Made by a program: the position numbers and the translations under genes
The notes under the pieces: model-generated
The model's input: the letters and a program-made list of their open reading frames with translations, nothing else
Databases searched by the model: none
Told to the model about the DNA's origin: nothing
Source of the DNA: Leucobacter tenebrionis
GTDB taxonomy: Bacteria; Actinomycetota; Actinomycetes; Actinomycetales; Microbacteriaceae
DNA length: 64,000 bases
Direction: 5' to 3'
NCBI RefSeq assembly: GCF_019884725.1
Contig: NZ_CP082322.1
Span: forward strand, 1-64,000
Shown: one piece after another, positions 1 through 64,000 of the stretch
Layout of the letters: the number at the start of each line of letters is the position of its first letter
Numbering within the stretch: the first letter of the stretch is position 1

Positions 1-1470
1 ATGCGCCACGCCAAGATCGTCGCAACCTGGGGCCCCGCGGTCTCAAGCTATGACCACACGCTCGAACTGATCCGGGCCGGCGTCAACGTCGCTCGACTCA
101 ACATGTCGCACGGCACCTACAACGTGCACGAGGGCATCTACCGCAACATCCGCCGCGCCGAGACCGAGGTCGGTCGCCCGATCGCGGTGCTCGCCGACCT
201 GCAGGGTCCCAAGATCCGCCTCGGCAAGTTCGAGGGCGGCCCGTACCCCCTCGAGGTCGGCGACGAGTTCGCGATCACCACTCGAGACATCGTCGGTGAT
301 CGCACCATCAGCAGCACCACCCACAAGGGGCTGCCCGGCGACGTGAGCCCGGGTGATCCGCTGCTCATCGACGACGGCAAGGTGGCGCTGCGCGCCGTGC
401 GCGTGACCGAGGACACCGTCTACACGACCGTCGAGATCCCGGGATCGGTCTCGAACAACAAGGGCATCAACCTCCCGGGTGTCGCGGTCAACGTCCCCGC
501 GCTGTCCGACAAGGACGAGGAGGACCTGCGCTGGGCTCTGCAGCTCGGCGTCGACTACATCGCGCTCTCCTTCGTGCGCGATGCGGCCGACATCACCCGC
601 GTGCACGAGATCATGGAGGAGGAGGGGATCCGCCTCCCGGTCATCGCGAAGATCGAGAAGCCGCAGGCCGTGGAGCACCTCGAGGAGATCGTCGACGCGT
701 TCGACGGGATCATGGTCGCCCGCGGCGACCTCGGCGTCGAACTGCCGCTCGAGCGCGTACCGCTCGTGCAGACCGAGGCGATCGCCCTCGCCCGCCGCAA
801 TGCGAAGCCGGTGATCGTGGCGACCCAGGTGCTCGAGTCGATGATCGAGAGCCCCCGCCCCACTCGTGCGGAGGCGTCGGACTGCGCGAACGCGATCCTC
901 GACGGGGCGGATGCCGTGATGCTCTCGGGCGAGACCAGCGTCGGCGCGTACCCCGTGCAGGCCGTCGAGACCATGGCACGCATCATCACCGCCACCGAGG
1001 ATCACGCGCTCGACCGCATCGAGCCCCTCGGCAGCGCCCCTCGCACGCAGGGCGGCGCCCTCACGCTCGCCGCCTCGGAGGTCGCCGACTTCGTGGGCGC
1101 CCGGTACATCTGCGTGTTCACAGAGTCGGGCGACACGGTGCGCCGCATGTCGCGACTGCGCCGGCCGATCCCGATCATCGGTTTCACGCCGGAGGCCGGA
1201 ACCCGGCGCCGTATGGAGCTCACCTGGGGCGCCCGCAGCTACGAGGTGCCGCGCGTCGGCAGCACGGACGAGATGTTCGAGCAGGTCGACCACGTGCTGC
1301 TCGAGCACTCGCGCGCGCAGATCGGCGACAAGGTCGTCATCATCGCGGGATCGCCTCCCGGGGTGGTCGGCACCACGAACACGCTCCGCATCCATCGGAT
1401 CGGCGAGGCCACCGGTCAGCTGCCCGAGGCGGGCCCGCGCAAGCACGCGCGCGGCGGAGCGCCGGAGTGA
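1..1470 (+). CDS. pyk: Pyruvate kinase
   Basis: Catalyses the last step of glycolysis in the cytosol, phosphoenolpyruvate plus ADP to pyruvate plus ATP. The 489-aa product has the usual N-terminus (MRHAKIVATWGPA), the substrate-binding RLNMSHG near residue 34, the active-site IAKIEKP (K217, E219), MVARGDLGVELP and the nucleotide/C-terminal domain ending near residue 470. The length is normal for an actinobacterial enzyme. The window begins exactly at the ATG, so the RBS and promoter are not visible; the protein start matches the family. It is followed by a tRNA-Leu gene with its own -10-like sequence. Confidence 0.97.
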   Translation: MRHAKIVATWGPAVSSYDHTLELIRAGVNVARLNMSHGTYNVHEGIYRNIRRAETEVGRPIAVLADLQGPKIRLGKFEGGPYPLEVGDEFAITTRDIVGDRTISSTTHKGLPGDVSPGDPLLIDDGKVALRAVRVTEDTVYTTVEIPGSVSNNKGINLPGVAVNVPALSDKDEEDLRWALQLGVDYIALSFVRDAADITRVHEIMEEEGIRLPVIAKIEKPQAVEHLEEIVDAFDGIMVARGDLGVELPLERVPLVQTEAIALARRNAKPVIVATQVLESMIESPRPTRAEASDCANAILDGADAVMLSGETSVGAYPVQAVETMARIITATEDHALDRIEPLGSAPRTQGGALTLAASEVADFVGARYICVFTESGDTVRRMSRLRRPIPIIGFTPEAGTRRRMELTWGARSYEVPRVGSTDEMFEQVDHVLLEHSRAQIGDKVVIIAGSPPGVVGTTNTLRIHRIGEATGQLPEAGPRKHARGGAPE

Positions 1471-1475
1471 TCCGG

Positions 1476-1496
1476 TAGACTAGGCTGCTGGCCTAG
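1476..1496 (+). promoter_or_regulatory. -10-like hexamer and short hairpin before tRNA-Leu
   Basis: TAGACT at 1476-1481 fits an actinobacterial -10 box about 15 nt before the tRNA 5' end. The inverted repeat CTAGGC-N5-GCCTAG (1480-1485 and 1491-1496) ends at the base before the mature tRNA and would fold in the precursor leader. No good -35 is visible because the upstream sequence is the pyk 3' end. Confidence 0.4.
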
Positions 1497-1580
1497 GCCG
1501 GATTGGTGGAATTGGCAGACACGGCGCACTCAAAATGCGCTGCCGAAAGGTGTAAGGGTTCGAGTCCCTTATCCGGCACC
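1497..1580 (+). tRNA. tRNA-Leu (anticodon CAA)
   Basis: Class II tRNA with acceptor stem GCCGGAT (1497-1503) pairing with ATCCGGC (1571-1577). The anticodon stem GCGCA/TGCGC encloses the loop CTCAAAA, giving anticodon CAA (codon UUG). There is a long variable arm and the T-loop TTCGAGT. The gene ends ACC rather than a full encoded CCA. It reads UUG leucine codons. Confidence 0.95.
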
Positions 1581-1582
1581 GA

Positions 1583-1604
1583 CACCCCTGATCCCTCAGG
1601 GGTG
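1583..1604 (+). terminator. Hairpin terminator after tRNA-Leu
   Basis: CACCCCTGA-TCCC-TCAGGGGTG is a perfect 9-bp stem with a 4-nt loop starting three bases after the tRNA. It has no U-tract, which is common for actinobacterial terminators. Confidence 0.65.
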
Positions 1605-1644
1605 CTCCAGGCAAGTACCCCGCTATCTCCCTAGAACGCAGGAG

Positions 1645-1657
1645 TAAACTACTCAGC
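1645..1657 (+). promoter_or_regulatory. Likely leaderless promoter of pdtaR
   Basis: TAAACT at 1645-1650 sits 7 nt before the ATG at 1658, so transcription would begin at or next to the start codon. The same place holds a short palindrome GAGTA-AAC-TACTC. There is no clear -35. Confidence 0.4.
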
Positions 1658-2260
1658 ATGACTGAACAGAGCACCGCACCCGCACGACGCGTCGTGGTGG
1701 CGGAAGACGAGTCCCTGATCCGCCTCGACATCGTCGAGACGCTTCGCGACAACGGCTACGACGTCGTCGGCGAGGCCGGTGACGGCGAGGAGGCGGTTCG
1801 CCTCGTCGAGGAGCTGCGCCCCGACCTGGTGGTCATGGACGTCAAGATGCCCAAGCTCGACGGCATCTCGGCGGCGGAGCAGATCAACAAGGACCACATC
1901 GCGCCCGTGGTGCTGCTCACCGCCTTCAGCCAGCGCGAGCTCGTGGAGCGCGCGACCGAGGCCGGTGCCCTGGCCTACGTGGTGAAGCCGTTCACGCCCG
2001 CCGATCTGATCCCCGCGATCGAGATCGCGCTCTCGCGCTTCCAGCAGATCGTCGCGCTCGAGAGCGAGGTCGCCGATCTCGCCGAGCGCTTCGAGACGCG
2101 CAAGCTGGTCGACCGCGCGAAGGGGATCCTCAACGACAAGATGGGGCTGAGCGAGCCCGAGGCGTTCCGCTGGATCCAGAAGGCCTCGATGGATCGTCGC
2201 CTCACGATGCAGGACGTCGCGAAGACGATCATCGATCAGCTCGGACCGAAGAAGGACTGA
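1658..2260 (+). CDS. pdtaR: ANTAR-domain response regulator (PdtaR type)
   Basis: Cytosolic two-component regulator that acts as an RNA-binding antiterminator once phosphorylated. The 200-aa protein has a receiver domain (residues about 10-125) with the acidic pair in VVVAEDES, the phospho-acceptor D61 in VVMDVKMPKLDG, and the conserved lysine in YVVKPF (about residue 110). A helical linker and an ANTAR domain (about 135-195, with KGILNDKMGLSEPEAFRWIQKASM) follow. Size and sequence match mycobacterial PdtaR (Rv1626). The partner kinase PdtaS is not adjacent. A hairpin terminator follows directly. Its target RNAs cannot be read from this window. Confidence 0.92.
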   Translation: MTEQSTAPARRVVVAEDESLIRLDIVETLRDNGYDVVGEAGDGEEAVRLVEELRPDLVVMDVKMPKLDGISAAEQINKDHIAPVVLLTAFSQRELVERATEAGALAYVVKPFTPADLIPAIEIALSRFQQIVALESEVADLAERFETRKLVDRAKGILNDKMGLSEPEAFRWIQKASMDRRLTMQDVAKTIIDQLGPKKD

Positions 2261-2280
2261 GTCCGTTCCGAGTCAGCTCT

Positions 2281-2320
2281 CATGCGAACGCCCCGGCCTC
2301 ACGGTCGGGGCGTTCGCATG
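2281..2320. terminator. Bidirectional terminator between pdtaR and the thioesterase gene
   Basis: Perfect 15-bp inverted repeat (CATGCGAACGCCCCG at 2281-2295, complement at 2306-2320) with a 10-nt loop. It lies between two convergent genes and can serve both. No T-tract. Confidence 0.8.
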
Positions 2321-2354
2321 TGCGGGGTGAGGCTCGACCGGGAGCCCCGACCGC

Positions 2355-2795
2355 TCAGCCGAACGGCTTGTAGAAGTTGGTGATGCGCACCGTCGAGCAG
2401 CGCCGCCCGTGCTCGTCGTTCACCACGATCTCGTGCACTGTGAGCGTGCGGCCGAGCTTGATCGGGGTGCAGATGCCGGTGACGAGGCCGGAGACGGCCG
2501 AGCCGGTGTGGGTCGCATTGATGTCGACGCCCACGGCGACGTACCCCTCGGGCGCGAGGAAGTTCGCGTGCATCGAGCCGAGGGTCTCGCCGAGCACCAC
2601 GTATGCGCCTCCGTGCAGCAGCATGATGGGCTGCGTGTTGCCCTCGACGGGCATGGTCGCCACGGCGCGCTCACGCTCGAACTCGATGACCTCGATGCCC
2701 ATCCGGTCGGCGAGGGCGCCGAGGCCGCGCTCGCGGATGTAGTCGAGGCCGGGGGCGGGCGCATGCTGAGCTGCGGCTCCGGTGGAATCGGTCAT
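2355..2795 (-). CDS. Hotdog-fold thioesterase (PaaI/YdiI type)
   Basis: Probably hydrolyses acyl- or aryl-CoA thioesters in the cytosol. The 146-aa length, the MLLHGGAYVVLGETLGSMHA helix and the DINATHTGSAV strand are typical of the PaaI-like hotdog family (the mycobacterial Rv1847 type); such enzymes work as tetramers. The exact substrate cannot be told from sequence. It is divergent from polA with only 44 bp between the two starts, so their promoters must overlap. Confidence 0.85.
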   Translation of the reverse strand: MTDSTGAAAQHAPAPGLDYIRERGLGALADRMGIEVIEFERERAVATMPVEGNTQPIMLLHGGAYVVLGETLGSMHANFLAPEGYVAVGVDINATHTGSAVSGLVTGICTPIKLGRTLTVHEIVVNDEHGRRCSTVRITNFYKPFG

Positions 2796-2827
2796 GGTGC
2801 GGCTGGTTCCTTGTCGGTGGCGGCTTG

Positions 2828-2833
2828 TAGGCT
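2828..2833 (+). promoter_or_regulatory. -10-like hexamer directly before polA
   Basis: TAGGCT lies 6 nt before the GTG start of polA, predicting a leaderless or nearly leaderless mRNA. There is no convincing -35. Confidence 0.3.
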
Positions 2834-2839
2834 GGACGC

Positions 2840-5479
2840 GTGTCGAATACGCCTCAGCCTACCCTCATGATCATCGACGGCCACTCGCTGGCCTTCAGGG
2901 CGTTCTACGCCCTCCCCGTCGACAGTTTCCAGACCCAGACGGGGCAGCACACCAACGCCATTCACGGTTTCATCTCGATGCTCATCAACCTGCTGGGCAA
3001 CGAGAACCCCGACGCGCTGGCGATCGCCTTCGATATCTCGCGCCACTCGTTCCGCACGGAGGAGTACCCCGAGTACAAGGGCACCCGCGGCGAGACGCCG
3101 CCGGAGTTCAAGGGGCAGGTGCCGCTGCTGCAGGAGGCGCTGCACGCGATGGGCATCCGCACCCTCGAGAAGGAGAACTACGAGGCCGACGACATCCTCG
3201 CGACCCTCGCCACGCGCGGCGCGGAGGCGGGGTACCGGGTGCTCGTCGTCAGCGGTGACCGCGATACGATCCAGCTCGTCGACGACCGCATCACGCTGCT
3301 CTACCCGTCGAAGCAGGGGGTGAGCGAGCTCACGCGCTACGACACCGAGAAGGTGCTCGAGCGCTACGGGGTGCGTCCCGAGCAGTATCCCGAGATCGCG
3401 GCGCTCGTGGGCGAGACGAGCGACAATCTCCCCGGTGTTCCCCGCGTCGGCGAGAAGACGGCCGTCAAATGGATCAACCAGTTCGGCTCGCTCGAGGAGA
3501 TCCTCCGACGACAGGACGAGATCGGCGGCAAGGTGGGAGAGAGCCTGCGCGAGAACGCGCATCTCGCCGAGCGCAACCGCCGGCTCAACCGGCTGGTGCG
3601 CGACGTCGAGCTCGAGGTCACGCTCGACGAGCTGAAGCGGGGCGAGATCGACATGGCCGCCGTGCAGCAGGTGTTCTCGAAGCTCGAGTTCCGCACGCTG
3701 CTGCAGCGCGTGGGCAAGCTCGCGGGTGCCGAGGTGCCGACGGGGGGAGCGACGACGGTGTCGCTCGTGCCCGAGCAGCCCGAGGCGAAGAACCTCATCG
3801 ACGAGGAGCTGGCCGACTGGCTCGCGAAGGCGGATCGGCCCGCGGTGCGGATCAGCGAGAGCGTCGCGGGGCTCGAGGTCGGCGTCGCGACGCCCGAGTC
3901 GTCGGTGCTGTTCCACTGGTTGCCAGGCGGGCGCGACTACGCGCTCTTCGAGCAGTGGCTCGCCTCCGACGCGCCCAAGGTGCTCTTCGACGCGAAGCAG
4001 CAGATCGCGGTCGCCGCGCGCGCGGGTGCGACGATCGGCGGTATCGACGGCGACCTCCTGCTGGCCTCCTGGCTGCTGCGCCCCCAGACCCCCGACAAGT
4101 CGATCGAGGAGGCGGTGTTCCGCTTCCTCGGCGAGCAGGTGCCCGAGGGGGACCCCAACCAGCTCGTGCCCGACGAGGGGAGCGTCGCGGATGCGGCGGC
4201 ACTGGCCTGGTACATCGTGCGAGCGCACGAGGCGGCCGTCGGGCGCTTCGAGTCGCGCACCATCGAGATCTACCGCGAGATCGAGCTGCCGCTCGTTCCG
4301 GTCCTCGCGGCTCTCGAGCAGCGCGGCGTGCAGATCGACCTGCCGCTGCTCGAAGCCCACGATGCCGAGCTGAAGGAGCGGGTGAGCGATCTGCAGCAGC
4401 GGGCGTTCGACGCGATCGGGCGGGAAGTCAACCTGTCGTCGCCGAAGCAGCTGCAGGAGGTGCTGTTCGAGCAGCTCGACATGCCGAAGACGCGCAAGAC
4501 CAAGAGCGGGTACACCACCGACGCGGCCGCGCTCGTCGACCTGCAGGCGAAGAACCCTCACCCCTTCCTCGACGCGCTTCTCGCGCACCGCGACGCGAAC
4601 AAGCTGCGGCAGATGGTCGAGACGCTCATCAAGGCGGTGGAGGACGACGGGCGGATCCGCACCACGTTCGTGCAGATCGGCTCGAGCACGGGCCGACTCG
4701 CGTCGACCGACCCCAACCTGCAGAACATCCCGGTGCGCTCCGAGGAGGGGCGGCGGATCCGCGAGGGATTCATCCACGCCGCGCAGTACGAGACGCTGAT
4801 GACCGCCGACTACTCCCAGATCGAGATGCGGATCATGGCGCACCTCTCGGGCGACGAGGGGCTCATCCAGGCCTTCAACGAGGGGGAGGATCTGCACCGA
4901 TTCGTCGGTTCGCGGATCTTCGGCGTGCCCCCGGAGGAGGTCACGAGCGAGATGCGGTCGAAGGTGAAGGCCATGTCGTACGGCCTCGCATACGGGCTTT
5001 CGGCGTTCGGTCTCTCGAAGCAGCTCGGCATCTCGGCGGCAGAGGCGAAGCAGCTCATGTCCGACTACTTCGAGCGGTTCGGCGGCGTGCGTGACTACCT
5101 GCGTTCCGTGGTGGACCAGGCGAAGCGCGACACCTTCACCGAGACGATCTTCGGCCGCCGCCGGCCCTTCCCGGATCTGGCGAGCCCCAACCGCATCCTG
5201 CGCGAGAACGCGGAGCGGGCCGCGCTGAACGCGCCCATCCAGGGCTCTGCGGCCGACATCATCAAGCGCGCCATGATCAAGGTCGAGGGGCGCATGGCGG
5301 GCATGCAGTCGCGCATGCTGCTGCAGATCCACGACGAGCTCATGTTCGAGGTCGCCGAGGGGGAGTGGGACGCCCTGGAGGCCATCGTGCGCGAGGAGAT
5401 GGCGGGCGCGGCGGAGCTGTCGGTGCCCCTCGAGGTGCAGGTAGGCCGCGGAGCGAACTGGAACGCCGCCGCGCACTAG
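2840..5479 (+). CDS. polA: DNA polymerase I
   Basis: Okazaki-fragment processing and repair polymerase, 879 aa with a GTG start. Residues about 1-300 are the 5'-3' exonuclease (MIIDGHSLAFRAFYAL, NYEADDILATLA, VSGDRDTIQLV, GETSDNLPGVPRVGEKTA). Residues about 320-490 are a 3'-5' exonuclease-like domain that lacks the DTET motif, so proofreading is probably lost, as in other actinobacterial Pol I. Residues about 500-879 are the polymerase with motif A (TADYSQIEMRI, about 655), motif B (KAMSYGLAYGLSAFGL) and motif C (QIHDELMFE, about 831). Followed by a convergent gene. Confidence 0.97.
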   Translation: MSNTPQPTLMIIDGHSLAFRAFYALPVDSFQTQTGQHTNAIHGFISMLINLLGNENPDALAIAFDISRHSFRTEEYPEYKGTRGETPPEFKGQVPLLQEALHAMGIRTLEKENYEADDILATLATRGAEAGYRVLVVSGDRDTIQLVDDRITLLYPSKQGVSELTRYDTEKVLERYGVRPEQYPEIAALVGETSDNLPGVPRVGEKTAVKWINQFGSLEEILRRQDEIGGKVGESLRENAHLAERNRRLNRLVRDVELEVTLDELKRGEIDMAAVQQVFSKLEFRTLLQRVGKLAGAEVPTGGATTVSLVPEQPEAKNLIDEELADWLAKADRPAVRISESVAGLEVGVATPESSVLFHWLPGGRDYALFEQWLASDAPKVLFDAKQQIAVAARAGATIGGIDGDLLLASWLLRPQTPDKSIEEAVFRFLGEQVPEGDPNQLVPDEGSVADAAALAWYIVRAHEAAVGRFESRTIEIYREIELPLVPVLAALEQRGVQIDLPLLEAHDAELKERVSDLQQRAFDAIGREVNLSSPKQLQEVLFEQLDMPKTRKTKSGYTTDAAALVDLQAKNPHPFLDALLAHRDANKLRQMVETLIKAVEDDGRIRTTFVQIGSSTGRLASTDPNLQNIPVRSEEGRRIREGFIHAAQYETLMTADYSQIEMRIMAHLSGDEGLIQAFNEGEDLHRFVGSRIFGVPPEEVTSEMRSKVKAMSYGLAYGLSAFGLSKQLGISAAEAKQLMSDYFERFGGVRDYLRSVVDQAKRDTFTETIFGRRRPFPDLASPNRILRENAERAALNAPIQGSAADIIKRAMIKVEGRMAGMQSRMLLQIHDELMFEVAEGEWDALEAIVREEMAGAAELSVPLEVQVGRGANWNAAAH

Positions 5480-5499
5480 CAGTGCGGTTGCGGCGCCGG

Positions 5500-5560
5500 C
5501 GCGTGCTGCCGCGCACCGGGCTGCCATGCACTGGTGCTGCCGGGCACCGGGGCTTCTGCG
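5500..5560. repeat. Three degenerate copies of a ~16-bp GC-rich repeat after polA
   Basis: The sequences GTGCTGCCGCGCACCGG, GCTGCCATGCACTGG and TGCTGCCGGGCACCGG follow each other directly. They can form alternative hairpins and may help terminate polA; there is no T-tract. Confidence 0.4.
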
Positions 5561-5586
5561 CGCTACGGCCGTGTTCAGGGAGGAGA

Positions 5587-6462
5587 TCATTTTTCACGCG
5601 GGTTCTTTCCGTGTTGAGGCCCGTTTGGAAGACGATCTCCTCCTTGAACGACGGGGCGGCCCTGGGAGAGGAGCCGCATGATCGCATCCTGGACCTCGGG
5701 CCAGCACTCGAGCACCTGACGGTATCCGGCGCGGATGCGACCGAGTCCGTTGATCGACAGCTCCCAGTCCTGCGCGTTGTCGAGATCGCGCTGCCTTCCG
5801 GTGTGCGTCGCCCCGTCGATCTCCAGGATCAGCCACCCCTCGATCAGGAAATCGCGTCGATGCTCATGCAGGTACGCCTGAACGACGAAGCGCAGCCCGA
5901 GCGCCCGGAGACGTGTACCGACGTAGCTTTCGAGCCCTGAATCCGAGAACGGAGTGACGGACTGCAGGATCTCCTTCGCTCTCCCGACATACGGATAGCG
6001 CCGCAGCGCGGTAAGGGTGACGAGCCGCTTGTTGAGCGCGGACTCCCAGATGGCGATGGCCTCCTCCGGAGGTTGGCAGTACGCGATGTAGTTCAGCGCG
6101 TTCTCGAGCGGGTCGAGCAGAGTCTGGGGCTCGCGGCGTCGAACCGGAGCTCGCCAGTGCACCTTGGCGGTGGTCTGCGGGTGGGCGTGCGGCGAACGCG
6201 CTGCGAAGTGCGGCTCGGGCTGCTCGAGGAGCCACAGGCCGAGACGACGGGTGACGGAGACGCAGCTCAGGATCGTGCCCTCGGAGGCCGCCTGCAGGAG
6301 CTCGGGATCGCTCCCGGGCAGGGCGATCCAACCGCGTTGCGGTCTGATCACCGCGCCCGACGAGAGCGCGGTGGCGATCCGGTGCGACGTGAATCCCGCT
6401 GCTCGGAGCCGGCGGACGTGCAGGATCCCTCCGGGGTCCCGCAGCAGTTGAGTCAGGTGCAT
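5587..6462 (-). CDS. AbiEi-like N-terminal domain plus DUF559 (Vsr-type nuclease fold) protein
   Basis: The 291-aa protein starts at the ATG of MHLTQLLRDPGG. The N-terminus (about 1-80, LRAAGFTSHRIATALSSGAVIRPQRGWIALP) resembles the winged-helix domain of AbiEi-family antitoxins. The C-terminus (about 175-275) carries HRRDFLIEGWLILEIDGATH followed by TGRQRDLDNAQDW, which fits the D...ExD core of the PD-(D/E)XK / very-short-patch-repair fold of DUF559. Such proteins recur in Microbacteriaceae and their function is not established. There is no adjacent AbiEii-type nucleotidyltransferase. The frame stays open further upstream to 6849, but only because a 21-bp repeat array keeps every frame open; I reject that extension. 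Confidence 0.7.
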   Translation of the reverse strand: MHLTQLLRDPGGILHVRRLRAAGFTSHRIATALSSGAVIRPQRGWIALPGSDPELLQAASEGTILSCVSVTRRLGLWLLEQPEPHFAARSPHAHPQTTAKVHWRAPVRRREPQTLLDPLENALNYIAYCQPPEEAIAIWESALNKRLVTLTALRRYPYVGRAKEILQSVTPFSDSGLESYVGTRLRALGLRFVVQAYLHEHRRDFLIEGWLILEIDGATHTGRQRDLDNAQDWELSINGLGRIRAGYRQVLECWPEVQDAIMRLLSQGRPVVQGGDRLPNGPQHGKNPREK

Positions 6463-6564
6463 GATTCGATGGTGAGGCCGATCCCGACCCGCGATGCGCG
6501 ATCCGCGACAAAATGGGGATAACTCGAGGCGGAATCGTCGATCGGCGGATTGTGAGCGAAGTAC

Positions 6565-6606
6565 GGTTGGCCGTGCGCGGCACATGGTCGGCCGTGCGCG
6601 GCATCT
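6565..6606. repeat. Two tandem copies of a 21-bp unit
   Basis: Copy 1 is at 6565-6585 and copy 2 at 6586-6606, sharing the core GGCCGTGCGCGGCA with 17 or 18 identical positions of 21. It has the same period as the larger array 64 bp downstream. Confidence 0.8.
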
Positions 6607-6669
6607 GAGGAGGAGATCCTTCCCTGAGCGGGAGATCGCCGGCGGATTGGCCCGCGTGGATGCGGATCT

Positions 6670-6836
6670 CCTACTTGGAATGGGTCCGGGTGCTGCTTGG
6701 GGAGGCCGGGTGGCGCTTGGAAGGGCCGGGGCCCAGCGTGGAGCGGGCAGGGTGTTGCTTGGAGTGGGCCGGGACGCTGCTTGGAGCGGGCAAGGGTCCT
6801 GCATGACTGGGGCAGAGCGCTGCCTGACGAGACCGG
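6670..6836. repeat. 21-bp tandem repeat array (about 8 units) upstream of rpsA
   Basis: Units start near 6670, 6691, 6711, 6732, 6753, 6774, 6795 and 6816; all are 21 bp except one of 20. The consensus is close to TGCTGCTTGGAGYGGGCCGGG; units 2, 3, 5 and 6 are the best conserved and the last two are decayed. The array stops 14 bp before the proposed rpsA -35 box. It behaves like a minisatellite. Confidence 0.8.
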
Positions 6837-6849
6837 GGGCGCCGTGCAC

Positions 6850-6879
6850 TTGATCCCGGGCGTGTCCTCGCGATAAGAT
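6850..6879 (+). promoter_or_regulatory. Candidate rpsA promoter
   Basis: TTGATC (6850-6855), an 18-bp spacer and TAAGAT (6874-6879) form a plausible housekeeping promoter about 125 nt before the rpsA start, leaving a 5' leader. Confidence 0.55.
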
Positions 6880-7006
6880 CGAGTGTCACTTTTCTGTGGC
6901 GACTCAACCATGTCCACACGTGGGTGTGCCTCGCGGGTCCGTCGGATCCGGCTGATCTTTCAGCGCGTGCCCGCCTGAATCCCTGTCCATTCTGGAGACC
7001 ATTTAC

Positions 7007-8452
7007 ATGACGAACGCAACGACCGAAAGCAAGCAGGTCGCGATCAACGACATCGGATCCGCCGATGACTTCCTTGCAGCGGTCGAACTGACCATCAAGT
7101 CCTTCAACGACGGCGACCTCATCGAGGGCACCGTCGTGAAGATCGACCGCGACGAGGTGCTCCTCGACGTCGGGTTCAAGACCGAGGGCGTCATCCCCTC
7201 GCGCGAGCTGTCCATCAAGCACGACGTGAACCCCGATGAGGTCGTTCAGGTCGGCGATCCCGTCGAGGCGCTCGTGCTCCAGAAGGAGGACAAGGAAGGT
7301 CGCCTCATCCTGTCCAAGAAGCGTGCTCAGTACGAGCGCGCCTGGGGCGATGTGGAGAAGATCAAGGAGACCGAGGGCGTCGTCACCGGCACCGTCATCG
7401 AGGTCGTCAAGGGCGGCCTGATCGTCGACATCGGGCTCCGCGGCTTCCTCCCCGCCTCGCTCATCGAGCTGCGCCGCGTGCGCGACCTGACCCCGTACCT
7501 GGGTCAGGAGATCGAGGCCAAGATCCTCGAGCTCGACAAGAACCGCAACAACGTGGTGCTCTCGCGTCGCGCCCTCCTCGAGGAGACGCAGTCGGCCACC
7601 CGTTCGTCGTTCCTCGCCGAGCTCAAGCCCGGCCAGGTGCGCAAGGGCGTCATCTCGTCGATCGTCAACTTCGGCGCGTTCGTCGACCTGGGCGGCGTCG
7701 ACGGCCTCGTGCACGTCTCCGAGCTCTCGTGGAAGCACATCGAGCACGCCTCCGACGTGGTCGAGGTCGGCCAGGAGGTCACCGTCGAGGTGCTCTCCGT
7801 CGAGCTCGATCGCGAGCGCGTCTCGCTGTCGCTCAAGGCGACCCAGGAGGACCCGTGGCAGGTCTTCGCCCGCACCCACGCGATCGGCCAGATCGCTCCG
7901 GGCGTCGTCACCAAGCTCGTGCCCTTCGGCGCATTCGTGCGTGTCGCGGACGGCATCGAGGGCCTCGTGCACATCTCCGAGCTGTCGGGCCAGCACGTCG
8001 AGCTCGCCGAGCAGGTCGTGTCGGCCGGCCAGGAGGTCTTCGTCAAGATCATCGACATCGATCTCGATCGTCGCCGCATCTCGCTCAGCCTCAAGCAGGC
8101 CAACGAGGGCGTGGATCCCGAGGGCACCGAGTTCGATCCGGCTCTGTACGGCATGACCACGGAGTACGACGAGAACGGCGAGTACAAGTACCCCGAGGGC
8201 TTCGATCCCGAGACCCAGGAGTGGAAGGAAGGCTTCGAGGCTCAGCGCGAGAAGTGGGAGCAGGAGTACGCTGCTGCCCAGGAGCGCTGGGAAGCTCACA
8301 AGAAGCAGGTCGCCGCTTCGCTCAACGAGGTCGCTCCCGCTCCGGCCGCGGACAACGCCTCCTCGAGCTTCTCGAGCGATTCGTCCTCGACCGGTGCGCT
8401 GGCCGACGACGCCGCGCTCGCCGCGCTGAAGGCTCAGCTCGAGGGCAACTGA
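7007..8452 (+). CDS. rpsA: 30S ribosomal protein S1
   Basis: Binds mRNA on the 30S subunit during initiation. The 481-aa protein has four S1 (OB-fold) repeats: about 36-105 (GDLIEGTVVKIDRDEVLLDVGFKTEGVIP), about 123-188 (VVTGTVIEVVKGGLIVDIGLRGFLP), about 209-277 (GQVRKGVISSIVNFGAFVDLGG) and about 294-363 (GQIAPGVVTKLVPFGAFVRV). An acidic, Ser/Ala-rich tail follows. Four repeats is the normal actinobacterial form, against six in E. coli. The SD GGAGA precedes the ATG. It has its own promoter and a strong terminator, so it is monocistronic. Confidence 0.97.
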   Translation: MTNATTESKQVAINDIGSADDFLAAVELTIKSFNDGDLIEGTVVKIDRDEVLLDVGFKTEGVIPSRELSIKHDVNPDEVVQVGDPVEALVLQKEDKEGRLILSKKRAQYERAWGDVEKIKETEGVVTGTVIEVVKGGLIVDIGLRGFLPASLIELRRVRDLTPYLGQEIEAKILELDKNRNNVVLSRRALLEETQSATRSSFLAELKPGQVRKGVISSIVNFGAFVDLGGVDGLVHVSELSWKHIEHASDVVEVGQEVTVEVLSVELDRERVSLSLKATQEDPWQVFARTHAIGQIAPGVVTKLVPFGAFVRVADGIEGLVHISELSGQHVELAEQVVSAGQEVFVKIIDIDLDRRRISLSLKQANEGVDPEGTEFDPALYGMTTEYDENGEYKYPEGFDPETQEWKEGFEAQREKWEQEYAAAQERWEAHKKQVAASLNEVAPAPAADNASSSFSSDSSSTGALADDAALAALKAQLEGN

Positions 8453-8481
8453 CACTCGCGGAGCCGCTTGCGGTGAATGCA

Positions 8482-8517
8482 CGAAGGCCCGGTCCCCGTT
8501 TCGGGGGCCGGGCCTTC
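8482..8517 (+). terminator. rpsA terminator
   Basis: Inverted repeat with arms CGAAGGCCCGGTCCCC and GGGGGCCGGGCCTTCG around a short GTTTC loop. It is a 16-bp stem with a single wobble pair, 30 nt after the rpsA stop. It may also serve the convergent DUF4126 gene. Confidence 0.8.
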
Positions 8518-8620
8518 GGCGTTTCGGGGTGCGGGCGGCAGCATCTCACGAGGGGTCGAAAACGGCTCGGAACAGGCTGCCGGAGAGCCGGCCTCTCGCC
8601 GAAGCGGCCCGGGATTCGGA

Positions 8621-9244
8621 TCAGGCCGGGGGAGCCGCCACGCCCGCGGCCCCGGCACGCTGCTCGCGGCGGCGCAGCCGGGCGCGCCTGAGGCGTCGGA
8701 CGAGCAGCACGATGATGGCGATGAGCAGCACGATCGCGAGAACGGGCACGACCACGGCGAGAAGCGTGAGCACGAGTGCGCCGAGATCCTCGAGGAAACT
8801 CGTCGCCGCGGCGCCGGCCCCACCGGTGAGCGCGTTGATCACGGGTCGCGCGACGGCTTTCAGCAGGTGCGGCACGAGAGCGATGGCGATGCCGAGCACG
8901 AAGGGCCAGAACTGCGCCGACGCCACGAACCCGGCGGGATCGGAGATCGCGACGGTCTCGCTCGACGACCCCGCCGCGAAGACCATCCCGCCTGAGGCCG
9001 GGCGCACCACGGTCTGAAGCACGTCGTTGACGGTATCGAGCACCGGGAACTTGTCGACGAGCACCTCGACGGCGAGCAGCACGCCGATGATGCCGAGACT
9101 CCAGCCGTTCTCGAGCCACGCCCACGCATCGGGGAGCTGCACGAGCCCCGTGAATCTCGACAGCAGCCCGAGGCCCAGCAGCGGGATATAGGCGTTCAGA
9201 CCGGCCGAGGCCGCGAGCGTGATCCCGGTGATGAGTTCGAGCAT
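8621..9244 (-). CDS. DUF4126 integral membrane protein
   Basis: The 207-aa protein has about five hydrophobic segments (near 1-25, 47-65, 108-128, 137-150 and 155-180) and a basic, charged C-terminal tail (RRLRRARLRRREQR) that should face the cytoplasm. The start MLELITGITLAASAGLNAYIPLLGLGLLSRF is the signature of DUF4126 (the AsnC-independent small membrane family found across Actinobacteria). Function is unknown. It is divergent from coaE with about 50 bp between starts. Confidence 0.8.
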   Translation of the reverse strand: MLELITGITLAASAGLNAYIPLLGLGLLSRFTGLVQLPDAWAWLENGWSLGIIGVLLAVEVLVDKFPVLDTVNDVLQTVVRPASGGMVFAAGSSSETVAISDPAGFVASAQFWPFVLGIAIALVPHLLKAVARPVINALTGGAGAAATSFLEDLGALVLTLLAVVVPVLAIVLLIAIIVLLVRRLRRARLRRREQRAGAAGVAAPPA

Positions 9245-9294
9245 GGGGCCAGCATAACCGCACGCAACGTCTTCCTGCCGGTAGTGTGAGGAGC

Positions 9295-9903
9295 ATGAAG
9301 CTCATCGCGTTGACGGGTGGTATCGCATCGGGCAAATCGACGATCGGGCGGCGCCTCGCAGCTCTGGGGGCGGTGCGGATCGACGCGGATCAGCTGGCCC
9401 GAGACGCGGTGGCACTCGGATCAAAGGGCCTGGCGAGGGTGGTCGAACGCTTCGGGTCTGGGATTCTGGATCCCGAGGGAGGGCTGGATCGCGCCGCACT
9501 GGGACGGATCGTGTTCGGGGATGCCGATGCCCTTGCAGAGCTGAACGCCATCGTTCACCCCGAGGTGCGCCGTATCTTCACGGCTCGAGTCGCCGAGGCC
9601 GAGGCGGCGGACCCGGAGGCCGCTGTCGTCTACGAGGTGCCCCTGCTCGTGGAAGGCGGGGCTGCCGCTCGCGAGGGTGTGGACCTCGTGGTGGTGGCGG
9701 ATGCGCCGGTCGAGCAGCGGGTCGCGCGCCTGATGGAGTTGCGGGGCATGAGCGAGGGGGATGCCCGCGCACGCATCGCCAACCAGGCGAGCGACGAGGA
9801 GCGGCGAGCGATCGCGGATCGGATCATCGACACGTCGGGCAGCGAGGACGAGACGATCGCCCAGGTGGATCGGCTCTGGGCCGATCTGCACGGCGCGGGC
9901 TGA
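9295..9903 (+). CDS. coaE: Dephospho-CoA kinase
   Basis: Last step of coenzyme A synthesis, phosphorylating the ribose 3'-OH of dephospho-CoA in the cytosol. The 202-aa protein has the P-loop GGIASGKST (residues 7-15), RIDADQLARD, HPEVRRIF and a LID region rich in arginine (AARIANQASDEERRAIADRIIDTSG-like, read here as ARIANQASDEERR). I chose the ATG at 9295, preceded by GTGAGGAG, over an in-frame ATG at 9286. It lacks the C-terminal GrpB/UPF0157 domain that mycobacterial CoaE carries. Confidence 0.95.
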   Translation: MKLIALTGGIASGKSTIGRRLAALGAVRIDADQLARDAVALGSKGLARVVERFGSGILDPEGGLDRAALGRIVFGDADALAELNAIVHPEVRRIFTARVAEAEAADPEAAVVYEVPLLVEGGAAAREGVDLVVVADAPVEQRVARLMELRGMSEGDARARIANQASDEERRAIADRIIDTSGSEDETIAQVDRLWADLHGAG

Positions 9904-9994
9904 GAGTCGAAGCGCCGGGTCGGGAGCGCGGTTCTGCGCCTCAGCGCTCCTCAGCGGGGCAGAGGGGGAGGATCGCCCTCCGCGGTCCGAGCGG

Positions 9995-10606
9995 TCAGGC
10001 GCGGGCGAACTCCGCGAGCCAGTCGAGCTGCAGCTGCGCGATGAACGCGATCAGCACATAGCAGAGCAGCACGATCACCCAGGTCCAGGAGTAGAGGCGC
10101 TGGAAGAGATCCCTGCTCTTCCGGCTCAGCGGCACGTCGCCCGCGGCGTAGGGTCGGAACGCAGTGACCCACCACAGCGGGATCATCACGGTCCAGACCA
10201 CCATGCACCAGGGGCAGAGGGTGCCGAGCACGAACACGCTCTGCGAGAACAGCCAGACGACGAACGCGAAGCCCGCGAGCAGCCCCAGCTGGTAGACCCG
10301 CCAGAACCACGGGGAGAAGCGCGCGCCCGCGAGCAGGGCCGCCCCGACGATGATCGGCGCCATGAACGCCGATACGCCGATGATCGTGTTGCTGAACCCG
10401 AGCAGCGATCCCTGCCACGAACCCATGTTGGGGCCGCAGGTGACGAGCACGCTCACCGCGCAGTTCGGCACGTAGTCGGGGTTTGCGAGGGTCTTCATGT
10501 ACTCGGTGAGCAACTCGAACGAGGCGAACCAGCCGATAGCGCCGGCGATGATGGAGAAGACTGCGAAGGCGACCGGACGCGACGCGACGCGGGACTCGGA
10601 ACTCAT
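9995..10606 (-). CDS. Vitamin K epoxide reductase family protein
   Basis: Membrane oxidoreductase that recycles a quinone to re-oxidise a DsbA-like partner during extracytoplasmic disulfide formation. The 203-aa protein has about five membrane segments. The CxxC redox centre is CPWC in LGTLCPWCMVVW, and the loop cysteine pair is in NCAVSVLVTCGP. No fused thioredoxin domain and no adjacent DsbA-like gene are present here. Divergent from rne, with about 280 bp between. Confidence 0.88.
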   Translation of the reverse strand: MSSESRVASRPVAFAVFSIIAGAIGWFASFELLTEYMKTLANPDYVPNCAVSVLVTCGPNMGSWQGSLLGFSNTIIGVSAFMAPIIVGAALLAGARFSPWFWRVYQLGLLAGFAFVVWLFSQSVFVLGTLCPWCMVVWTVMIPLWWVTAFRPYAAGDVPLSRKSRDLFQRLYSWTWVIVLLCYVLIAFIAQLQLDWLAEFARA

Positions 10607-10887
10607 GGGGCGATCCTATCTCGCGGTACCTGCGAGGACGCGTGCAGAGGGCGACGATCCGAGAGACACGTCCTCAGTCGACTCCGTGACATAATGGAGA
10701 GCGTTGCGAAACGCCGAGAAGGCGTATCGCACGAACAGTCTTTTGGTGGCTGAGAGGCCGTCACCGGTCGAAGACCGACCGAGCGCGAGTGCGCGGCATT
10801 CGCGGAGAACAGGATTTGCGGATCACACCGCACCAATAGGGTTTCCGGCGAGAACGAGTTTCTCCCCGGGTAGAGGAGACACCAGCA

Positions 10888-13344
10888 ATGGTGAAGAACA
10901 CAACAGAAGAACACCACGAAGACGCAGTAGACGAGGAGAACGCCGGCCTCGACGAACAGGCGCCGACCGAGCAGGCGTCGACCGAGCAGGCGTCGACCGA
11001 ACAGGTGCCGACCGAACCGGAGGCGAAGGCGGACGAGCCCGAGACGGCCGACGGCAAGAGCGCCTCTGAGGCTCCGAACCTGCTGCTCCCGCTCGCTGAC
11101 ATGACGCCCGAGGAGCGCTTCCGCGCCACCACGCGCCTCATCTTCCTCGCACCCGACGTGCCTCCGGTGCAGCCCCGCCCGCGCCGCATCGAGTGGCGGC
11201 GGAACGAGCCCCTCCAGCGACAGGGGGAGCGGCACCAGGGCGAGCTGAGCCAGCTCGACGACCTGCTCGATCAGCAGTTCCAGCGCGACGACGAGCCGGA
11301 GCGCGACGGCGGGTCTCGGCGCACGCGCCGCCGGTCGGGCGAGCGGGAGAACGGCTCGGACGACGAGTCGAGTCGTCGCCGCGAGCGCCAGGCCCCGGTC
11401 GTCACCGAGCCGCAGAAGGTCAAGGGATCCACCCGCCTCGAGGCGAAGAAGCAGCGGCGGCGCGACGGACGCGATGCCGGCCGCAGGCGCATGGTCATCA
11501 CGGAGTCCGAGTTCCTCGCCCGTCGGGAGTCCGTGGATCGCGAGATGATCGTGCGCACCACCGCGGATCGCGTGCAGATCGGCGTGCTGGAGGACAAGGT
11601 GCTGGTCGAGCACTACGTTGCACGCTCGAGCGAGTCCTCGCTCATCGGCAACGTCTACCTCGGTCGAGTGCAGAACGTGCTGCCCAGCATGGAGGCGGCG
11701 TTCGTCGACATCGGGCGCGGCCGCAACGCGGTGCTCTACTCGGGCGAGGTGGACTGGTCGGAGTTCGAGGGCGGCAACACCGCTCGCCGCATCGAGAACG
11801 CGTTGAAGCCCGGCGATCAGGTGCTGGTGCAGGTCACGAAGGATCCGGTCGGGCACAAGGGCGCGCGACTCACGAGTCAGATCTCGCTTCCCGGGCGCTT
11901 CCTGGTCTACGTGCCGGGCGGCGCGATGAACGGGATCTCCCGCAAACTCCCCGACACCGAGCGCGCGCGTCTCAAGAAGATCCTCAAGGAGGTGCTGCCG
12001 AGCGGCGCCGGCGTGATCGTGCGCACGGCCGCGGAGGGGGCGAGCGAGGATCAGCTGACCCACGACGTCCAGCGGCTGACCCGGCAGTGGGAGTCGATCC
12101 GCAGCCGCGTCGAGAAGGGCGGCGGGCCGGTGCTGCTGCATTCCGAGCCCGACATGCTCATCAAGATCGTGCGCGATGTCTTCAACGAGGATTTCCACCG
12201 TCTGCGCATCGCTGGTGACGACACCTACGCGACCATCGAGAACTACCTCTCGCAGGTCGCCCCCGACCTGCTGCAGCGCGTCGAGCGCTACGAGGGCGAG
12301 CGCGACATCTTCGACGAGTTCCGCGTCACCGAGCAGATCGCGAAGGCGCTCGACCGCAAGGTGTGGCTGCCCTCGGGCGGTTCGCTCGTGATCGACCGCA
12401 CCGAGGCGATGACCGTCGTCGACGTGAACACCGGCAAGTTCGTGGGGTCGGGCGGCAATCTCGAGGAGACCGTCACGAAGAACAACCTCGAGGCCGCCGA
12501 GGAGATCGTGCGTCAGCTGCGGCTGCGCGACATCGGCGGGATCATCGTGGTCGACTTCATCGACATGGTGCTCGAGTCGAACCGCGATCTGGTGCTGCGG
12601 CGCCTCGTGGAGTGCCTGAGTCGAGACCGTACGAAGCACCAGGTCGCGGAGGTCACCTCGCTCGGCCTCGTGCAGATGACCCGCAAGAAGCTGGGTCTCG
12701 GCCTGCTCGAATCGTTCAGCGAGCCCTGCGAGGTCTGCGCCGGGCGCGGCGTGATCGTGCACCACGAACCCGTCGCGAAGCACCGCAGCGAGGGGGCTCC
12801 CCGCAACTCCAAGCGGAGCAAGGGCGCGCAGTCCCACTCGAACCAGCACGACGCCAAGAATCAGACGCACGCGATCACCGACGGTGCGAAGAACATGCTC
12901 GCCCAGGTGGCCGCGTCCACGATTCAGGGTTCGAAGGCCGCGGATCGCGCCGAGAACGGCGGTGAGGGCGAGGCCGTCGAGTCTGCCGCTCCGCAGCGAT
13001 CCGCGAGAGACGGACGTGAGCGCCGGGCCCCGCGGGAGTCCTCGGATCTCACGGGCCGGGTGTCGTCGCGGGGGGCCCGCGAGCAGGCCGGGAGGGAGCC
13101 GGCGGATTCCGGGGCCTCGGCCGCCGGCGGCACGCTGCTCGATTCCGTGCTCGACGCCCTGCCCGAGGCACCGAGCGCCGGCACCGGCCGTGCTCGGAAT
13201 CGTCGTGTCTCGACGGCTCCGCTGCGCGGAGGGATCGAGAAGCCCGTCGCGTCGAAGGACGACGACGCGGTGAAATCTGCCCAGCGGGTGCTCGCGGAGG
13301 CGCTCGACGCCACCGCGCGCCGGAAGGGTGCGGGGCAGGAGTGA
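10888..13344 (+). CDS. rne: Ribonuclease E/G
   Basis: Endoribonuclease that matures rRNA and decays mRNA. The 818-aa protein has an acidic and then basic disordered N-terminal extension (1-210), the S1 domain (about 245-330, SLIGNVYLGRVQNVLPSMEAAFVDIG), and the catalytic core with the metal-binding D512 (VVDVNTGKF) and D556 (IIVVDFIDM). The zinc-link is CEVC (C614, C617). A basic low-complexity C-terminal tail follows. This N-extended layout is the usual actinobacterial one. The SD AGAGGAGA precedes the ATG. Its position before rplU-rpmA-obgE is conserved. Residues about 25-44 are four 5-residue PTEQA-like repeats. Confidence 0.95.
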   Translation: MVKNTTEEHHEDAVDEENAGLDEQAPTEQASTEQASTEQVPTEPEAKADEPETADGKSASEAPNLLLPLADMTPEERFRATTRLIFLAPDVPPVQPRPRRIEWRRNEPLQRQGERHQGELSQLDDLLDQQFQRDDEPERDGGSRRTRRRSGERENGSDDESSRRRERQAPVVTEPQKVKGSTRLEAKKQRRRDGRDAGRRRMVITESEFLARRESVDREMIVRTTADRVQIGVLEDKVLVEHYVARSSESSLIGNVYLGRVQNVLPSMEAAFVDIGRGRNAVLYSGEVDWSEFEGGNTARRIENALKPGDQVLVQVTKDPVGHKGARLTSQISLPGRFLVYVPGGAMNGISRKLPDTERARLKKILKEVLPSGAGVIVRTAAEGASEDQLTHDVQRLTRQWESIRSRVEKGGGPVLLHSEPDMLIKIVRDVFNEDFHRLRIAGDDTYATIENYLSQVAPDLLQRVERYEGERDIFDEFRVTEQIAKALDRKVWLPSGGSLVIDRTEAMTVVDVNTGKFVGSGGNLEETVTKNNLEAAEEIVRQLRLRDIGGIIVVDFIDMVLESNRDLVLRRLVECLSRDRTKHQVAEVTSLGLVQMTRKKLGLGLLESFSEPCEVCAGRGVIVHHEPVAKHRSEGAPRNSKRSKGAQSHSNQHDAKNQTHAITDGAKNMLAQVAASTIQGSKAADRAENGGEGEAVESAAPQRSARDGRERRAPRESSDLTGRVSSRGAREQAGREPADSGASAAGGTLLDSVLDALPEAPSAGTGRARNRRVSTAPLRGGIEKPVASKDDDAVKSAQRVLAEALDATARRKGAGQE
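10960..11019 (+). repeat. Four 15-bp repeats inside rne
   Basis: Four 15-bp units (10960, 10975, 10990, 11005) with core TCGACCGAGCAG encode PTEQ/STEQ repeats in the disordered N-terminal region. They could vary in number between strains without breaking the frame. Confidence 0.8.
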
Positions 13345-13361
13345 CACGCTGCGCGGCCTAT

Positions 13362-13391
13362 TTGACCGCGCGGGGTAGTTCAAGATATTAT
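13362..13391 (+). promoter_or_regulatory. Promoter of rplU-rpmA
   Basis: TTGACC (13362-13367), an 18-bp spacer and TATTAT (13386-13391) lie just after the rne stop codon. They imply that the ribosomal protein genes are transcribed separately from rne, with a leader of about 95 nt. Confidence 0.65.
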
Positions 13392-13397
13392 TGAGCG

Positions 13398-13465
13398 TTG
13401 GTGTCACCCGATGGGTGACGACACCTCAGACTTCGAAGGCGGCGCGGCTGCGCTTCGACACGGAA
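13398..13465 (+). promoter_or_regulatory. Structured 5' leader of rplU
   Basis: Two adjacent hairpins are predicted. The first contains GTCACCC-GAT-GGGTGAC with flanking GGTGTC/GACACC. The second is CGAAGGC...GCGCTTCG around GGCGCGGC. Position and form suit an autoregulatory L21 leader, but no ligand-binding proof can be read from sequence. Confidence 0.5.
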
Positions 13466-13491
13466 GAAAATCCTCAAGAAAAGGGTGACAA

Positions 13492-13800
13492 GTGGTTTAC
13501 GCAGTAGTGCGCGCAAGCGGCCGTCAGGAGAAGGTCGAGGTTGGCTCGATCATCACTGTGAATCGTGTGGCGGGCGACGCCGAGGGCAAGCTCGAGCTTC
13601 CCGCAGTGCTCCTCGTTGATGGCGACAAGGTGACGACCGATGCCTCGGCTCTCGCCAAGGTGAAGGTGACCGCAGAGGTGCTCAACGACCTTCGCGGCCC
13701 GAAGATCGTCATCCAGCGTTACAAGAACAAGACCGGTTACAAGAGCCGCCAGGGTCACCGTCAGGACCTGACCCGCCTCAAGGTCACCGGCATCAAGTAA
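13492..13800 (+). CDS. rplU: 50S ribosomal protein L21
   Basis: Large-subunit protein that binds 23S rRNA near L20. It is 102 aa, the family length, with the opening [17 protein letters not shown] and the conserved C-terminal [19 protein letters not shown]-like basic loop. It starts at GTG, preceded by AAAGGGTGACA. It is cotranscribed with rpmA 28 bp downstream. Confidence 0.97.
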
Positions 13801-13828
13801 CCGCGTATCACTGAAGGAGTAGAGACTC

Positions 13829-14083
13829 ATGGCACATAAGAAGGGCGCAAGCTCGACCCGCAACGGTCGCGATTCGAACCCCCAGTACCTCGGTGTGAAG
13901 CGCTTCGGCGGCCAGCAGGTCGGCGCGGGCGAGATCATCGTCCGCCAGCGCGGCACCAAGTTCCACCCCGGTGCGAACGTCGGTCGCGGCGGCGACGACA
14001 CCCTGTTCGCACTGGCGGCCGGCGCGGTCGAGTTCGGTGTGAAGGGCGGCCGCAAGGTCGTCAACATTGTGGCTGCTGCCTAA
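13829..14083 (+). CDS. rpmA: 50S ribosomal protein L27
   Basis: Lies at the peptidyl-transferase centre of the 50S subunit. It is 84 aa with the typical [19 protein letters not shown] start and the [19 protein letters not shown] core. There is no N-terminal cleavage extension of the Firmicutes type. The SD GAAGGAG precedes the ATG, and a terminator follows. Confidence 0.97.
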
Positions 14084-14099
14084 GTTTCAGGCACACAAC

Positions 14100-14126
14100 G
14101 GCGAGGCGGGCTTCGGCTCGCCTTTT
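14100..14126 (+). terminator. rpmA terminator
   Basis: GGCGAG (14100-14105) pairs with CTCGCC (14117-14122) around a GC-rich loop and is followed by TTTT. It sits only 30 nt before obgE, so read-through may still supply part of obgE transcription. Confidence 0.6.
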
Positions 14127-14152
14127 GCCGTATCTAGCGAGGGAATTCGAGT

Positions 14153-15658
14153 ATGGTGACGTTCGTCGATCGGGTGCAGGTGCACCTCCAGGCCGGGCGC
14201 GGCGGCAACGGCTGCGTGTCGGTTCGACGGGAGAAGTTCAAGCCGCTCGCGGGGCCTGACGGCGGCGCCGGCGGGCACGGCGGCGACATCGTGATCGTCG
14301 CCGACCCCCAGGTGACCACCCTGCTCGAGTACCATCGCCGCCCGCACCGCACCGCTGAGAACGGCGGCTACGGCGCAGGCGGGTACCGCGAGGGCACGCA
14401 CGGCGCGGAGCTGGTGCTGCCGGTGCCCGTCGGCACGGTGGTGAAGGACGAGGCGGGGGAGACCCTCGTCGACCTCACCGAGCCCGGCACCCGCTTTGTC
14501 GCCGCCAAGGGCGGTATCGGGGGCCTCGGCAACAACCAGCTCGCGAGCGCCAAGCGCAAGGCGCCCGGCTTCGCGCTGCTCGGCACCGAGGGCAAGAGCT
14601 GCACCGTGACCCTCGAGCTGAAGACCATCGCCGACGTGGCGCTCGTCGGCTACCCCTCCGCCGGCAAGTCGAGCCTCATCGCCGCGATGAGCGCGGCGCG
14701 GCCGAAGATCGCCGACTACCCCTTCACCACGCTGCACCCGAATCTGGGCGTCGTGCAGGTCGCCGACCATCGCTTCACGGTGGCCGACGTGCCCGGCCTG
14801 ATCGAGGGCGCGAGCGAGGGCAGAGGGCTCGGGCTCGACTTCCTCCGCCACGTCGAGCGCTGCAGCGCACTGCTGCACGTGCTCGACTGCGCCACGCTCG
14901 AGCCCGGCCGCGATCCGCTCTCCGATCTCGAGGTGATCCGGGCGGAGCTCGCCGCGTACTCCGTGCCCGAGGGGCAGGTTCCGCTGCTGGAGCGGCCCCA
15001 GCTCGTCGCGCTCAACAAGATCGACGTGCCCGAGGCCAGGGAGCTGGCCGACTTCGTGCGACCCGAGCTCGAGGCTCAGGGCTATCGCGTGTTCGAGATC
15101 TCCACCGTGTCGCACGAGGGCCTGCGCGAGTTGAGCTTCGCGCTCGCCGAGCTGGTCGAGGCTGCGCGGGATCGCGAGCTCGCCGAGGCCGAGCAGCACC
15201 CCCGCATCGTGCTGCAGCCGAAGGCGGTCGACGACGGCGGTTTCCGCGTGGTCACCGAGGGCGGCAGTTACGGCACCATCTACCGCATCCTCGGCGTCAA
15301 GCCCGAGCGCTGGGTCGAGCAGACCGACTTCACGAACGACGAGGCCGTCGGCTACCTGGCCGATCGACTGCAGAAGCTCGGCATCGAGGATGCGCTGGTG
15401 AAGGCGGGCGCGACCGCGGGTTCGACCGTGGTGATCGGACCGGGATCCGGCGTGGTCTTCGACTGGGAGCCGACCGTCACGAGCGCAGCCGAGGTGCAGA
15501 TGGGGTCGCGCGGCACCGACCTGCGCGTCGATCAGAACGAGCGTCGCACCAACAAGCAGCGCCGGGTCGAGTACCACGGCCTCATGGACGCGAAGGCCGA
15601 AGCGCGCGCCGAGCTACAGCGCGAGCGCGAGGCGGGGATGTGGGAGAGCGAGTCGTGA
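14153..15658 (+). CDS. obgE: Obg-family GTPase ObgE/CgtA
   Basis: GTPase acting in late 50S assembly and stress control. The 501-aa protein has the glycine-rich Obg fold (1-158, [23 protein letters not shown]), the G domain (about 159-330) with G1 GYPSAGKSS, switch/G3 [12 protein letters not shown] and G4 NKID, then the OCT domain (about 350-430, [24 protein letters not shown]). A charged tail follows. Its length is typical of actinobacterial Obg. The stop overlaps the proB start by 4 bp, so the two are translationally coupled. Confidence 0.97.
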
Positions 15659-16461
15659 CCTCCGAGGTGCTCACGACCGGCGAGGGGCTGCTCAGCGCGC
15701 GCCGCGTCGTGGTGAAGGTGGGATCCTCGTCCGTCAGCGGCGACAACGCGACGCAGATCCCGCATCTGGTCTCGTGCCTCGCCAGGCTCTACAAGGCCGG
15801 GGCGCAGGTGATCCTCGTCTCCAGCGGCGCGATCGCGACCGGTGTGCCCTTCCTGCGCCTCGAGGAGCGGCCCGAGGATCTCGCGACCCAGCAGGCGGCG
15901 GCGGCGGTCGGTCAGAACATCCTCGTGAACCGCTATCAGCGGGCGCTGACGGCGCACGAGATCATCGCGGGCCAGGTGCTGCTCACTGCGCACGACATGG
16001 AGAATCCCACGCACCGGGGCAACGCCCGGCGCTCGATCGAGCGGTTGCTGCAGCTCGGGATCCTCCCTATCATCAACGAGAACGACACCGTGGCGACCCA
16101 CGAGATCCGCTTCGGCGACAACGATCGGCTCGCGGCTCTCGTGGCGCGGCTCGTGGGCGCCGATCGGCTCGTACTGCTCTCCGACGTGGATGCCCTGTAC
16201 ACGGCGCCGCCGATGATGGCGGGCGCCGAGCGCATCGAGTACGTGCCCTACGGCGATCCGCTCGATGGGATCGAGATCGGCGAATCGCAGTCGGGCTGGG
16301 GCACCGGCGGCGCCGCCACGAAGGTGCAGGCCGCGCGCCTCGCCGCGGACGCGGGCACGGCGGTGCTGCTCACCGAGACGAAGCTGCTCTCGGCGGTGCT
16401 CGACGGCGAACGGTACGGCACTCATTTCGGGGCGAAGGACCTCGGTGAATCGGTAGGCTAG
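15655..16461 (+). CDS. proB: Glutamate 5-kinase, short form without PUA domain
   Basis: First step of proline synthesis, phosphorylating glutamate to gamma-glutamyl phosphate. The 268-aa amino-acid-kinase fold has [29 protein letters not shown] and [12 protein letters not shown]. It ends right after the kinase domain and lacks the roughly 100-residue C-terminal PUA domain of the E. coli enzyme. The start GTG overlaps the obgE stop (GTGA); an in-frame ATG 15 bp earlier would also be possible. proA follows after 4 bp, giving a proBA operon. Confidence 0.95.
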
Positions 16462-16465
16462 GGGC

Positions 16466-17719
16466 ATGTCCCAGGCTGATCCCCTTCTGCACAAGCTCGA
16501 GCTCGCCCGCGCCGCCTCGAAGCGACTCGCGACCGTCACCACCACCCAGAAGAACGCGGCGCTCGAGGCCATCGCCGTCGAGCTCGAGAACGGCGTCGAC
16601 GAGGTCGTCGCCGCGAACGCGAAGGACCTGGAGCGCGGTGTCGAGAACGGCATCGGAGAGGGACTGCTGGATCGCCTTCGTCTCGACGAGGAGCGTCTGC
16701 GCGGCCTCGCCGCCGCCGTGCGCGAGGTGATCGCGCTGCCCGATCCCGTCGGCCAGGTGGTACGGGGGAGCACCCTCGCGAACGGCATCGCGATCAGCCA
16801 GGTGCGCGTGCCCTTCGGCGTCGTCGGCGCCATCTACGAGGCCCGGCCGAACGTCACGGTCGATATCGCGGCCCTCGCCCTCAAGAGCGGCAACGGTGCG
16901 GTGCTGCGCGGCGGAAGCGCCGCCGAGCACTCGAACCGCGTGCTCGTCTCGCTGATCCAGCGCGCCATCAGCCGCGCCGGCCTCGACGGCGACGCGGTGC
17001 AGACCATCGACGAGTTCGGTCGCGAGGGCGCCTCGCGCCTGATGCGGGCCCGCGGATACATCGACGTGCTGATCCCGCGCGGCAGCGCCGGCCTGATCTC
17101 GACCGTGGTCAACGAATCGACCGTGCCCGTCATCGAGACGGGGTCGGGGATCGTGCACGTGTACGTCGATGCGAGCGCCGACGAGGAGATGGCCGTGTCG
17201 GTCGTCAAGAACGCGAAGACGCACCGTCCCAGTGTGTGCAACGCCGCCGAAACGCTGCTCGTGCATCGCGATGCGGCCGAGCGCCTACTGCCGAGGCTCG
17301 CGGGTGAGCTCATCGGCGCGGGTGTCGAGCTGAGCGGCGATGAGGCCGCGCGTTCCGCAGTCGCGGGCGTGCTCGCCGCCGACGAAGAGACCTGGGCGAC
17401 GGAGCACCACGCGCTCGAGATGGGCGTGAAGGTGGTCGATTCGCTCGACGAGGCGCTCGCGCACATCGAACGGTACTCGACACGACACACGGAAGCGATC
17501 GTCACGCAGGACTACGCGAACGCCGAGCGCTTCCTCGCCGAGGTCGATTCGGCCGTGGTGATGGTGAACGCCTCGACCCGATTCACCGACGGGGGCGAGT
17601 TCGGCTTCGGTGCCGAGGTCGGCATCTCGACCCAGAAGCTGCACGCACGAGGCCCCATGGGGCTGCCCGAGCTCACGAGCACGAAGTGGCTCGTGCGGGG
17701 CGCCGGTCAGATTCGCTGA
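16466..17719 (+). CDS. proA: Gamma-glutamyl phosphate reductase
   Basis: NADPH-dependent second step of proline synthesis, yielding glutamate 5-semialdehyde. The 417-aa aldehyde-dehydrogenase-fold enzyme has PFGVVGAIYEARPNVTVD, the glycine-rich VLRGGSAAEHSN, LIPRGSAGLI and the catalytic C258 in HRPSVCNAAET. The C-terminal SSTKW-like motif is read here as LTSTKWLVRG. Length is normal. It is coupled to proB; a -10-like TACACT after its stop suggests a new transcript begins downstream. Confidence 0.97.
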   Translation: MSQADPLLHKLELARAASKRLATVTTTQKNAALEAIAVELENGVDEVVAANAKDLERGVENGIGEGLLDRLRLDEERLRGLAAAVREVIALPDPVGQVVRGSTLANGIAISQVRVPFGVVGAIYEARPNVTVDIAALALKSGNGAVLRGGSAAEHSNRVLVSLIQRAISRAGLDGDAVQTIDEFGREGASRLMRARGYIDVLIPRGSAGLISTVVNESTVPVIETGSGIVHVYVDASADEEMAVSVVKNAKTHRPSVCNAAETLLVHRDAAERLLPRLAGELIGAGVELSGDEAARSAVAGVLAADEETWATEHHALEMGVKVVDSLDEALAHIERYSTRHTEAIVTQDYANAERFLAEVDSAVVMVNASTRFTDGGEFGFGAEVGISTQKLHARGPMGLPELTSTKWLVRGAGQIR

Positions 17720-17729
17720 TCAAACCCGA

Positions 17730-17735
17730 TACACT
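17730..17735 (+). promoter_or_regulatory. -10-like TACACT between proA and the small membrane protein gene
   Basis: TACACT lies 43 nt before the next start codon. It could drive the downstream small protein-nadD unit. There is no clear -35 at the right distance. Confidence 0.3.
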
Positions 17736-17777
17736 GGGTGTCAACTTCAGTTATCCGCTATGAATGCAGGGGTCTCA

Positions 17778-17990
17778 ATGTCACTTCTCGCCACGATCGC
17801 CGTCGCCGCCGAAGAGGGGCATCACGTCGTCAATGAGCTGCCGATGCCGGGAATCCTCTACGGTGTCATCGCCTTCGCAGTGTTCACCGCCCTGGCTCTG
17901 GTGACCTTCTCGTTCCGCGACGTCGCGAACCGTCACGCCGAGAAGGCCGAGGCCTACGCGCGCGAGCACGGCGCAGCTCAGCATCACTAG
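17778..17990 (+). CDS. 70-aa single-pass membrane protein, unknown function
   Basis: Short protein with a polar N-terminus (MSLLATIAVAAEEGHHVVNELPMPG), one strong membrane helix (about residues 27-47, ILYGVIAFAVFTALALVTFSF) and a charged tail rich in Ala, Glu and His. The ATG at 17778 has the SD GCAGGGG and lies between proA and nadD. The neighbouring open frame continues upstream into proA, which I reject. Small proteins of this kind at this place are familiar in Microbacteriaceae, but no function is known to me. Confidence 0.75.
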   Translation: MSLLATIAVAAEEGHHVVNELPMPGILYGVIAFAVFTALALVTFSFRDVANRHAEKAEAYAREHGAAQHH

Positions 17991-18002
17991 GACCCGACCT
18001 CG

Positions 18003-18605
18003 GTGACAGCACGACGCCGCATCGGAGTGATGGGCGGCACCTTCGATCCGATTCATCACGGCCACCTGGTCGCGGCGAGTGAGGTTGCGCAGAGCTTCAG
18101 CCTCGATGAGGTCATCTTCGTGCCGACGGGGAGACCGTGGCAGAAGCAGAACGTCTCGCCCAGCGAGCATCGATATCTGATGACGGTCATCGCGACCGCC
18201 TCGAATCCTCGGTTCACCGTGAGTCGCGTCGACGTGGATCGCGCCGGCCCTACGTACACCGTCGACACGCTCCGCGATCTTCGCGCCCAGTACCCCGATG
18301 ACGATCTCTTCTTCATCTCCGGCGCAGACGCGGTCGAGCAGATCATCGGTTGGAAAGACATCGATCAGCTGTGGGATCTGGCCCATTTCATCGCGGTCTC
18401 GCGCCCCGGGCACGAGCTGTCGCTTTCAGGTTTGTCGGGGGAGCACGTAAGCTTATTGGAAGTCCCCGCGTTGGCTATTTCATCTACGGACTGCCGCGCA
18501 CGGGTGGCAAGGGGATATCCGGTGTGGTACCTCGTGCCGGACGGTGTAGTGCAATACATCGCGAAGCACGGTTTATACACCGAGGAAGCGACAGAGAATG
18601 AGTGA
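18003..18605 (+). CDS. nadD: Nicotinate-nucleotide adenylyltransferase
   Basis: Couples nicotinate mononucleotide and ATP to deamido-NAD in NAD synthesis. The 200-aa protein has the nucleotidyltransferase signature [12 protein letters not shown] (11-22), VPTGRPWQK and the C-terminal [10 protein letters not shown], equivalent to ISST.IR. It starts at GTG. It overlaps the next gene by 8 bp. The bases around 18440-18580 are less GC-rich than their surroundings, but the motifs are intact. Confidence 0.96.
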
Positions 18606-20319
18606 GCAGGACGACGAACAGCGACCGCTGACCCGCCGCGAGCGGCGGCTGCGGGAGATGGCCGAAACCGGCGCGCTGGATCTCTCGGAGATCGGGAACA
18701 TCGAGGCGGCGCCGAAGTCGGCGACCCCCGAAGCCGAGGCCCCCGAAGCTGAGATCGAGATCTCGCCGTTCCACGAGGACGGCACTCCGCGAAGCCGTCG
18801 AGAGATGCGCGAGCTGCGGGAGCGCGCGCTCGCTGAGCGTGCCGCGCTGCGCGAAGCGCGCGCGGAGGGTGCCCGGGCTGCTGAGGATACCGACGTTACT
18901 GCTGGCTCCGAGTCGAAGGGCGGCGAGGCGAAGGAGCCCGCCGCACCCGAGGCGGAGGCATCACCCGCTACGGATCGGCCGGACGCCTCCGCGACCGCGA
19001 CCGCCGAGGGCCAGTCGGAGCCTGCTGAGGAGGCCGCACCCGCCGAGGATCTGGCGCCCGCTGAGGAGCCTGTATCCACCGAAGAGCCGACCGTCGAGGC
19101 CGAGCCCGTCCCCGCTCCGATTCCCGCGGTGCGCCCGACGCAGGCCGAGCCCGTGCAGAGCGAGGCGGCGAGTGAGGAGCAGGCTGCTGAGGAACCCGCT
19201 GCTGACGCGAAGGCCGCTGCCGATGCCTCCGTCGAAGAGACGGCGGCCGATGAGGCGGCCGATGCGCCGGATTTCGATACGCTGATCGCGCCGCCGACCG
19301 AGCCCTTCACCGTCGCTGAGCTTCGCGAGGCGGAGACGCCGTCCGGCGAGCCCGAGACCGCCTCCGCTGAGGAGCCCTCGGAGGCCGAGCCTGCCGCGGA
19401 GGAGCCTGCGCCCGCGGAGGAGCCCGCGCCGGCCGCGGAGAAGCCCAAGCGGCGGTTCCCGTGGCAGCGGAAGTCCACGGAAACCGCCGCTGCGGAGAGT
19501 GCCGGGGCGGAGAAGGCCGCCGCTCCCGAGGAGCCGATGAACGCCGAGCCGGAGGTTCCGGCTGCGGAGGTGGAGCCGGAACCGGCCGAAACCGTTCAGC
19601 CGAAGGTCGAGACCGCGGAGGCAGCGGGTGAACCTGCCGCGCAGGAGCCCGTCGCCGATCCCGAGCCGGTCGCCGACGAAGAGGCGGCCGCGATCGCGGA
19701 GATCGCGGACCCCGCCGCGGGTGAGGCCGCTGCAGCGCCCGCCGAGGAGAACCCCTCGCAGAAGACGACCTACTCGTTCCCCGATATCGCCCCTCCGGAG
19801 GAGTGGCGCTCGGTGTTCGACGATCCCTCGTCCCGGAAGGTGCCGGATCAGGGCGGCCAGGGCGGCGATTTCGACGACCTCATCTCTCGCGCGGTCGCGC
19901 AGGAGAGCACGTCGACGACGGCCGGCACCTCGGCGCTGATCCTGCCCGCCATGCCGGAGGACACCGGCGGGCTCGCAGGGCCGATCGGCACCACGGGCGA
20001 ACTGTACGTCACGGGCTCGCTGAAGCTGCCGAAGTCGCTCGGCGAGACGGGCGGGCACTCGGCGTTGCACGACTCGATCGAGATGGACCCCATCACGGGC
20101 GAGGAGACGGGTGATCCCGGCATGACCTCGGAGGGGCCGGCCCCGGTGTCGGCGCGCCACGCCGTGAGCGCGCGAGCCGCGTCGGGTGTGCCGGTGGTCG
20201 CGAAGCCCGCGCGGGAGCGCAGCAAGCTGCCGCTCGTGCTCTCGCTCACGGGTGGAGGGCTGCTCGTCGCAGTCGTCGCTCTCGGAGTCTGGGGCGCGAG
20301 CAACGGGATGTTCGGCTAG
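18598..20319 (+). CDS. Ala/Glu/Pro-rich protein with C-terminal membrane anchor
   Basis: 573 aa of unknown function. The N-terminus is charged ([19 protein letters not shown]). Residues about 40-390 are low-complexity, dominated by Ala, Glu and Pro (for example [19 protein letters not shown]), and one segment around 285 is basic. A more ordered part (about 400-520, with [40 protein letters not shown]-like text) precedes one membrane helix near 545-566 ([21 protein letters not shown]) and a very short tail. A tail-anchored cytosolic protein is the simplest topology. Its start overlaps the nadD stop, so it is likely cotranscribed with nadD and rsfS. Confidence 0.75.
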
Positions 20320-20357
20320 GCCCCGAGCGATTCCCGATCGATTTCTCGATTGCGGGC

Positions 20358-20813
20358 GTGAGCTCGCCGAACGAAGGAAACACACTGAAGACTGAAGTGA
20401 ACCAGACCCGCGACGTGCTGTCGGATCTGCGCATCGCGGTTCGCGCCGCCGACGAGAAGGGTGCGACCGCTCCCGTCGCGCTCGAGGTGACGGAGCAGTT
20501 CGGCCTCGCCGACGTGTTCCTGATCGTGACCGGTAGCGTCGAGCGCAACGTGCAGGCGATCTCGGATGCCATCGAGGATGCGCTGAACGCAGCCGGCGTG
20601 CGCACTGTGCGGCGCGAGGGCCGCGAGAGCGGACGATGGGTGCTGCTCGATTTCGGAGACCTCATCGCGCACGTCTTCCATCAGGAGGAGCGCGACTTCT
20701 ATCAGCTCGAGCGTCTCTGGCAGGACTGCCCGGTAATCGAGGTCGGTCCGATGCTCGAGGCTGCCGACGAGACGGCGCGGGTCGATGCGGCCGACGCCGA
20801 GGGTGGCGAGTGA
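20358..20813 (+). CDS. rsfS: Ribosomal silencing factor RsfS
   Basis: Binds L14 and blocks subunit joining when nutrients are scarce. It has the core RsfS fold (DLRIAVRAADEKGATAPVALEVTEQFGLADVFLIVTGSV, GRWVLLDFGDLIAHVFHQEERDFYQLERLWQD) and an acidic C-terminal tail. The start is unclear. The GTG at 20358 has a poor SD, a CTG at 20385 has GAAGGA at a good distance, and the GTG at 20397 lies too far from that SD. I give the longest form, but a CTG start is plausible. It follows the membrane-anchored protein gene by 38 bp. Confidence 0.93.
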   Translation: MSSPNEGNTLKTEVNQTRDVLSDLRIAVRAADEKGATAPVALEVTEQFGLADVFLIVTGSVERNVQAISDAIEDALNAAGVRTVRREGRESGRWVLLDFGDLIAHVFHQEERDFYQLERLWQDCPVIEVGPMLEAADETARVDAADAEGGE

Positions 20814-20914
20814 CTCGAGGTGCGCGACGCGCCCGGGATTGGGCGATTTGCGCACCGCACCCAGTGTCGGTGTAAGGTAGAAGAGTTGTCGGGGGAGCAC
20901 TTCTCCGACTCCAA

Positions 20915-20990
20915 GGGTCTGTGGCGCAGCTGGTAGCGCACCTGCATGGCATGCAGGGGGTCAGGGGTTCGAGTCCCCTCAGATCCACCA
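20915..20990 (+). tRNA. tRNA-Ala (anticodon GGC)
   Basis: 76 nt with acceptor GGGTCTG (20915-20921) pairing with CAGATCC (20980-20986) with one wobble. The anticodon loop ATGGCAT gives GGC (codon GCC), the T-loop is TTCGAGT, and the 3' CCA is encoded (ACCA 20987-20990). It sits at the border of the accessory pocket that follows. Confidence 0.95.
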
Positions 20991-20998
20991 CGAGAACA

Positions 20999-21040
20999 AA
21001 GCCCCTGATCAGACATCTCATGTCGGGTCAGGGGCTTTGT
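20999..21040 (+). terminator. Terminator after tRNA-Ala
   Basis: AAAGCCCCTGA pairs with TCAGGGGCTTT at the outer stem. An imperfect inner stem (GACAT/ATGTC) lies between, and TTGTT follows. Confidence 0.75.
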
Positions 21041-21049
21041 TCATGCCTG

Positions 21050-21262
21050 CGCCCAGCAGGTGCTCCTGCTGGGTGAGCTTCCACATGTTGGGCTGCTCGC
21101 CCTCCCAGGGTCGGGATCCTTCGTGGTGTCCGAGCCGAGTCCACCAGCAATTACCGACTCGATCCGCCACCTCCTGGCTGATGAGGTCGGCGGCCCAGCC
21201 GTTCATCGATCCGTAGCCCGTCGCGTAGACGACGAGATCGGCGGGCAGCTCTGAAGTCAGTC
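21050..21262 (-). pseudogene. C-terminal remnant of a flavin-containing monooxygenase
   Basis: On the minus strand the frame reads LPADLVVYATGYGSMNGWAA and DLISQEVADRVGNCW. It continues in a different frame with GLGSDTTKDPD and returns to the first frame with PWEGEQPNMWKLTQQE. Together these rebuild the C-terminus of a FAD/NADPH-dependent monooxygenase (ATGY motif, then the conserved WGLGSxTxKDPGPWEGEQxNMWKPTQQE-like stretch). At least two frameshifts break it and the N-terminal nine-tenths are missing. It is dead DNA next to tRNA-Ala. An open frame covers the region (21018-21299), but it is not a functional gene. Confidence 0.7.
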
Positions 21263-21637
21263 GAAATCCGGGCGCAGGCCTTCGGGAAGAGAATCCCAAG
21301 TGTCTGGAGTCAGTCGCCAGCGGCCCGCATCGTTATCCTCGAAGGTCACCTGGCACTCCCCGCTCGTCTTGTCGAACTGCAGCAGCATGCTGACGGGTAG
21401 CGGCTCTTCGGGCTGATATCGACTGTCGGTGTACGTTTTCACGACCGGTCCGATGTCGTACGGTGACGCGGTTACGGACGTGTACGCGCCGACGTCGTCG
21501 TAGACGAACCCGGTCACCCTGTTGACGCCCTCGGAGTCGAATCCGAGGATCATTGACATCGATTCCCAATCCTCAGGCGCTTTGCGCATGTGCTCGATCA
21601 GGGCGCGCACCAGATTCGCCGTCACATCTTCATTCAT
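21257..21637 (-). CDS. Hypothetical 126-aa acidic protein, possibly immunity-like
   Basis: Soluble, acidic and without signal or membrane segments. It reads MNEDVTANLVRALIEHMRKAPEDWESMSMI, then a beta-rich middle (VNRVTGFVYDDVGAYTSVTA), then MLLQFDKTSGECQVTFEDNDAGRWRLTPDTWD and DSLPEGLRPDF. The alternation of a short N-terminal helix and beta strands with a final aromatic/acidic tail recalls small immunity proteins of polymorphic toxins (the YezG/DUF600 type), but I cannot confirm this, and no toxin gene is next to it. The SD GAGGAGT precedes the ATG. Its stop abuts the monooxygenase remnant, suggesting past deletion. Confidence 0.55.
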   Translation of the reverse strand: MNEDVTANLVRALIEHMRKAPEDWESMSMILGFDSEGVNRVTGFVYDDVGAYTSVTASPYDIGPVVKTYTDSRYQPEEPLPVSMLLQFDKTSGECQVTFEDNDAGRWRLTPDTWDSLPEGLRPDFD

Positions 21638-21759
21638 CGGGACTCCTCAAACATGTACTTTATGACTCGATGCACCCGCGAAGCACTGTACTTCTCGACG
21701 ATCAATCAATCCAGGGAACTTCACGACTCCGCTCTGATGTCGGGTTCCAATCTCGCTGC

Positions 21760-22248
21760 TTAGTCCTCCCAGGCGGTGCAGGTCATGGTTCCCTCGAGGG
21801 TGGCCGAGCCCAGCCTGGTTCTGTCGAACGTCACGCTGTCGTCGCCGACGGCCACGCCGTCGGGATCGTTCGCCTTGTATGGGCGCCCCTGCTCGATCTT
21901 GACCATGACGAAGCGGTCGCCCTCGGCCTCGACCAGCGGCAGTCCGTTGTTCGTCTTCCCGATGATGTGCTGGAGCTTGCCCACCTCCCCGGAGCAGTAG
22001 ACGTCGGTGGGTTCGATGATGACGGTCTTCTCACCGGTATCGAGAACCAGCTTCGGCTCAGCGGAATCGTCATCGGATTCGGGGTCCCCGGTCGGTGCTG
22101 CCCCGGCGGTGTCCTCCGCGGCTTGTCGACTCTGGGACTGCGTGTCCTCAGTTCGCGGCTGTTCGGAGTCGTTCGAGGCGGATCCGGAGCATCCGCTCAG
22201 AGCGAGGAGCCCAGCGAGGGCAGCGGCACTGATCCATCGGAATCGCAT
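21760..22248 (-). CDS. LpqH-like lipoprotein
   Basis: 162-aa exported lipoprotein. The signal peptide MRFRWISAAALAGLLALSGC ends in the lipobox LSGC, with C20 as the lipidation site. A Ser/Gln/Asp/Glu-rich spacer (about 21-70) follows, then a beta-rich domain (about 75-162) with a cysteine in VYCSGEVGKL and another in the final MTCTAWED that probably form a disulfide. This two-Cys layout with a GVAVGD motif resembles the mycobacterial 19-kDa LpqH family. I start at the ATG of MRFRW rather than 30 bp upstream. The function is unknown; it is membrane-anchored and faces outward. Confidence 0.7.
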   Translation of the reverse strand: MRFRWISAAALAGLLALSGCSGSASNDSEQPRTEDTQSQSRQAAEDTAGAAPTGDPESDDDSAEPKLVLDTGEKTVIIEPTDVYCSGEVGKLQHIIGKTNNGLPLVEAEGDRFVMVKIEQGRPYKANDPDGVAVGDDSVTFDRTRLGSATLEGTMTCTAWED

Positions 22249-22357
22249 CGGTCCATTATGGCCGACGACCTCGGGCACGCGGTGCGAATCATCCGGTCAG
22301 GAAACCTGCACAGGAACTCGGCAAAATGTACGAACCACAGGAAAGGAGACAGGGACC

Positions 22358-22633
22358 ATGAGCCTTACCAGCAAGCAGTACGGCTTCGATGTCGGCGGAA
22401 CCTGGGTGGAGATCCGCGGCGTCACGAAGGCCACGAACCCCGAGTGGAGCCTCGTTATCGATGACGAGGTCGTGGACTCGCAGAAGAAGACGGGCGAGTT
22501 TGCGTTGAGCGGCGAGCTTCCCGGCGGAAAGATGCTCACCGCTCACATCGATCAGGGCAGCCTCGGCAACGTCGACGTGCTCGTGACCGTCGATGGGGTC
22601 AGGGTTCAGAAACTCTCGGGCTTTCTGCTCTGA
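22358..22633 (+). CDS. 91-aa beta-rich protein of unknown function
   Basis: Starts MSLTSKQYGFDVGGTW after a strong SD (GAAAGGAGAC). It contains no signal or membrane segment. Alternating polar and hydrophobic residues (WSLVIDDEVVDSQ, GEFALSGELPGGKM, VDVLVTVDGVRVQKLSGFLL) predict an all-beta fold, faintly like the FAIM1-type sandwich. Divergent from the lipoprotein gene, with about 110 bp between. The reading frame extends far upstream, but the SD fixes this start. Confidence 0.6.
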   Translation: MSLTSKQYGFDVGGTWVEIRGVTKATNPEWSLVIDDEVVDSQKKTGEFALSGELPGGKMLTAHIDQGSLGNVDVLVTVDGVRVQKLSGFLL

Positions 22634-22694
22634 GGAGCGCGCCTCAACGACGAATCGCCACTCCGATGCGGGGATAACGAAACAGATATTCCCT

Positions 22695-22721
22695 AGGTAC
22701 TGTTCCAGCGGTACAGTACCT
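22695..22721. promoter_or_regulatory. Perfect 9-bp palindrome at the start of the membrane protein-PadR unit
   Basis: AGGTACTGT (22695-22703), a 9-bp spacer and ACAGTACCT (22713-22721) form a perfect inverted repeat ending 2 bp before the ATG at 22724. TACAGT inside the right arm is a -10-like hexamer 7 nt before the ATG, so a bound repressor would block a leaderless promoter. The PadR protein encoded next is the natural candidate. Confidence 0.7.
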
Positions 22722-22723
22722 AT

Positions 22724-23176
22724 ATGGATACCACCGTCTCACCCCCGAATACCGTCAACGCGCGCACGCTTCTGCTGCCATACGCGCTCACGCTCGTGGT
22801 CGCGATGGGAATCGTCCAAGCGGTGATCGCCCTGACGGGCGGTCGCATCACCCTGCTCGCGATCATCCTCACCGCTGTCGTCGCGCTCGGGATCGTCGTC
22901 TGGCTGCTGGCCAACTACCGGGCACTGACCCGAGTCCGTTTCGGAGTGGCCGTCGCTCATGCGCTGGCCTTCGTCACCGTGACGACCTCGTTCAACGCGC
23001 ATGCGGCACTGCGCGCCTTCATCCTCGGCTCCGGACCCGAAGGCTTCGAGACCGTCTCCCGCGACCTGCTGGCGACCCCGTGGTTCGGGGCGACGCTCGT
23101 CATGAGCGCCGCCTGGGGGATCGGGCTACTCATCCACCTGGTCGGCGTGGTCCTCGGCCGCGGCTGGGAGGATTGA
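22724..23176 (+). CDS. Small four-helix membrane protein (paired with PadR regulator)
   Basis: 150 aa with four predicted membrane helices (about 16-38, 44-64, 75-97 and 117-141) and no recognisable catalytic motif. The ATG at 22724 has no SD and lies 7 nt after a -10-like sequence, consistent with leaderless translation. It shares its transcript with the PadR gene 3 bp downstream. Such membrane protein-PadR pairs often travel with ABC exporters, as here. Function unknown. Confidence 0.7.
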   Translation: MDTTVSPPNTVNARTLLLPYALTLVVAMGIVQAVIALTGGRITLLAIILTAVVALGIVVWLLANYRALTRVRFGVAVAHALAFVTVTTSFNAHAALRAFILGSGPEGFETVSRDLLATPWFGATLVMSAAWGIGLLIHLVGVVLGRGWED

Positions 23177-23179
23177 GGC

Positions 23180-23545
23180 ATGAATCCGACGCATCCGGGC
23201 GAGAACGAAGAGTGGATGAGCGGCCGGATCGAGTCGTGGGTCGAGACCTACAAGAAGGCCATGCTCACCCCGGTCATTCTGCGCTTGGTCGCGATTCATC
23301 AGCCCGTCACCATTGCCACGCTCCTGGCCGATCTGACTGCCCGTACCGGATGGCAGATCACCGAACGGGGCCTGTATCGCACCGTGAAGCGTCTCCAGGA
23401 TTCCGGCTTCCTCACCAGCGACGATGTGGCCGCACCCCGCACCGGGGCCAAGCGCAAAGAGCTCGCCCTGTCAGATCTCGGCGCCCGGTTCCTCGAGGGC
23501 ATCGACGCCAACCTCGTCCAGCTTCCCGAGAACAGTTCCCATTAG
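23180..23545 (+). CDS. PadR-family transcriptional regulator
   Basis: 121-aa DNA-binding protein. The winged helix covers about 25-105: MLTPVILRLVAIHQPVTIATLLADL, then TGWQITERGLYRTVKRLQDSGFLTSD with the recognition helix, then a wing with KRKELALSDLGARFLEGI. It lacks the long C-terminal dimerisation helix of class 1 PadR proteins and fits the short class. It lies directly after the membrane protein and tail-to-tail with the ABC exporter genes. A 10-bp part of the palindrome before its operon recurs before those exporter genes, so it may control both. Confidence 0.85.
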   Translation: MNPTHPGENEEWMSGRIESWVETYKKAMLTPVILRLVAIHQPVTIATLLADLTARTGWQITERGLYRTVKRLQDSGFLTSDDVAAPRTGAKRKELALSDLGARFLEGIDANLVQLPENSSH

Positions 23546-23560
23546 AAAGCCGGGCTCATC

Positions 23561-24904
23561 TCACTCGCCTCTCTCCGGCGCTTCGAGCACGCGCTCGAGC
23601 ACCGGCCGGGTGACGGAGACGCCCGCGCGGATCAGCAGCAGGCCGAGCAGCAGCACGAGGAGGATCGCGAGGCCGAAGAGCGGTGCGACGATCACCGCGA
23701 CGGCCACGATGAAGAAGGTCACGGCCACAGCAGCGACCGCCGAGCCGATCACCGCGATGTTCGCGCATGTCATGACCCGTAGACGGCGCATCCGATCGAT
23801 CTCTGATCGGGGCATGCCGATCCGGTCGAGCGCCACGTGGAGCTCGCGATTCTCCAGGATCGCGGCGGTCTGCGTGATCGCGACCTGGCACGCGACCACG
23901 AGAAATGAGACTCCGACGAGGGCGAGCAGCATCGTGCGCGCGTCGGCGAACATCAGCAGCTGATCCCGAGTCATCACCTGCCGACTGGCGCTGCGGCTGA
24001 TCGTGTCGAGGCACCCCAGCAGCGAACCCGCCGGGATCAGGATGAACGTCGCCAGGGCCAGCGCTGAGACGCTGCGCCATGCAGCCCGGGGGTCGTCTTG
24101 GATGCCGCGCACGGCGACGAGTCTCGCCGGGTCGGAGGTCCGGGCGCCCATCCGTCGGGAGACGGATGCGAGAACGAACGGCCCGGCGACGCCGAGCACG
24201 GCCATCACCGCCAGCACGACCGCGGTCAGTGCGCCGAGGAGCACGATCACGCCCCATCCCGGCGACATCAGCTGCGTGACGAGCACCGCGGCGCCGAGCA
24301 CCACGAGCGCGATGACGACACGGAACCGGCTCATCCGCGGCGCGTCCTGACGCGTGCGCACCCCGAGCGGCGAGAGCACGACCCGGCGCAGCCCGAGCAT
24401 CGCGCTCAGCGCCGCGATCAGCACGAGCGCGGGAGGGATCGCGGCCGCCAGCCACCAGGGCGGCCACAGCTCCGAGGCACGCAGGCTTTCGCCGTGCACG
24501 GGGAGCAGGGCGAGCGCGAACGGCAGCAGCGCGGAGAGCGCTGTGCCGATGAGGACGCCGAGGCCGGCGATGACCGTGACTTCGGCGACGGCCAGACGGC
24601 GCACCCGCCCGGCACCGACCCCGAGCAGCCGCAGCGTCGCGAGCCGGTCGTCGCGGCTGCGCGCGGCGAGTCTGGCGGTCCCGGTGCCGAGCGTGATCAG
24701 CGGCACGACGAGCAGCGCGACGAGCCCGAACGCGAGCACCCGGTACCCGATCTCGTCGGTAGCGGCGTTCCAGAACGCGAAGGCGAGCATCGCGACGGCG
24801 AACGCGAGCAGGGCGGTGACGCCGGACGCGAAGATCTGCAGCCCGGTGATCGCCGCCGAGGCGCGATGCGGGCGGATCAGCAGGAGTGCGGCGTGCGGGT
24901 TCAT
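23561..24904 (-). CDS. FtsX-type ABC transporter permease
   Basis: 447-aa inner-membrane protein with eight to ten hydrophobic segments in two FtsX-like halves; both have the pattern of one N-terminal helix, a domain and three helices. Identifiable segments include LQIFASGVTALLAFAVAMLAFAF (about 21-43), FGLVALLVVPLITLG and the C-terminal IVAPLFGLAILLVLLLGLLLI. RLATLRLLGVGAGRVRRLAVAEV and ALDRIGMPRSEIDRMRRLR are the coupling helices. Its ATG overlaps the ATPase stop (ATGA). It probably exports a peptide, lipid or drug, as MacB/BceB-type permeases do, but lacks the large BceB extracellular domain. Confidence 0.85.
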   Translation of the reverse strand: MNPHAALLLIRPHRASAAITGLQIFASGVTALLAFAVAMLAFAFWNAATDEIGYRVLAFGLVALLVVPLITLGTGTARLAARSRDDRLATLRLLGVGAGRVRRLAVAEVTVIAGLGVLIGTALSALLPFALALLPVHGESLRASELWPPWWLAAAIPPALVLIAALSAMLGLRRVVLSPLGVRTRQDAPRMSRFRVVIALVVLGAAVLVTQLMSPGWGVIVLLGALTAVVLAVMAVLGVAGPFVLASVSRRMGARTSDPARLVAVRGIQDDPRAAWRSVSALALATFILIPAGSLLGCLDTISRSASRQVMTRDQLLMFADARTMLLALVGVSFLVVACQVAITQTAAILENRELHVALDRIGMPRSEIDRMRRLRVMTCANIAVIGSAVAAVAVTFFIVAVAVIVAPLFGLAILLVLLLGLLLIRAGVSVTRPVLERVLEAPERGE

Positions 24905-25632
24905 GCGTCGGCCTCGATCCGGCCGTCGCGCAGGCGGATGATCCGGTCGCACCGGGACGCGACCTGCGCGTCGTGCGTCACGATCAGCAGTGCGCGTTCG
25001 GCCCCGCGCCCCGCCTCGAGCAGCGCGTCCAGCACGTCGGAGGCGGTGTGAGAGTCGAGGGCGCCGGTCGGTTCGTCGGCGAAGATCAGGCTCGGGGCGG
25101 TGACGAGGGCCCTGGCGATCGCGACGCGCTGCGCCTGGCCGCCGGAGAGCTGCCCGATCCGACGACCGCCGAGACCGGCGAGCCCCAGCCGTCCGAGCTC
25201 GGCGTCGGCGCGTTCGCCTGCCGCGGCGCGGGAGGCTCCCGCGAGCAGCAGCGGCAGCATGACGTTCTCCGCCGCGGTGAGCTCGGGCAGCAGCATCCCC
25301 TGCTGGAATACGAAACCGAAACGCCGCAGCCGGAACGACGACCGCGAGTCCTCTGAGAGGGCGGCCAGGTCGTCGCAGCCGCTGCCGTCGGGGCGGCTCA
25401 GGATCACGGTGCCGCTGTCGGCGGGAAGGATCCCGGCGAGGACGTGCAGCAGCGTGGACTTTCCCGATCCGCTCGGCCCCACGATCGCCACCGACTCGCC
25501 GGGCGCGACCGTGACATCCGCGTTCCTCAGCGCGTGCGTCTGCCCGAAGGACTTGCTCGCGCCCGTGGCACGCAGCAGCCACCTCGCGGCGGTTTTCACG
25601 GCGGCGGGGGTGCGGTCGGTCCCGGTGTTCAT
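24901..25632 (-). CDS. ABC transporter ATP-binding protein (LolD/MacB/BceA type)
   Basis: 243-aa ATPase partner of the overlapping permease. It has Walker [10 protein letters not shown], the Q-loop [24 protein letters not shown], the signature [15 protein letters not shown], Walker [13 protein letters not shown] and the switch VTHD. The ADEPTGALD and AENVMLPLL text is typical of the LolD/MacB family. It is transcribed away from the histidine kinase gene with 248 bp between; this stretch holds candidate operators for the PadR and for the response regulator. The two-component pair may sense the substrate. Confidence 0.9.
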
Positions 25633-25663
25633 CGGAGCCTCTCAACGTTCGGGGCGATTCAGC

Positions 25664-25673
25664 GGTACTGTTC
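25664..25673. promoter_or_regulatory. Half-site identical to the PadR-operon palindrome, before the ABC exporter
   Basis: GGTACTGTTC at 25664-25673 is identical to 22696-22705 in the palindrome ahead of the membrane protein-PadR genes. It lies 32 bp before the ATPase start on the minus strand, where it would overlap its promoter. Confidence 0.45.
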
Positions 25674-25702
25674 ACGCTAGGGAGCCGCGCCGCGCCGGCG
25701 AC

Positions 25703-25718
25703 ACCACCCACGGGTGGT
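25703..25718. promoter_or_regulatory. Operator-like palindrome ACCACCC-AC-GGGTGGT
   Basis: Perfect 16-bp palindrome in the gap between the divergent ABC ATPase and the histidine kinase. A second copy (25748-25761) is centred 44 bp away, about four helix turns, so both face the same side of the DNA. Confidence 0.65.
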
Positions 25719-25747
25719 ACGTCGGAGGCGGCGCAGCGCACGGAGTT

Positions 25748-25761
25748 CCACCCGCGGGTGG
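25748..25761. promoter_or_regulatory. Second operator-like palindrome CCACCC-GC-GGGTGG
   Basis: Perfect 14-bp palindrome with the same half-site as 25703-25718. It ends 21 bp before GATACC (25783-25788), a possible -10 of the kinase-regulator operon, so it covers the -35 region. Binding by the NarL-type regulator encoded downstream would be consistent. Confidence 0.65.
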
Positions 25762-25880
25762 TGGTCGCCTCGGCCTCGCCCCGATACCGTGAAGGCGCGG
25801 GATCCAGCGGCGGCCGGGCTTGGCAGTCGTTCGGCGACCGAGGAGCGGCCTACGGGACGACGGAGACACGAGGAGGGACC

Positions 25881-27143
25881 ATGAGAGGCGACGCCACTTT
25901 GTTCGATCCCGGTGCGCTCGATGCCGTCGCGCTCGACGAGCCGGTGCTCCGGCGCCCCCGCGTCGTGCGCTGGTTCGCGGCGCGCCCGCGAATCGCCGAC
26001 GTGCTCGTGATCCTCGCGTGCACCGTCCCCACCCTGGCGGCGCTGATCCTCGTCCCGCCCCCGCACGCCTGGCTCGGCTACCTGTGCGCCGCGGGGGTCG
26101 CGGTCGCCTTCTGGTGGCGACGCAGCCATCCCCTCATCGTGCTGCTCGCCGTCGTCGCGCTCGCGACGCTGAACCCGCTCTCGGAAAGGGGTGTGACGAC
26201 GGCGTTCTTCGAGAGTGCCTTCGCCCTCTACGCGCTCGCGAGCTACTCGCGGCTGCGGACGGCGATCATCGGGTACCTGCTCAGTGAAGGCGTGATCCTC
26301 GCCACGGCCGGGCTCGCGATCGTGCTGGGGATCCGCGACGGCTGGCCCGCCGTGGGGCTCCAGCTGGGCTCCCTCGTCGCGCTCGCCCTCGGCATCGCGG
26401 TGCGGGCGAGCCGATCGCGCCGCGAGGCGATCGAGGAGCTCGTGACGCTCCGCGAGGACCGCGCCGCGGCCGCCGAGCGGGCGCGCATCACCGCCGAGAT
26501 GCACGATGTGGTCGCGCACTCGGTGACCGTCATGATCGCCCTCGCCGGGGGAGCCGCGGCGGGCTGGGAGAAGCACCCCGAGCGGGCGCGCACCGCCCTC
26601 GACCAGCTCGGCAGCGTCGGAGCGCGCACCCTCGAAGAGATGCAGCGGATCCTCCGGGTGCTCCGCGAGAACGACGCGGAGCTGGACCGGAACCTCGAGA
26701 CATCCGGCCACAACGTTCCGTCCATCGAAGAACTCGTCGAGGTGTTCAGAGCAGCGGGGCTTCCCGTCACCCTGACCGCCGAGGGCGCGGAGCTCGCGGA
26801 CGCGAGTGCCGACCCGGTGCTGCAGACCACGGTGCACCGGATCGTTCAGGAGGCCCTCACCAATGCGCTCCGCCACGCCGGCGACGCCACCTTCGTCGCC
26901 GTCGAGGTCGCGCACGCCGACGGGCGGATCATCGTGTCGGTGACGGACAACGGATCCGGGACGAAACCGGGGTCGAGCGTCGGCGCCGGGGTCGGGCTGC
27001 GAGCGATGCGCGAGCGGGCGGCGGCGTTCGGCGGCGAGTTCTCGGCCGGGCCCATCCCGAGTCGCGACGACGCTCCGGGCCGCGGATGGCGTACGCGCGT
27101 CTCCCTACCCGTGTCCCTCTCCCGTGAGGAGGGAGCAGCATGA
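25881..27143 (+). CDS. Histidine kinase of the NarL/DesK type
   Basis: 420-aa membrane sensor. About five N-terminal helices span residues 38-175 with little extracellular loop, so it likely senses the membrane or a transporter. The dimerisation domain HisKA_3 has H208 in ITAEMHDVVAHSVTVMI. The HATPase_c domain (about 310-412) has VQEALTNALRHAG and VTDNGSGTKPGSS...GVGLRAMRERAAAFGG. The start is the ATG at 25881 after GAGGAGGG; an earlier in-frame start at 25758 lacks an RBS. Its stop overlaps the regulator's ATG, giving a two-gene operon. Confidence 0.93.
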   Translation: MRGDATLFDPGALDAVALDEPVLRRPRVVRWFAARPRIADVLVILACTVPTLAALILVPPPHAWLGYLCAAGVAVAFWWRRSHPLIVLLAVVALATLNPLSERGVTTAFFESAFALYALASYSRLRTAIIGYLLSEGVILATAGLAIVLGIRDGWPAVGLQLGSLVALALGIAVRASRSRREAIEELVTLREDRAAAAERARITAEMHDVVAHSVTVMIALAGGAAAGWEKHPERARTALDQLGSVGARTLEEMQRILRVLRENDAELDRNLETSGHNVPSIEELVEVFRAAGLPVTLTAEGAELADASADPVLQTTVHRIVQEALTNALRHAGDATFVAVEVAHADGRIIVSVTDNGSGTKPGSSVGAGVGLRAMRERAAAFGGEFSAGPIPSRDDAPGRGWRTRVSLPVSLSREEGAA

Positions 27144-27835
27144 CGGACCGGACACCGCCGAGGATCAGCGTCGTCGTTGTCGACGACCAGCCGCTCGAGC
27201 GCGCCGGGAACGCCCTCATCCTCGACTCGGACGACGAGATCGAGGTCGTCGCAGAGGCGGGCGACGGCGTCGAGGCCCTCGGGGTGGTCGCGGAGGCACG
27301 ACCGGACATCGTGCTCATGGACGTGCGGATGCCGCTCATGAACGGCATCGAAGCCACCCGGATCATCTCCGAGCGCGAGCCGGGCACGCGGGTCATCGTG
27401 CTCACGACGTTCGACCTGGACGAGTACGCCTTCGGCAGCCTCAAGGCCGGGGCGAGCGCGTTCCTCCTGAAGAGCACGAAGCCCGCGGCGCTCATCGACG
27501 CGGTGAAGACCGTCGCATCAGGATCGGCCGTCGCCGCTCCGCGATTGACGGCGAAGCTCATCGAGCACTATCTCGGGCGGTCCGACCCGATGCGCGCGGA
27601 CGAGCCCGTCGATGAGAGCGGCACCCTCGAGGTGCTCAGCCCGAGAGAACGGGAGATCTTCATCGCGATCGTGCGGGGCCTGAGCAACACCGAGATCGGG
27701 GAGGAGCTCTTCCTCGCTCCGTCGACGATCAAATCCCACGTCAACTCGATCTTCGCCAAACTGAGGCTGCGTGATCGGGTTCACGCGGTGATCCTCGGGT
27801 ACGAACTCGGGTTGGCGCCGCGGGGCGCAGGATGA
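27140..27835 (+). CDS. LuxR/NarL-family response regulator
   Basis: 231-aa partner of the kinase. The receiver (about 8-130) has VVVDDQPLERAG, phospho-acceptor D61 in LMDVRMPLMNG and the conserved lysine in SAFLLKSTKP. The C-terminal HTH (about 165-228) has LSPREREIFIAIVRGLSNTEIGEELFLAPSTIKSHVNSIFAKL. It overlaps the kinase gene by 4 bp. It probably binds the two ACCACCC palindromes upstream of the operon and so also controls the divergent ABC exporter. Confidence 0.93.
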   Translation: MTDRTPPRISVVVVDDQPLERAGNALILDSDDEIEVVAEAGDGVEALGVVAEARPDIVLMDVRMPLMNGIEATRIISEREPGTRVIVLTTFDLDEYAFGSLKAGASAFLLKSTKPAALIDAVKTVASGSAVAAPRLTAKLIEHYLGRSDPMRADEPVDESGTLEVLSPREREIFIAIVRGLSNTEIGEELFLAPSTIKSHVNSIFAKLRLRDRVHAVILGYELGLAPRGAG

Positions 27836-27902
27836 CGGGAGAACCGGGCATCGCGGATCAGACCGAACGCCGATCGAAGCAGCCCCGCCCGCGCAGCCGC
27901 AT

Positions 27903-30900
27903 TCATTCCACCGTGCCGAGCGGCTGGCGCGCGGTCGTGGGGGAGCCGGCCTCGAGGCCGTGCCGCAGGCGTCCCGCGCGCGGCGCCTTGATCGGCACTT
28001 CCATCTTCATGGCCTCGACGATAGCCACGGTGTCGCCCTCTGCGACGGTCGAGCCGTCAGCGGCCCTCCACGAGCTGAGCGTGCCCGCGAAGGGTGCCAG
28101 CACCTCGCCGGGGTCGGGAGTGCGGTCCTCCCCGGGAGCCGTGGCTGCGGCCGCCGGCGAGAACTCGGCGCTGCACTCCTCCTCGATCCAGCGCGTGTGC
28201 ACGGCGAAGCCGGCCTCCCCGGTCGCTGTGAACGCGGGATCCTCCACCACGAACCGGTCGAAGGGCAGCACCGAGGCGACACCCTCGATCTCGAACTCGG
28301 CGAGCGCACGTCGGGCGCGGGCCAGCGCCTCTTCGCGATCCCGCCCCCAGATGATCAGCTTGGCGAGGAGCGAATCGAAGGAACCGGGGATCGCCTGCCC
28401 GGCCTCGAACCCCGAGTCGAGGCGCACGCCCTGGCCGCCCGGCGGATCGAAGCGGGTGAGCGTGCCCGGCGTCGGCAGGTAGTCGAGTCCCGGATCCTCG
28501 GCGTTGATGCGGAACTCGATCGCGTGGCCGAAGACCGGTATCTCATCGGGCACCCGCATGGGGTCGCCTGCTGCGATCCTGAACTGCTCCTGCACGAGGT
28601 CGATCCCGGTCACCTGCTCCGTGACGGGATGCTCCACCTGCAGGCGCGTGTTCACCTCGAGAAACGAGAGAGTGCCGTCTGAGCCGAGCAGGAACTCGAC
28701 GGTGCCGACGCCCACGTACCCCGCAGCACCGCAGATGTCGGCTGCGGCGCGGTGGATCCTCTCCCGCAGCCCGTCGCTCAGGAACGGTGCGGGCGCCTCC
28801 TCGACCAGTTTCTGGTTGCGGCGCTGCAGCGAGCAGTCGCGGGTTCCGAGCACCGCGATGCGGCCGGTCCGATCACCCAGCACCTGGGCCTCGATGTGGC
28901 GGGGACGCTCGAGGAAGCGCTCGACGAGGCACTCGCCCTGCCCGAAGGCCCCCACGGCCTCGCGCACCGCCGACTCGTACGCCTCGGCGATCGACTCGCG
29001 CTCGTGCACCACCCGCATGCCGCGACCGCCGCCGCCGTGCACCGCCTTGATCGCGATGGGAAGACCGTGCGCGTCGGCGAACGCCTCGACGTCGGCTGCG
29101 GTGCGCACCGGAGCGTTGGTCCCCGGCACGAGCGGCGCACCGACCTCCGCCGCCAGCGTGCGGGCCCGCGCCTTATCTCCCAGCAGCTCGATGGTCTCGG
29201 GATCCGGGCCGATCCACACGAGACCCGCCTCGGTCACGGCGCGCGCGAAGGCCGCGCTCTCGGAAAGGAAGCCGTACCCGGGATGCACCGCGTCGGCGCC
29301 CGAGAGCCGGGCAGCCTCGAGCAGCTTCCCGGTATCGAGGTACGTCTCGTCGGGCGTCTCGCCGTGGAGCGCGTAGGCGTCGTCCGCCGCCCGCACGTGG
29401 AGCGCGTCGGCCTCCCCATCGGCGTACACCGCGACCGAGCGCAGCCCGGCCTCTCGGGCGGCCCGGATCACGCGCACGGCGATCTCGCCTCGGTTCGCGA
29501 CGAGCACGGTGGAGACGGGGCGGGCGGGCGCGTCCGAGGGCGAGCTCATCGCCCGCCCGCTCTCATGGGAGGAGCGGTTCGGGGGAGCGTGGGGGACGAA
29601 GCGCACTCTCGCGCCGGCGGGCAGCTGCGCGGCGAGATCGAGATCCTCCTCGCACACGACGCCGATCACGGGGTAGCCCCCCGTCAAGGGGTGATCGGCG
29701 AGGAACAGAACGGGCTGCCCGTCGGGCGGGACCTGCAGGGCCCCGGTGACGAGCCCCTCGCTGGGGAGTTCGAGCCCGATGCGATCGTCTGAGCGGATCA
29801 GCGGCGTGCCCGCCAACCGCACCCCCACCCGGTCGCTGCTCGGGGTGACGCTCCAGACCTGGTTCCAGAGCCGCGCGGCTCCCGTCGGGTCCTCGCGCGC
29901 GAACCAGTCGTCGCGCGGGCCGGGCACGACGCGCAGCACGGCGACCCGATCGGCGCGCGGCAGCCTGCCGCGAGTCGGGGCCGGATCGGCCGGATCGGTC
30001 ACTGCCAGCCGCCCGGCATGCACGGTAGCGCCCGCCTCGAGCGGCGCGGGTCCGAGCCCCGCGAGAGTGTCGCGCGCCGCGCTGCCGAGCACGATCGGAG
30101 CGTCGACGCCGCCGCGGAGCGCCAGCACGGTGCGGAGGCCGCTGCCGGGCTCGGCGAGCGCGAGCGTCTCGCCCGCCGATAGCTCGAATGCCTGCCCGTG
30201 CGGCACGGACCGCTCGCCCAGCGCGCCGGCGATCCGCCCCGGCCGCGGAGCGCCGGTCATCGCCAGCACGGTATCGGCACGAGCCCGAACCGCGAACTCG
30301 CCGAGACCGAGCTCGAGCACCGCCGCGCTCGGGTCGTTACCGACCAGGCTGTTGGCACTGTCGAGCGCGCCGCGATCCGCGGCTCCCGAAGCGCCCACTC
30401 CCATTGCAGCGAGGCCGGCGCGACCGCGATCCTGGATCGTCGTGTTGAGGCCCGGGCTCACGACCGTCAGGGAGGGCCCTGCGGAGGGGCCGGGTTCACG
30501 AGGCTCGCCCGTTTCGCCCGTCCTCCCGGGCTGACCAGCGCGCTCGGTGCCGATCCCGGCAGCGGTCCCAGCTACCCCGGCGGCTTCGGCGGTCTCGGCG
30601 GTCTCAGCGGTCTCGGCGGCCGCGGTGACGCGCAGCGGTGCTCGCACGGGGGCGAACCGCACCCGGTCGCCGGGAGTCAGCAGCGCCGGCCGCTCGCGAT
30701 CCAGATCCCACATCACGGCATCGGTGCGCCCGATCAGCTGCCACCCGCCGGGGCTCCGCCTGGGATACACCCCCGAGAAGGGGCCCGCGAGGCCCACCGA
30801 ACCGGCGTCGACGCGCGGTCTCGGGCTCGAACGGCGCGGCACGTCGAGGGCGGGGTCGCCGCCGGAGAGATAGGCGAAGCCCGGGGCGAATCCGGTGAAG

Positions 30901-31286
30901 GCGACCGTGTACTGCGGGGCGCTGTGCCGGGCGATGACCTGATCGACGCTCATGCCGGTGAGCTCGGCCACCTCGGCGAGGTCGACGCCGTCGTAGCTCA
31001 CCGGGATCAGCGTCTCGGATCCGCCGTCGGCGCGTGCGCTCGCCGCCGGGTCGCCCTCGAGCAGAGCTCCGAGGCGGGTCTCGAAAGCGCGCGCGTCGCG
31101 GGCCTCGCCGCCGCGCACCAGCACGGTCTCGGCGGCCGGCACCAACTCGTCGAAGCGCAGCTCACCGCTCTCACCGGCGGCGGTCAGCGCGGCGAGCACC
31201 TCGAGGGCGCCCTCGAGGCTGCCGCAGTCGAGCAGCACGGCGTCGCTGCCCGCGGCGCGCAGGCGCACCCGCTCCACGGGGCTCAT
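27903..31286 (-). CDS. PxpB-PxpC-biotin carboxylase-BCCP fusion protein
   Basis: A single 1127-aa frame with four modules. Residues about 1-220 are PxpB/KipI-like (carboxyltransferase C/D half): [32 protein letters not shown]. An Ala/Thr/Glu-rich linker (about 221-263) follows. Residues about 264-575 are PxpC/KipA-like ([38 protein letters not shown]). Residues about 595-1040 are biotin carboxylase ([44 protein letters not shown]). The end is a biotin carrier domain with EAMKM and K1094 as the biotinylation site. No stop separates the parts. Its ATG overlaps the pxpA stop. Urea carboxylase uses the same modules as BC-AHS-BCCP, so this is a permutation. 5-Oxoproline cleavage or an amide carboxylation are the likely reactions; which one is not decided. 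Confidence 0.9.
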
Positions 31287-32047
31287 CGCCGCCCCGCGAA
31301 GGACTCCAGCGTCGCGCCTGCGTCGATCAGCCGATCCCGCACCGCCACCGCCATCCGCACCGCGCCGTCGCTGTCGCCGTGCACGCAGATGGACTCGGCC
31401 CGAAGCCGCACCTCGCTGCCGTCGCGCGCGGTGACCACGCCCTCCCGCACGAGGCGCACCATGCGATCGGCGACCTCGACCGGGTCGTGCAGCACCGCTC
31501 CCGGGTCGCGCCGCGATACGAGCGCTCCGCTCGGCTCATAGGCGCGGTCGGCGAAGGCCTCGGGCACGGCGCGCATGCCCGCAGCCTCTGCCTGATCCAC
31601 CAGCTGCGAGGCAGCGAGGCACACGAGCGGCAGTTCGGGATCGACCGCGCGTATCGCGCGGATCACCGCCGCGGCCTGCCGCTCGTCCCGCGCGATCGTG
31701 TTGTAGAGCGCACCGTGCGGCTTCACGTAGCGCACCTCGGTTCCGGCGACGCGCGCGAGTGCCTGCAGCGCGCCGATCTGGTAGATCACGTCGGCCTCGA
31801 GCTCGGCGTCCGACAGATTCATCTCGCGCCGCCCGAATCCGACGAGGTCGGGGTAGGCGACGTGCGCCCCCACCGTGACCCCGTGCGCGGTCGCGGCACG
31901 CAGAGTCTCGAGTACCGAGCGCGGGTCTCCCGCGTGGAACCCGCAGGCGACGTTCGCGCTCGTCACCACGTCGAGCATCGCCTCGTCGTCTCCCATGCGC
32001 CAGGCGCCGTAGTGCTCGCCCAGGTCGCTGTTCACATCGATCCGCAT
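31283..32047 (-). CDS. pxpA: 5-oxoprolinase subunit A (LamB/YcsF family)
   Basis: Cytosolic hydrolase-like subunit that opens 5-oxoproline to glutamate together with PxpB and PxpC. The 254-aa protein has the family signature [15 protein letters not shown] and [12 protein letters not shown]. It also has [30 protein letters not shown] and the C-terminal [14 protein letters not shown]. Length is normal. It is the first gene of a two-gene operon, and its TGA overlaps the ATG of the fusion protein, so the two polypeptides are made in a coupled fashion. Presence of PxpA favours 5-oxoproline as substrate of the complex. Confidence 0.93.
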
Positions 32048-32280
32048 GGTGCGCTCCTTCGCTATCGATCCCGCTTCAGACTATTGCGAGTGCTCGGCTC
32101 GCGAGGAACCCGACGGCCTCGCGACGCCGCGTTCGCATACCGGATGCCTGACGGGGTGCCGGGGTCTCACCATCGACACTATGCTCGTGAGCATGTGCGC
32201 AAGGACCTCTCACGGCTCGCCCTCGGAATCCGCAGACCGGTGCGGACACCCGCACGAGCCGGTGAGCGGAGCCTGACGCC
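32048..32280. other. Divergent promoter region of pxpA and the cyclase-family gene
   Basis: 233 bp without a gene. It contains the perfect palindrome ATGCTC-GT-GAGCAT (32181-32194) with TATGCT overlapping it as a possible -10 for the cyclase gene. No other signal stands out. Confidence 0.4.
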
Positions 32281-33048
32281 ATGCGCATGATCGACCTCAG
32301 CCACCCGGTGACGGCCGGCATGATGGTCTACCCGGGCGACCCGGAGGTGCGTTCGCACGAGGCCCTCCACGTCGGCTCGGACGGCGTCGCGGTCACGGAG
32401 CTCACCCTCGGCTCGCACACCGGCACCCACATCGACGCGCCCTCGCACACGGTCGAGGGTGGCCGCACGATCGACCGGATCCCGCTCGACGCACTGACGG
32501 GAGAGGCGCTGGTCCTGCACGTCGCCGACCGGGCGGGGGAGTCGCAGCGCATCGACGCCGCGATGCTCGGGCTCGAGCGGTTCGCATCGGTGCCCCCGCT
32601 CGTGGCGATCCGCACGGGCTGGGATCGCCGCTTCGGCGAGGAGCGCGCGCTGCGCCACCCCTTCCTCTGCCCGGAGGCCGCGCGGGAACTGCGGGATCGC
32701 GGCATGCGCGTGCTCATCGTCGACACGCTCAGCCCGGATCCCTCTGCGCCCGTTTCCTCCGAGACCGACCCCTCCGCGCCGGTGCCGGCCGGCGCCTCCG
32801 GGAGCCTGCCGGGAGACGTCGATCCCGAGCAGGCGCTGCCGGTGCACGCCGTGGTGCTCGGGGGCGACGGCGCCATCGTCGAGAACGCCCGCGGCCTCGA
32901 AGCGCTCGGGGAGCGGGCCGAGATCGGGATCTTCCCGCTGCCGCTCGCGGGAGCCGACGGGGCACCGGCCCGGCTCGTCGCCTGGGTGGACGAGGATCGG
33001 GACCCCGCGGCCCTTGCGGAAGGGGGAGGGCATCGCCCAGGCTGGTAG
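32281..33048 (+). CDS. Cyclase-family amidohydrolase (kynurenine formamidase-like)
   Basis: 255-aa metal-dependent hydrolase of the cyclase family. Substrates in the family are N-formylkynurenine, isatin or cyclic amides. The metal-binding motif [14 protein letters not shown] is intact, with MVYPGDPEV near the N-terminus and [20 protein letters not shown] near the C-terminus. Residues about 152-180 ([23 protein letters not shown]) are an unusual low-complexity insertion. It is divergent from pxpA, so a shared role in cyclic amide breakdown is plausible but not shown. An alternative start lies 6 bp downstream. Confidence 0.8.
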
Positions 33049-33064
33049 GAGAGGGAAGGGGCGC

Positions 33065-35239
33065 ATGAGCGAGCACCATCATCACGCGGCTGACCACGAC
33101 CAGCGGGCCGAGCGCGAAGACCGGGCCGACCGCGAGGGGCACCGAGGCGGGGAGGATCACGCCGGTCACGAAGCCCATATGGGGCACGGAGATCACGAGG
33201 CCCGCATGGGCCACGCGGGGCACTCGGGTCATGCGGGGCACTCCGGTCACTCGGGTCATGCGGGTCATGTCGGCCACGCCGCTCGCTTCCAGCGGCTGTT
33301 CTGGATCATGCTCGTGCTCGCGGTGCCGGTGGTCGCCTGCTCGCCAATGTTCGCCATGCTGCTCGGGTACGAGGTGCCGGCGTGGGCACTCTGGGTGTCG
33401 CCGGCGCTCGGCACGGTCATGTACGCCTGGGGCGGGGCGCCGTTCCTGAGCGGTGCGGTGAGCGAGATCCGGGATCGCAAACCCGGCATGATGCTGCTCA
33501 TCGGGCTCGCGATCACCGTCGCGTTCTTCTCCTCGTGGGGTGCGAGTCTGGGCCTGCTCGACCACCAGCTCGACTTCTGGTGGGAGCTGGCGCTGCTGGT
33601 GGTGATCATGCTGCTGGGGCACTGGGTCGAGATGCGCTCGCTCGCGCAGACGACCTCGGCGCTCGACTCGCTGGCGGCGCTGCTGCCGGACGAGGCCGAG
33701 CGGCTGGAGGGCGACGACGTCGTCACCGTGGCGCCGACCGAGCTGCGGATCGACGACCTCGTCGTGGTGCGTCCGGGCGGTCGTGTGCCTGCGGACGGAC
33801 GTATCGTGCAGGGGTCGGCGAGCATGGACGAGTCGATGCTCACGGGGGAGTCGCGCCCCGTGCGGCGAGGCGAGGGCGACCGGGTCGTGGCCGGCACGGT
33901 GGCCACGGATTCCGGGGTGCGCGTCGAGGTCACCGCGATCGGCGGCGACACCGCTCTCGCGGGGATCCAGCGGCTGGTCGAGCAGGCGCAGAACTCCACC
34001 TCGCGGGCGCAGAGGATCGCGGATCGCGCGGCCGCGCTGCTGTTCTGGTTCGCACTCGGATCCGCGGTGATCACCGGGATCGTCTGGGCCCTCGTCGGCC
34101 TGCCCGACGAGGGGGTGGTGCGAACGGTCACCGTGCTGGTGATCGCCTGCCCGCACGCGCTCGGGCTGGCGATCCCGCTCGTCGTCTCGATCGCGACGGA
34201 GCGCGCGGCGCGCGCGGGCATCTTGGTGAAGGATCGCCTGGCGCTCGAGAGCATGCGCGGCGTCGACGCGGTGCTCTTCGACAAGACGGGCACCCTGACG
34301 AAGGGGACCCCGGCGGTGACAGCCGTGGAGCCGGCCGGCGCCGCCGATCCCGACGAACTGCTCGCGCTCGCGGCAGCGGCCGAGTCCGATTCCGAGCATC
34401 CCCTCGCGCGGGCGATCGTGCGGGCGGCGGAGGAGCGCGGTCTCGCGGTGCCCGACTCCCGCGGGTTCTCGTCCTCTCCCGCGGTCGGCGTGCGAGCCGA
34501 GGTCGACGGCCGCTCGGTGCAGGTCGGGGGCCCGTACCTGCTCGAGCAGGAGGGGGCGCGCGAGCTGCCCGTCGCCGACGAGTGGCGCGCGGAGGGCGCG
34601 ATCATCCTGCACGTGCTCGTGGACGGGCGCACGGTCGGCGCGCTGCGGCTCGCCGACGAGGTGCGTCCCGAATCCCGTGCGGCGATCGCTGAGCTCCACC
34701 GACGCGGGGTGCAGGTGATGATGATCACGGGCGATGCCGAGGCGGTGGCCGCGTCGGTCGCGAGGGAGCTCGGCATCGACCGCTTCTTCGCCGGCGTGCG
34801 CCCCGAGGACAAGGCCTCTCGCGTCGAGGATCTGCAGCGCGAGGGGCGCCGCGTCGCGATGGTCGGCGACGGCGTGAACGATGCGCCGGCGCTGGCGCAG
34901 GCCGACGTGGGCCTCGCGATCGGAGCGGGAACGGACGTCGCGATCGCATCGGCCGGGGTGATCCTCGCGAGCGACGACCCGCGCGGAGTGGTGTCGGTGA
35001 TCGATCTGTCCGCCGCGAGCTACCGCAAGATGCGGCAGAACCTCTGGTGGGCGGCCGGCTACAACCTGGTATCGGTGCCGCTCGCGGCGGGGGTGCTCGC
35101 GCCGATCGGCTTCGTGCTGCCGATGTCGGTGGGGGCGGTGCTCATGTCGCTCTCGACGGTGGTGGTCGCGCTCAACGCGCAGCTGCTGCGCCGCCTGGAT
35201 CTGCGGCCGGGGGAGCCGGTGGAGACGCCCGGGGTGTGA
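33065..35239 (+). CDS. copB: CopB-type heavy-metal P1B ATPase with histidine-rich N-terminus
   Basis: 724-aa copper/heavy-metal exporting ATPase of the plasma membrane. The first 75 residues are histidine-rich, with [20 protein letters not shown]-like repeats, and replace the CxxC metal-binding domains of CopA. About eight membrane helices follow. The membrane metal motif is CPH ([11 protein letters not shown]362), the CopB/P1B-3 form. The phosphorylation site is D406 in [10 protein letters not shown], followed by SEHPLA and [16 protein letters not shown]. The ATG at 33065 has the SD AGAGGGAAGGGG; the upstream extension is rejected. No adjacent metallochaperone or CsoR gene. Confidence 0.93.
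33200..33285 (+). repeat. Imperfect 9-bp repeats encoding His-Xaa-Gly in copB
   Basis: Repeated units such as CACTCGGGTCATGCGGGG code for Gly-His-Ala/Ser. They form the metal-binding tail of the ATPase and may vary in number between strains. Confidence 0.7.
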
Positions 35240-35332
35240 TCGGTGGCCTGGGCCCCGGACCCCGGCGTACAGCGGGTCCCCGGGCGCAGCGCGGAGCAGC
35301 GGAGAGCCGTCGCGTCGGAGTAGAGTACCCGG

Positions 35333-35788
35333 GTGAGCAGGGGACGGAGCGGAGCGAGGGCGCGATCCCTGCTGCCCGATCTCGCCGTGGTCGCGGTGGG
35401 CGGCGCAGCCGGATCCCTCGCCCGGTACCTCCTATCGCTCGCGATCGGTTCCCGGGGCGACTTCCCGCTCGCCGTGCTCGTGGTCAACGTCGTCGGGGCG
35501 CTGCTGCTCGGGTTGCTCGTGGAAGTCGTCACCCGGGCAGGCGGCGACGGGGGACGCTGGCGCACGGCGCGCCTGCTGCTCGGCACGGGCGCGCTGGGCG
35601 GTTTCACGACCTACAGCCTGCTGGCCGCCGACCTGGCGGGCCTGCTGCTCGACGGAGCCTTCGGCGTGGCGGCGCTGTATGCGGTGCTCACGCTCGTGCT
35701 CGGCGGTGCGGCGAGCTGGTGCGGTGTACTGGCGGGGCGGATGCTCGTCCGCCGGCCTCGGGATGCGGCGGGGGAGGTACCGCGATGA
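35333..35788 (+). CDS. crcB: CrcB/Fluc fluoride channel subunit 1
   Basis: 151-aa membrane protein with four helices, subunit of a fluoride-selective channel that lowers cytosolic F-. It shows VVAVGGAAGSLARYLLSLAIG, LVVNVVGALLLGLL and LLGTGALGGFTTYSLLAADL. It has the GGFTT core but Tyr-Ser where the partner has Phe-Ser, as expected when two non-identical subunits form the dual-topology dimer. GTG start. Its TGA overlaps the next ATG, so both are coupled. No fluoride riboswitch is recognisable upstream. Confidence 0.9.
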   Translation: MSRGRSGARARSLLPDLAVVAVGGAAGSLARYLLSLAIGSRGDFPLAVLVVNVVGALLLGLLVEVVTRAGGDGGRWRTARLLLGTGALGGFTTYSLLAADLAGLLLDGAFGVAALYAVLTLVLGGAASWCGVLAGRMLVRRPRDAAGEVPR

Positions 35789-36150
35789 GCGGCTTCGCGC
35801 TGGCGCTCGGGATCGCGGCCGCGGGAGGCCTCGGCGCCGCCCTCAGGCACCTCGTCGACTCGAGCCTGCCCGACCGCGTTCGCGCCCGTTTCCCCTGGGG
35901 CATCATGCTCATCAACCTCACGGGATCCTTCGCCCTCGGCCTGCTCGTCGGCCTCGCGCTCGACCACCCGATCGCGAGCGTGCTCTCGACCGGGTTTCTC
36001 GGCGGATACACGACGTTCAGCACCGCGAGCCTCGACAGCGTGCGCCTGCTGGCGGCGCGGCGCTACGGGGCGGCGCTGTGGAACGGACCCGGCATGCTGA
36101 TCCTCGCGACCGGAATCGCGGTGTGCGGGATCCTGTTCGGCCGATCCTGA
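35785..36150 (+). CDS. crcB: CrcB/Fluc fluoride channel subunit 2
   Basis: 121-aa partner subunit with four membrane helices: IAAAGGLGAALRHLVD, GIMLINLTGSFALGLLVGLAL, GFLGGYTTFSTASLDSVRLL and GPGMLILATGIAVCGILF. It carries the canonical GGYTTFST motif that lines the sodium site and ion path. It overlaps subunit 1 by 4 bp, which should give one-to-one amounts for a heterodimer. Convergent with pdxY. Confidence 0.92.
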   Translation: MSGFALALGIAAAGGLGAALRHLVDSSLPDRVRARFPWGIMLINLTGSFALGLLVGLALDHPIASVLSTGFLGGYTTFSTASLDSVRLLAARRYGAALWNGPGMLILATGIAVCGILFGRS

Positions 36151-36218
36151 CCGCCCCGTCACCCCGGGCGACGACCGATCACTCCGTCTTCCCGTGCGAC
36201 GGAGGAGTCGCGGGATCT

Positions 36219-36265
36219 CACCTGCGCGAGCCAGGCACCTGCGCGAGCCACGCACCTGCGCGGCG
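36219..36265. repeat. 17-bp tandem repeat, 2.7 copies
   Basis: CACCTGCGCGAGCCAGG (36219-36235) is followed by a copy with one change (36236-36252) and a partial third. It lies in the gap between the convergent crcB pair and pdxY. Confidence 0.75.
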
Positions 36266-36283
36266 TGCCCCGCAGCGCCCCGC

Positions 36284-37153
36284 TCAGCGGACCCGCTGTG
36301 CCTCGAAGGAGTGCGTCGGGTTCGCGTAGGCCTCCTGCGACTCGACGAGCTGCAGCTCGCGCGTGCCCGCCGCGAGAGTGCGCTCGAGCAGTTCGAAGAC
36401 GCTCGCCGCGGTGCGCGAGAGCGCCCCGGCCGCATCGCCTTCGCGGCGGAGGTGCGCCGTGAAGAGCGCGGCGGTCACGTCGCCGGAGCCGTTGCGCTTG
36501 AGCGGCAGGCGGGGCGTCTCGACCAGCCAGGCGCCGTCATCCGTGACGGCGAGCATCTCGATCGTGGCGGGTTCGCCGTCTGCGCCGACGGGGCGGCCGG
36601 GGCGTTCGACGCTCGTCACGAGCACGGTGCTCGGGCCGAGTTCCCTGGCCCGGTCCACGGCGTCGAGCGTCGACTCGAGCGTGTCGGGGGAGGTGCCGGT
36701 GATGAAGCCGAGCTCGAACTGGTTCGGAGTGATGAAGTCGGCGCGCGGCACGACGCGGTCGCGGATCAGATCCTGCACCTCGGGGGCGACGTGGCACCCC
36801 GACTTCGCGTTGCCGAGCACCGGGTCGCAGGCGTAGATCGCGTTCGGGCTGTGGCGCTTCACGCGCTCGACGGCGTCGAGGATCGCGTCGCCGATGCTAC
36901 TGCCGCCCTGATAGCCCGAGAGCACGGCGTCGACGTTCTCGAGCCCGCCGCGCTCCTCGATGCCGGTGACGATCTCGCGCACGTCGTCACCGCTCAGCAT
37001 CGGGCCGCGCCACGAGCCGTAGCCCGTGTGGTTCGAGAAGCAGACGGTCGAGACCGGCATCACCTCGACGCCGATGCGCTGCAGCGGGAACACCGCCGCC
37101 GAGTTGCCGACGTGACCGTAGGAGACCGAGGATTGGATCGAGAGTACGCGCAT
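36284..37153 (-). CDS. pdxY: Pyridoxal kinase
   Basis: Phosphorylates pyridoxal in vitamin B6 salvage. The 289-aa ribokinase-fold protein has ILSIQSSVSYGHVGNSAA near the start (read here as VLSIQSSVSYGHVGN), VLSGYQGGSS, YACDPVLGN, FITPNQFELGFITG and the ATP/anion-hole GSGDVTAALFTAHL. The ATG at 37153 is preceded by an operator-like inverted repeat 15-61 bp upstream. The frame runs further upstream but through that repeat, so I reject the longer version. Confidence 0.93.
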   Translation of the reverse strand: MRVLSIQSSVSYGHVGNSAAVFPLQRIGVEVMPVSTVCFSNHTGYGSWRGPMLSGDDVREIVTGIEERGGLENVDAVLSGYQGGSSIGDAILDAVERVKRHSPNAIYACDPVLGNAKSGCHVAPEVQDLIRDRVVPRADFITPNQFELGFITGTSPDTLESTLDAVDRARELGPSTVLVTSVERPGRPVGADGEPATIEMLAVTDDGAWLVETPRLPLKRNGSGDVTAALFTAHLRREGDAAGALSRTAASVFELLERTLAAGTRELQLVESQEAYANPTHSFEAQRVR

Positions 37154-37167
37154 GCTTCGATCCTCGC

Positions 37168-37214
37168 ATTGGTCCATCTCGTGTACCAATGGAGACGGGT
37201 ACAGATGGACCAAT
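37168..37214. promoter_or_regulatory. Long inverted repeat with three ATTGGTNCA half-sites before pdxY
   Basis: ATTGGTCCATCT (37168-37179) and AGATGGACCAAT (37203-37214) form a perfect 12-bp inverted repeat. Inside, TGTACCAAT (37182-37190) is another half-site in the same direction as the right arm. On the strand of pdxY this gives two direct copies and one inverted copy of ATTGGT(C/A)CA. That layout resembles operators of GntR/MocR regulators that control vitamin B6 genes. A terminator role for the upstream FAD oxidase is also possible. Confidence 0.55.
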
Positions 37215-37217
37215 CTC

Positions 37218-38567
37218 TCAGATCGCGCGCCCCGGCGTGAGGATGCCGCGCGGGTCGAGCGCGGCCTTGATCGCGAGCTGCACATCGAGCGCGACGGGGT
37301 CGAGCTGCCAGGGCAACTCGTGGCGCTTGAGCGAACCGATGCCGTGCTCGCCCGAGATCGTGCCGCCGAGGGAGATCGCGAGCTTCGTGATGTCGTCGAT
37401 GACGAGGTCGGCGAGGGCGATGCCCTCCGGCGTGTCGGGAGCCTCGACGGTGCTGTGCAGATTGCCGTCGCCCGCGTGAGCGACCGTCGAGACGCGACGG
37501 CCGTGCCGCTCCGAGATCTCGGCGATACCGCGGAACACCTCCGCCAGTGCGGCGACCGGCACCCCGACGTCGCACGAGATCTTGAGGCCGCGCGCGTTGA
37601 GCGCCGGGTTCGAGAGGCGGCGCGCCTCGAGCAGGGCATCCGAGTCCGAGATGCCGGTGTCGGTCGCCCCGTGCGCCGAGCAGGTCGCCGTGATGGCCCG
37701 CGCCTTCTCTTCGGCGTCGAGCCCCACGGTCTGGCCGACGAGCATCGCGCCTCGAGGCACGGTGAGGCCGCTGGGGTGGAACGACTCGATGATCTCCACG
37801 CTGAGCGCGTCCATGAGCTCGAGCACCTCGGGCTGAGCCGGGCCGCCCACGATCGCGGTCACCGCGCGACCCGCGTCCTCGAGCGTGTCGAAGCTCGCGC
37901 GGAAGGTGCGCGGCGTGCCCGGCGGAACCGCCTTCAGTCGTACCGTGGCCTCCGTGATCACCCCGAGCGTGCCCTCCGACCCGATGAAGAGGCTCTTCAG
38001 GTCGTAGCCGACCACGTTCTTGCGGGTGAGCGCGCCGGCCCGCAGCACCCGCCCGTCGGCGAGCACTACCTCGAGCGCCGCGACCGAGTCGGTCGTCACG
38101 CCGTGCGAGACGCAGCGCAGGCCGCCCGCGTTGGTCGCGATGTTGCCCCCGACGGTGCAGATGCGCGCGCTGGCCGGGTCGGGCGGGAAGAAGAGGCCCT
38201 GCTCCCGGCACGCGGCGTCGAGCTTGGCCGTGATCACACCCGGCTGCACGACGGCCAGGCGATTCGCAGCGTCGATCCGCACGATGCGGTTCATCCGCTC
38301 CAGCGAGACGATGATGCCGCCGTCGTAGGCCATGGCGCCTCCGGCGAGCCCGGTGCCCGCGCCGCGCACGCTCACGGGGGTGCCGTGCTCGTGCGCCCAC
38401 GCCAGGGCCGCCGACACGTCGTCGGTCGAGGACGCCAGCACGAGGGCGAGCGGCGTGCCCGCCGGCACGGCCCGAGACGTGTCGATGGCGTACGGTGCGA
38501 TGAGCTCGGGATCGGTCACCAGCCGATCACCGAGTGCGTGCTGCAGCTGCTGAAGCGATGTCTCCAC
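37218..38567 (-). CDS. FAD-linked oxidase, GlcD/D-lactate dehydrogenase type
   Basis: 449-aa flavoenzyme oxidising a 2-hydroxy acid such as D-lactate or glycolate. The FAD-binding PCMH domain (about 35-215) has VSVRGAGTGLAGGAMAYDGGIIVSLERMNRI, PDPASARICTVGGNIATNAGGLR and FIGSEGTLGVITEATVRL. The C-terminal cap has HAGDGNLHSTV and GEHGIGSLKRHEL with the catalytic histidine. No separate iron-sulfur subunit is next to it. It stands alone upstream of pdxY, with the inverted repeat between. The exact substrate is not determined. Confidence 0.88.
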   Translation of the reverse strand: METSLQQLQHALGDRLVTDPELIAPYAIDTSRAVPAGTPLALVLASSTDDVSAALAWAHEHGTPVSVRGAGTGLAGGAMAYDGGIIVSLERMNRIVRIDAANRLAVVQPGVITAKLDAACREQGLFFPPDPASARICTVGGNIATNAGGLRCVSHGVTTDSVAALEVVLADGRVLRAGALTRKNVVGYDLKSLFIGSEGTLGVITEATVRLKAVPPGTPRTFRASFDTLEDAGRAVTAIVGGPAQPEVLELMDALSVEIIESFHPSGLTVPRGAMLVGQTVGLDAEEKARAITATCSAHGATDTGISDSDALLEARRLSNPALNARGLKISCDVGVPVAALAEVFRGIAEISERHGRRVSTVAHAGDGNLHSTVEAPDTPEGIALADLVIDDITKLAISLGGTISGEHGIGSLKRHELPWQLDPVALDVQLAIKAALDPRGILTPGRAI

Positions 38568-38715
38568 CCTGGCTCCTCGATCGATGACGGCGTGCCGTGA
38601 TCCACGCTATCGCACGCCGGCGTGCTGAGCGCCCGCCTGCTGCGTGCCCGCCGCGCGCTGCCCGCGCGCCTCGCTGCCGTCGCGTGCCCGTAGGCCCGCC
38701 CCGCTCCGAGCGGCG

Positions 38716-38777
38716 AACGCGGAGTCCCGAATCGCTGGTACGCGGCATCCTGAAGCAGCAGTTCGGGACTCCGCGTT
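38716..38777. repeat. Perfect 16-bp inverted repeat with 30-nt loop
   Basis: AACGCGGAGTCCCGAA (38716-38731) and its complement TTCGGGACTCCGCGTT (38762-38777) enclose a 30-nt loop that can pair further (GCTG with CAGC). It has the look of a REP/MITE-like element or a strong bidirectional hairpin. Confidence 0.75.
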
Positions 38778-38784
38778 TCGCGGC

Positions 38785-38815
38785 GGGGCCGTGGGGCCGT
38801 GGGGCCGTGGGGCGA
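38785..38815. repeat. GGGGCCGT simple repeat
   Basis: About three to four copies of the 8-mer GGGGCCGT in a row, decaying into GGGGCGAT and GGGGCGGT. It lies just upstream of the gluQ start. Confidence 0.75.
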
Positions 38816-38872
38816 TGGGGCGGTAGGGTCGCGGGGGCCGTGGGCCGTGGGTGGGCGTGGGAGGATGAGGGG

Positions 38873-39958
38873 ATGGAGGATCGAGCGAGCGCGGTACGCG
38901 AGGCGCGGGGTTCCGGCGGGGCGGCGGCCCGCGCGACAGCGGCCCCCGGCGCGGCGGCCCGCGCGGCGGCGGCTCGCGGCGCGGTGACTCCCGGCCCGGC
39001 GATTCCCGGCGCGGTGGCGACTCCTGGGGCGGCGACTCCCGGCGCGGGCCGATACGCTCCGAGCCCGTCGGGGGACCTGCACCTCGGCAACCTGCGCACA
39101 GCGCTGCTGGCCTGGTTGTTCGCGCGGAAGAGCGGGCGCGAGTTCCTCATGCGCATCGAGGATCTGGATCGCGCGCGCGACGCGGGGACGGGGGAGCGGC
39201 AGCTCGAGGATCTCGCGAGCATCGGGATCGACTGGGACGGCGAACCGGTGCTGCAGACGGAGCGCGCCTCCGACCACGCGGCGGCGATCCGCCGTCTCTC
39301 CCTCGCCGGCCTCGTCTACGAGTGCACCTGCACGCGTCGTGACATCCTCGCTGCGCCGAGCGCCCCGCACGCTCCGCCGGGCGCGTACCCCGGCACCTGC
39401 CGCAACCGCACCGACGCGGAGCGAGCCGCTGCGCGCGCCGCGATCCTGCCCCGGCAGCCCGCTCTGCGGCTCCGCGCACCCGCCGACGTGCACGAACTCG
39501 AGTTCGACGACCTCGTGCTCGGCAGAACCCGGGGCGACATCGACGACTTCGTGCTGCGACGCGGCGACGGCACGGTCGCGTACAACCTGGCGGTCGTGGT
39601 CGATGACGCCGCAATGGGAGTCGACCAGATCGTGCGGGGCGACGACCTGGCGCCGTCGACTCCACGACAGATCCTGCTGCAGCGCCTGCTCGAGCTGCCC
39701 TCGCCACCGGCAGTCGAGTACGCCCACGTGCCGCTCGTGCTCGGCCCCACCGGCAAGCGGCTCGCGAAGCGCGACGGCGCGGTCACCCTCGCGCAGTTGC
39801 GGGAGCGCGGGATCACTGCCGCGGACGTGCTGAGCACGCTCGCGGTATCGCTCGATCTCGCGGCCCCGGGCGAGCGGGTCGCCATCGATCGGCTCCTCGC
39901 CAGGTTCGACCCGGCCGCCCTGCCCCGCGCCCCTTGGACGTGGGGCAGGCCGGCGTGA
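38873..39958 (+). CDS. gluQ: Glutamyl-Q tRNA(Asp) synthetase
   Basis: Attaches glutamate to queuosine at position 34 of tRNA-Asp; it resembles the catalytic core of GluRS without the anticodon-binding domain. GRYAPSPSGDLHLGNLRTALLAWLFAR carries the HIGH-like HLGN. YECTCTRRDI...GTCR gives the zinc-binding cysteines, and LGPTGKRLAKRDGA is the KMSKS-like loop. The first 58 residues are an Ala/Gly/Pro/Thr-rich extension (GAVTPGPAIPGAVATPGAAT) that homologues lack, so a later internal start (for example the GTG near residue 38) is possible. ATG at 38873 after GAGGATGAGGGG. Confidence 0.88.
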   Translation: MEDRASAVREARGSGGAAARATAAPGAAARAAAARGAVTPGPAIPGAVATPGAATPGAGRYAPSPSGDLHLGNLRTALLAWLFARKSGREFLMRIEDLDRARDAGTGERQLEDLASIGIDWDGEPVLQTERASDHAAAIRRLSLAGLVYECTCTRRDILAAPSAPHAPPGAYPGTCRNRTDAERAAARAAILPRQPALRLRAPADVHELEFDDLVLGRTRGDIDDFVLRRGDGTVAYNLAVVVDDAAMGVDQIVRGDDLAPSTPRQILLQRLLELPSPPAVEYAHVPLVLGPTGKRLAKRDGAVTLAQLRERGITAADVLSTLAVSLDLAAPGERVAIDRLLARFDPAALPRAPWTWGRPA

Positions 39959-39974
39959 CCGCCCCGTCGCCTCG

Positions 39975-40316
39975 TTACTTCTTGAGCGCCCTGATGATGC
40001 GCGCCAGCGCGCGCCCGGCGACGCACACGAAGGGCACGCCGACCGCGAGCAGGGCGATGATGTTCGGCTCGAAGCGGGTCTCGCCGCCGCGGGTCACGTA
40101 GGCGCCGACCGGCACCGACATGCCCCCGCCGCCTCCGCCGGATCCTTCGCCCTGGGCGTCCTCGAGACCGCCGCCGCCCTCGCCGGCGCCGAAGCCGTAC
40201 GAGGTGCACGCGACGGGGATGATGGTGGCGCCGTCGACCTCGACGGGCTCGCCGTAGGACGCGTTGACGCCTACCTGGGTGACCGTGTCTGCAAGCTGCT
40301 GAGTGAGAGATGCCAT
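39975..40316 (-). CDS. GerW/YtfJ-like protein
   Basis: 113-aa protein of the GerW sporulation-protein family, which also occurs in non-sporing Actinobacteria and has no proven role there. It begins ASLTQQLADTVTQVGVNASYGEPVEVDGATIIPVACTSYGFG, followed by a glycine-rich spacer (about 45-65). The C-terminal part SVPVGAYVTRGGETRFEPNIIALLAVGVPFVC and a short basic tail complete it. I use the ATG at 40316, not the GTG two codons earlier. Convergent with gluQ, 17 bp apart. Confidence 0.8.
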   Translation of the reverse strand: MASLTQQLADTVTQVGVNASYGEPVEVDGATIIPVACTSYGFGAGEGGGGLEDAQGEGSGGGGGGMSVPVGAYVTRGGETRFEPNIIALLAVGVPFVCVAGRALARIIRALKK

Positions 40317-40358
40317 GTCCACACCCTACCCGCTCGCCCCGTGATCCGTCTCGGGAAT

Positions 40359-41174
40359 TCAGGCCTCGGCTGAACCGTAGCGGCCGCGGCGCGCGGGCTC
40401 AGGCAGGGGGCGCTTGGCCTCGATCCCGTCGCCCGATGAGACGTGCTTGATGCGGCGGATCACCCAGGGCACGAGGTGCTCCTTCGCCCACACCACGTCC
40501 TCCTTGCGGGCCTGGCGCCAGTCGCGCAGCGGCAGGGGCGGCGGGTCGAGCGGGGTCAGCTCGTGCGGCACGTTCAGCGCATCGAGTGCGGCGCGCGCGA
40601 TGGTGTGGTGACCGAGCGCGTTGAGGTGCAGGCGATCGCCGGCCCAGTAGCGGCTGTCCTGCAGCTCCTCGAGGGCCCACTGATCCACGACTACGCAGTC
40701 GTGGCGCTTCGCGACCTTGCGCACGTTCTCATTGAAGATCGCGACCTTGCCGCGGATCGTGCGGAACACGGGTTGGAACGCCGTGTCGACGCCGGTGAAG
40801 ACGAGGATCGTCGCTCCGCCCGTGCTCAGCCGCTCGATCACGCGGTCGAGCTTCGCCGCGACCTCGTCGGGATCGGTCCCCGGGCGGATCACGTCGTTGC
40901 CGCCGGCGCACACGCTGATGAGGTCGGGCCGCAGATCCAGGGCCGCCTCCACCTGCTCGTCGGCGATCTGCTGGATGAGCTTGCCGCGCACGGCGAGATT
41001 GGCGTACGCGAACTCCTCGTCGTACCCGCTGAGCACCTCCGCGAAGCGGTCGGCCCAGCCCCGCAGCCCACCGGGGCTGTCGGCGTCCGGATCTCCGACC
41101 CCCTCGGTGAACGAATCGCCGATGGCCACGAAACGCGACCAGGGAAGCTCGATTCCCGCCTGATCCTCTGTCAC
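40359..41174 (-). CDS. SGNH/GDSL-family hydrolase
   Basis: 271-aa esterase/lipase-fold protein without a signal peptide, so cytosolic. Block I is VAIGDSFTEGVGDP with the nucleophile serine, block III is CAGGNDV, and block V is DRLHLNALGHHTIA with the catalytic Asp-His. The C-terminal RRGRYGSAEA tail is basic. Substrate unknown; related proteins are common and poorly characterised in Microbacteriaceae. It diverges from the helicase gene with 72 bp between. Confidence 0.88.
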   Translation of the reverse strand: MTEDQAGIELPWSRFVAIGDSFTEGVGDPDADSPGGLRGWADRFAEVLSGYDEEFAYANLAVRGKLIQQIADEQVEAALDLRPDLISVCAGGNDVIRPGTDPDEVAAKLDRVIERLSTGGATILVFTGVDTAFQPVFRTIRGKVAIFNENVRKVAKRHDCVVVDQWALEELQDSRYWAGDRLHLNALGHHTIARAALDALNVPHELTPLDPPPLPLRDWRQARKEDVVWAKEHLVPWVIRRIKHVSSGDGIEAKRPLPEPARRGRYGSAEA

Positions 41175-41246
41175 TGCCAGCCCCTGTTCTTCGAGCGGCG
41201 CCCGTCTGAGAACGCCCGCGACCTACACGGTCTAGTCTAGATCGCT

Positions 41247-43058
41247 GTGACAGATTCGGATCCAGCCCTCCACCTCCCGGGAACGAGCGCCGCCGAACAC
41301 CTGCCTCCGGCTTATCCCGAGCGCGCCGCCCACGGCACCGCACCCCGCCTGCGCGCCTGGCAGGAGGAGGCCATCAAGCAGTACCTCGAACAGAACCCCC
41401 GGGACTTCCTGGCCTCGGCGACCCCCGGCGCGGGAAAGACGACGTTCGCCCTGCGGCTCGCGTCGATCCTGCGCGCCAACCACACGGTCAGCCAGATCAT
41501 CGTCGTCGCCCCCACGGAGCACCTCAAGACCCAGTGGGCGGACGCCGCCGCGCGCGCGGGCATCCGCCTCAACCCCCACTACTCGAACAGCGACGGCCTC
41601 GGCTACGGCCGCCACTTCCACGGTGTGGCGGTGACCTACGCGCAGGTCGCGATGAAACCGGTGCAGCACCGTCTGCTCACGGAGAACGCCGACACGCTCG
41701 TGATCCTCGACGAGGTGCATCACGGCGGCGACGCGCTCAGCTGGGGCGATGCGATCCGCGAGGCGTACGGCAATGCGAAGCGCAGGCTCTCGCTCACGGG
41801 CACGCCGTTCCGCTCCGACGATGCCCCGATCCCGTTCGTGCAGTACGCCCCGCAGGGCGACGGATCCCGGCTCTCGCTCACCGACTACGACTACGGCTAC
41901 GGCCGCGCGCTCGCCGACGGCATCGTGCGCCCCGTCATCTTCATGGTCTACGCCGGCAAGATGCGATGGCAGACCTCGGCCGGCGAGGAGATGGAGGCCG
42001 CGCTCGGCGAGGGCAACACGAAGGACGTGACCTCGCAGGCCTGGCGCACCGCTCTCGACCCGGCCGGGGACTGGATCGCGAAGGTGCTGCGCGCCGCCGA
42101 CCGGCGCCTGACCGAGGTGCGGCAGCAGATCCCGGACGCGGGCGGACTCGTCATCGCCACCGACCACGCGGCCGCGAAGTCCTACGCCCGTCAGCTGCGC
42201 GAGATCACCGGAGAGGAGGTCGCACTGATCCTCTCCGACGACGACGGTGCCTCCGAGCGGATCGACGCCTTCTCCGAGGGGGATTCGCGGTGGATGGTCG
42301 CGGTGCGCATGGTGTCGGAGGGCGTCGATGTGCCCCGTCTCGCGGTCGGCGTCTACGCGACGAGTTCCTCGACCCCGCTGTTCTTCGCGCAGGCCATCGG
42401 CCGTTTCGTGCGCTCCCGGCGCCGCGGCGAGGTGGCCTCCGTGTTCATCCCGAACGTTCCGGCGCTCATGCAGCTCGCCTCGGAGCTCGAGAAGGAGCGC
42501 AACCACGTGCTCGAGGGGCCGAAGAGCGCCGAGGAGATGTGGGATGCCGAGGCCGCACTCATGGCGGAGGCGGAACGCGGGGATCAGGCGTCGTCTGAAC
42601 TGCTCGAGGAGGAGGGGTTCAAGTATCAGGCGCTCGGATCCGACGCCCACTTCGACCGCGCCGTGTTCGACGGGGCGGAGTTCGGCGGTTACGCGGAGGT
42701 CGAGACCGAGGAAGAGCTCGACTTCCTCGGGTTCCCCGGTCTGCTCGAACCGCAGGAGGTGAAGGCGCTGCTGCAGCAGCGGCAGGCGCGGCAGGCGAGG
42801 CGATCCGCGGCACGGCAGGGGATCCTCGAGCACGCACCCGAACGAGCGGAGGCTCCCGAGGCGCTGCACCGCACGCTCGGCGAGCAGCGCAAACTCCTGA
42901 GCAGCCTCGTCGGCATGTACGCCAAGGTGTCGGGGGAGCCCCACAAGGACATCCACACCGAACTGCGGCGCGTGTGCGGCGGCCCGCCGGTGGCGCAGGC
43001 GTCGGTGACGCAGCTGCAGAAGCGCATCGAGTTGCTGCGTCGTCGACTCCGCCCGTAG
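41247..43058 (+). CDS. DEAD/DEAH-box (SF2) helicase
   Basis: 603-aa ATP-dependent nucleic-acid translocase. The RecA-like domain 1 has Q-like RAWQEEAIKQYL, Walker A ATPGAGKTTFA, motif II DEVHH and SLTGTPFRSD (motif III). Domain 2 has VRMVSEGVDVPRLAVGVYAT and motif VI FAQAIGRFVRSRR. The C-terminal 180 residues are charged and helical, with no known accessory domain. It is a conserved single-copy actinobacterial protein whose role is not established to my knowledge. The GTG start at 41247 follows a TCTAGAT -10-like sequence 9-15 bp upstream. Confidence 0.9.
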   Translation: MTDSDPALHLPGTSAAEHLPPAYPERAAHGTAPRLRAWQEEAIKQYLEQNPRDFLASATPGAGKTTFALRLASILRANHTVSQIIVVAPTEHLKTQWADAAARAGIRLNPHYSNSDGLGYGRHFHGVAVTYAQVAMKPVQHRLLTENADTLVILDEVHHGGDALSWGDAIREAYGNAKRRLSLTGTPFRSDDAPIPFVQYAPQGDGSRLSLTDYDYGYGRALADGIVRPVIFMVYAGKMRWQTSAGEEMEAALGEGNTKDVTSQAWRTALDPAGDWIAKVLRAADRRLTEVRQQIPDAGGLVIATDHAAAKSYARQLREITGEEVALILSDDDGASERIDAFSEGDSRWMVAVRMVSEGVDVPRLAVGVYATSSSTPLFFAQAIGRFVRSRRRGEVASVFIPNVPALMQLASELEKERNHVLEGPKSAEEMWDAEAALMAEAERGDQASSELLEEEGFKYQALGSDAHFDRAVFDGAEFGGYAEVETEEELDFLGFPGLLEPQEVKALLQQRQARQARRSAARQGILEHAPERAEAPEALHRTLGEQRKLLSSLVGMYAKVSGEPHKDIHTELRRVCGGPPVAQASVTQLQKRIELLRRRLRP

Positions 43059-43084
43059 CAGAGGGGTTCCCTAGAATCGGTCGC

Positions 43085-43591
43085 GTGGGAAAGAAGAGGG
43101 GCTCGGGATCGGTTGCGGGCTCGACGCCGGCGACGGTCGCGCTGACGAAAGCGGGGATCTCGTTCGAGATCCGAAGCTATGCGCACGATCCGTCGGTGAC
43201 GGACTTCGGGGGAGAGGCCGCAGCGGCACTGGGCGTCGAGGCGTCGCTCGTGTTCAAGACGCTGCTCGCGGAGGTGGATGGCGTGCTCGCTGTGGGGATC
43301 GTGCCCGTCTCGGGACGGCTCGATCTCAAGGCGCTCGCGTCGGCGCTCGGCGGCAGGCGCGCGAGCATGGCGGATCCCGCTGTCGCGGAGCGGAGAACGG
43401 GATACGTCGTCGGCGGTATCAGCCCACTGGGCCAGCGCACTCGTCTGCGCACGGTGCTCGACGAATCGGCTCTGGAGCACGACGCGGTGCTCGTATCGGG
43501 TGGGCGGAGAGGCCTCGACATCGAGCTCGCGCCGCACGATCTGGTACGCGCCACCGATGCGATCGTCGCCGTGATCTCCCGCGCGGCATGA
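43085..43591 (+). CDS. ybaK: YbaK-type Cys-tRNA(Pro) deacylase
   Basis: Editing enzyme that removes cysteine mischarged on tRNA-Pro. The 168-aa YbaK/EbsC fold has the invariant lysine in SLVFKTLLAEVDG, the GxxPxG-type loop YVVGGISPLGQRTRLRTVLDES and IELAPHDLVRATDA near the C-terminus. The basic N-terminus (GKKRGSGSVAG) is slightly longer than usual. GTG start. It follows the helicase gene by 27 bp and may share its transcript. Confidence 0.92.
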   Translation: MGKKRGSGSVAGSTPATVALTKAGISFEIRSYAHDPSVTDFGGEAAAALGVEASLVFKTLLAEVDGVLAVGIVPVSGRLDLKALASALGGRRASMADPAVAERRTGYVVGGISPLGQRTRLRTVLDESALEHDAVLVSGGRRGLDIELAPHDLVRATDAIVAVISRAA

Positions 43592-43714
43592 GGTGGCGCA
43601 AACGCGGCGGTGTAAATGCGGTGGCGCGCACGCAGCAGCGCATGCCCCGGGGCGGGGCGAGGGGCGACGCGCCCGGCGAATCGATCGCAATTCGTGCGGT
43701 GACGATATCCGTGC

Positions 43715-43720
43715 TAAGTT
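43715..43720 (+). promoter_or_regulatory. -10-like TAAGTT before tRNA-Leu(GAG)
   Basis: TAAGTT lies 36 nt before the tRNA 5' end, with a weak -35 (TTCGTG, 43691-43696) 18 bp upstream. The surrounding bases are AT-richer than the flanking genes. Confidence 0.4.
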
Positions 43721-43755
43721 ATTCTCTGTTCGGCCGATGAAGGTCCGAAACGTTC

Positions 43756-43840
43756 GCGCGGGTGGCGGAATGGCAGACGCGCTAGCTTGAGGTGCTAGTG
43801 CCCGTATTAGGGCGTGGGGGTTCAAGTCCCCCTCCGCGCA
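43756..43840 (+). tRNA. tRNA-Leu (anticodon GAG)
   Basis: Class II tRNA with acceptor GCGCGGG (43756-43762) pairing with TCCGCGC (43833-43839) and discriminator A. The anticodon stem CTAGC/GCTAG encloses TTGAGGT, giving GAG (codon CUC). It has a long variable arm and T-loop TTCAAGT. CCA is not encoded. Confidence 0.95.
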
Positions 43841-43848
43841 CGTGAATG

Positions 43849-43895
43849 AAATGGCCCCTGGCTTCGGAAAGAGACTTCCGAGCCGGGGGCCATTT
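43849..43895 (+). terminator. Terminator after tRNA-Leu(GAG)
   Basis: AAATGGCCCCTGGCTTCGGAA pairs with TTCCGAGCCGGGGGCCATTT in a 20-bp stem with one bulge around a 6-nt loop. It ends in CATTTGCG. Confidence 0.85.
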
Positions 43896-44587
43896 GCGTT
43901 GTGCGGAGAAGACCGGGTTGTCGGGGGTTGTCGGCCCGACGAGGTTATCCGTAACCGTTGAAGCGCTGCGACGCCTGCGGATTCCGCTGCTGCCCCGCCC
44001 TCCGCTGTAGTGGCCGGCCTTCGCACTGTGAAACCGTCTGTGTCCGCCGAGACGTCCTTTGGCCGTCAGCGGCGGGGGCGGTCTCGACGGCCGGAGGCAG
44101 AGTCGACGGAGCGCGGTCTGCCGCGCCGGCCCGTGCCGCTGCCCTGGGCTACCGCTGCACCGACTCCGTGAGGATGCGCCGCTCCTCGTGCGGCAGCTGG
44201 GGTTCGATGATTCCCGCGTGAGTGAAGCAGGTTGGTGGATCCTGCGATTCCTTCGCCGTGCAGCTTGACGAGAATGCGGGGTGCCGCTTCCGTCGGTGAG
44301 TGATTGGAGTTCCGGGCGTCTCGGGGTCGCGCCGCGACGGAGGAGTGGCGCGCGACGGGGCCCGGTCTCGGCGCAGAATGCTGCTCCCGTGCCGCGACAC
44401 GCCCGGGATGCGTGGCCGTGTTGCGGTGGAGGTGGGCTGAGCGTAATGTATTCCCTTGTCAGCGCGACGGAGCCGGGCCGCTAGGGTGGTCCGGTTTATT
44501 ATGTTGCGCGGCGGATGCCGATCATGGTGTCTGCGTGGACAGGTTGCTGTTCGGAAGGCCGTTGGGTTGGTACGGGTGGTGTCTGGT

Positions 44588-44610
44588 CTTTGAGAACTCA
44601 ATAGTGTGCA
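44588..44610 (+). promoter_or_regulatory. rrn leader antitermination element (boxA-like)
   Basis: The sequence TTTGAGAACTCAATAGTGTG (44590-44609) is the conserved actinobacterial rrn leader element associated with antitermination and processing. A diverged copy occurs in the 16S-23S spacer. Confidence 0.6.
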
Positions 44611-44615
44611 CTTGA

Positions 44616-44625
44616 TTGTTTTATG
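44616..44625 (+). promoter_or_regulatory. 5' half of the pre-16S processing stem
   Basis: TTGTTTTATG (44616-44625) is complementary to CATAAAACAA (46396-46405) in the spacer, so the two flank mature 16S in a stem for RNase III. Confidence 0.5.
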
Positions 44626-44783
44626 CCAATTATTTTGTTGCCGGCATTGATCACGGTTGTGGTTGGTGTTGGTGATGTTTTTTGGACAATGGATTGAATG
44701 TCAGTTGATGTTTGGTCTTTTTTGTCAGGTCAGACTCGTGAGCGCGGCGGCTTATTCCGTTGTCGTGTTCGCATTTGTTTTTT

Positions 44784-49945
<5,162 letters not shown>

Positions 49946-49991
49946 ACACCCCACCCCCCAGGGGGGTGAGCATGCAAATGTAACGATGATT

Positions 49992-50020
49992 CGCGTCCAC
50001 TTTGTGGTTCCCAACAGACG
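49992..50020 (+). promoter_or_regulatory. 3' half of pre-23S processing stem
   Basis: TCGCGTCCACTTTGTGGTTCCCAAC is complementary to the spacer element at 46628-46654 with a few mismatches, enclosing the 23S precursor. Confidence 0.6.
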
Positions 50021-50064
50021 GCCCACACCCCCACACACTCGGGGTGTGTCGACATGTTGACAGA

Positions 50065-50181
50065 GTTACGGCGGCCATAGCGTCAGGGAAACGCCCGGAC
50101 ACATTCCGAACCCGGAAGCTAAGACTGACAGCGCCAATGGTACTGCGAGGGGGACCTCGTGGGAGAGTAGGACACCGCCGG
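50065..50181 (+). rRNA. rrf: 5S ribosomal RNA
   Basis: 117 nt beginning GTTACGGCGGCCATAGCG and ending CACCGCCGGAC. It contains the conserved CGAACCCGGAAGCTAAG and the terminal helix. It lies about 120 bp after 23S and directly before the operon terminators. Confidence 0.96.
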
Positions 50182-50191
50182 ACACCCATTC

Positions 50192-50243
50192 AGGAAAGCC
50201 CTGATGCCCCCGCCACCGCCGGCGCGCGCATCAGGGCTTTCCT
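50192..50243 (+). terminator. First rrn terminator
   Basis: AGGAAAGCCCTGATGC (50192-50207) and its exact complement (50228-50243) form a 16-bp stem 10 nt after 5S. Confidence 0.85.
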
Positions 50244-50257
50244 CGTATCCGCTACAT

Positions 50258-50305
50258 AAAAGCCCCGAAGGCTCGGCTGGAGACGGCTCGGCCCTCGGGG
50301 CTTTT
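50258..50305. terminator. Second rrn terminator
   Basis: AAAAGCCCCGA (50258-50268) pairs with TCGGGGCTTTT (50295-50305). Its symmetry (A-run and T-run) lets it work in both directions, also for the convergent DUF7882 gene. Confidence 0.8.
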
Positions 50306-50378
50306 GCGTTATAAGCGGAAGCGGAAGCGGTGACGGAAGAATCTGACGCTGCCCGCAGGCGGGCGAAGACGCGGCGCC

Positions 50379-50693
50379 TCAGCGCGGGCAGCCCTCGGAA
50401 GCGGGTTCCGGCAGTATCACCAGGCCCTGAGACGAGTAGGAAGACCTGGTGAGCTGCTGCAGCCACTCCCGGGAGATCGGCACTCTCGTGTCGCTGGAGA
50501 AGCTGAAGACGAGAGGAACGGCGGGGGATATCCAGAGCGACGTCGTAACCGTCTGTCGATGGCGCTGAGCGGTCCAGGTGAGGAAGAACGACTCGTTCTT
50601 CCTCACTCTCGACGTGATCACGACACGCAGGTGCTCGAGCGTGCGATCGTCGAACTCGTATTCCTGTGTCCGGCCATAGATGAGTGTTCCCAC
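50379..50693 (-). CDS. DUF7882 family protein
   Basis: 104-aa protein starting GTG (MGTLIYG when translated) after GAAGGGGAC. It has the family opening GTLIYGRTQEYEFDDRTLEHLRVVI, the central RVRKNESFFLTW, SLWISPAVPLVFSF and REWLQQLTRSSYSSQGLVILPEP. The family is restricted to Actinobacteria, chiefly Microbacteriaceae, and sometimes carries the misleading name ATP-dependent DNA ligase; there is no ligase motif here. Function unknown. Divergent from a LuxR-type regulator with about 245 bp between. An upstream in-frame extension lacks an RBS and homology. Confidence 0.8.
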   Translation of the reverse strand: MGTLIYGRTQEYEFDDRTLEHLRVVITSRVRKNESFFLTWTAQRHRQTVTTSLWISPAVPLVFSFSSDTRVPISREWLQQLTRSSYSSQGLVILPEPASEGCPR

Positions 50694-50821
50694 GGTCCCC
50701 TTCGTGTCGAAGCCTGAGGCTGCTCCCGCGACGCTGCGCGTCGCCCGATCCTCGGCCTGCCGACCAGTGATGGAGCGGAAAGCCGCATGCTTCCCGCCCC
50801 AAACTGTAGCGGCAGCGGCCT

Positions 50822-50835
50822 CACCCCTGGGGGTG
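50822..50835. promoter_or_regulatory. Palindrome CACCCC-TG-GGGGTG
   Basis: Perfect 14-bp palindrome between the divergent DUF7882 and LuxR-type genes. It resembles the ACCACCC-N2-GGGTGGT sites at 25.7 kb. A second palindrome, ATTCCGCGGAAT (50863-50874), lies 28 bp further on. Confidence 0.5.
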
Positions 50836-50925
50836 TGGTTTGAACATCGCGACACCGCTAGAATTCCGCGGAATCACGCGGATTATTCGGATCGCGAGGA
50901 GGCGCCCGGCGGGTCAGCGGCCCCC

Positions 50926-50931
50926 TATACT
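50926..50931 (+). promoter_or_regulatory. -10 box of the LuxR-type regulator gene
   Basis: TATACT at 50926-50931 is 6 nt before the GTG at 50938, predicting a leaderless mRNA. Confidence 0.55.
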
Positions 50932-50937
50932 CATCGT

Positions 50938-51579
50938 GTGAGCAAGGAACCACTGCGGCTGCGTCTGCTGAATGATTACGAGGTGGTCGTCGCCGGTCTG
51001 GCGGCGATGCTGCGACCCTTCGAGAGCCGGGTGAAAGTGGTGGAGGAGGACGTCCGCGGCGTCTCGGACCGACGCGTCGATATCACCCTCTACGACACCT
51101 TCGGGCGGTCTCGCCCTCGGCAGGGCGAACTCGAGGAGCTGGCGGCCGATCCGCACGTGGGAACCCTCGTGATCTACGCCTGGGCCGGCACCGATCTCGC
51201 GGAGGAGGCGCCGTGGGCCGCCCAGGGCTTCGCCTACCTGGACAAGTCGCTTCCCGCGGCTGAGCTCGTCAGTGGCCTCGAGCGGATCGCGGGTCGGCGT
51301 GAGGCCGAGCGCAGGCCCGCAGACGCGGTGCCGCGGCTCGCCGAACCGCAGACCTCGTGGCCCGGCAAGCAGGAGGGCCTCAGCGTTCGCGAGGCTGAGG
51401 TGGTCGCCCTGATCGTGCAGGGGCACACGAATACGGAGATCGCCGCGTCGCTCTTCCTCAGCCCGAACTCGCTGAAGTCGTACATTCGCTCGGCCTACCG
51501 CAAGATGGGGGTGGAGCGGCGGGCGCAGGCCGTGAAGTGGGGGATGGAGCACGGTATGCGCCGGTCGACCGGCGCCTGA
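50938..51579 (+). CDS. LuxR-family response regulator, orphan
   Basis: 213-aa regulator with no kinase gene nearby. The receiver domain (about 5-120) starts LRLRLLNDYEVVVAGL, where the usual Asp-Asp pair is Asn-Asp. D53 sits in ITLYDTFGRS, and the lysine is in FAYLDKSLP. The HTH (about 148-208) has LSVREAEVVALIVQGHTNTEIAASLFLSPNSLKSYIRSAYRKMGV. The diverged acidic pocket makes normal phosphorylation uncertain. The start is the GTG at 50938, leaderless by promoter position; the longer open frame has no support. Probably controls itself and the DUF7882 gene via the palindromes between them. Confidence 0.85.
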   Translation: MSKEPLRLRLLNDYEVVVAGLAAMLRPFESRVKVVEEDVRGVSDRRVDITLYDTFGRSRPRQGELEELAADPHVGTLVIYAWAGTDLAEEAPWAAQGFAYLDKSLPAAELVSGLERIAGRREAERRPADAVPRLAEPQTSWPGKQEGLSVREAEVVALIVQGHTNTEIAASLFLSPNSLKSYIRSAYRKMGVERRAQAVKWGMEHGMRRSTGA

Positions 51580-51604
51580 GACCGTCTGAGGACCGATCCC
51601 GTCC

Positions 51605-52117
51605 TCACTCGAAGGCTTCTGCCCTCATACCCGTGATGTAGGCGGCCTGCGCGACGTGCTCGGCGGCGTCGACCGAGATGCTCACGAGTCGCGAGGCCCT
51701 GGTCACCGGTGGATCCCACTGGTCGTCGACGATCTCGTCGAGCGCGTCCGCATCGAGGGTTTCGATATACGCGATCTGCGCGTCGACGACGGCCGAGAGG
51801 TGTGCGAGCAGCAGATCCGGATCCTCGACTTCGATCGCTCTCGCTTGTTCCGGAGTGTGGCCGTACCCCATCTCGTGGGCGTCGATGCCGAGGTCGAAGC
51901 GCCGGTCGAAGCCCTGTGCGGTCCACAGCGGTTCCGTCCCGGCGAGAGCGGCGAGCTGCTCATCGATCTCTCTCGCCGCGTGCCACAGCAGCCAGGCGAT
52001 CGAGTTGTCGTGGTGGGGGTGGTCGTTCAGCAGGCCCGGTGTGAGCGCGATCCGCAGGGCCTCCGCGGCGTCTCTCGGGCGTCCGGCGAGGTCGATGAGT
52101 ATTCTCCGTGCATTCAT
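51605..52117 (-). CDS. DinB-like protein (DUF664/MDMPI-type four-helix bundle)
   Basis: 170-aa cytosolic protein with the DinB/mycothiol-dependent isomerase helix bundle. NDHPHHDNSIAWLLWHAAREIDEQLAAL supplies the first metal histidines and SISVDAAEHVAQAAYITGM the last. LWTAQGFDRRFDLGIDAHEMGYGHT is typical of the DUF664 subfamily. The enzymatic role is unknown; some members act as mycothiol- or bacillithiol-dependent transferases. Its start is 26 bp after the stop of the SDR gene on the same strand, so they may be one operon. Confidence 0.85.
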   Translation of the reverse strand: MNARRILIDLAGRPRDAAEALRIALTPGLLNDHPHHDNSIAWLLWHAAREIDEQLAALAGTEPLWTAQGFDRRFDLGIDAHEMGYGHTPEQARAIEVEDPDLLLAHLSAVVDAQIAYIETLDADALDEIVDDQWDPPVTRASRLVSISVDAAEHVAQAAYITGMRAEAFE

Positions 52118-52142
52118 ATCGCTGTTCCGTCGGAGACGCTGC

Positions 52143-52943
52143 TCAGAGCGTGGCGACGGATCCTCCGTCCACTCGATAGTTCGAACCGGTTACGAAAGAG
52201 GCCCGGTCGGAGCACAGGAATGCGATCACGGCGGCCACCTCCTCCGGAGTGCCTCTCCGCTTCAGCTCGAGGAAGGGGCGCTCTTCGTCGAGGAAGGACC
52301 GGATGGCCTCCTCGCGTGTCGAGCCGAGTTGCTCGGCCCGACGATCCATCATCGCATCCGTCATCGGGGTGCGGATGAACGCGGGCGAGACCGTATTCAC
52401 GAGCAGGCCTTCTCGGGCGTAGCTGCGGGAGAGCCCTTTCGCGAGCGCGAGCACTCCGGCCTTCGCCGCGCAGTACGGGAGCTCGTCGTCGTAGGGTTGC
52501 ACGGCGTCCTCCGACGCGATGAAGACGATGCGTCCCCGCCCGCTGGCCCGCAGTTCGTCGAGGAAGGCCCTCGCGACGCGCACGGGGGCGAGCAGGTCGA
52601 TGTCGAGGGTGGAGATCCAGCCGTCGTCGCCGATCTCGTGGAACTTGCCCTGGGCGCCGGTGATGCCCGCGCAGTGCACGAGCGTGTCGATGGGGCCTGC
52701 GGAGGCGGCGGCACTGCGGTGGAGCTCTGCGATGGCCTCCGGATCGGTGAGGTCCGCCGCAAAGGCGTGCAGCCGGCCTGCGGGGGCGTCGAGCTTCGAC
52801 GCGGCCTCGTCGAGTTTCTCGGGGTCGCGATCGCTGAGCACGACCGTCGCTCCCTCTCTCAGGAGCTCGGCGGCCGTGCTCCATCCGATGCCCGAGTCTC
52901 CGCCGGTGACGAGGGCGGTGCGCCCCGCGATGCCGAGATCCAT
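52143..52943 (-). CDS. Short-chain dehydrogenase/reductase
   Basis: 266-aa Rossmann-fold oxidoreductase using NAD(P)H. The cofactor motif is TGGDSGIG (residues 14-21), followed by VLSDRDP, HCAGITG (NNAG equivalent), the catalytic Ser in VFIASEDAV, YCAAK as YxxxK, and the C-terminal YRVDGGSVATL. The length is classical. The substrate is unknown. Starts at the ATG of MDLGIAGRTALVTGG. It lies between the flavin reductase and DinB genes on the same strand. Confidence 0.9.
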   Translation of the reverse strand: MDLGIAGRTALVTGGDSGIGWSTAAELLREGATVVLSDRDPEKLDEAASKLDAPAGRLHAFAADLTDPEAIAELHRSAAASAGPIDTLVHCAGITGAQGKFHEIGDDGWISTLDIDLLAPVRVARAFLDELRASGRGRIVFIASEDAVQPYDDELPYCAAKAGVLALAKGLSRSYAREGLLVNTVSPAFIRTPMTDAMMDRRAEQLGSTREEAIRSFLDEERPFLELKRRGTPEEVAAVIAFLCSDRASFVTGSNYRVDGGSVATL

Positions 52944-53007
52944 GTTGCTCCTTCCGCTGCGGTGTTCCGTCGAGTGCTGATGCCGGGACCGAGGATCGAG
53001 GCCCGGG

Positions 53008-54222
53008 TCAGCCTCCGGTCTCGCCGTCCTCCGTCGGGATGCGCCGTCGAAGGGCCTCGGGATCCGTTCCGTCGGCGTGCTCGATGGCCTCGCGCGCGGC
53101 ATCGCGGCTCCCCTGCACGTTCCAGAGGAGCACTCCCGCGACGCGGTCGCCGTCGAGGTAGTACACGACTCCGCGGTCGCCGTCCCAGCGCTCGACGGTT
53201 TCGAGGGAGGAGTCGAGCGAGCCCACCGCCTCGTAGCGGTTGCCGAAGACCACCGAGTAGAAGTACGGGGTGTGATCGTAGGGTTCGTCTGCGCCGGCGA
53301 GATTGCGGCCGGCCTGGTGCCCCATCTCGACGGCGTTGTCGACGTGCTCGATGCGGCGGCGCCCCAGAATGGCGTCGGGGTAGGAGGCGATATCGCCCGC
53401 GGCGAAGATCCGAGGATCGCTCGTGCGCAGCCGATCGTCGACGAGCACCCCGTCGCCGGTGTCGAGTCCGGCTCGTTCCGCCAGTTCGATGTTCGGGGTC
53501 ACTCCGACGCCGACGACGGCGGCATCGCACTCCACGACCGCTCCGGTGGAGAGGAAGAGGCGGATCGGGCCGGGTGAGTCGACCTCCGCGGCCTCGACCC
53601 TGGCGCTCGGCACCAGGGTCACGCCAGCCCGCTCGTACAGCCCCTGAAAGCGCTCCGCCAGGTCGGCAGGGAACTTCGCGCCGCCGAGCACCTCGTCGGG
53701 GAAGACCAGGGTGACCTCGGTATCGTTCTGCGCGAGGGCGGCCGCCAGCTCGGTGCCGATGAAGCTGCCGCCGATCACGGCCACCCGCCGCTGATCGCCG
53801 GAGAGCTCGCGCAGGCGTCGGTAGTCCTCGACCGAGCGAAAGTAGACGATCCGCTCGTCTTCGGGGAGCTCGAGCCTGTTGGGTGTGCCCCCGGTCGCGA
53901 GCAGCAGCTGCTCATAGCGGATCGTGAGGCCGTGCTCGGTGCGAACGGTGCGCTCGGAGCGATCGATGTCGACCGCCCGCTCTCCGGCGTGCCTGGTCGC
54001 CCCCGTATCCGCTTCGGTGTCGAGCCATGCGTCGTCGAACGCGAACGACGCGTCGGTCCACAGCTTCTTCGAGAGGGCGGGGCGGGCGACGGGCGGGGTC
54101 TCCTCCTCCGCGACGATGCCGATCGTCCCCTCGGGATCGAGCTCGCGAATGCCGCGGGCGGCGCTGTCCGAGACCATACCGCCGCCGATGATCAGATATC
54201 GGTACTCGCTGTAATCAGACAT
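53008..54222 (-). CDS. FAD-dependent pyridine-nucleotide oxidoreductase (AIF/ferredoxin reductase type)
   Basis: 404-aa flavoprotein. The FAD site is YLIIGGGMVSDSAARGI (about 9-25), LLLATGG follows, and the NAD(P)H site is RVAVIGGSFIGTELAAAL. FAAGDIASYPDAILG is the second FAD motif. The C-terminal region (about 320-395) with YFYSVVFGNRYEAVG is the AIF-like or reductase C domain. No redox cysteines of the disulfide-reductase kind are present. Likely reduces a ferredoxin or rubredoxin partner, none of which is encoded here. It starts the three-gene minus-strand group with SDR and DinB genes. Confidence 0.88.
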   Translation of the reverse strand: MSDYSEYRYLIIGGGMVSDSAARGIRELDPEGTIGIVAEEETPPVARPALSKKLWTDASFAFDDAWLDTEADTGATRHAGERAVDIDRSERTVRTEHGLTIRYEQLLLATGGTPNRLELPEDERIVYFRSVEDYRRLRELSGDQRRVAVIGGSFIGTELAAALAQNDTEVTLVFPDEVLGGAKFPADLAERFQGLYERAGVTLVPSARVEAAEVDSPGPIRLFLSTGAVVECDAAVVGVGVTPNIELAERAGLDTGDGVLVDDRLRTSDPRIFAAGDIASYPDAILGRRRIEHVDNAVEMGHQAGRNLAGADEPYDHTPYFYSVVFGNRYEAVGSLDSSLETVERWDGDRGVVYYLDGDRVAGVLLWNVQGSRDAAREAIEHADGTDPEALRRRIPTEDGETGG

Positions 54223-54339
54223 GACCTCACGGTAACGAGGTCGGCCGTGCCCGCGGCAGGGCCTTGCCAATGTACGAGTTCAGGTGCTACCCGGCGGTCG
54301 CAGGTATGGCTCCCGGGGACACGAGGCGGATCCCGATTC

Positions 54340-55749
54340 TCACTCAGATACCGCGCCGCCCGATCCCGAGCTGCGATCCCGCATGCCGAGCCCCGCCAGG
54401 TAGGAGCCCAGCGCGACCCCCGTGCCGATGCCGAGGCAGATCGCAGCCGCATGGGCGAAGTGGCCGAGACCGGTGCCGCCTCCCATCTCCTGCAGGATGC
54501 CGAAGAAGACCGGGATGCCGGGCAGCAGCGCGCCCGTGATGCCCATGAGCGCCAGCACCTGCTGGGGGTAGCCGGTGCGGGCCGCGATGAACGTGCTCAC
54601 CACGCCGAGCACGAGCGCGGCGAAGGAACTCGCCCAGAGCACGGGCACCCCGAAGACGAGCAGCAGGGCCTGGCTCACGGCGCCCGTCACGAGGCCGAGC
54701 CCCGCGGCCGGCATCACGAGGGGCGCGCGGCCCCCGTTGGCGAAAGCGTTCGCGATCGCCCCCAGCGCGGAGAAGACGAGCACCAGGTACCAGGGCAGGC
54801 TGGGCAGCGAGTCGAGCCTGGGGTGCTCCATCCCGAGGGCTTCGCCGAGCGTGAAGGTGAAGGCGCCGCCGATGAAGATGCCGAGTGCCGCCATGCCGAC
54901 GCTCGCGACGCGGGAGAGCGCCGAGATGTAGTCGGCCTCGACGGCATCGGTCACGGCCCCGATCACCTGGGGCAGGGGCAGCAGGAGCAGCCAGTTCACC
55001 GCGATCGCGACGGCGGCGCCCACGGGGTCGACGAAATCGAGCTGCACGAGCAGCGTCGCGAACGCACCCGCGGCCGAGCTCTGCACCGCGATCGTGAGCA
55101 CCTTCGGCGGGCGCAGGCCGCCGAGTGTGAAACCGACGCCCGACGAGAGGATCTGCAGCGCCGCGGCCGCGACCCATGCCCGCCAGCTCACCCCGACCTG
55201 CATGCTGATGAAGAACGCGAGCATGGTCATGCCGAGCGCGACGGCCCATCCCGGGGCTGCGGTGTCGCGCAGGCGCCGGAGCTCTGCTCGAGCCTCAGCG
55301 AGGACGGGCTCGGATGCGCTGCCGGCAGCTGTGCGCCCGCAGTCGGCCTCGGGATCGCCGCCGCCCTCGGGCTCGCCGCCGTCCCGTGTGCGTCCGCCGC
55401 CGACCTCGGTGCGCGCGCCGCCGCCCTCCGCGCGCTCCGCGACCTCGACGAGCGCCTTCGAGCGGGTGCAGTCGATGAGGTCGAGGGCCCGTGCGGTTCC
55501 GGTCACCGACACCGTGGTGCCGTCGTCGAGTGCCTTCTCGATGCTCAGCATCCGGCCGAAGGCGCTGAAGTCCGCCTCTCCGAGTCCGAGTGCGCGGGCG
55601 TGCCGGGCGAGCTCCCGCGTCGTCTGCGCGCTGGTCAATCCCGACTCGAGCAGACCGTATCCGAGCTCGGAGAGCAGCTCCAACCGAGCCCGCACCTCGC
55701 TGGCGCTGAGGGGCCGCGAATCAGCGGCGGGGGCGTCCCTGTGAGGCAT
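54340..55749 (-). CDS. ThrE-family threonine/serine exporter
   Basis: 469-aa membrane protein. The N-terminal soluble domain (about 20-165) carries the DUF1212-type hydrolase-like fold of ThrE (LLSELGYGLLESGLTSAQTTRELARHARALG). It is interrupted by an Glu/Gly-rich loop (about 105-140). About ten membrane helices follow (VALGMTMLAFFISMQVGVSW, AVAIAVNWLLLLPLPQVIGAV, VLALMGITGALLPGIPVFFGIL). The C-terminal half corresponds to ThrE_2. In Corynebacterium this family exports threonine and serine. It is monocistronic. Confidence 0.87.
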   Translation of the reverse strand: MPHRDAPAADSRPLSASEVRARLELLSELGYGLLESGLTSAQTTRELARHARALGLGEADFSAFGRMLSIEKALDDGTTVSVTGTARALDLIDCTRSKALVEVAERAEGGGARTEVGGGRTRDGGEPEGGGDPEADCGRTAAGSASEPVLAEARAELRRLRDTAAPGWAVALGMTMLAFFISMQVGVSWRAWVAAAALQILSSGVGFTLGGLRPPKVLTIAVQSSAAGAFATLLVQLDFVDPVGAAVAIAVNWLLLLPLPQVIGAVTDAVEADYISALSRVASVGMAALGIFIGGAFTFTLGEALGMEHPRLDSLPSLPWYLVLVFSALGAIANAFANGGRAPLVMPAAGLGLVTGAVSQALLLVFGVPVLWASSFAALVLGVVSTFIAARTGYPQQVLALMGITGALLPGIPVFFGILQEMGGGTGLGHFAHAAAICLGIGTGVALGSYLAGLGMRDRSSGSGGAVSE

Positions 55750-55777
55750 GCCTCGATTGTAGGGGTCGCGAGCGCCC

Positions 55778-56647
55778 CTACTGTGCGGCGGTCCGCGCTC
55801 GCCGTCGCGCGAGCAGCCGGGTCGCGATGAGTCCCTGCCTGGGCCCGAAGAGATAGGCGAGCGCGAAGGCCGCGCCCTGGGCGAGCACGATCATGGGCCC
55901 CGAAGCGGTGTCGAGATAGTAGCTCGCGTAGAGACCGATGAACGCGCAGGCCGCGGCGACGGTCGGGGCGAGCAGCAGCATCCGGGCGAAGCGGTCGGTC
56001 AGCAGGTAGGCGGTCGCCCCGGGGATGATGAGCATCGCGACGACGAGGATCACGCCCACCGCCTGCAGGGCGACGACCGAGGTCATGGCGAGCAGGCCGA
56101 GCAGGATCGCGCCGAGCACCCTCGGGCGGAGGCCGATCGCGTGCGCGTGGGTGGGATCGAACGCGAAGAGGGTGAAGTCGCGGCGCTTGATCACCAGCAC
56201 CGCGAGCACGAGTGCGCCCAGCGCCGCGATCTGCAGCAGGTCGGCCTGGGATACCCCGAGGAGATTTCCGAAGATGATGTGCGTGAGGTCGGTCTGCGAG
56301 GGCACCACCGAGATGATCACGAGGCCGAGTGCGAACAGCGTCGTGAAGACGATCCCGATCGCCGCGTCCTCCTTCACCCGGCTCGTGTCGCGCACCGCTC
56401 CGATGAGTGCGACGGCGAGCATCCCGAACACCACGGCGCCGAGGGCGAAGGGGGCGCCGACGAGGTAGGCGAGCGCGACCCCCGGCAGCACGGCGTGCGA
56501 CACGGCGTCGCCCATCAGGGACCAGCCGATGAGCACCAGCCAGCAGGAGAGCACGGCGCACACCACGGAGGCGATGAGCGCGGTGAGGAGCGCGCGGGCC
56601 ATGAAGTCGTAGCCGAGCGGCTCGAGGAGGAGGTCGAGGGGGTTCAT
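55778..56647 (-). CDS. Metal ABC transporter permease (ZnuB/MntB type)
   Basis: 289-aa membrane protein of the ABC-3 family with eight to nine helices. It has LLEPLGYDFMARALLTALIAS at the start, LMGDAVSHAVLPGVALAYLVGAPF, GVSQADLLQIAALGAL, FDPTHAHAIGL and AVGVILVVAMLIIPGATAYLL. Together with the overlapping ATPase and the lipoprotein it forms a full importer for manganese or zinc. The start ATG overlaps the ATPase stop by 4 bp. Confidence 0.93.
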   Translation of the reverse strand: MNPLDLLLEPLGYDFMARALLTALIASVVCAVLSCWLVLIGWSLMGDAVSHAVLPGVALAYLVGAPFALGAVVFGMLAVALIGAVRDTSRVKEDAAIGIVFTTLFALGLVIISVVPSQTDLTHIIFGNLLGVSQADLLQIAALGALVLAVLVIKRRDFTLFAFDPTHAHAIGLRPRVLGAILLGLLAMTSVVALQAVGVILVVAMLIIPGATAYLLTDRFARMLLLAPTVAAACAFIGLYASYYLDTASGPMIVLAQGAAFALAYLFGPRQGLIATRLLARRRARTAAQ

Positions 56648-57396
56648 GCGCGATCCTCCCCGCCCATCACGTCGAGTCCGAACGCGAGTGCGAGCGATTC
56701 GGGCCGCAGTACCTCGCGCGGAGCGCCGTGCATGAGCACGCGGCGCATCAGCAGGATCGCCTCGTCGGCGAGCGTCGGCAGCGCGTGCAGATCGTGGGTG
56801 GAGACGAGGATCGTGCGTCCGTCGGCGGCGAGCTCGCGCAGCAGGCGGGTGATCGTCGCCTCGGAGCGCTTGTCGACGCCCGCGAACGGCTCGTCGAGCA
56901 GCAGTGTTGTGGCCCCCTGCGCGATCCCGCGGGCGACGAAGGCGCGCTTGCGCTGGCCCCCCGAGAGTCGCCCGATCTGTCGGTCGGCGTAGTCGGTGAG
57001 CTCGACGCGCTCGAGTGCGTGATCGACCGCTCGCCGGTCGTCGCGGCGGGGACGGCGCGTGATCCCGAGGCGGCCGTAGCGCCCCATCATGACGACGTCG
57101 CGCACGGAGACGGGGAAGGCCCAGTCGACGTCTTCGCTCTGCGGCACGTAGCCCACGCGGCCGGCACGGAGCGCACGTGCGGGCGGATCGCCGTCGATGA
57201 GCACCGACCCCGAGTCAGGGCGGATCATGCCCATGATCGTTTTGAACAGCGTCGACTTGCCCGAGCCGTTCATGCCGATGAGGCCGCAGACTCGACCGGA
57301 GGCGAGGGAGAAGTCGACGCCGTCGAGGGCGGTCACCTCGCCGTAGCGCACGGTGAGCCCGGAGACGCTGAGTGCGGGAGCGGTCGTGCCGGTCAT
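56644..57396 (-). CDS. Metal ABC transporter ATP-binding protein
   Basis: 250-aa ATPase of the Mn/Zn importer. Walker A is GMNGSGKST, the Q-loop is YVPQSEDVDWAFPVSVRDVVMMGRYG (the DWxFPV text is typical of the manganese/zinc family), the signature is LSGGQRKRAFVARGIAQG, Walker B is LLLDEPFAGVD and the switch is STHDLHAL. It overlaps the binding-protein gene and the permease gene by 4 bp each, giving one tightly coupled operon. Confidence 0.94.
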   Translation of the reverse strand: MTGTTAPALSVSGLTVRYGEVTALDGVDFSLASGRVCGLIGMNGSGKSTLFKTIMGMIRPDSGSVLIDGDPPARALRAGRVGYVPQSEDVDWAFPVSVRDVVMMGRYGRLGITRRPRRDDRRAVDHALERVELTDYADRQIGRLSGGQRKRAFVARGIAQGATTLLLDEPFAGVDKRSEATITRLLRELAADGRTILVSTHDLHALPTLADEAILLMRRVLMHGAPREVLRPESLALAFGLDVMGGEDRA

Positions 57397-58466
57397 GCTT
57401 CGCCCCCGTTCGGAGCGGACGCGCCGGTCGGAGTTGCTGCCCCGGTCAGAGTTGCTGCCTCGTTCGGAGCTGTTGCCTCGCCCAGCGCAGCCGCCTCGGC
57501 CGGCGCGTCAGCGTCGTTCGGCGCCTCCGCCCCCGTCAGCGCGTCGGCGATGAGCTCCGCGTCGTGGCGGATGAGCTCGAGGTAGCTCGGCACGGGCCCG
57601 TCGGGTTCGGAGAGCGAATCCACGTACAGCGTCCCGCCGAACTCCGCGTCGGTGGACTCGACGACCTGCCGCATGGTCTTGTCCGAGACCGTCGACTCGC
57701 AGAACACGGCTGGGACCTCGTTGCTCCTGACGAAGTCGATCACCGAGGCGATCCGCTGCGGGGTCGCCTGCTGCTCGGCGTTGACCGCCCAGATGTAGCG
57801 CTCGGTGAGGTCCGCGTCCCTGGCGAGGTAGGAGAAGGCGCCCTCGCAGGTGACGAGCGCGCGCTGCTGCTCGGGGAGGGACGAGAGGTCGGTCACGAGC
57901 TCCTGCTGCACGGCGACCAGCTCGGCGCTGTACGCCTCGCCGTTGGTGGCGTAGTCGGAGGCGTGCTGCGGATCGAGCTCGCTGAATGCGTCGACGATGT
58001 TGTCGACGTAGATCCGGGCGCTTTCAGGGCTCATCCAAGCGTGAGGGTTGGGAAGGCCCTCGTTCGTGTCGTCGGCGATCGGGATGGGATCGACACCCTC
58101 GCTCAGCACGCGGTGGGGCACATCGAGGTCGGCTACGAACTGCTCGAACCACGCCTCGAGGCCGAGGCCGTTATCGAGGATCAGGTCGGCCTCGGCGGCT
58201 TTGCGGATATCGCTGGGGGTGGGTTCGTACCCGTGGATCTCGGCCCCCGGCTTGGTGATCGACTCGATGCGCAGGTGATCTCCCGAGACGTTCCGGGCCA
58301 TGTCCGCGAGCACCGTGAAGGTGGTGAGCACGACCGGTCGTCCGTCGTCGGCCTCCGGGCTCACGGGGGCCTCTTGACCGCACGCCGTGAGGGCCGTGGA
58401 CAGCAGCAGTCCGGCGACGAGCGCGAGGGCTCCGCGCGATGCCGGGCGTGAGGGGCGGGACGACAT
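57393..58466 (-). CDS. Metal-binding lipoprotein of ABC transporter, likely manganese
   Basis: 357-aa solute-binding protein of cluster A-I. Signal MSSRPSRPASRGALALVAGLLL ends at C29 of LTAC. The metal ligands read IHGYEP (His), NPHAWMSP (His), CEGAFSYLA (Glu) and STVSDK (Asp). Glu and Asp in these two places match manganese proteins (PsaA/MntC), whereas zinc proteins have His at the third position. I therefore favour manganese. The C-terminal tail of about 40 residues is Ala/Thr/Pro-rich, encoded by near-tandem 18-bp repeats at 57431-57483. The ATG follows an SD on the minus strand; the extension to 58550 crosses the promoter. Confidence 0.9.
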   Translation of the reverse strand: MSSRPSRPASRGALALVAGLLLSTALTACGQEAPVSPEADDGRPVVLTTFTVLADMARNVSGDHLRIESITKPGAEIHGYEPTPSDIRKAAEADLILDNGLGLEAWFEQFVADLDVPHRVLSEGVDPIPIADDTNEGLPNPHAWMSPESARIYVDNIVDAFSELDPQHASDYATNGEAYSAELVAVQQELVTDLSSLPEQQRALVTCEGAFSYLARDADLTERYIWAVNAEQQATPQRIASVIDFVRSNEVPAVFCESTVSDKTMRQVVESTDAEFGGTLYVDSLSEPDGPVPSYLELIRHDAELIADALTGAEAPNDADAPAEAAALGEATAPNEAATLTGAATPTGASAPNGGEA

Positions 58467-58533
58467 GGATCTCCTTCGCGTGCTTCGGATCGAGCGCGGA
58501 CGATGCGCCTCGATCTGGATTCGATGGTACCTC

Positions 58534-58563
58534 ATCATAAAGTTCGACATGGCGAACTTTCAA
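58534..58563 (-). promoter_or_regulatory. Promoter of the Mn transporter with embedded palindrome
   Basis: On the minus strand TTGAAA (58563-58558), an 18-bp spacer and TATGAT (58539-58534) form a near-consensus promoter. The perfect palindrome AAAGTTCG-N6-CGAACTTT (58539-58560) fills the spacer, so a metal-responsive repressor bound there would shut off transcription. Confidence 0.75.
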
Positions 58564-58692
58564 GTTCACTTGCATCGGGATTGCGTCCGCACATGGTGAA
58601 ACGCGCCGTCGCAGCGCTCTCGACGACCTGCTGTCCCTTGGGCTCGGCTTGCAATAGCACCCGCAGCCCGCAAAGGTAGAAAGGTCGAATTT

Positions 58693-58703
58693 GTTCGTCG
58701 AAC
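58693..58703. promoter_or_regulatory. Short palindrome GTTCG-T-CGAAC before the BCCT gene
   Basis: Perfect 11-bp palindrome 18 bp before the BCCT start. It shares the TTCG/CGAA core with the Mn-operon palindrome on the other side of the intergenic gap; both genes start away from this 254-bp region. Confidence 0.4.
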
Positions 58704-58720
58704 GAGATAGGGGAACGACG

Positions 58721-60634
58721 ATGAGCTCAACCGAGCGGCCGCGCGAGGACGGCGGGACGCAACCCGAGGCGGGGCACGAGGCCCCGTTCGACGCGGGTGC
58801 GCCGTCCTCCGCCGAGCCGGTCACCGGAGCGGCCGCCGCATTCCCCGCCGAGCCGGGGATCCCGAGCACCGTCCACCTCCCGCTCTCCGTGCACATCGCC
58901 GAGGACGACTCCGACGCGCGCATCACCGAGAAGCTGCGACGTCACGGCGTGCGCATCGGCAAGGGCATGATCTCGCCCGGCGTCTTCTGGCCGGCGCTCA
59001 TCGTGATCCTGCTGGTCTCGCTCTTCGCGATCCTCGCTCCGAGTGCGGCGGACGCCGTGTTCACCGCCGTGCAGGGCTGGATCGTCGCGCACCTCGGCTG
59101 GTACTACATGATCGTCGTCGCGGTGTTCATCGGCGTGGCCGCCTTCATCGCGTTCTCCCGGCTCGGCAGGATCCGCCTCGGCCGTGACGACGATACGCCC
59201 GAGTTCGGCGTGCTGTCGTGGTTCTCGATGCTGTTCGCTGCGGGCATGGGCATCGGTCTCGTCTTCTACGGGGTGGGGGAGCCGCTCACCTACGCGACCG
59301 TGCAGCCGAAGCCCGGCTGGGAGGGGAGCGAGGGCGAGTTGGCCGGCCTCGCGATGGCGCAGACCTTCGTGCACTGGGGGCTGCACCCGTGGGCGATCTA
59401 CGCGATCATCGGCCTGTCGATCGCCTACGCGATCCACAGGCGCGGGCGGCCCGTCTCGATCCGATGGGCGCTCGAGCCGCTGTTCGGCGAGCGGGTGAAG
59501 GGGTGGACCGGCGATGTGATCGACGTGCTCGCGATCTTCGGCACCGTCTTCGGCGTCGCGACCTCGCTCGGCCTCGGGGTGCAGCAGATCTCCGCGGGCA
59601 TGGCCGAGATCGGGGTCGTCGATACCGTCAGCAACACGATGCTCGTGGTGCTGATCCTCGTCATCACGCTCATCGCGATGATCTCGGTGATCAGCGGTAT
59701 CGGGGCCGGCATGAAGTGGCTCTCGAACATCAACCTGTCGATGGCCGGTGTGCTGCTCATCAGCGTGCTGCTGCTCGGCCCCACGCTCTTCCTGTTCCAG
59801 AACCTCACCGAGTCGATCGGCTTCTACCTCGCGAATGTCATGCAGATGACGTTCGACGTGGGCGCCTATCAGCGCGGTGAGGCCACGAGCTGGTTCTCGG
59901 ACTGGACGATCTTCTACTGGGGATGGTGGATCTCGTGGTCGCCCTTCGTGGGCATCTTCATCGCGCGCATCTCTCGCGGTCGCACGGTGCGCGAGTTCAT
60001 CGCGGGGGTCATGCTCGTGCCCACGATCGTCGGCATGATCTGGTTCTCGGTGATGGGCGGCGCCGGCCTCTTCCGGCAGCTGTTCGGCCAGGGCGACCTC
60101 GTCGAGGGCGGCGAGGTGCACGTCGAGAGCGCGCTGTTCAAGGTGCTCGGCGACCTGCCGCTCGGCACGATCCTCTCCGTCATCGGGATCCTGCTCGTCG
60201 CGATCTTCTTCATCACCTCGTCGGACTCCGGTTCGCTCGTGGTCGACATGCTCGCCTCGGGCGGTCACCCCAACCCGCCGACCTGGTCGCGGGTGCTCTG
60301 GTCGGTTCTCGAAGGCGTGGTGGCGATCGCCCTGCTGCTCGCGGGCGGTCTGAAATCGCTCCAGGCGGCGGCTCTCGCGACGGCGCTGCCGTTCAGCGTG
60401 GTGCTGCTGCTCATGGCCTGGGCGACGCTGCGGGCTCTGCGCATCGATGACCGGGTGCTCGAGCGGGCCGAGCGGATCGCGCGCCTGGAGCGGGTCACCG
60501 AGCACGTCTCGCACGAGCTCGCGGGCTCGATCACCGATATCCCCGAGCTCGAGACCTGGGTGGACGACCGCATCGACTACCGCCTCACCCGCACCCGCGG
60601 CGCCTTCGGGAGGCGATCGCCGGAGAAGCGCTAG
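58721..60634 (+). CDS. BCCT-family betaine/carnitine/choline transporter
   Basis: 637-aa sodium-coupled osmolyte uptake protein. About 70 hydrophilic residues rich in Glu, Pro and Ala precede 12 membrane helices. Helix text includes [28 protein letters not shown] (the Gly-rich unwound helix 3), [26 protein letters not shown]-containing [25 protein letters not shown] and [30 protein letters not shown]. The cytosolic C-terminus (about 575-637) is charged and may sense osmolarity as in BetP. The ATG at 58721 follows GATAGGGG. Alone in its transcript. Confidence 0.93.
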
Positions 60635-60714
60635 GTCGATCCGTCGGCCGCCGAGGTCGAGCGCGGGGTTACACTGCTCTCACACGCGAAGACCGGCGGA
60701 AGCGAGGCGCACTG

Positions 60715-61614
60715 ATGGGCACGGACGCAGTGATCGATGTGCGGGGGCTGACCAAGTCCTTCGGCAGATTCCGAGCCCTGAACGGCCTCGACCTGTCGGT
60801 GGAGCGGGGGAGCGTGCACGGCTTTCTCGGCCCCAACGGTGCCGGCAAGTCGACCACGATCCGCGTGCTGCTCGGTCTGCTGCGGGCCGACGGCGGCGCG
60901 GCGACCGTGCTCGGTCGCGATCCGTGGCGCGATGTGGTGGAGCTCCATCGCAGACTCGCCTACGTGCCCGGCGACGTGTCGCTGTGGCCGGGCATGACCG
61001 GGGGTGAGGCGATCGACCTGCTCGGGTCGTTGCGCGGAGGTCTGGACGAGCGCCGGCGCGCGGAACTGGTGGAGCGGTTCGAGCTCGACCCGACGAAGCG
61101 GGGGCGCCAGTACTCGAAGGGCAACCGGCAGAAGGTCGCGATCGTCGCGGCGCTCGCCTCGGACGTCGAGCTGCTGATCCTCGACGAGCCGACGAGCGGC
61201 TTGGACCCGCTCATGGAGAACGTGTTCCAGGAGGTGATCGGCGAGGCCAGGGCGCGCGGCGCGTCCGTGCTGCTGTCGAGCCACATCCTCGCGGAGGTCG
61301 AGTCGCTCGCCGACCGGCTCTCGATCATCAGGGACGGGAGGATCGTGGAGACCGGCACGCTCGCCGAGCTGCAGGGCCAGGCCCGCACCTCGATCCACGC
61401 CACGCTCGAGCGCGTGCCCCGGCCGGCCGAACTCGCGTCGCTGCACGACGTGCGCCTGGACGGCAACCGGCTCACCGCGACCGCCGACGCCAATCGCGTG
61501 GGCGAGGCGATGACGCTGCTCGCGCCGTACGGGCTGGTGTCGCTCACGGTGGAGCCGCCGTCGCTGGAGTCGCTGTTCCTGCGGCTCTACGATGCAGACG
61601 CTGCGAGCGCCTGA
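60715..61614 (+). CDS. ABC exporter ATP-binding protein (DrrA type)
   Basis: 299-aa ATPase for the following permease. Walker [11 protein letters not shown]-loop [21 protein letters not shown], signature [15 protein letters not shown] (a YSKGN variant of LSGGQ), Walker [19 protein letters not shown] and switch SSHILAEVE. The C-terminal 80 residues form the DrrA-type accessory domain. The TGA overlaps the permease ATG by one base. Exports of this type move drugs or lipids; the substrate is unknown. Confidence 0.92.
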
Positions 61615-63206
61615 TGGGCGCCCTCGCCGGGGCCGCGCCTCTGCTGCGCGCGTCCCTGAAGCACGAGGGGCGCGGCTTCGCGCCGTGGATCGTGATCGCC
61701 ACCGCGCTGTCGGCCTCCTCGGTGCTCGTCTATCCGTGGGTATTCCCCGATCAGCAGGAACGCGCGGGCCTCGCCGCCGCGGTCGGCGCGAACCCCGCGC
61801 TCGGCCTGATCTTCGGGCCCGCGTTCGACCTCTCGACCGTCGACGGGTTCAACGCTTGGCGCTCCCTCGCCCTCGGCGGGTTCCTGACTGCGCTGGGCGC
61901 GATATTCGCAGTGGTGAGGGCCACTCGCGGGCAGGAGGATTCCGGGCAGGCGGAACTGCTCGCGTCCGGGGTGATGGGTCGCGCGACTCGACTCCTCGCC
62001 GGAGCGGGCCTCGCGGTCATCGGCTCGCTGCTGGTCGGCCTGATCGCCGGGGGCGTGACGGGGCTGTGCGGGGGCGACTGGCCATCCTCGATGCTGCTCG
62101 GGGCGACCTTCACCGCATCCGGGTGGATGTTCGCCGGGGTTGCGGCGGTCGCGGCGCAGCTGGGTGGCGATTCCCGCACCGCGAGCTCGATGGCCGTCGG
62201 CGTGCTCGGGGCACTGTTCGTGCTGCGCGGATTCGCGTACTCGATCGACGCCGGCGCCTGGGCGATCTGGGCGAACCCGCTGGGCTGGATGACGGAGACC
62301 CGCCCCGCGAACGGGAACCACTGGTGGCCGCTCCTCTACGCGCTCGCCTTCGCGGTCGTCGCGTTCGGGGTCGCGTTCGCGCTGCAGGCGCGCCGAGACT
62401 TCGGCCAGGGTGCCATCGCGCCCCGTCCCGGTCCCGCTCGCGGGGGAGTGCGCTCGACCTGGCGGCTGGCGCTCCGCCTGAACGCCGGCCCGATCATCAC
62501 CTGGACGATCGCCTTCGCCGTGCTCGGGGTCGTGTTCGGGTACTTCGCCACCTCGATCCAGGACATCCTCGGCAAGGACAGCGCGGTCTCGCAGATCCTC
62601 GCCGCCGGGGCGACCACCCACGACGCGCTGATCTCGGCGTTCCTTGTCACGATCCTGAGCCTCGTCGGCATCCTCGCGGCGATCCCCGGGGTGCAGACCA
62701 TGCTGAAGGTGCGGGGCGAGGAGATGGAGGATCGAGTCGAGCCCCTGCTGGCCGGAGCCGTCGCCCGTTCCCGCTACTACGGCGGAAACGTGCTCATCGC
62801 GCTCCTGGCTCCCGCCGCGTACGTGCTCATCGCGGGGGTCGTGATCGCATCCCTCGCGTCGAGTGCCGACATCGGCGTGCGCTTCGGCGACGCACTGCTG
62901 CAGGCGCTCGTGACGATCCCCGCCGTGTGGACCGTGGTCGCCGTGTCGGTCGCGGTGATCGGCGCGCGTCCGAAAGTGTCGCTCGCGGCCTGGGTCGGCG
63001 TGCTCGCCTCGTTCGTGCTCACTCTGCTCGGCCCGACGTTCAAGCTCTGGGATTGGGTGCTGGCGATCAGCCCGTTCTGGCACATCCCGAACGTCACCGA
63101 GACGGACGCGGACTGGTGGGGGCTCGTGTGGATCAGCCTCGTCACCCTGTTCTTCCTGCTCGTCGGGTTCGCCGGCTTCAGCCGTCGCGACCTCGCGCGG
63201 CAGTAG
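61614..63206 (+). CDS. ABC exporter permease, 530 aa, 12 helices
   Basis: Membrane component of the exporter with the preceding ATPase. About 12 hydrophobic helices in two six-helix halves (residues about 10-270 and 285-530). The half boundaries carry LLRASLKHEGRGFAPWIVIATALSA and ALRLNAGPIITWTIAFAVLGVVFGYFATS. The conserved RGQEDSGQAELLASGVMGR and RGEEMEDRVEPLLAGAVAR motifs are typical of the family annotated in Actinobacteria as antibiotic or polyketide exporter. The substrate cannot be stated. Confidence 0.88.
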   Translation: MGALAGAAPLLRASLKHEGRGFAPWIVIATALSASSVLVYPWVFPDQQERAGLAAAVGANPALGLIFGPAFDLSTVDGFNAWRSLALGGFLTALGAIFAVVRATRGQEDSGQAELLASGVMGRATRLLAGAGLAVIGSLLVGLIAGGVTGLCGGDWPSSMLLGATFTASGWMFAGVAAVAAQLGGDSRTASSMAVGVLGALFVLRGFAYSIDAGAWAIWANPLGWMTETRPANGNHWWPLLYALAFAVVAFGVAFALQARRDFGQGAIAPRPGPARGGVRSTWRLALRLNAGPIITWTIAFAVLGVVFGYFATSIQDILGKDSAVSQILAAGATTHDALISAFLVTILSLVGILAAIPGVQTMLKVRGEEMEDRVEPLLAGAVARSRYYGGNVLIALLAPAAYVLIAGVVIASLASSADIGVRFGDALLQALVTIPAVWTVVAVSVAVIGARPKVSLAAWVGVLASFVLTLLGPTFKLWDWVLAISPFWHIPNVTETDADWWGLVWISLVTLFFLLVGFAGFSRRDLARQ

Positions 63207-63259
63207 CTCGGCGAGTCGTTCTCCCTCCTCGCGATTTGCGCAGCGTTCTGTTCTTGATT

Positions 63260-63278
63260 GATAATCATTCTCATTATG
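63260..63278. promoter_or_regulatory. Fur-family box overlapping an ATG
   Basis: GATAATCATTCTCATTATG matches the classical 19-bp Fur box at 15 of 19 positions and ends at the ATG of the next gene. A Fur-family repressor (Fur or Zur) bound here would block a leaderless start. Confidence 0.65.
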
Positions 63279-64000
63279 GTTATCGACAATACTCGATGGG
63301 CAAGCGCCGGGCGACCGCCGACTCCGGGGGAGACCGCGCTCACGACGTCCGACACGACAGCCCTGCCCGACGCTCCGCTGCCAGACCTGCCCGACGCTCC
63401 GCTGCTCGCATTGCGCGACATCGTCGTGCGGGCGGAGGCGGACGGGCGGATCCTGCTGCGGATCCCGAAGCTCGATATCGCCGCCGGCGAGCGCGTCGTC
63501 GTCACGGGCCCCTCGGGCAGCGGGAAGTCCATGCTGCTGAGCTGCCTCTGCGGACGGTGGGCGGCGGGCTTGCGCGCCGAAGGAGAGCGTACGGCGAGCG
63601 GATCGCGGATCGGGTTCGTGCCGCAGCGCGGCCTCGATGCCCTCCACCCGCTCATTCCGCTCGGGCGGCAGCTGCGGAGCGTGACCGGCGCGAGCCCCGG
63701 GCGGATCGCCGAGGTGCTCTGCTCGGTCGGGCTCGATGATCCCGAGCTGGGGCGCAGGCGCCCCGCGGAACTCTCCGGCGGTCAGGCGCAGCGAGGCGCT
63801 CTCGCGCTTGCGCTGCTGACGCGGGCGCCGCTGATCCTCGCCGACGAACCCACCAGCGCCCTCGATCACGAATCGCGCGACCTCATGCTCGGCCTGTTGA
63901 CCCGCATCGTGAACCCCGGCCAGGCACTGATCGTCGCGACCCACGACACCGTCGTCGCGGAAGCCATCGCCACACGTCACATCAGGGTGGTCGACGGACG
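63276..64000 (+). CDS. ABC transporter ATP-binding protein, 3' truncated by the window
   Basis: Open frame from the ATG at 63276 to the last base of the window (241 codons seen, no stop). A proline-rich N-terminus with two PDAPLPDL-type repeats (residues about 28-45) precedes Walker [32 protein letters not shown] follows, the layout of peptide/nickel (Opp/Dpp/Nik) ATPases. The signature is [17 protein letters not shown], Walker B is LILADEPTSALD, and the switch is ATHD. The Fur-like box overlapping its start suggests metal control; nickel, zinc or metallophore uptake is possible. The partner genes lie outside the window. Confidence 0.8.
   Translation, partial: MVIDNTRWASAGRPPTPGETALTTSDTTALPDAPLPDLPDAPLLALRDIVVRAEADGRILLRIPKLDIAAGERVVVTGPSGSGKSMLLSCLCGRWAAGLRAEGERTASGSRIGFVPQRGLDALHPLIPLGRQLRSVTGASPGRIAEVLCSVGLDDPELGRRRPAELSGGQAQRGALALALLTRAPLILADEPTSALDHESRDLMLGLLTRIVNPGQALIVATHDTVVAEAIATRHIRVVDG

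Follow-up and report, generated by a model that had tools for sequence, protein, structure and literature searches.

A Leucobacter gene fusing PxpB, PxpC, biotin carboxylase and biotin carrier beside pxpA: a candidate biotin-dependent 5-oxoprolinase

In the 64,000-nucleotide stretch of Leucobacter tenebrionis DNA analysed here (the window), one gene joins PxpB and PxpC, the carboxyltransferase (CT) modules of 5-oxoprolinase, to a biotin carboxylase (BC) and a biotin carrier, directly downstream of pxpA. The fusion is the covalent form of a wider cassette of pxpA, pxpBC and BC-carrier genes. We suggest, at a probability of about one half, that PxpA and the fusion make up a self-contained, biotin-dependent 5-oxoprolinase.

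Results

The uninterrupted frame of 1127 codons described in the initial annotation was confirmed as one minus-strand ORF (Table 1), and its G+C content at codon positions 1, 2 and 3 (0.78, 0.56 and 0.89) follows the pattern of a coding frame. A Pfam domain search bore out the proposed content and order, CT_C_D–CT_A_B–BC–carrier, with all six domains above their own curated cut-offs; the BC comprises Biotin_carb_N (residues 592–699), CPSase_L_D2 (704–910) and Biotin_carb_C (924–1036). The EAMKM motif noted earlier is present, with K1094 as the predicted biotinyl lysine, and the protein holds all the parts of a biotin-dependent carboxylase: BC, carrier with the biotinyl lysine motif, and CT. 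The 4 bp ATGA overlap with pxpA was also found as described, and homologues of pxpA, pxpB and pxpC (PF03746, PF02682 and PF02626) co-occur and are adjacent. PxpA scores 374.9 against its model NF003814 (cut-off 226). No RNA family was found at the operon, nor any promoter or terminator signal by consensus scan. A PF04199 gene adjoins pxpA in divergent orientation; a comparison with 86 other loci gave it no match at E 1e-6, and a conserved role for it was dropped on that count.

Table 1. Coordinates of the fused gene, its domains and pxpA in the window
Feature	Position	Strand	Basis or remark
PxpB–PxpC–BC–biotin carrier fusion	27903..31286	(-)	single ORF, 1127 aa, 117 kDa, ATG start
CT_C_D (PxpB/KipI-like), residues 8–203	30678..31265	(-)	Pfam PF02682, E 7.3e-57
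CT_A_B (PxpC/KipA-like), residues 295–565	29592..30404	(-)	Pfam PF02626, E 5.3e-76
Fusion junction, residues 566–591, internal ATG at residue 580 (first base 29549)	29514..29591	(-)	near separate BC start of split relatives
BC, residues 592–1036	28179..29513	(-)	Pfam Biotin_carb_N, CPSase_L_D2, Biotin_carb_C
Biotin carrier (BCCP) domain, residues 1057–1108	27963..28118	(-)	Pfam PF00364 Biotin_lipoyl
K1094 codon, predicted biotinyl lysine	28005..28007	(-)	EAMKM motif
pxpA (LamB/YcsF), 254 aa, upstream, same direction	31283..32047	(-)	Pfam PF03746, E 6.5e-102; NCBIfam NF003814 above cut-off
ATGA overlap, pxpA stop and fusion start, 4 bp	31283..31286	(-)	sequence

Two genes could look like one if sequencing or assembly had gained or lost a base where a stop and a start codon overlap. 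In the 11 split relatives checked, the two genes share 1 or 4 bp at the junction, and in 12 split loci the BC is read in a different frame from pxpBC; one indel could thus be enough to join the two. Close relatives differ in this respect: the locus L007 of genome G014, of the same genus, is unfused and carries pxpBC and BC-carrier as two genes with an ATGA overlap, whereas the sister locus L036 of Corynebacterium pacaense, from another assembly and with a PxpC 65% identical, is fused at the identical point. A second sister pair, L154 and L156, is likewise fused, so that fusion is seen in two genomes of each of two lineages, and the hidden stop between residues 575 and 600 that the initial annotation had named as a possible refutation is therefore unlikely. 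The nearest split relatives (L007–L009) have AGGAG or GGAG ahead of the BC start, and judged by eye no comparable Shine–Dalgarno sequence precedes the internal ATG of the window gene. We consider such an error very unlikely, and the cassette reading would hold even if the genes were split.

The survey covered 86 CT_A_B loci, 77 of them Pxp-type, in a sample that was not random. A BC lies within the locus in 43 of the 77 Pxp-type loci and none in the locus in the other 34. The initial annotation had put forward a survey of how often the domain order occurs. A single-ORF fusion is present in 5/86 loci, five of the 43 with a BC, from at least two lineages; fusion is, however, only one form of the cassette, and in many sampled loci the parts are spread over at least two genes. 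On the tree the best arrangement needs three changes in fusion state, and the starred branches force two. BC linkage has been gained or lost repeatedly along the PxpC tree, and the conserved columns hold their consensus.

The CT half scores below the cut-offs of the PxpB model TIGR00370 (129.2; cut-off 145.55), the PxpC model NF045499 (190; cut-off 500) and TIGR00724 (221.6; cut-off 230.2). Split Klebsiella PxpBC clears the TIGR00724 cut-off but likewise falls short of those for PxpB and PxpC. We then took the columns with at least 90% conservation among the 43 BC-linked rows and compared them with the unlinked rows (34 for PxpC, 33 for PxpB). At the 53 PxpC and 32 PxpB columns the unlinked rows keep the same consensus, some less tightly, and the consensus differs at none of them. 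Conservation in the unlinked rows is tighter at four PxpC and eight PxpB columns and looser at several. Residues marking an altered CT site in BC-linked proteins were accordingly dropped as a candidate. The E. coli proteins agree with 48/53 (PxpC) and 31/32 (PxpB) of the conserved columns. S509, Q518, P520 and Y538 of the fusion match the Pxp consensus, unlike nine urea carboxylase-type rows, a comparison that covers PxpC (none of those rows entered the PxpB alignment).

In the BC tree the fusion's BC clusters with AccA3-type subunits, apart from the six urea carboxylase BCs, which form a clade of their own (100*), and BCs beside Pxp genes belong to more than one BC lineage. Over query residues 587–1053 the BC half is 59% identical to the genome's separate AccA3-type copy, the gene for which lies ∼ 20–30 kb from the genome's two PF01039 carboxyltransferases and far from the window. 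Sixteen BC positions were checked by alignment, and 14 are as in E. coli AccC. The differing positions are N824 (E. coli H236) and L876 (I287); leucine at the latter also occurs in the genome's other AccA3-type copy. Between BC and carrier the fusion is without ∼ 45 residues, a hairpin-like segment, that are found in the AccA3-type subunit.

In some relatives the locus also encodes an NRAMP-type transporter, a GntR regulator and a D-glutamate cyclase of family PF07286. The PF07286 family has been linked to 5-oxo-D-proline formation, and the pxpR-pxpTABC locus of C. glutamicum is described as required for growth on 5-oxo-L-proline (PMC13274462). By analogy, the three genes would be pointing to 5-oxoproline as substrate. 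The cyclase is present in 22/43 BC-linked loci vs 1/34 unlinked ones, an association that is not significant after correction for relatedness (five independent pairs, median p 0.5); the correlated-trait test was under-powered for both cyclase and NRAMP. A search of seven genomes found transporter and cyclase together in four and neither of them in two other members of the genus; in the window genome, D-glutamate cyclase has no match and NRAMP is represented by a weak fragment only. The substrate assignment therefore rests on relatives, of which the close relatives G014, G051 and G121 carry 5-oxoproline genes.

Discussion

The domains, most of the BC catalytic residues (by alignment), the gene overlap, the repeated fusion and the cassette context in relatives are all observed features. 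They fit a scheme in which CO2, rather than direct phosphorylation, may help the fusion enzyme to open the lactam ring. With ATP and bicarbonate, the BC domain would carboxylate the biotin attached to K1094; the carrier arm would bring the CO2 to the PxpB–PxpC CT, and the CT would place it on the 5-oxoproline lactam, giving an activated ring. PxpA would hydrolyse this ring, and the carbamate on glutamate would then shed CO2. The scheme follows the logic by which urea carboxylase and then allophanate hydrolase act. Within this scheme we infer the biotinylation, the carboxyl transfer, the substrate and the order of the steps.

Several known systems can be set beside the window locus. PxpABC of E. 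coli and C. glutamicum shares the PxpA, PxpB and PxpC homologues and the consensus at conserved CT columns and, with some relatives of the window locus, the GntR regulator and NRAMP-type transporter; it differs in that the window has PxpB–PxpC fused to BC and carrier. Urea carboxylase/urea amidolyase (K. lactis; 3va7, 5i8i) also has BC, two CT modules and carrier in one chain and a hydrolase as second step (PMC5770610), whereas the window protein has its CT first, a BC of another lineage, Pxp-type PxpC residues, and PxpA instead of allophanate hydrolase. The AccA3-type alpha subunit of actinobacterial acyl-CoA carboxylase falls in the same clade as the fusion BC, which is instead joined to the Pxp carboxyltransferase. 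PDB entry 9yx5, known here by its chain sequences, contains PxpB and PxpC homologues together with a chain named acyl-CoA carboxylase alpha3 subunit (AccA3); unlike the fusion these are separate chains, AccD-type chains are also present (labelled D4a and D5a in 9t97), and none of the chains matches PxpA. A six-gene operon of S. aureus has pxpB, pxpC and pxpA with accB and accC, but as separate genes, the acc genes being assigned in that paper to fatty acid synthesis (PMC11315280). Finally, P. putida 5-oxoprolinase is reported to consist of component A, with 64- and 51-kDa polypeptides, and component B of 82 kDa (PMC8453981). Computed masses in L204, L205 and L206 are 60.7–62.2 kDa for BC-carrier proteins and 26.6–27.8 kDa for PxpA, and 56.0–56.5 kDa for PxpBC of L204 and L205 (89.3 kDa in L206 reflects a start called too early, and 52.5 kDa in L204 a second, shorter BC copy); the comparison with the P. 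putida sizes is suggestive only.

We keep the biotin-dependent 5-oxoproline or lactam carboxylase raised in the initial annotation as the leading idea for the predicted function because BC, carrier and CT are complete in one frame, the fusion has recurred, a BC accompanies over half of the Pxp-type loci and stems from more than one lineage, PxpC is Pxp-type, and 9yx5 contains AccA3 next to PxpB/PxpC homologues in its chain list. Against it stand the two deviating BC positions, the missing segment and the scores below the PxpB and PxpC cut-offs, as well as the ATP hydrolysis attributed to co-purified PxpB and PxpC (PMC8453981), which favours direct ATP use. The last report also fits a bifunctional protein, in which PxpB–PxpC phosphorylates 5-oxoproline with ATP and the BC-carrier half serves a separate reaction. 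Phosphorylation is the published assumption (PMC13274462), PMC8453981 cites 18O work, known by its title, on a phosphorylated intermediate, and C. glutamicum grows on 5-oxoproline with a pxpABC operon described as having no BC gene (PMC13274462); this and the 34 loci with no BC in the locus mean that a dedicated BC is not needed, and they too count against the leading idea. We nevertheless regard the bifunctional protein as unlikely: the genome's separate AccA3-type subunit means that its two PF01039 carboxyltransferases do not need the fusion BC, the repeated joining of BC to PxpBC and the multiple BC lineages beside Pxp genes would go unexplained, and AccA3 and PxpB/PxpC homologues occur in one PDB entry.

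The same biotin chemistry could act on another substrate: PxpA would then hydrolyse the carboxylated form of a different small lactam, a hydantoin or a urea-like compound. The same CT modules act on urea in urea carboxylase (PMC5770610), the window genome is without its relatives' 5-oxoproline transporter and cyclase, and the PF04199 gene stands beside pxpA; yet that gene had no match in the 86 other loci compared, close relatives carry 5-oxoproline genes, and the conserved PxpC columns, most of them as in E. coli PxpC, depart from urea carboxylase in several cases, which leaves another substrate improbable. A rearranged urea carboxylase converting urea to allophanate would share the identical module set, and TIGR02712 (urea_carbox) is indeed the top NCBIfam match by E-value. 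Its score of 633.8 bits is, however, far from the cut-off of 1303.85, and we rejected this extremely unlikely reading on that score, the PxpC residues and the BC lineage. The partner is moreover PxpA, no allophanate hydrolase occurs among the neighbour genes scanned, and in the urea carboxylase loci (L159–L163 and L212) BC precedes the PxpC-like part, bearing out the earlier remark that the module orders differ.

The statement in the initial annotation that classical PxpABC is not biotin-dependent agrees with the accounts in PMC13274462, the introduction of which gives phosphorylation as 'assumed', and PMC8453981, and we found no biotin role for PxpABC in the literature searched. We doubt it all the same, given the same consensus with or without BC and the AccA3 chain in 9yx5. 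As a more tentative proposal, PxpABC in general might be a biotin-dependent carboxylating lactamase with PxpB–PxpC as its CT, operons without BC borrowing housekeeping AccA3 or AccB/AccC in trans. The assumption of direct phosphorylation would then be wrong, and the window protein would be the borrowed complex made covalent.

PxpABC is described as the 5-oxoprolinase type in the majority of genomes analysed, with lactam activation only assumed (PMC13274462). The covalent PxpBC–BC–carrier makes dependence on biotin and bicarbonate directly testable with one polypeptide and PxpA. If the proposal is true, a lactam would join the substrates of biotin-dependent carboxylases, 5-oxoproline clearance would be tied to the acyl-CoA carboxylase pool, and accB and accC beside pxp genes, now taken for fatty acid genes, would need rereading.

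The fusion protein

The minus-strand frame singled out by the initial annotation is open over 1127 codons, and its proposed module order was confirmed: CT_C_D and CT_A_B (the PxpB-PxpC carboxyltransferase half, CT), three biotin carboxylase (BC) domains and a biotin carrier domain all score above Pfam's cut-off, and the biotin motif EAMKM includes K1094. The suggested coupling to pxpA also holds, with pxpA first and a 4-bp ATGA overlap with the fusion start. The pxpA start is preceded by AAGGAG, and both genes have the coding-frame pattern of G+C by codon position. The fusion BC is identical to E. coli AccC at 14 of 16 checked positions; the deviations are H236 (N824 in the fusion) and I287 (L876). 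The genome (3.38 Mb, one contig) has a separate copy of the actinobacterial acyl-CoA carboxylase alpha subunit (AccA3-type), 59% identical to the fusion across query residues 587-1053, with L at the I287 place but H at the H236 place. A third BC is 48% identical to that of the fusion. In the alignment, N at the H236 place recurs in three other loci, L036 (Corynebacterium pacaense), L035 (Leucobacter coleopterorum) and L103; C. pacaense and L. coleopterorum are the nearest named relatives on the BC tree.

In the fusion, 52 residues separate the end of the BC match from the biotin motif. The same stretch spans 86-118 residues (median about 97) in 34 other BC-carrier proteins, making that of the window shorter by 34 residues than the shortest and by about 45 than the median. 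The fusion is without the hairpin-like segment (DGK/DGR/NGW type) present in other BC-carrier proteins. This segment may be a docking element that is dispensable in a covalent fusion, which is only a guess because the other four fusions retain it.

Features of the window and of two comparison loci
Feature	Sequence	Position	Strand	Remark
PxpB-PxpC-BC-carrier fusion	window	27903-31286	-	
BC match end to biotin motif	window	27963-28179		
Histidine kinase and LuxR-type response regulator pair	window	25758-27835	+	convergent with the fusion gene end
PF04199 cyclase	window	32281-33048	+	divergent from pxpA, 233 bp between
tRNA and complete rRNA operon	window	43756-50183	+	16S 44782-46311, 23S 46843-49947, 5S 50067-50183
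L. coleopterorum cassette	L035	5887-7675		PxpC part broken over three overlapping frames
Second, shorter BC-carrier gene	L204 (Klebsiella plasmid)	1938-3380	opposite	adjoins a DUF1989 gene

Survey of related loci

Of 396 genomes in the order, 275 contained a match to a CT query (residues 1-575), a count that includes partial matches and does not separate out urea carboxylases. Sixty regions were fetched: 14 taken from the matches listed (window excluded) for a frame that runs at least about 950 aa without a stop, 6 of the long-frame rows from a second match list, and 40 picked by hand. To these were added 5 and 10 loci from two other searches, 10 plasmid regions and the window; L035, with its broken PxpC, was left out. 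CT_A_B is present in 86 loci. A script classed 37 of them as BC-near (a separate BC gene close by), 5 as fused, 38 as lacking BC and 6 as urea carboxylases. L209 has its BC gene about 4.5 kb off on the opposite strand and was reassigned by hand to BC-near. L158, L198 and L200 were set aside, being with or adjoining urea carboxylase on the PxpC tree, where urea carboxylases form no single clean group. The final Pxp-type set holds 43 BC-linked and 34 unlinked loci; sampling was mostly by likeness to the query, so these counts are not prevalences. The fused order recurs in 3 of the 14 long-frame loci (L152, L154, L156); the arrangement is split in all nine further BC-linked ones (L010-L016, L023, L024).

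Fusion and partner exchange

On the PxpC tree, a quick tree made without bootstrap, the window has C. pacaense as its sister (99, well supported). This pair is adjoined by three split loci from the same genus and family (99, well supported; five rows in all). L154 and L156 form a second fused pair (100, well supported), and L152 lies elsewhere. The fused state requires three changes on the best tree, two of them forced by well-supported branches. Split junctions overlap by 1 or 4 bp in 11/11 checked, and the BC gene is in a different frame in 12/12 split loci examined. One indel can therefore fuse the genes, so that fusion can readily happen more than once; for the same reason sequencing error had to be weighed.

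If urea carboxylase is excluded, the PxpC tree shows 12 changes of BC linkage as a whole; taken by itself, the BC-near label switches 13 times, and well-supported branches force 6 of those changes. On the BC tree (76 rows), a single clade (100, well supported) unites 47 cassette BCs with 16 BCs from short loci lacking PxpC, the latter interpreted as housekeeping AccA3-type subunits. Outside it fall the BCs of cassettes in which pxpB and pxpC are separate genes (L209; L197 and L202; L210 and L213; L211), that of L211 on a long branch adjoining the AccA3-type clade, and six urea carboxylase BCs form a clade of their own. These several placements show that the BC partners of Pxp carboxyltransferases belong to more than one lineage.

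Conserved residues and a structural match

Columns at least 90% conserved in the 43 BC-linked rows number 53 in PxpC and 32 in PxpB. Their consensus is unchanged in the unlinked rows, some columns being looser there (47% at the I541 column), and E. coli matches 48/53 and 31/32 respectively. Urea carboxylase-type rows (n = 9) share R289, E325, S402, R486, R490, D531 and Q554, among others, but differ in consensus at S509, Q518, P520, Y538 and I541.

The CT half matches PDB chains 9yx5_V (E 1.8e-56) and 9yx5_W (E 7.6e-51). These bear the names allophanate hydrolase subunit 2 and subunit 1, and so do the closely similar 3mml_A and 3mml_B. Entry 9yx5, which we take to be from Mycobacterium smegmatis, also includes a sequence named acyl-CoA carboxylase alpha3 subunit and two AccD-type sequences (example chains labelled D5a and D4a). 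From this shared entry we infer that PxpB/PxpC homologues and the alpha3 subunit form a complex. No paper on 9yx5 was found in the literature searched.

Neighbouring genes

In C. pacaense a divergent GntR gene is followed by a row of NRAMP, pxpA, fusion and D-glutamate cyclase genes. Klebsiella, Aureimonas and Paracoccus plasmids carry GntR, NRAMP, PxpA, D-glutamate cyclase, PxpBC and BC-carrier; the Paracoccus pxpA, missing from the record's gene table, was detected by searching the sequence. For both C. pacaense and Klebsiella, Pfam confirmed PF07286, PF01566 and GntR/FCD. Counting any match of at least 40% identity in the fetched stretch (some several kb off, some loci short), D-glutamate cyclase occurs in 22/43 BC-linked versus 1/34 unlinked loci, and NRAMP in 12/43 versus 1/34. 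In a kinship-aware test of the cyclase, five independent pairs agree in direction or show no difference, a number with which significance is unreachable. A search of the window genome gave no match to D-glutamate cyclase and only a fragment for NRAMP (32% identity, E 1e-4). With these searches both genes were found in 4/7 genomes (G014, G051, G121, G078); two further genomes of the genus (G158, G096) yielded neither.

The L. coleopterorum cassette has GntR and NRAMP, and its broken PxpC reflects either decay or assembly error. Two Pxp loci from family f26 of the same phylum, L197 and L202, combine BC and D-glutamate cyclase with separate PxpB and PxpC. The PF04199 cyclase of the window matched arylformamidase far under the cut-off, and its gene had no match in the other 86 loci searched.

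Mammalian D-glutamate cyclase, a two-domain protein, yields 5-oxo-D-proline according to the part of PMC5339696 available. The Pfam name of PF07286 is a lead to this compound, and only a lead because that part does not indicate which of the two domains is the cyclase.

Mechanism

Bacteria and archaea were noted to encode the two halves of this CT in paired genes, for which no functional data existed at the time (PMC3199775, in part). Excerpts of two papers mention related genes: a six-gene S. aureus operon includes pxpB, pxpC, pxpA, accB and accC, the acc genes being interpreted as fatty acid synthesis (PMC11315280), and Lp. pentosus has extra BC and carrier genes as well as pxpB and pxpC, not linked to each other there (PMC12427679). 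No description of a biotin-dependent 5-oxoprolinase was found in the literature searched.

PxpB-PxpC might instead use ATP directly on 5-oxoproline. This is favoured by the ATP hydrolysis activity of co-purified PxpB and PxpC, which the available part of PMC8453981 gives after another paper, and by the phosphorylation of 5-oxoproline by PxpB/PxpC, which appears as an assumption in that of PMC13274462; we consider it unlikely. Biotin-dependent activation of 5-oxoproline by the fusion is the best reading, with a probability of about one half; applying it to PxpABC as a whole is a bolder and rather doubtful proposal. The fusion itself is a real protein and represents, in covalent form, a biotin-linked PxpABC cassette that has been under-recognised.
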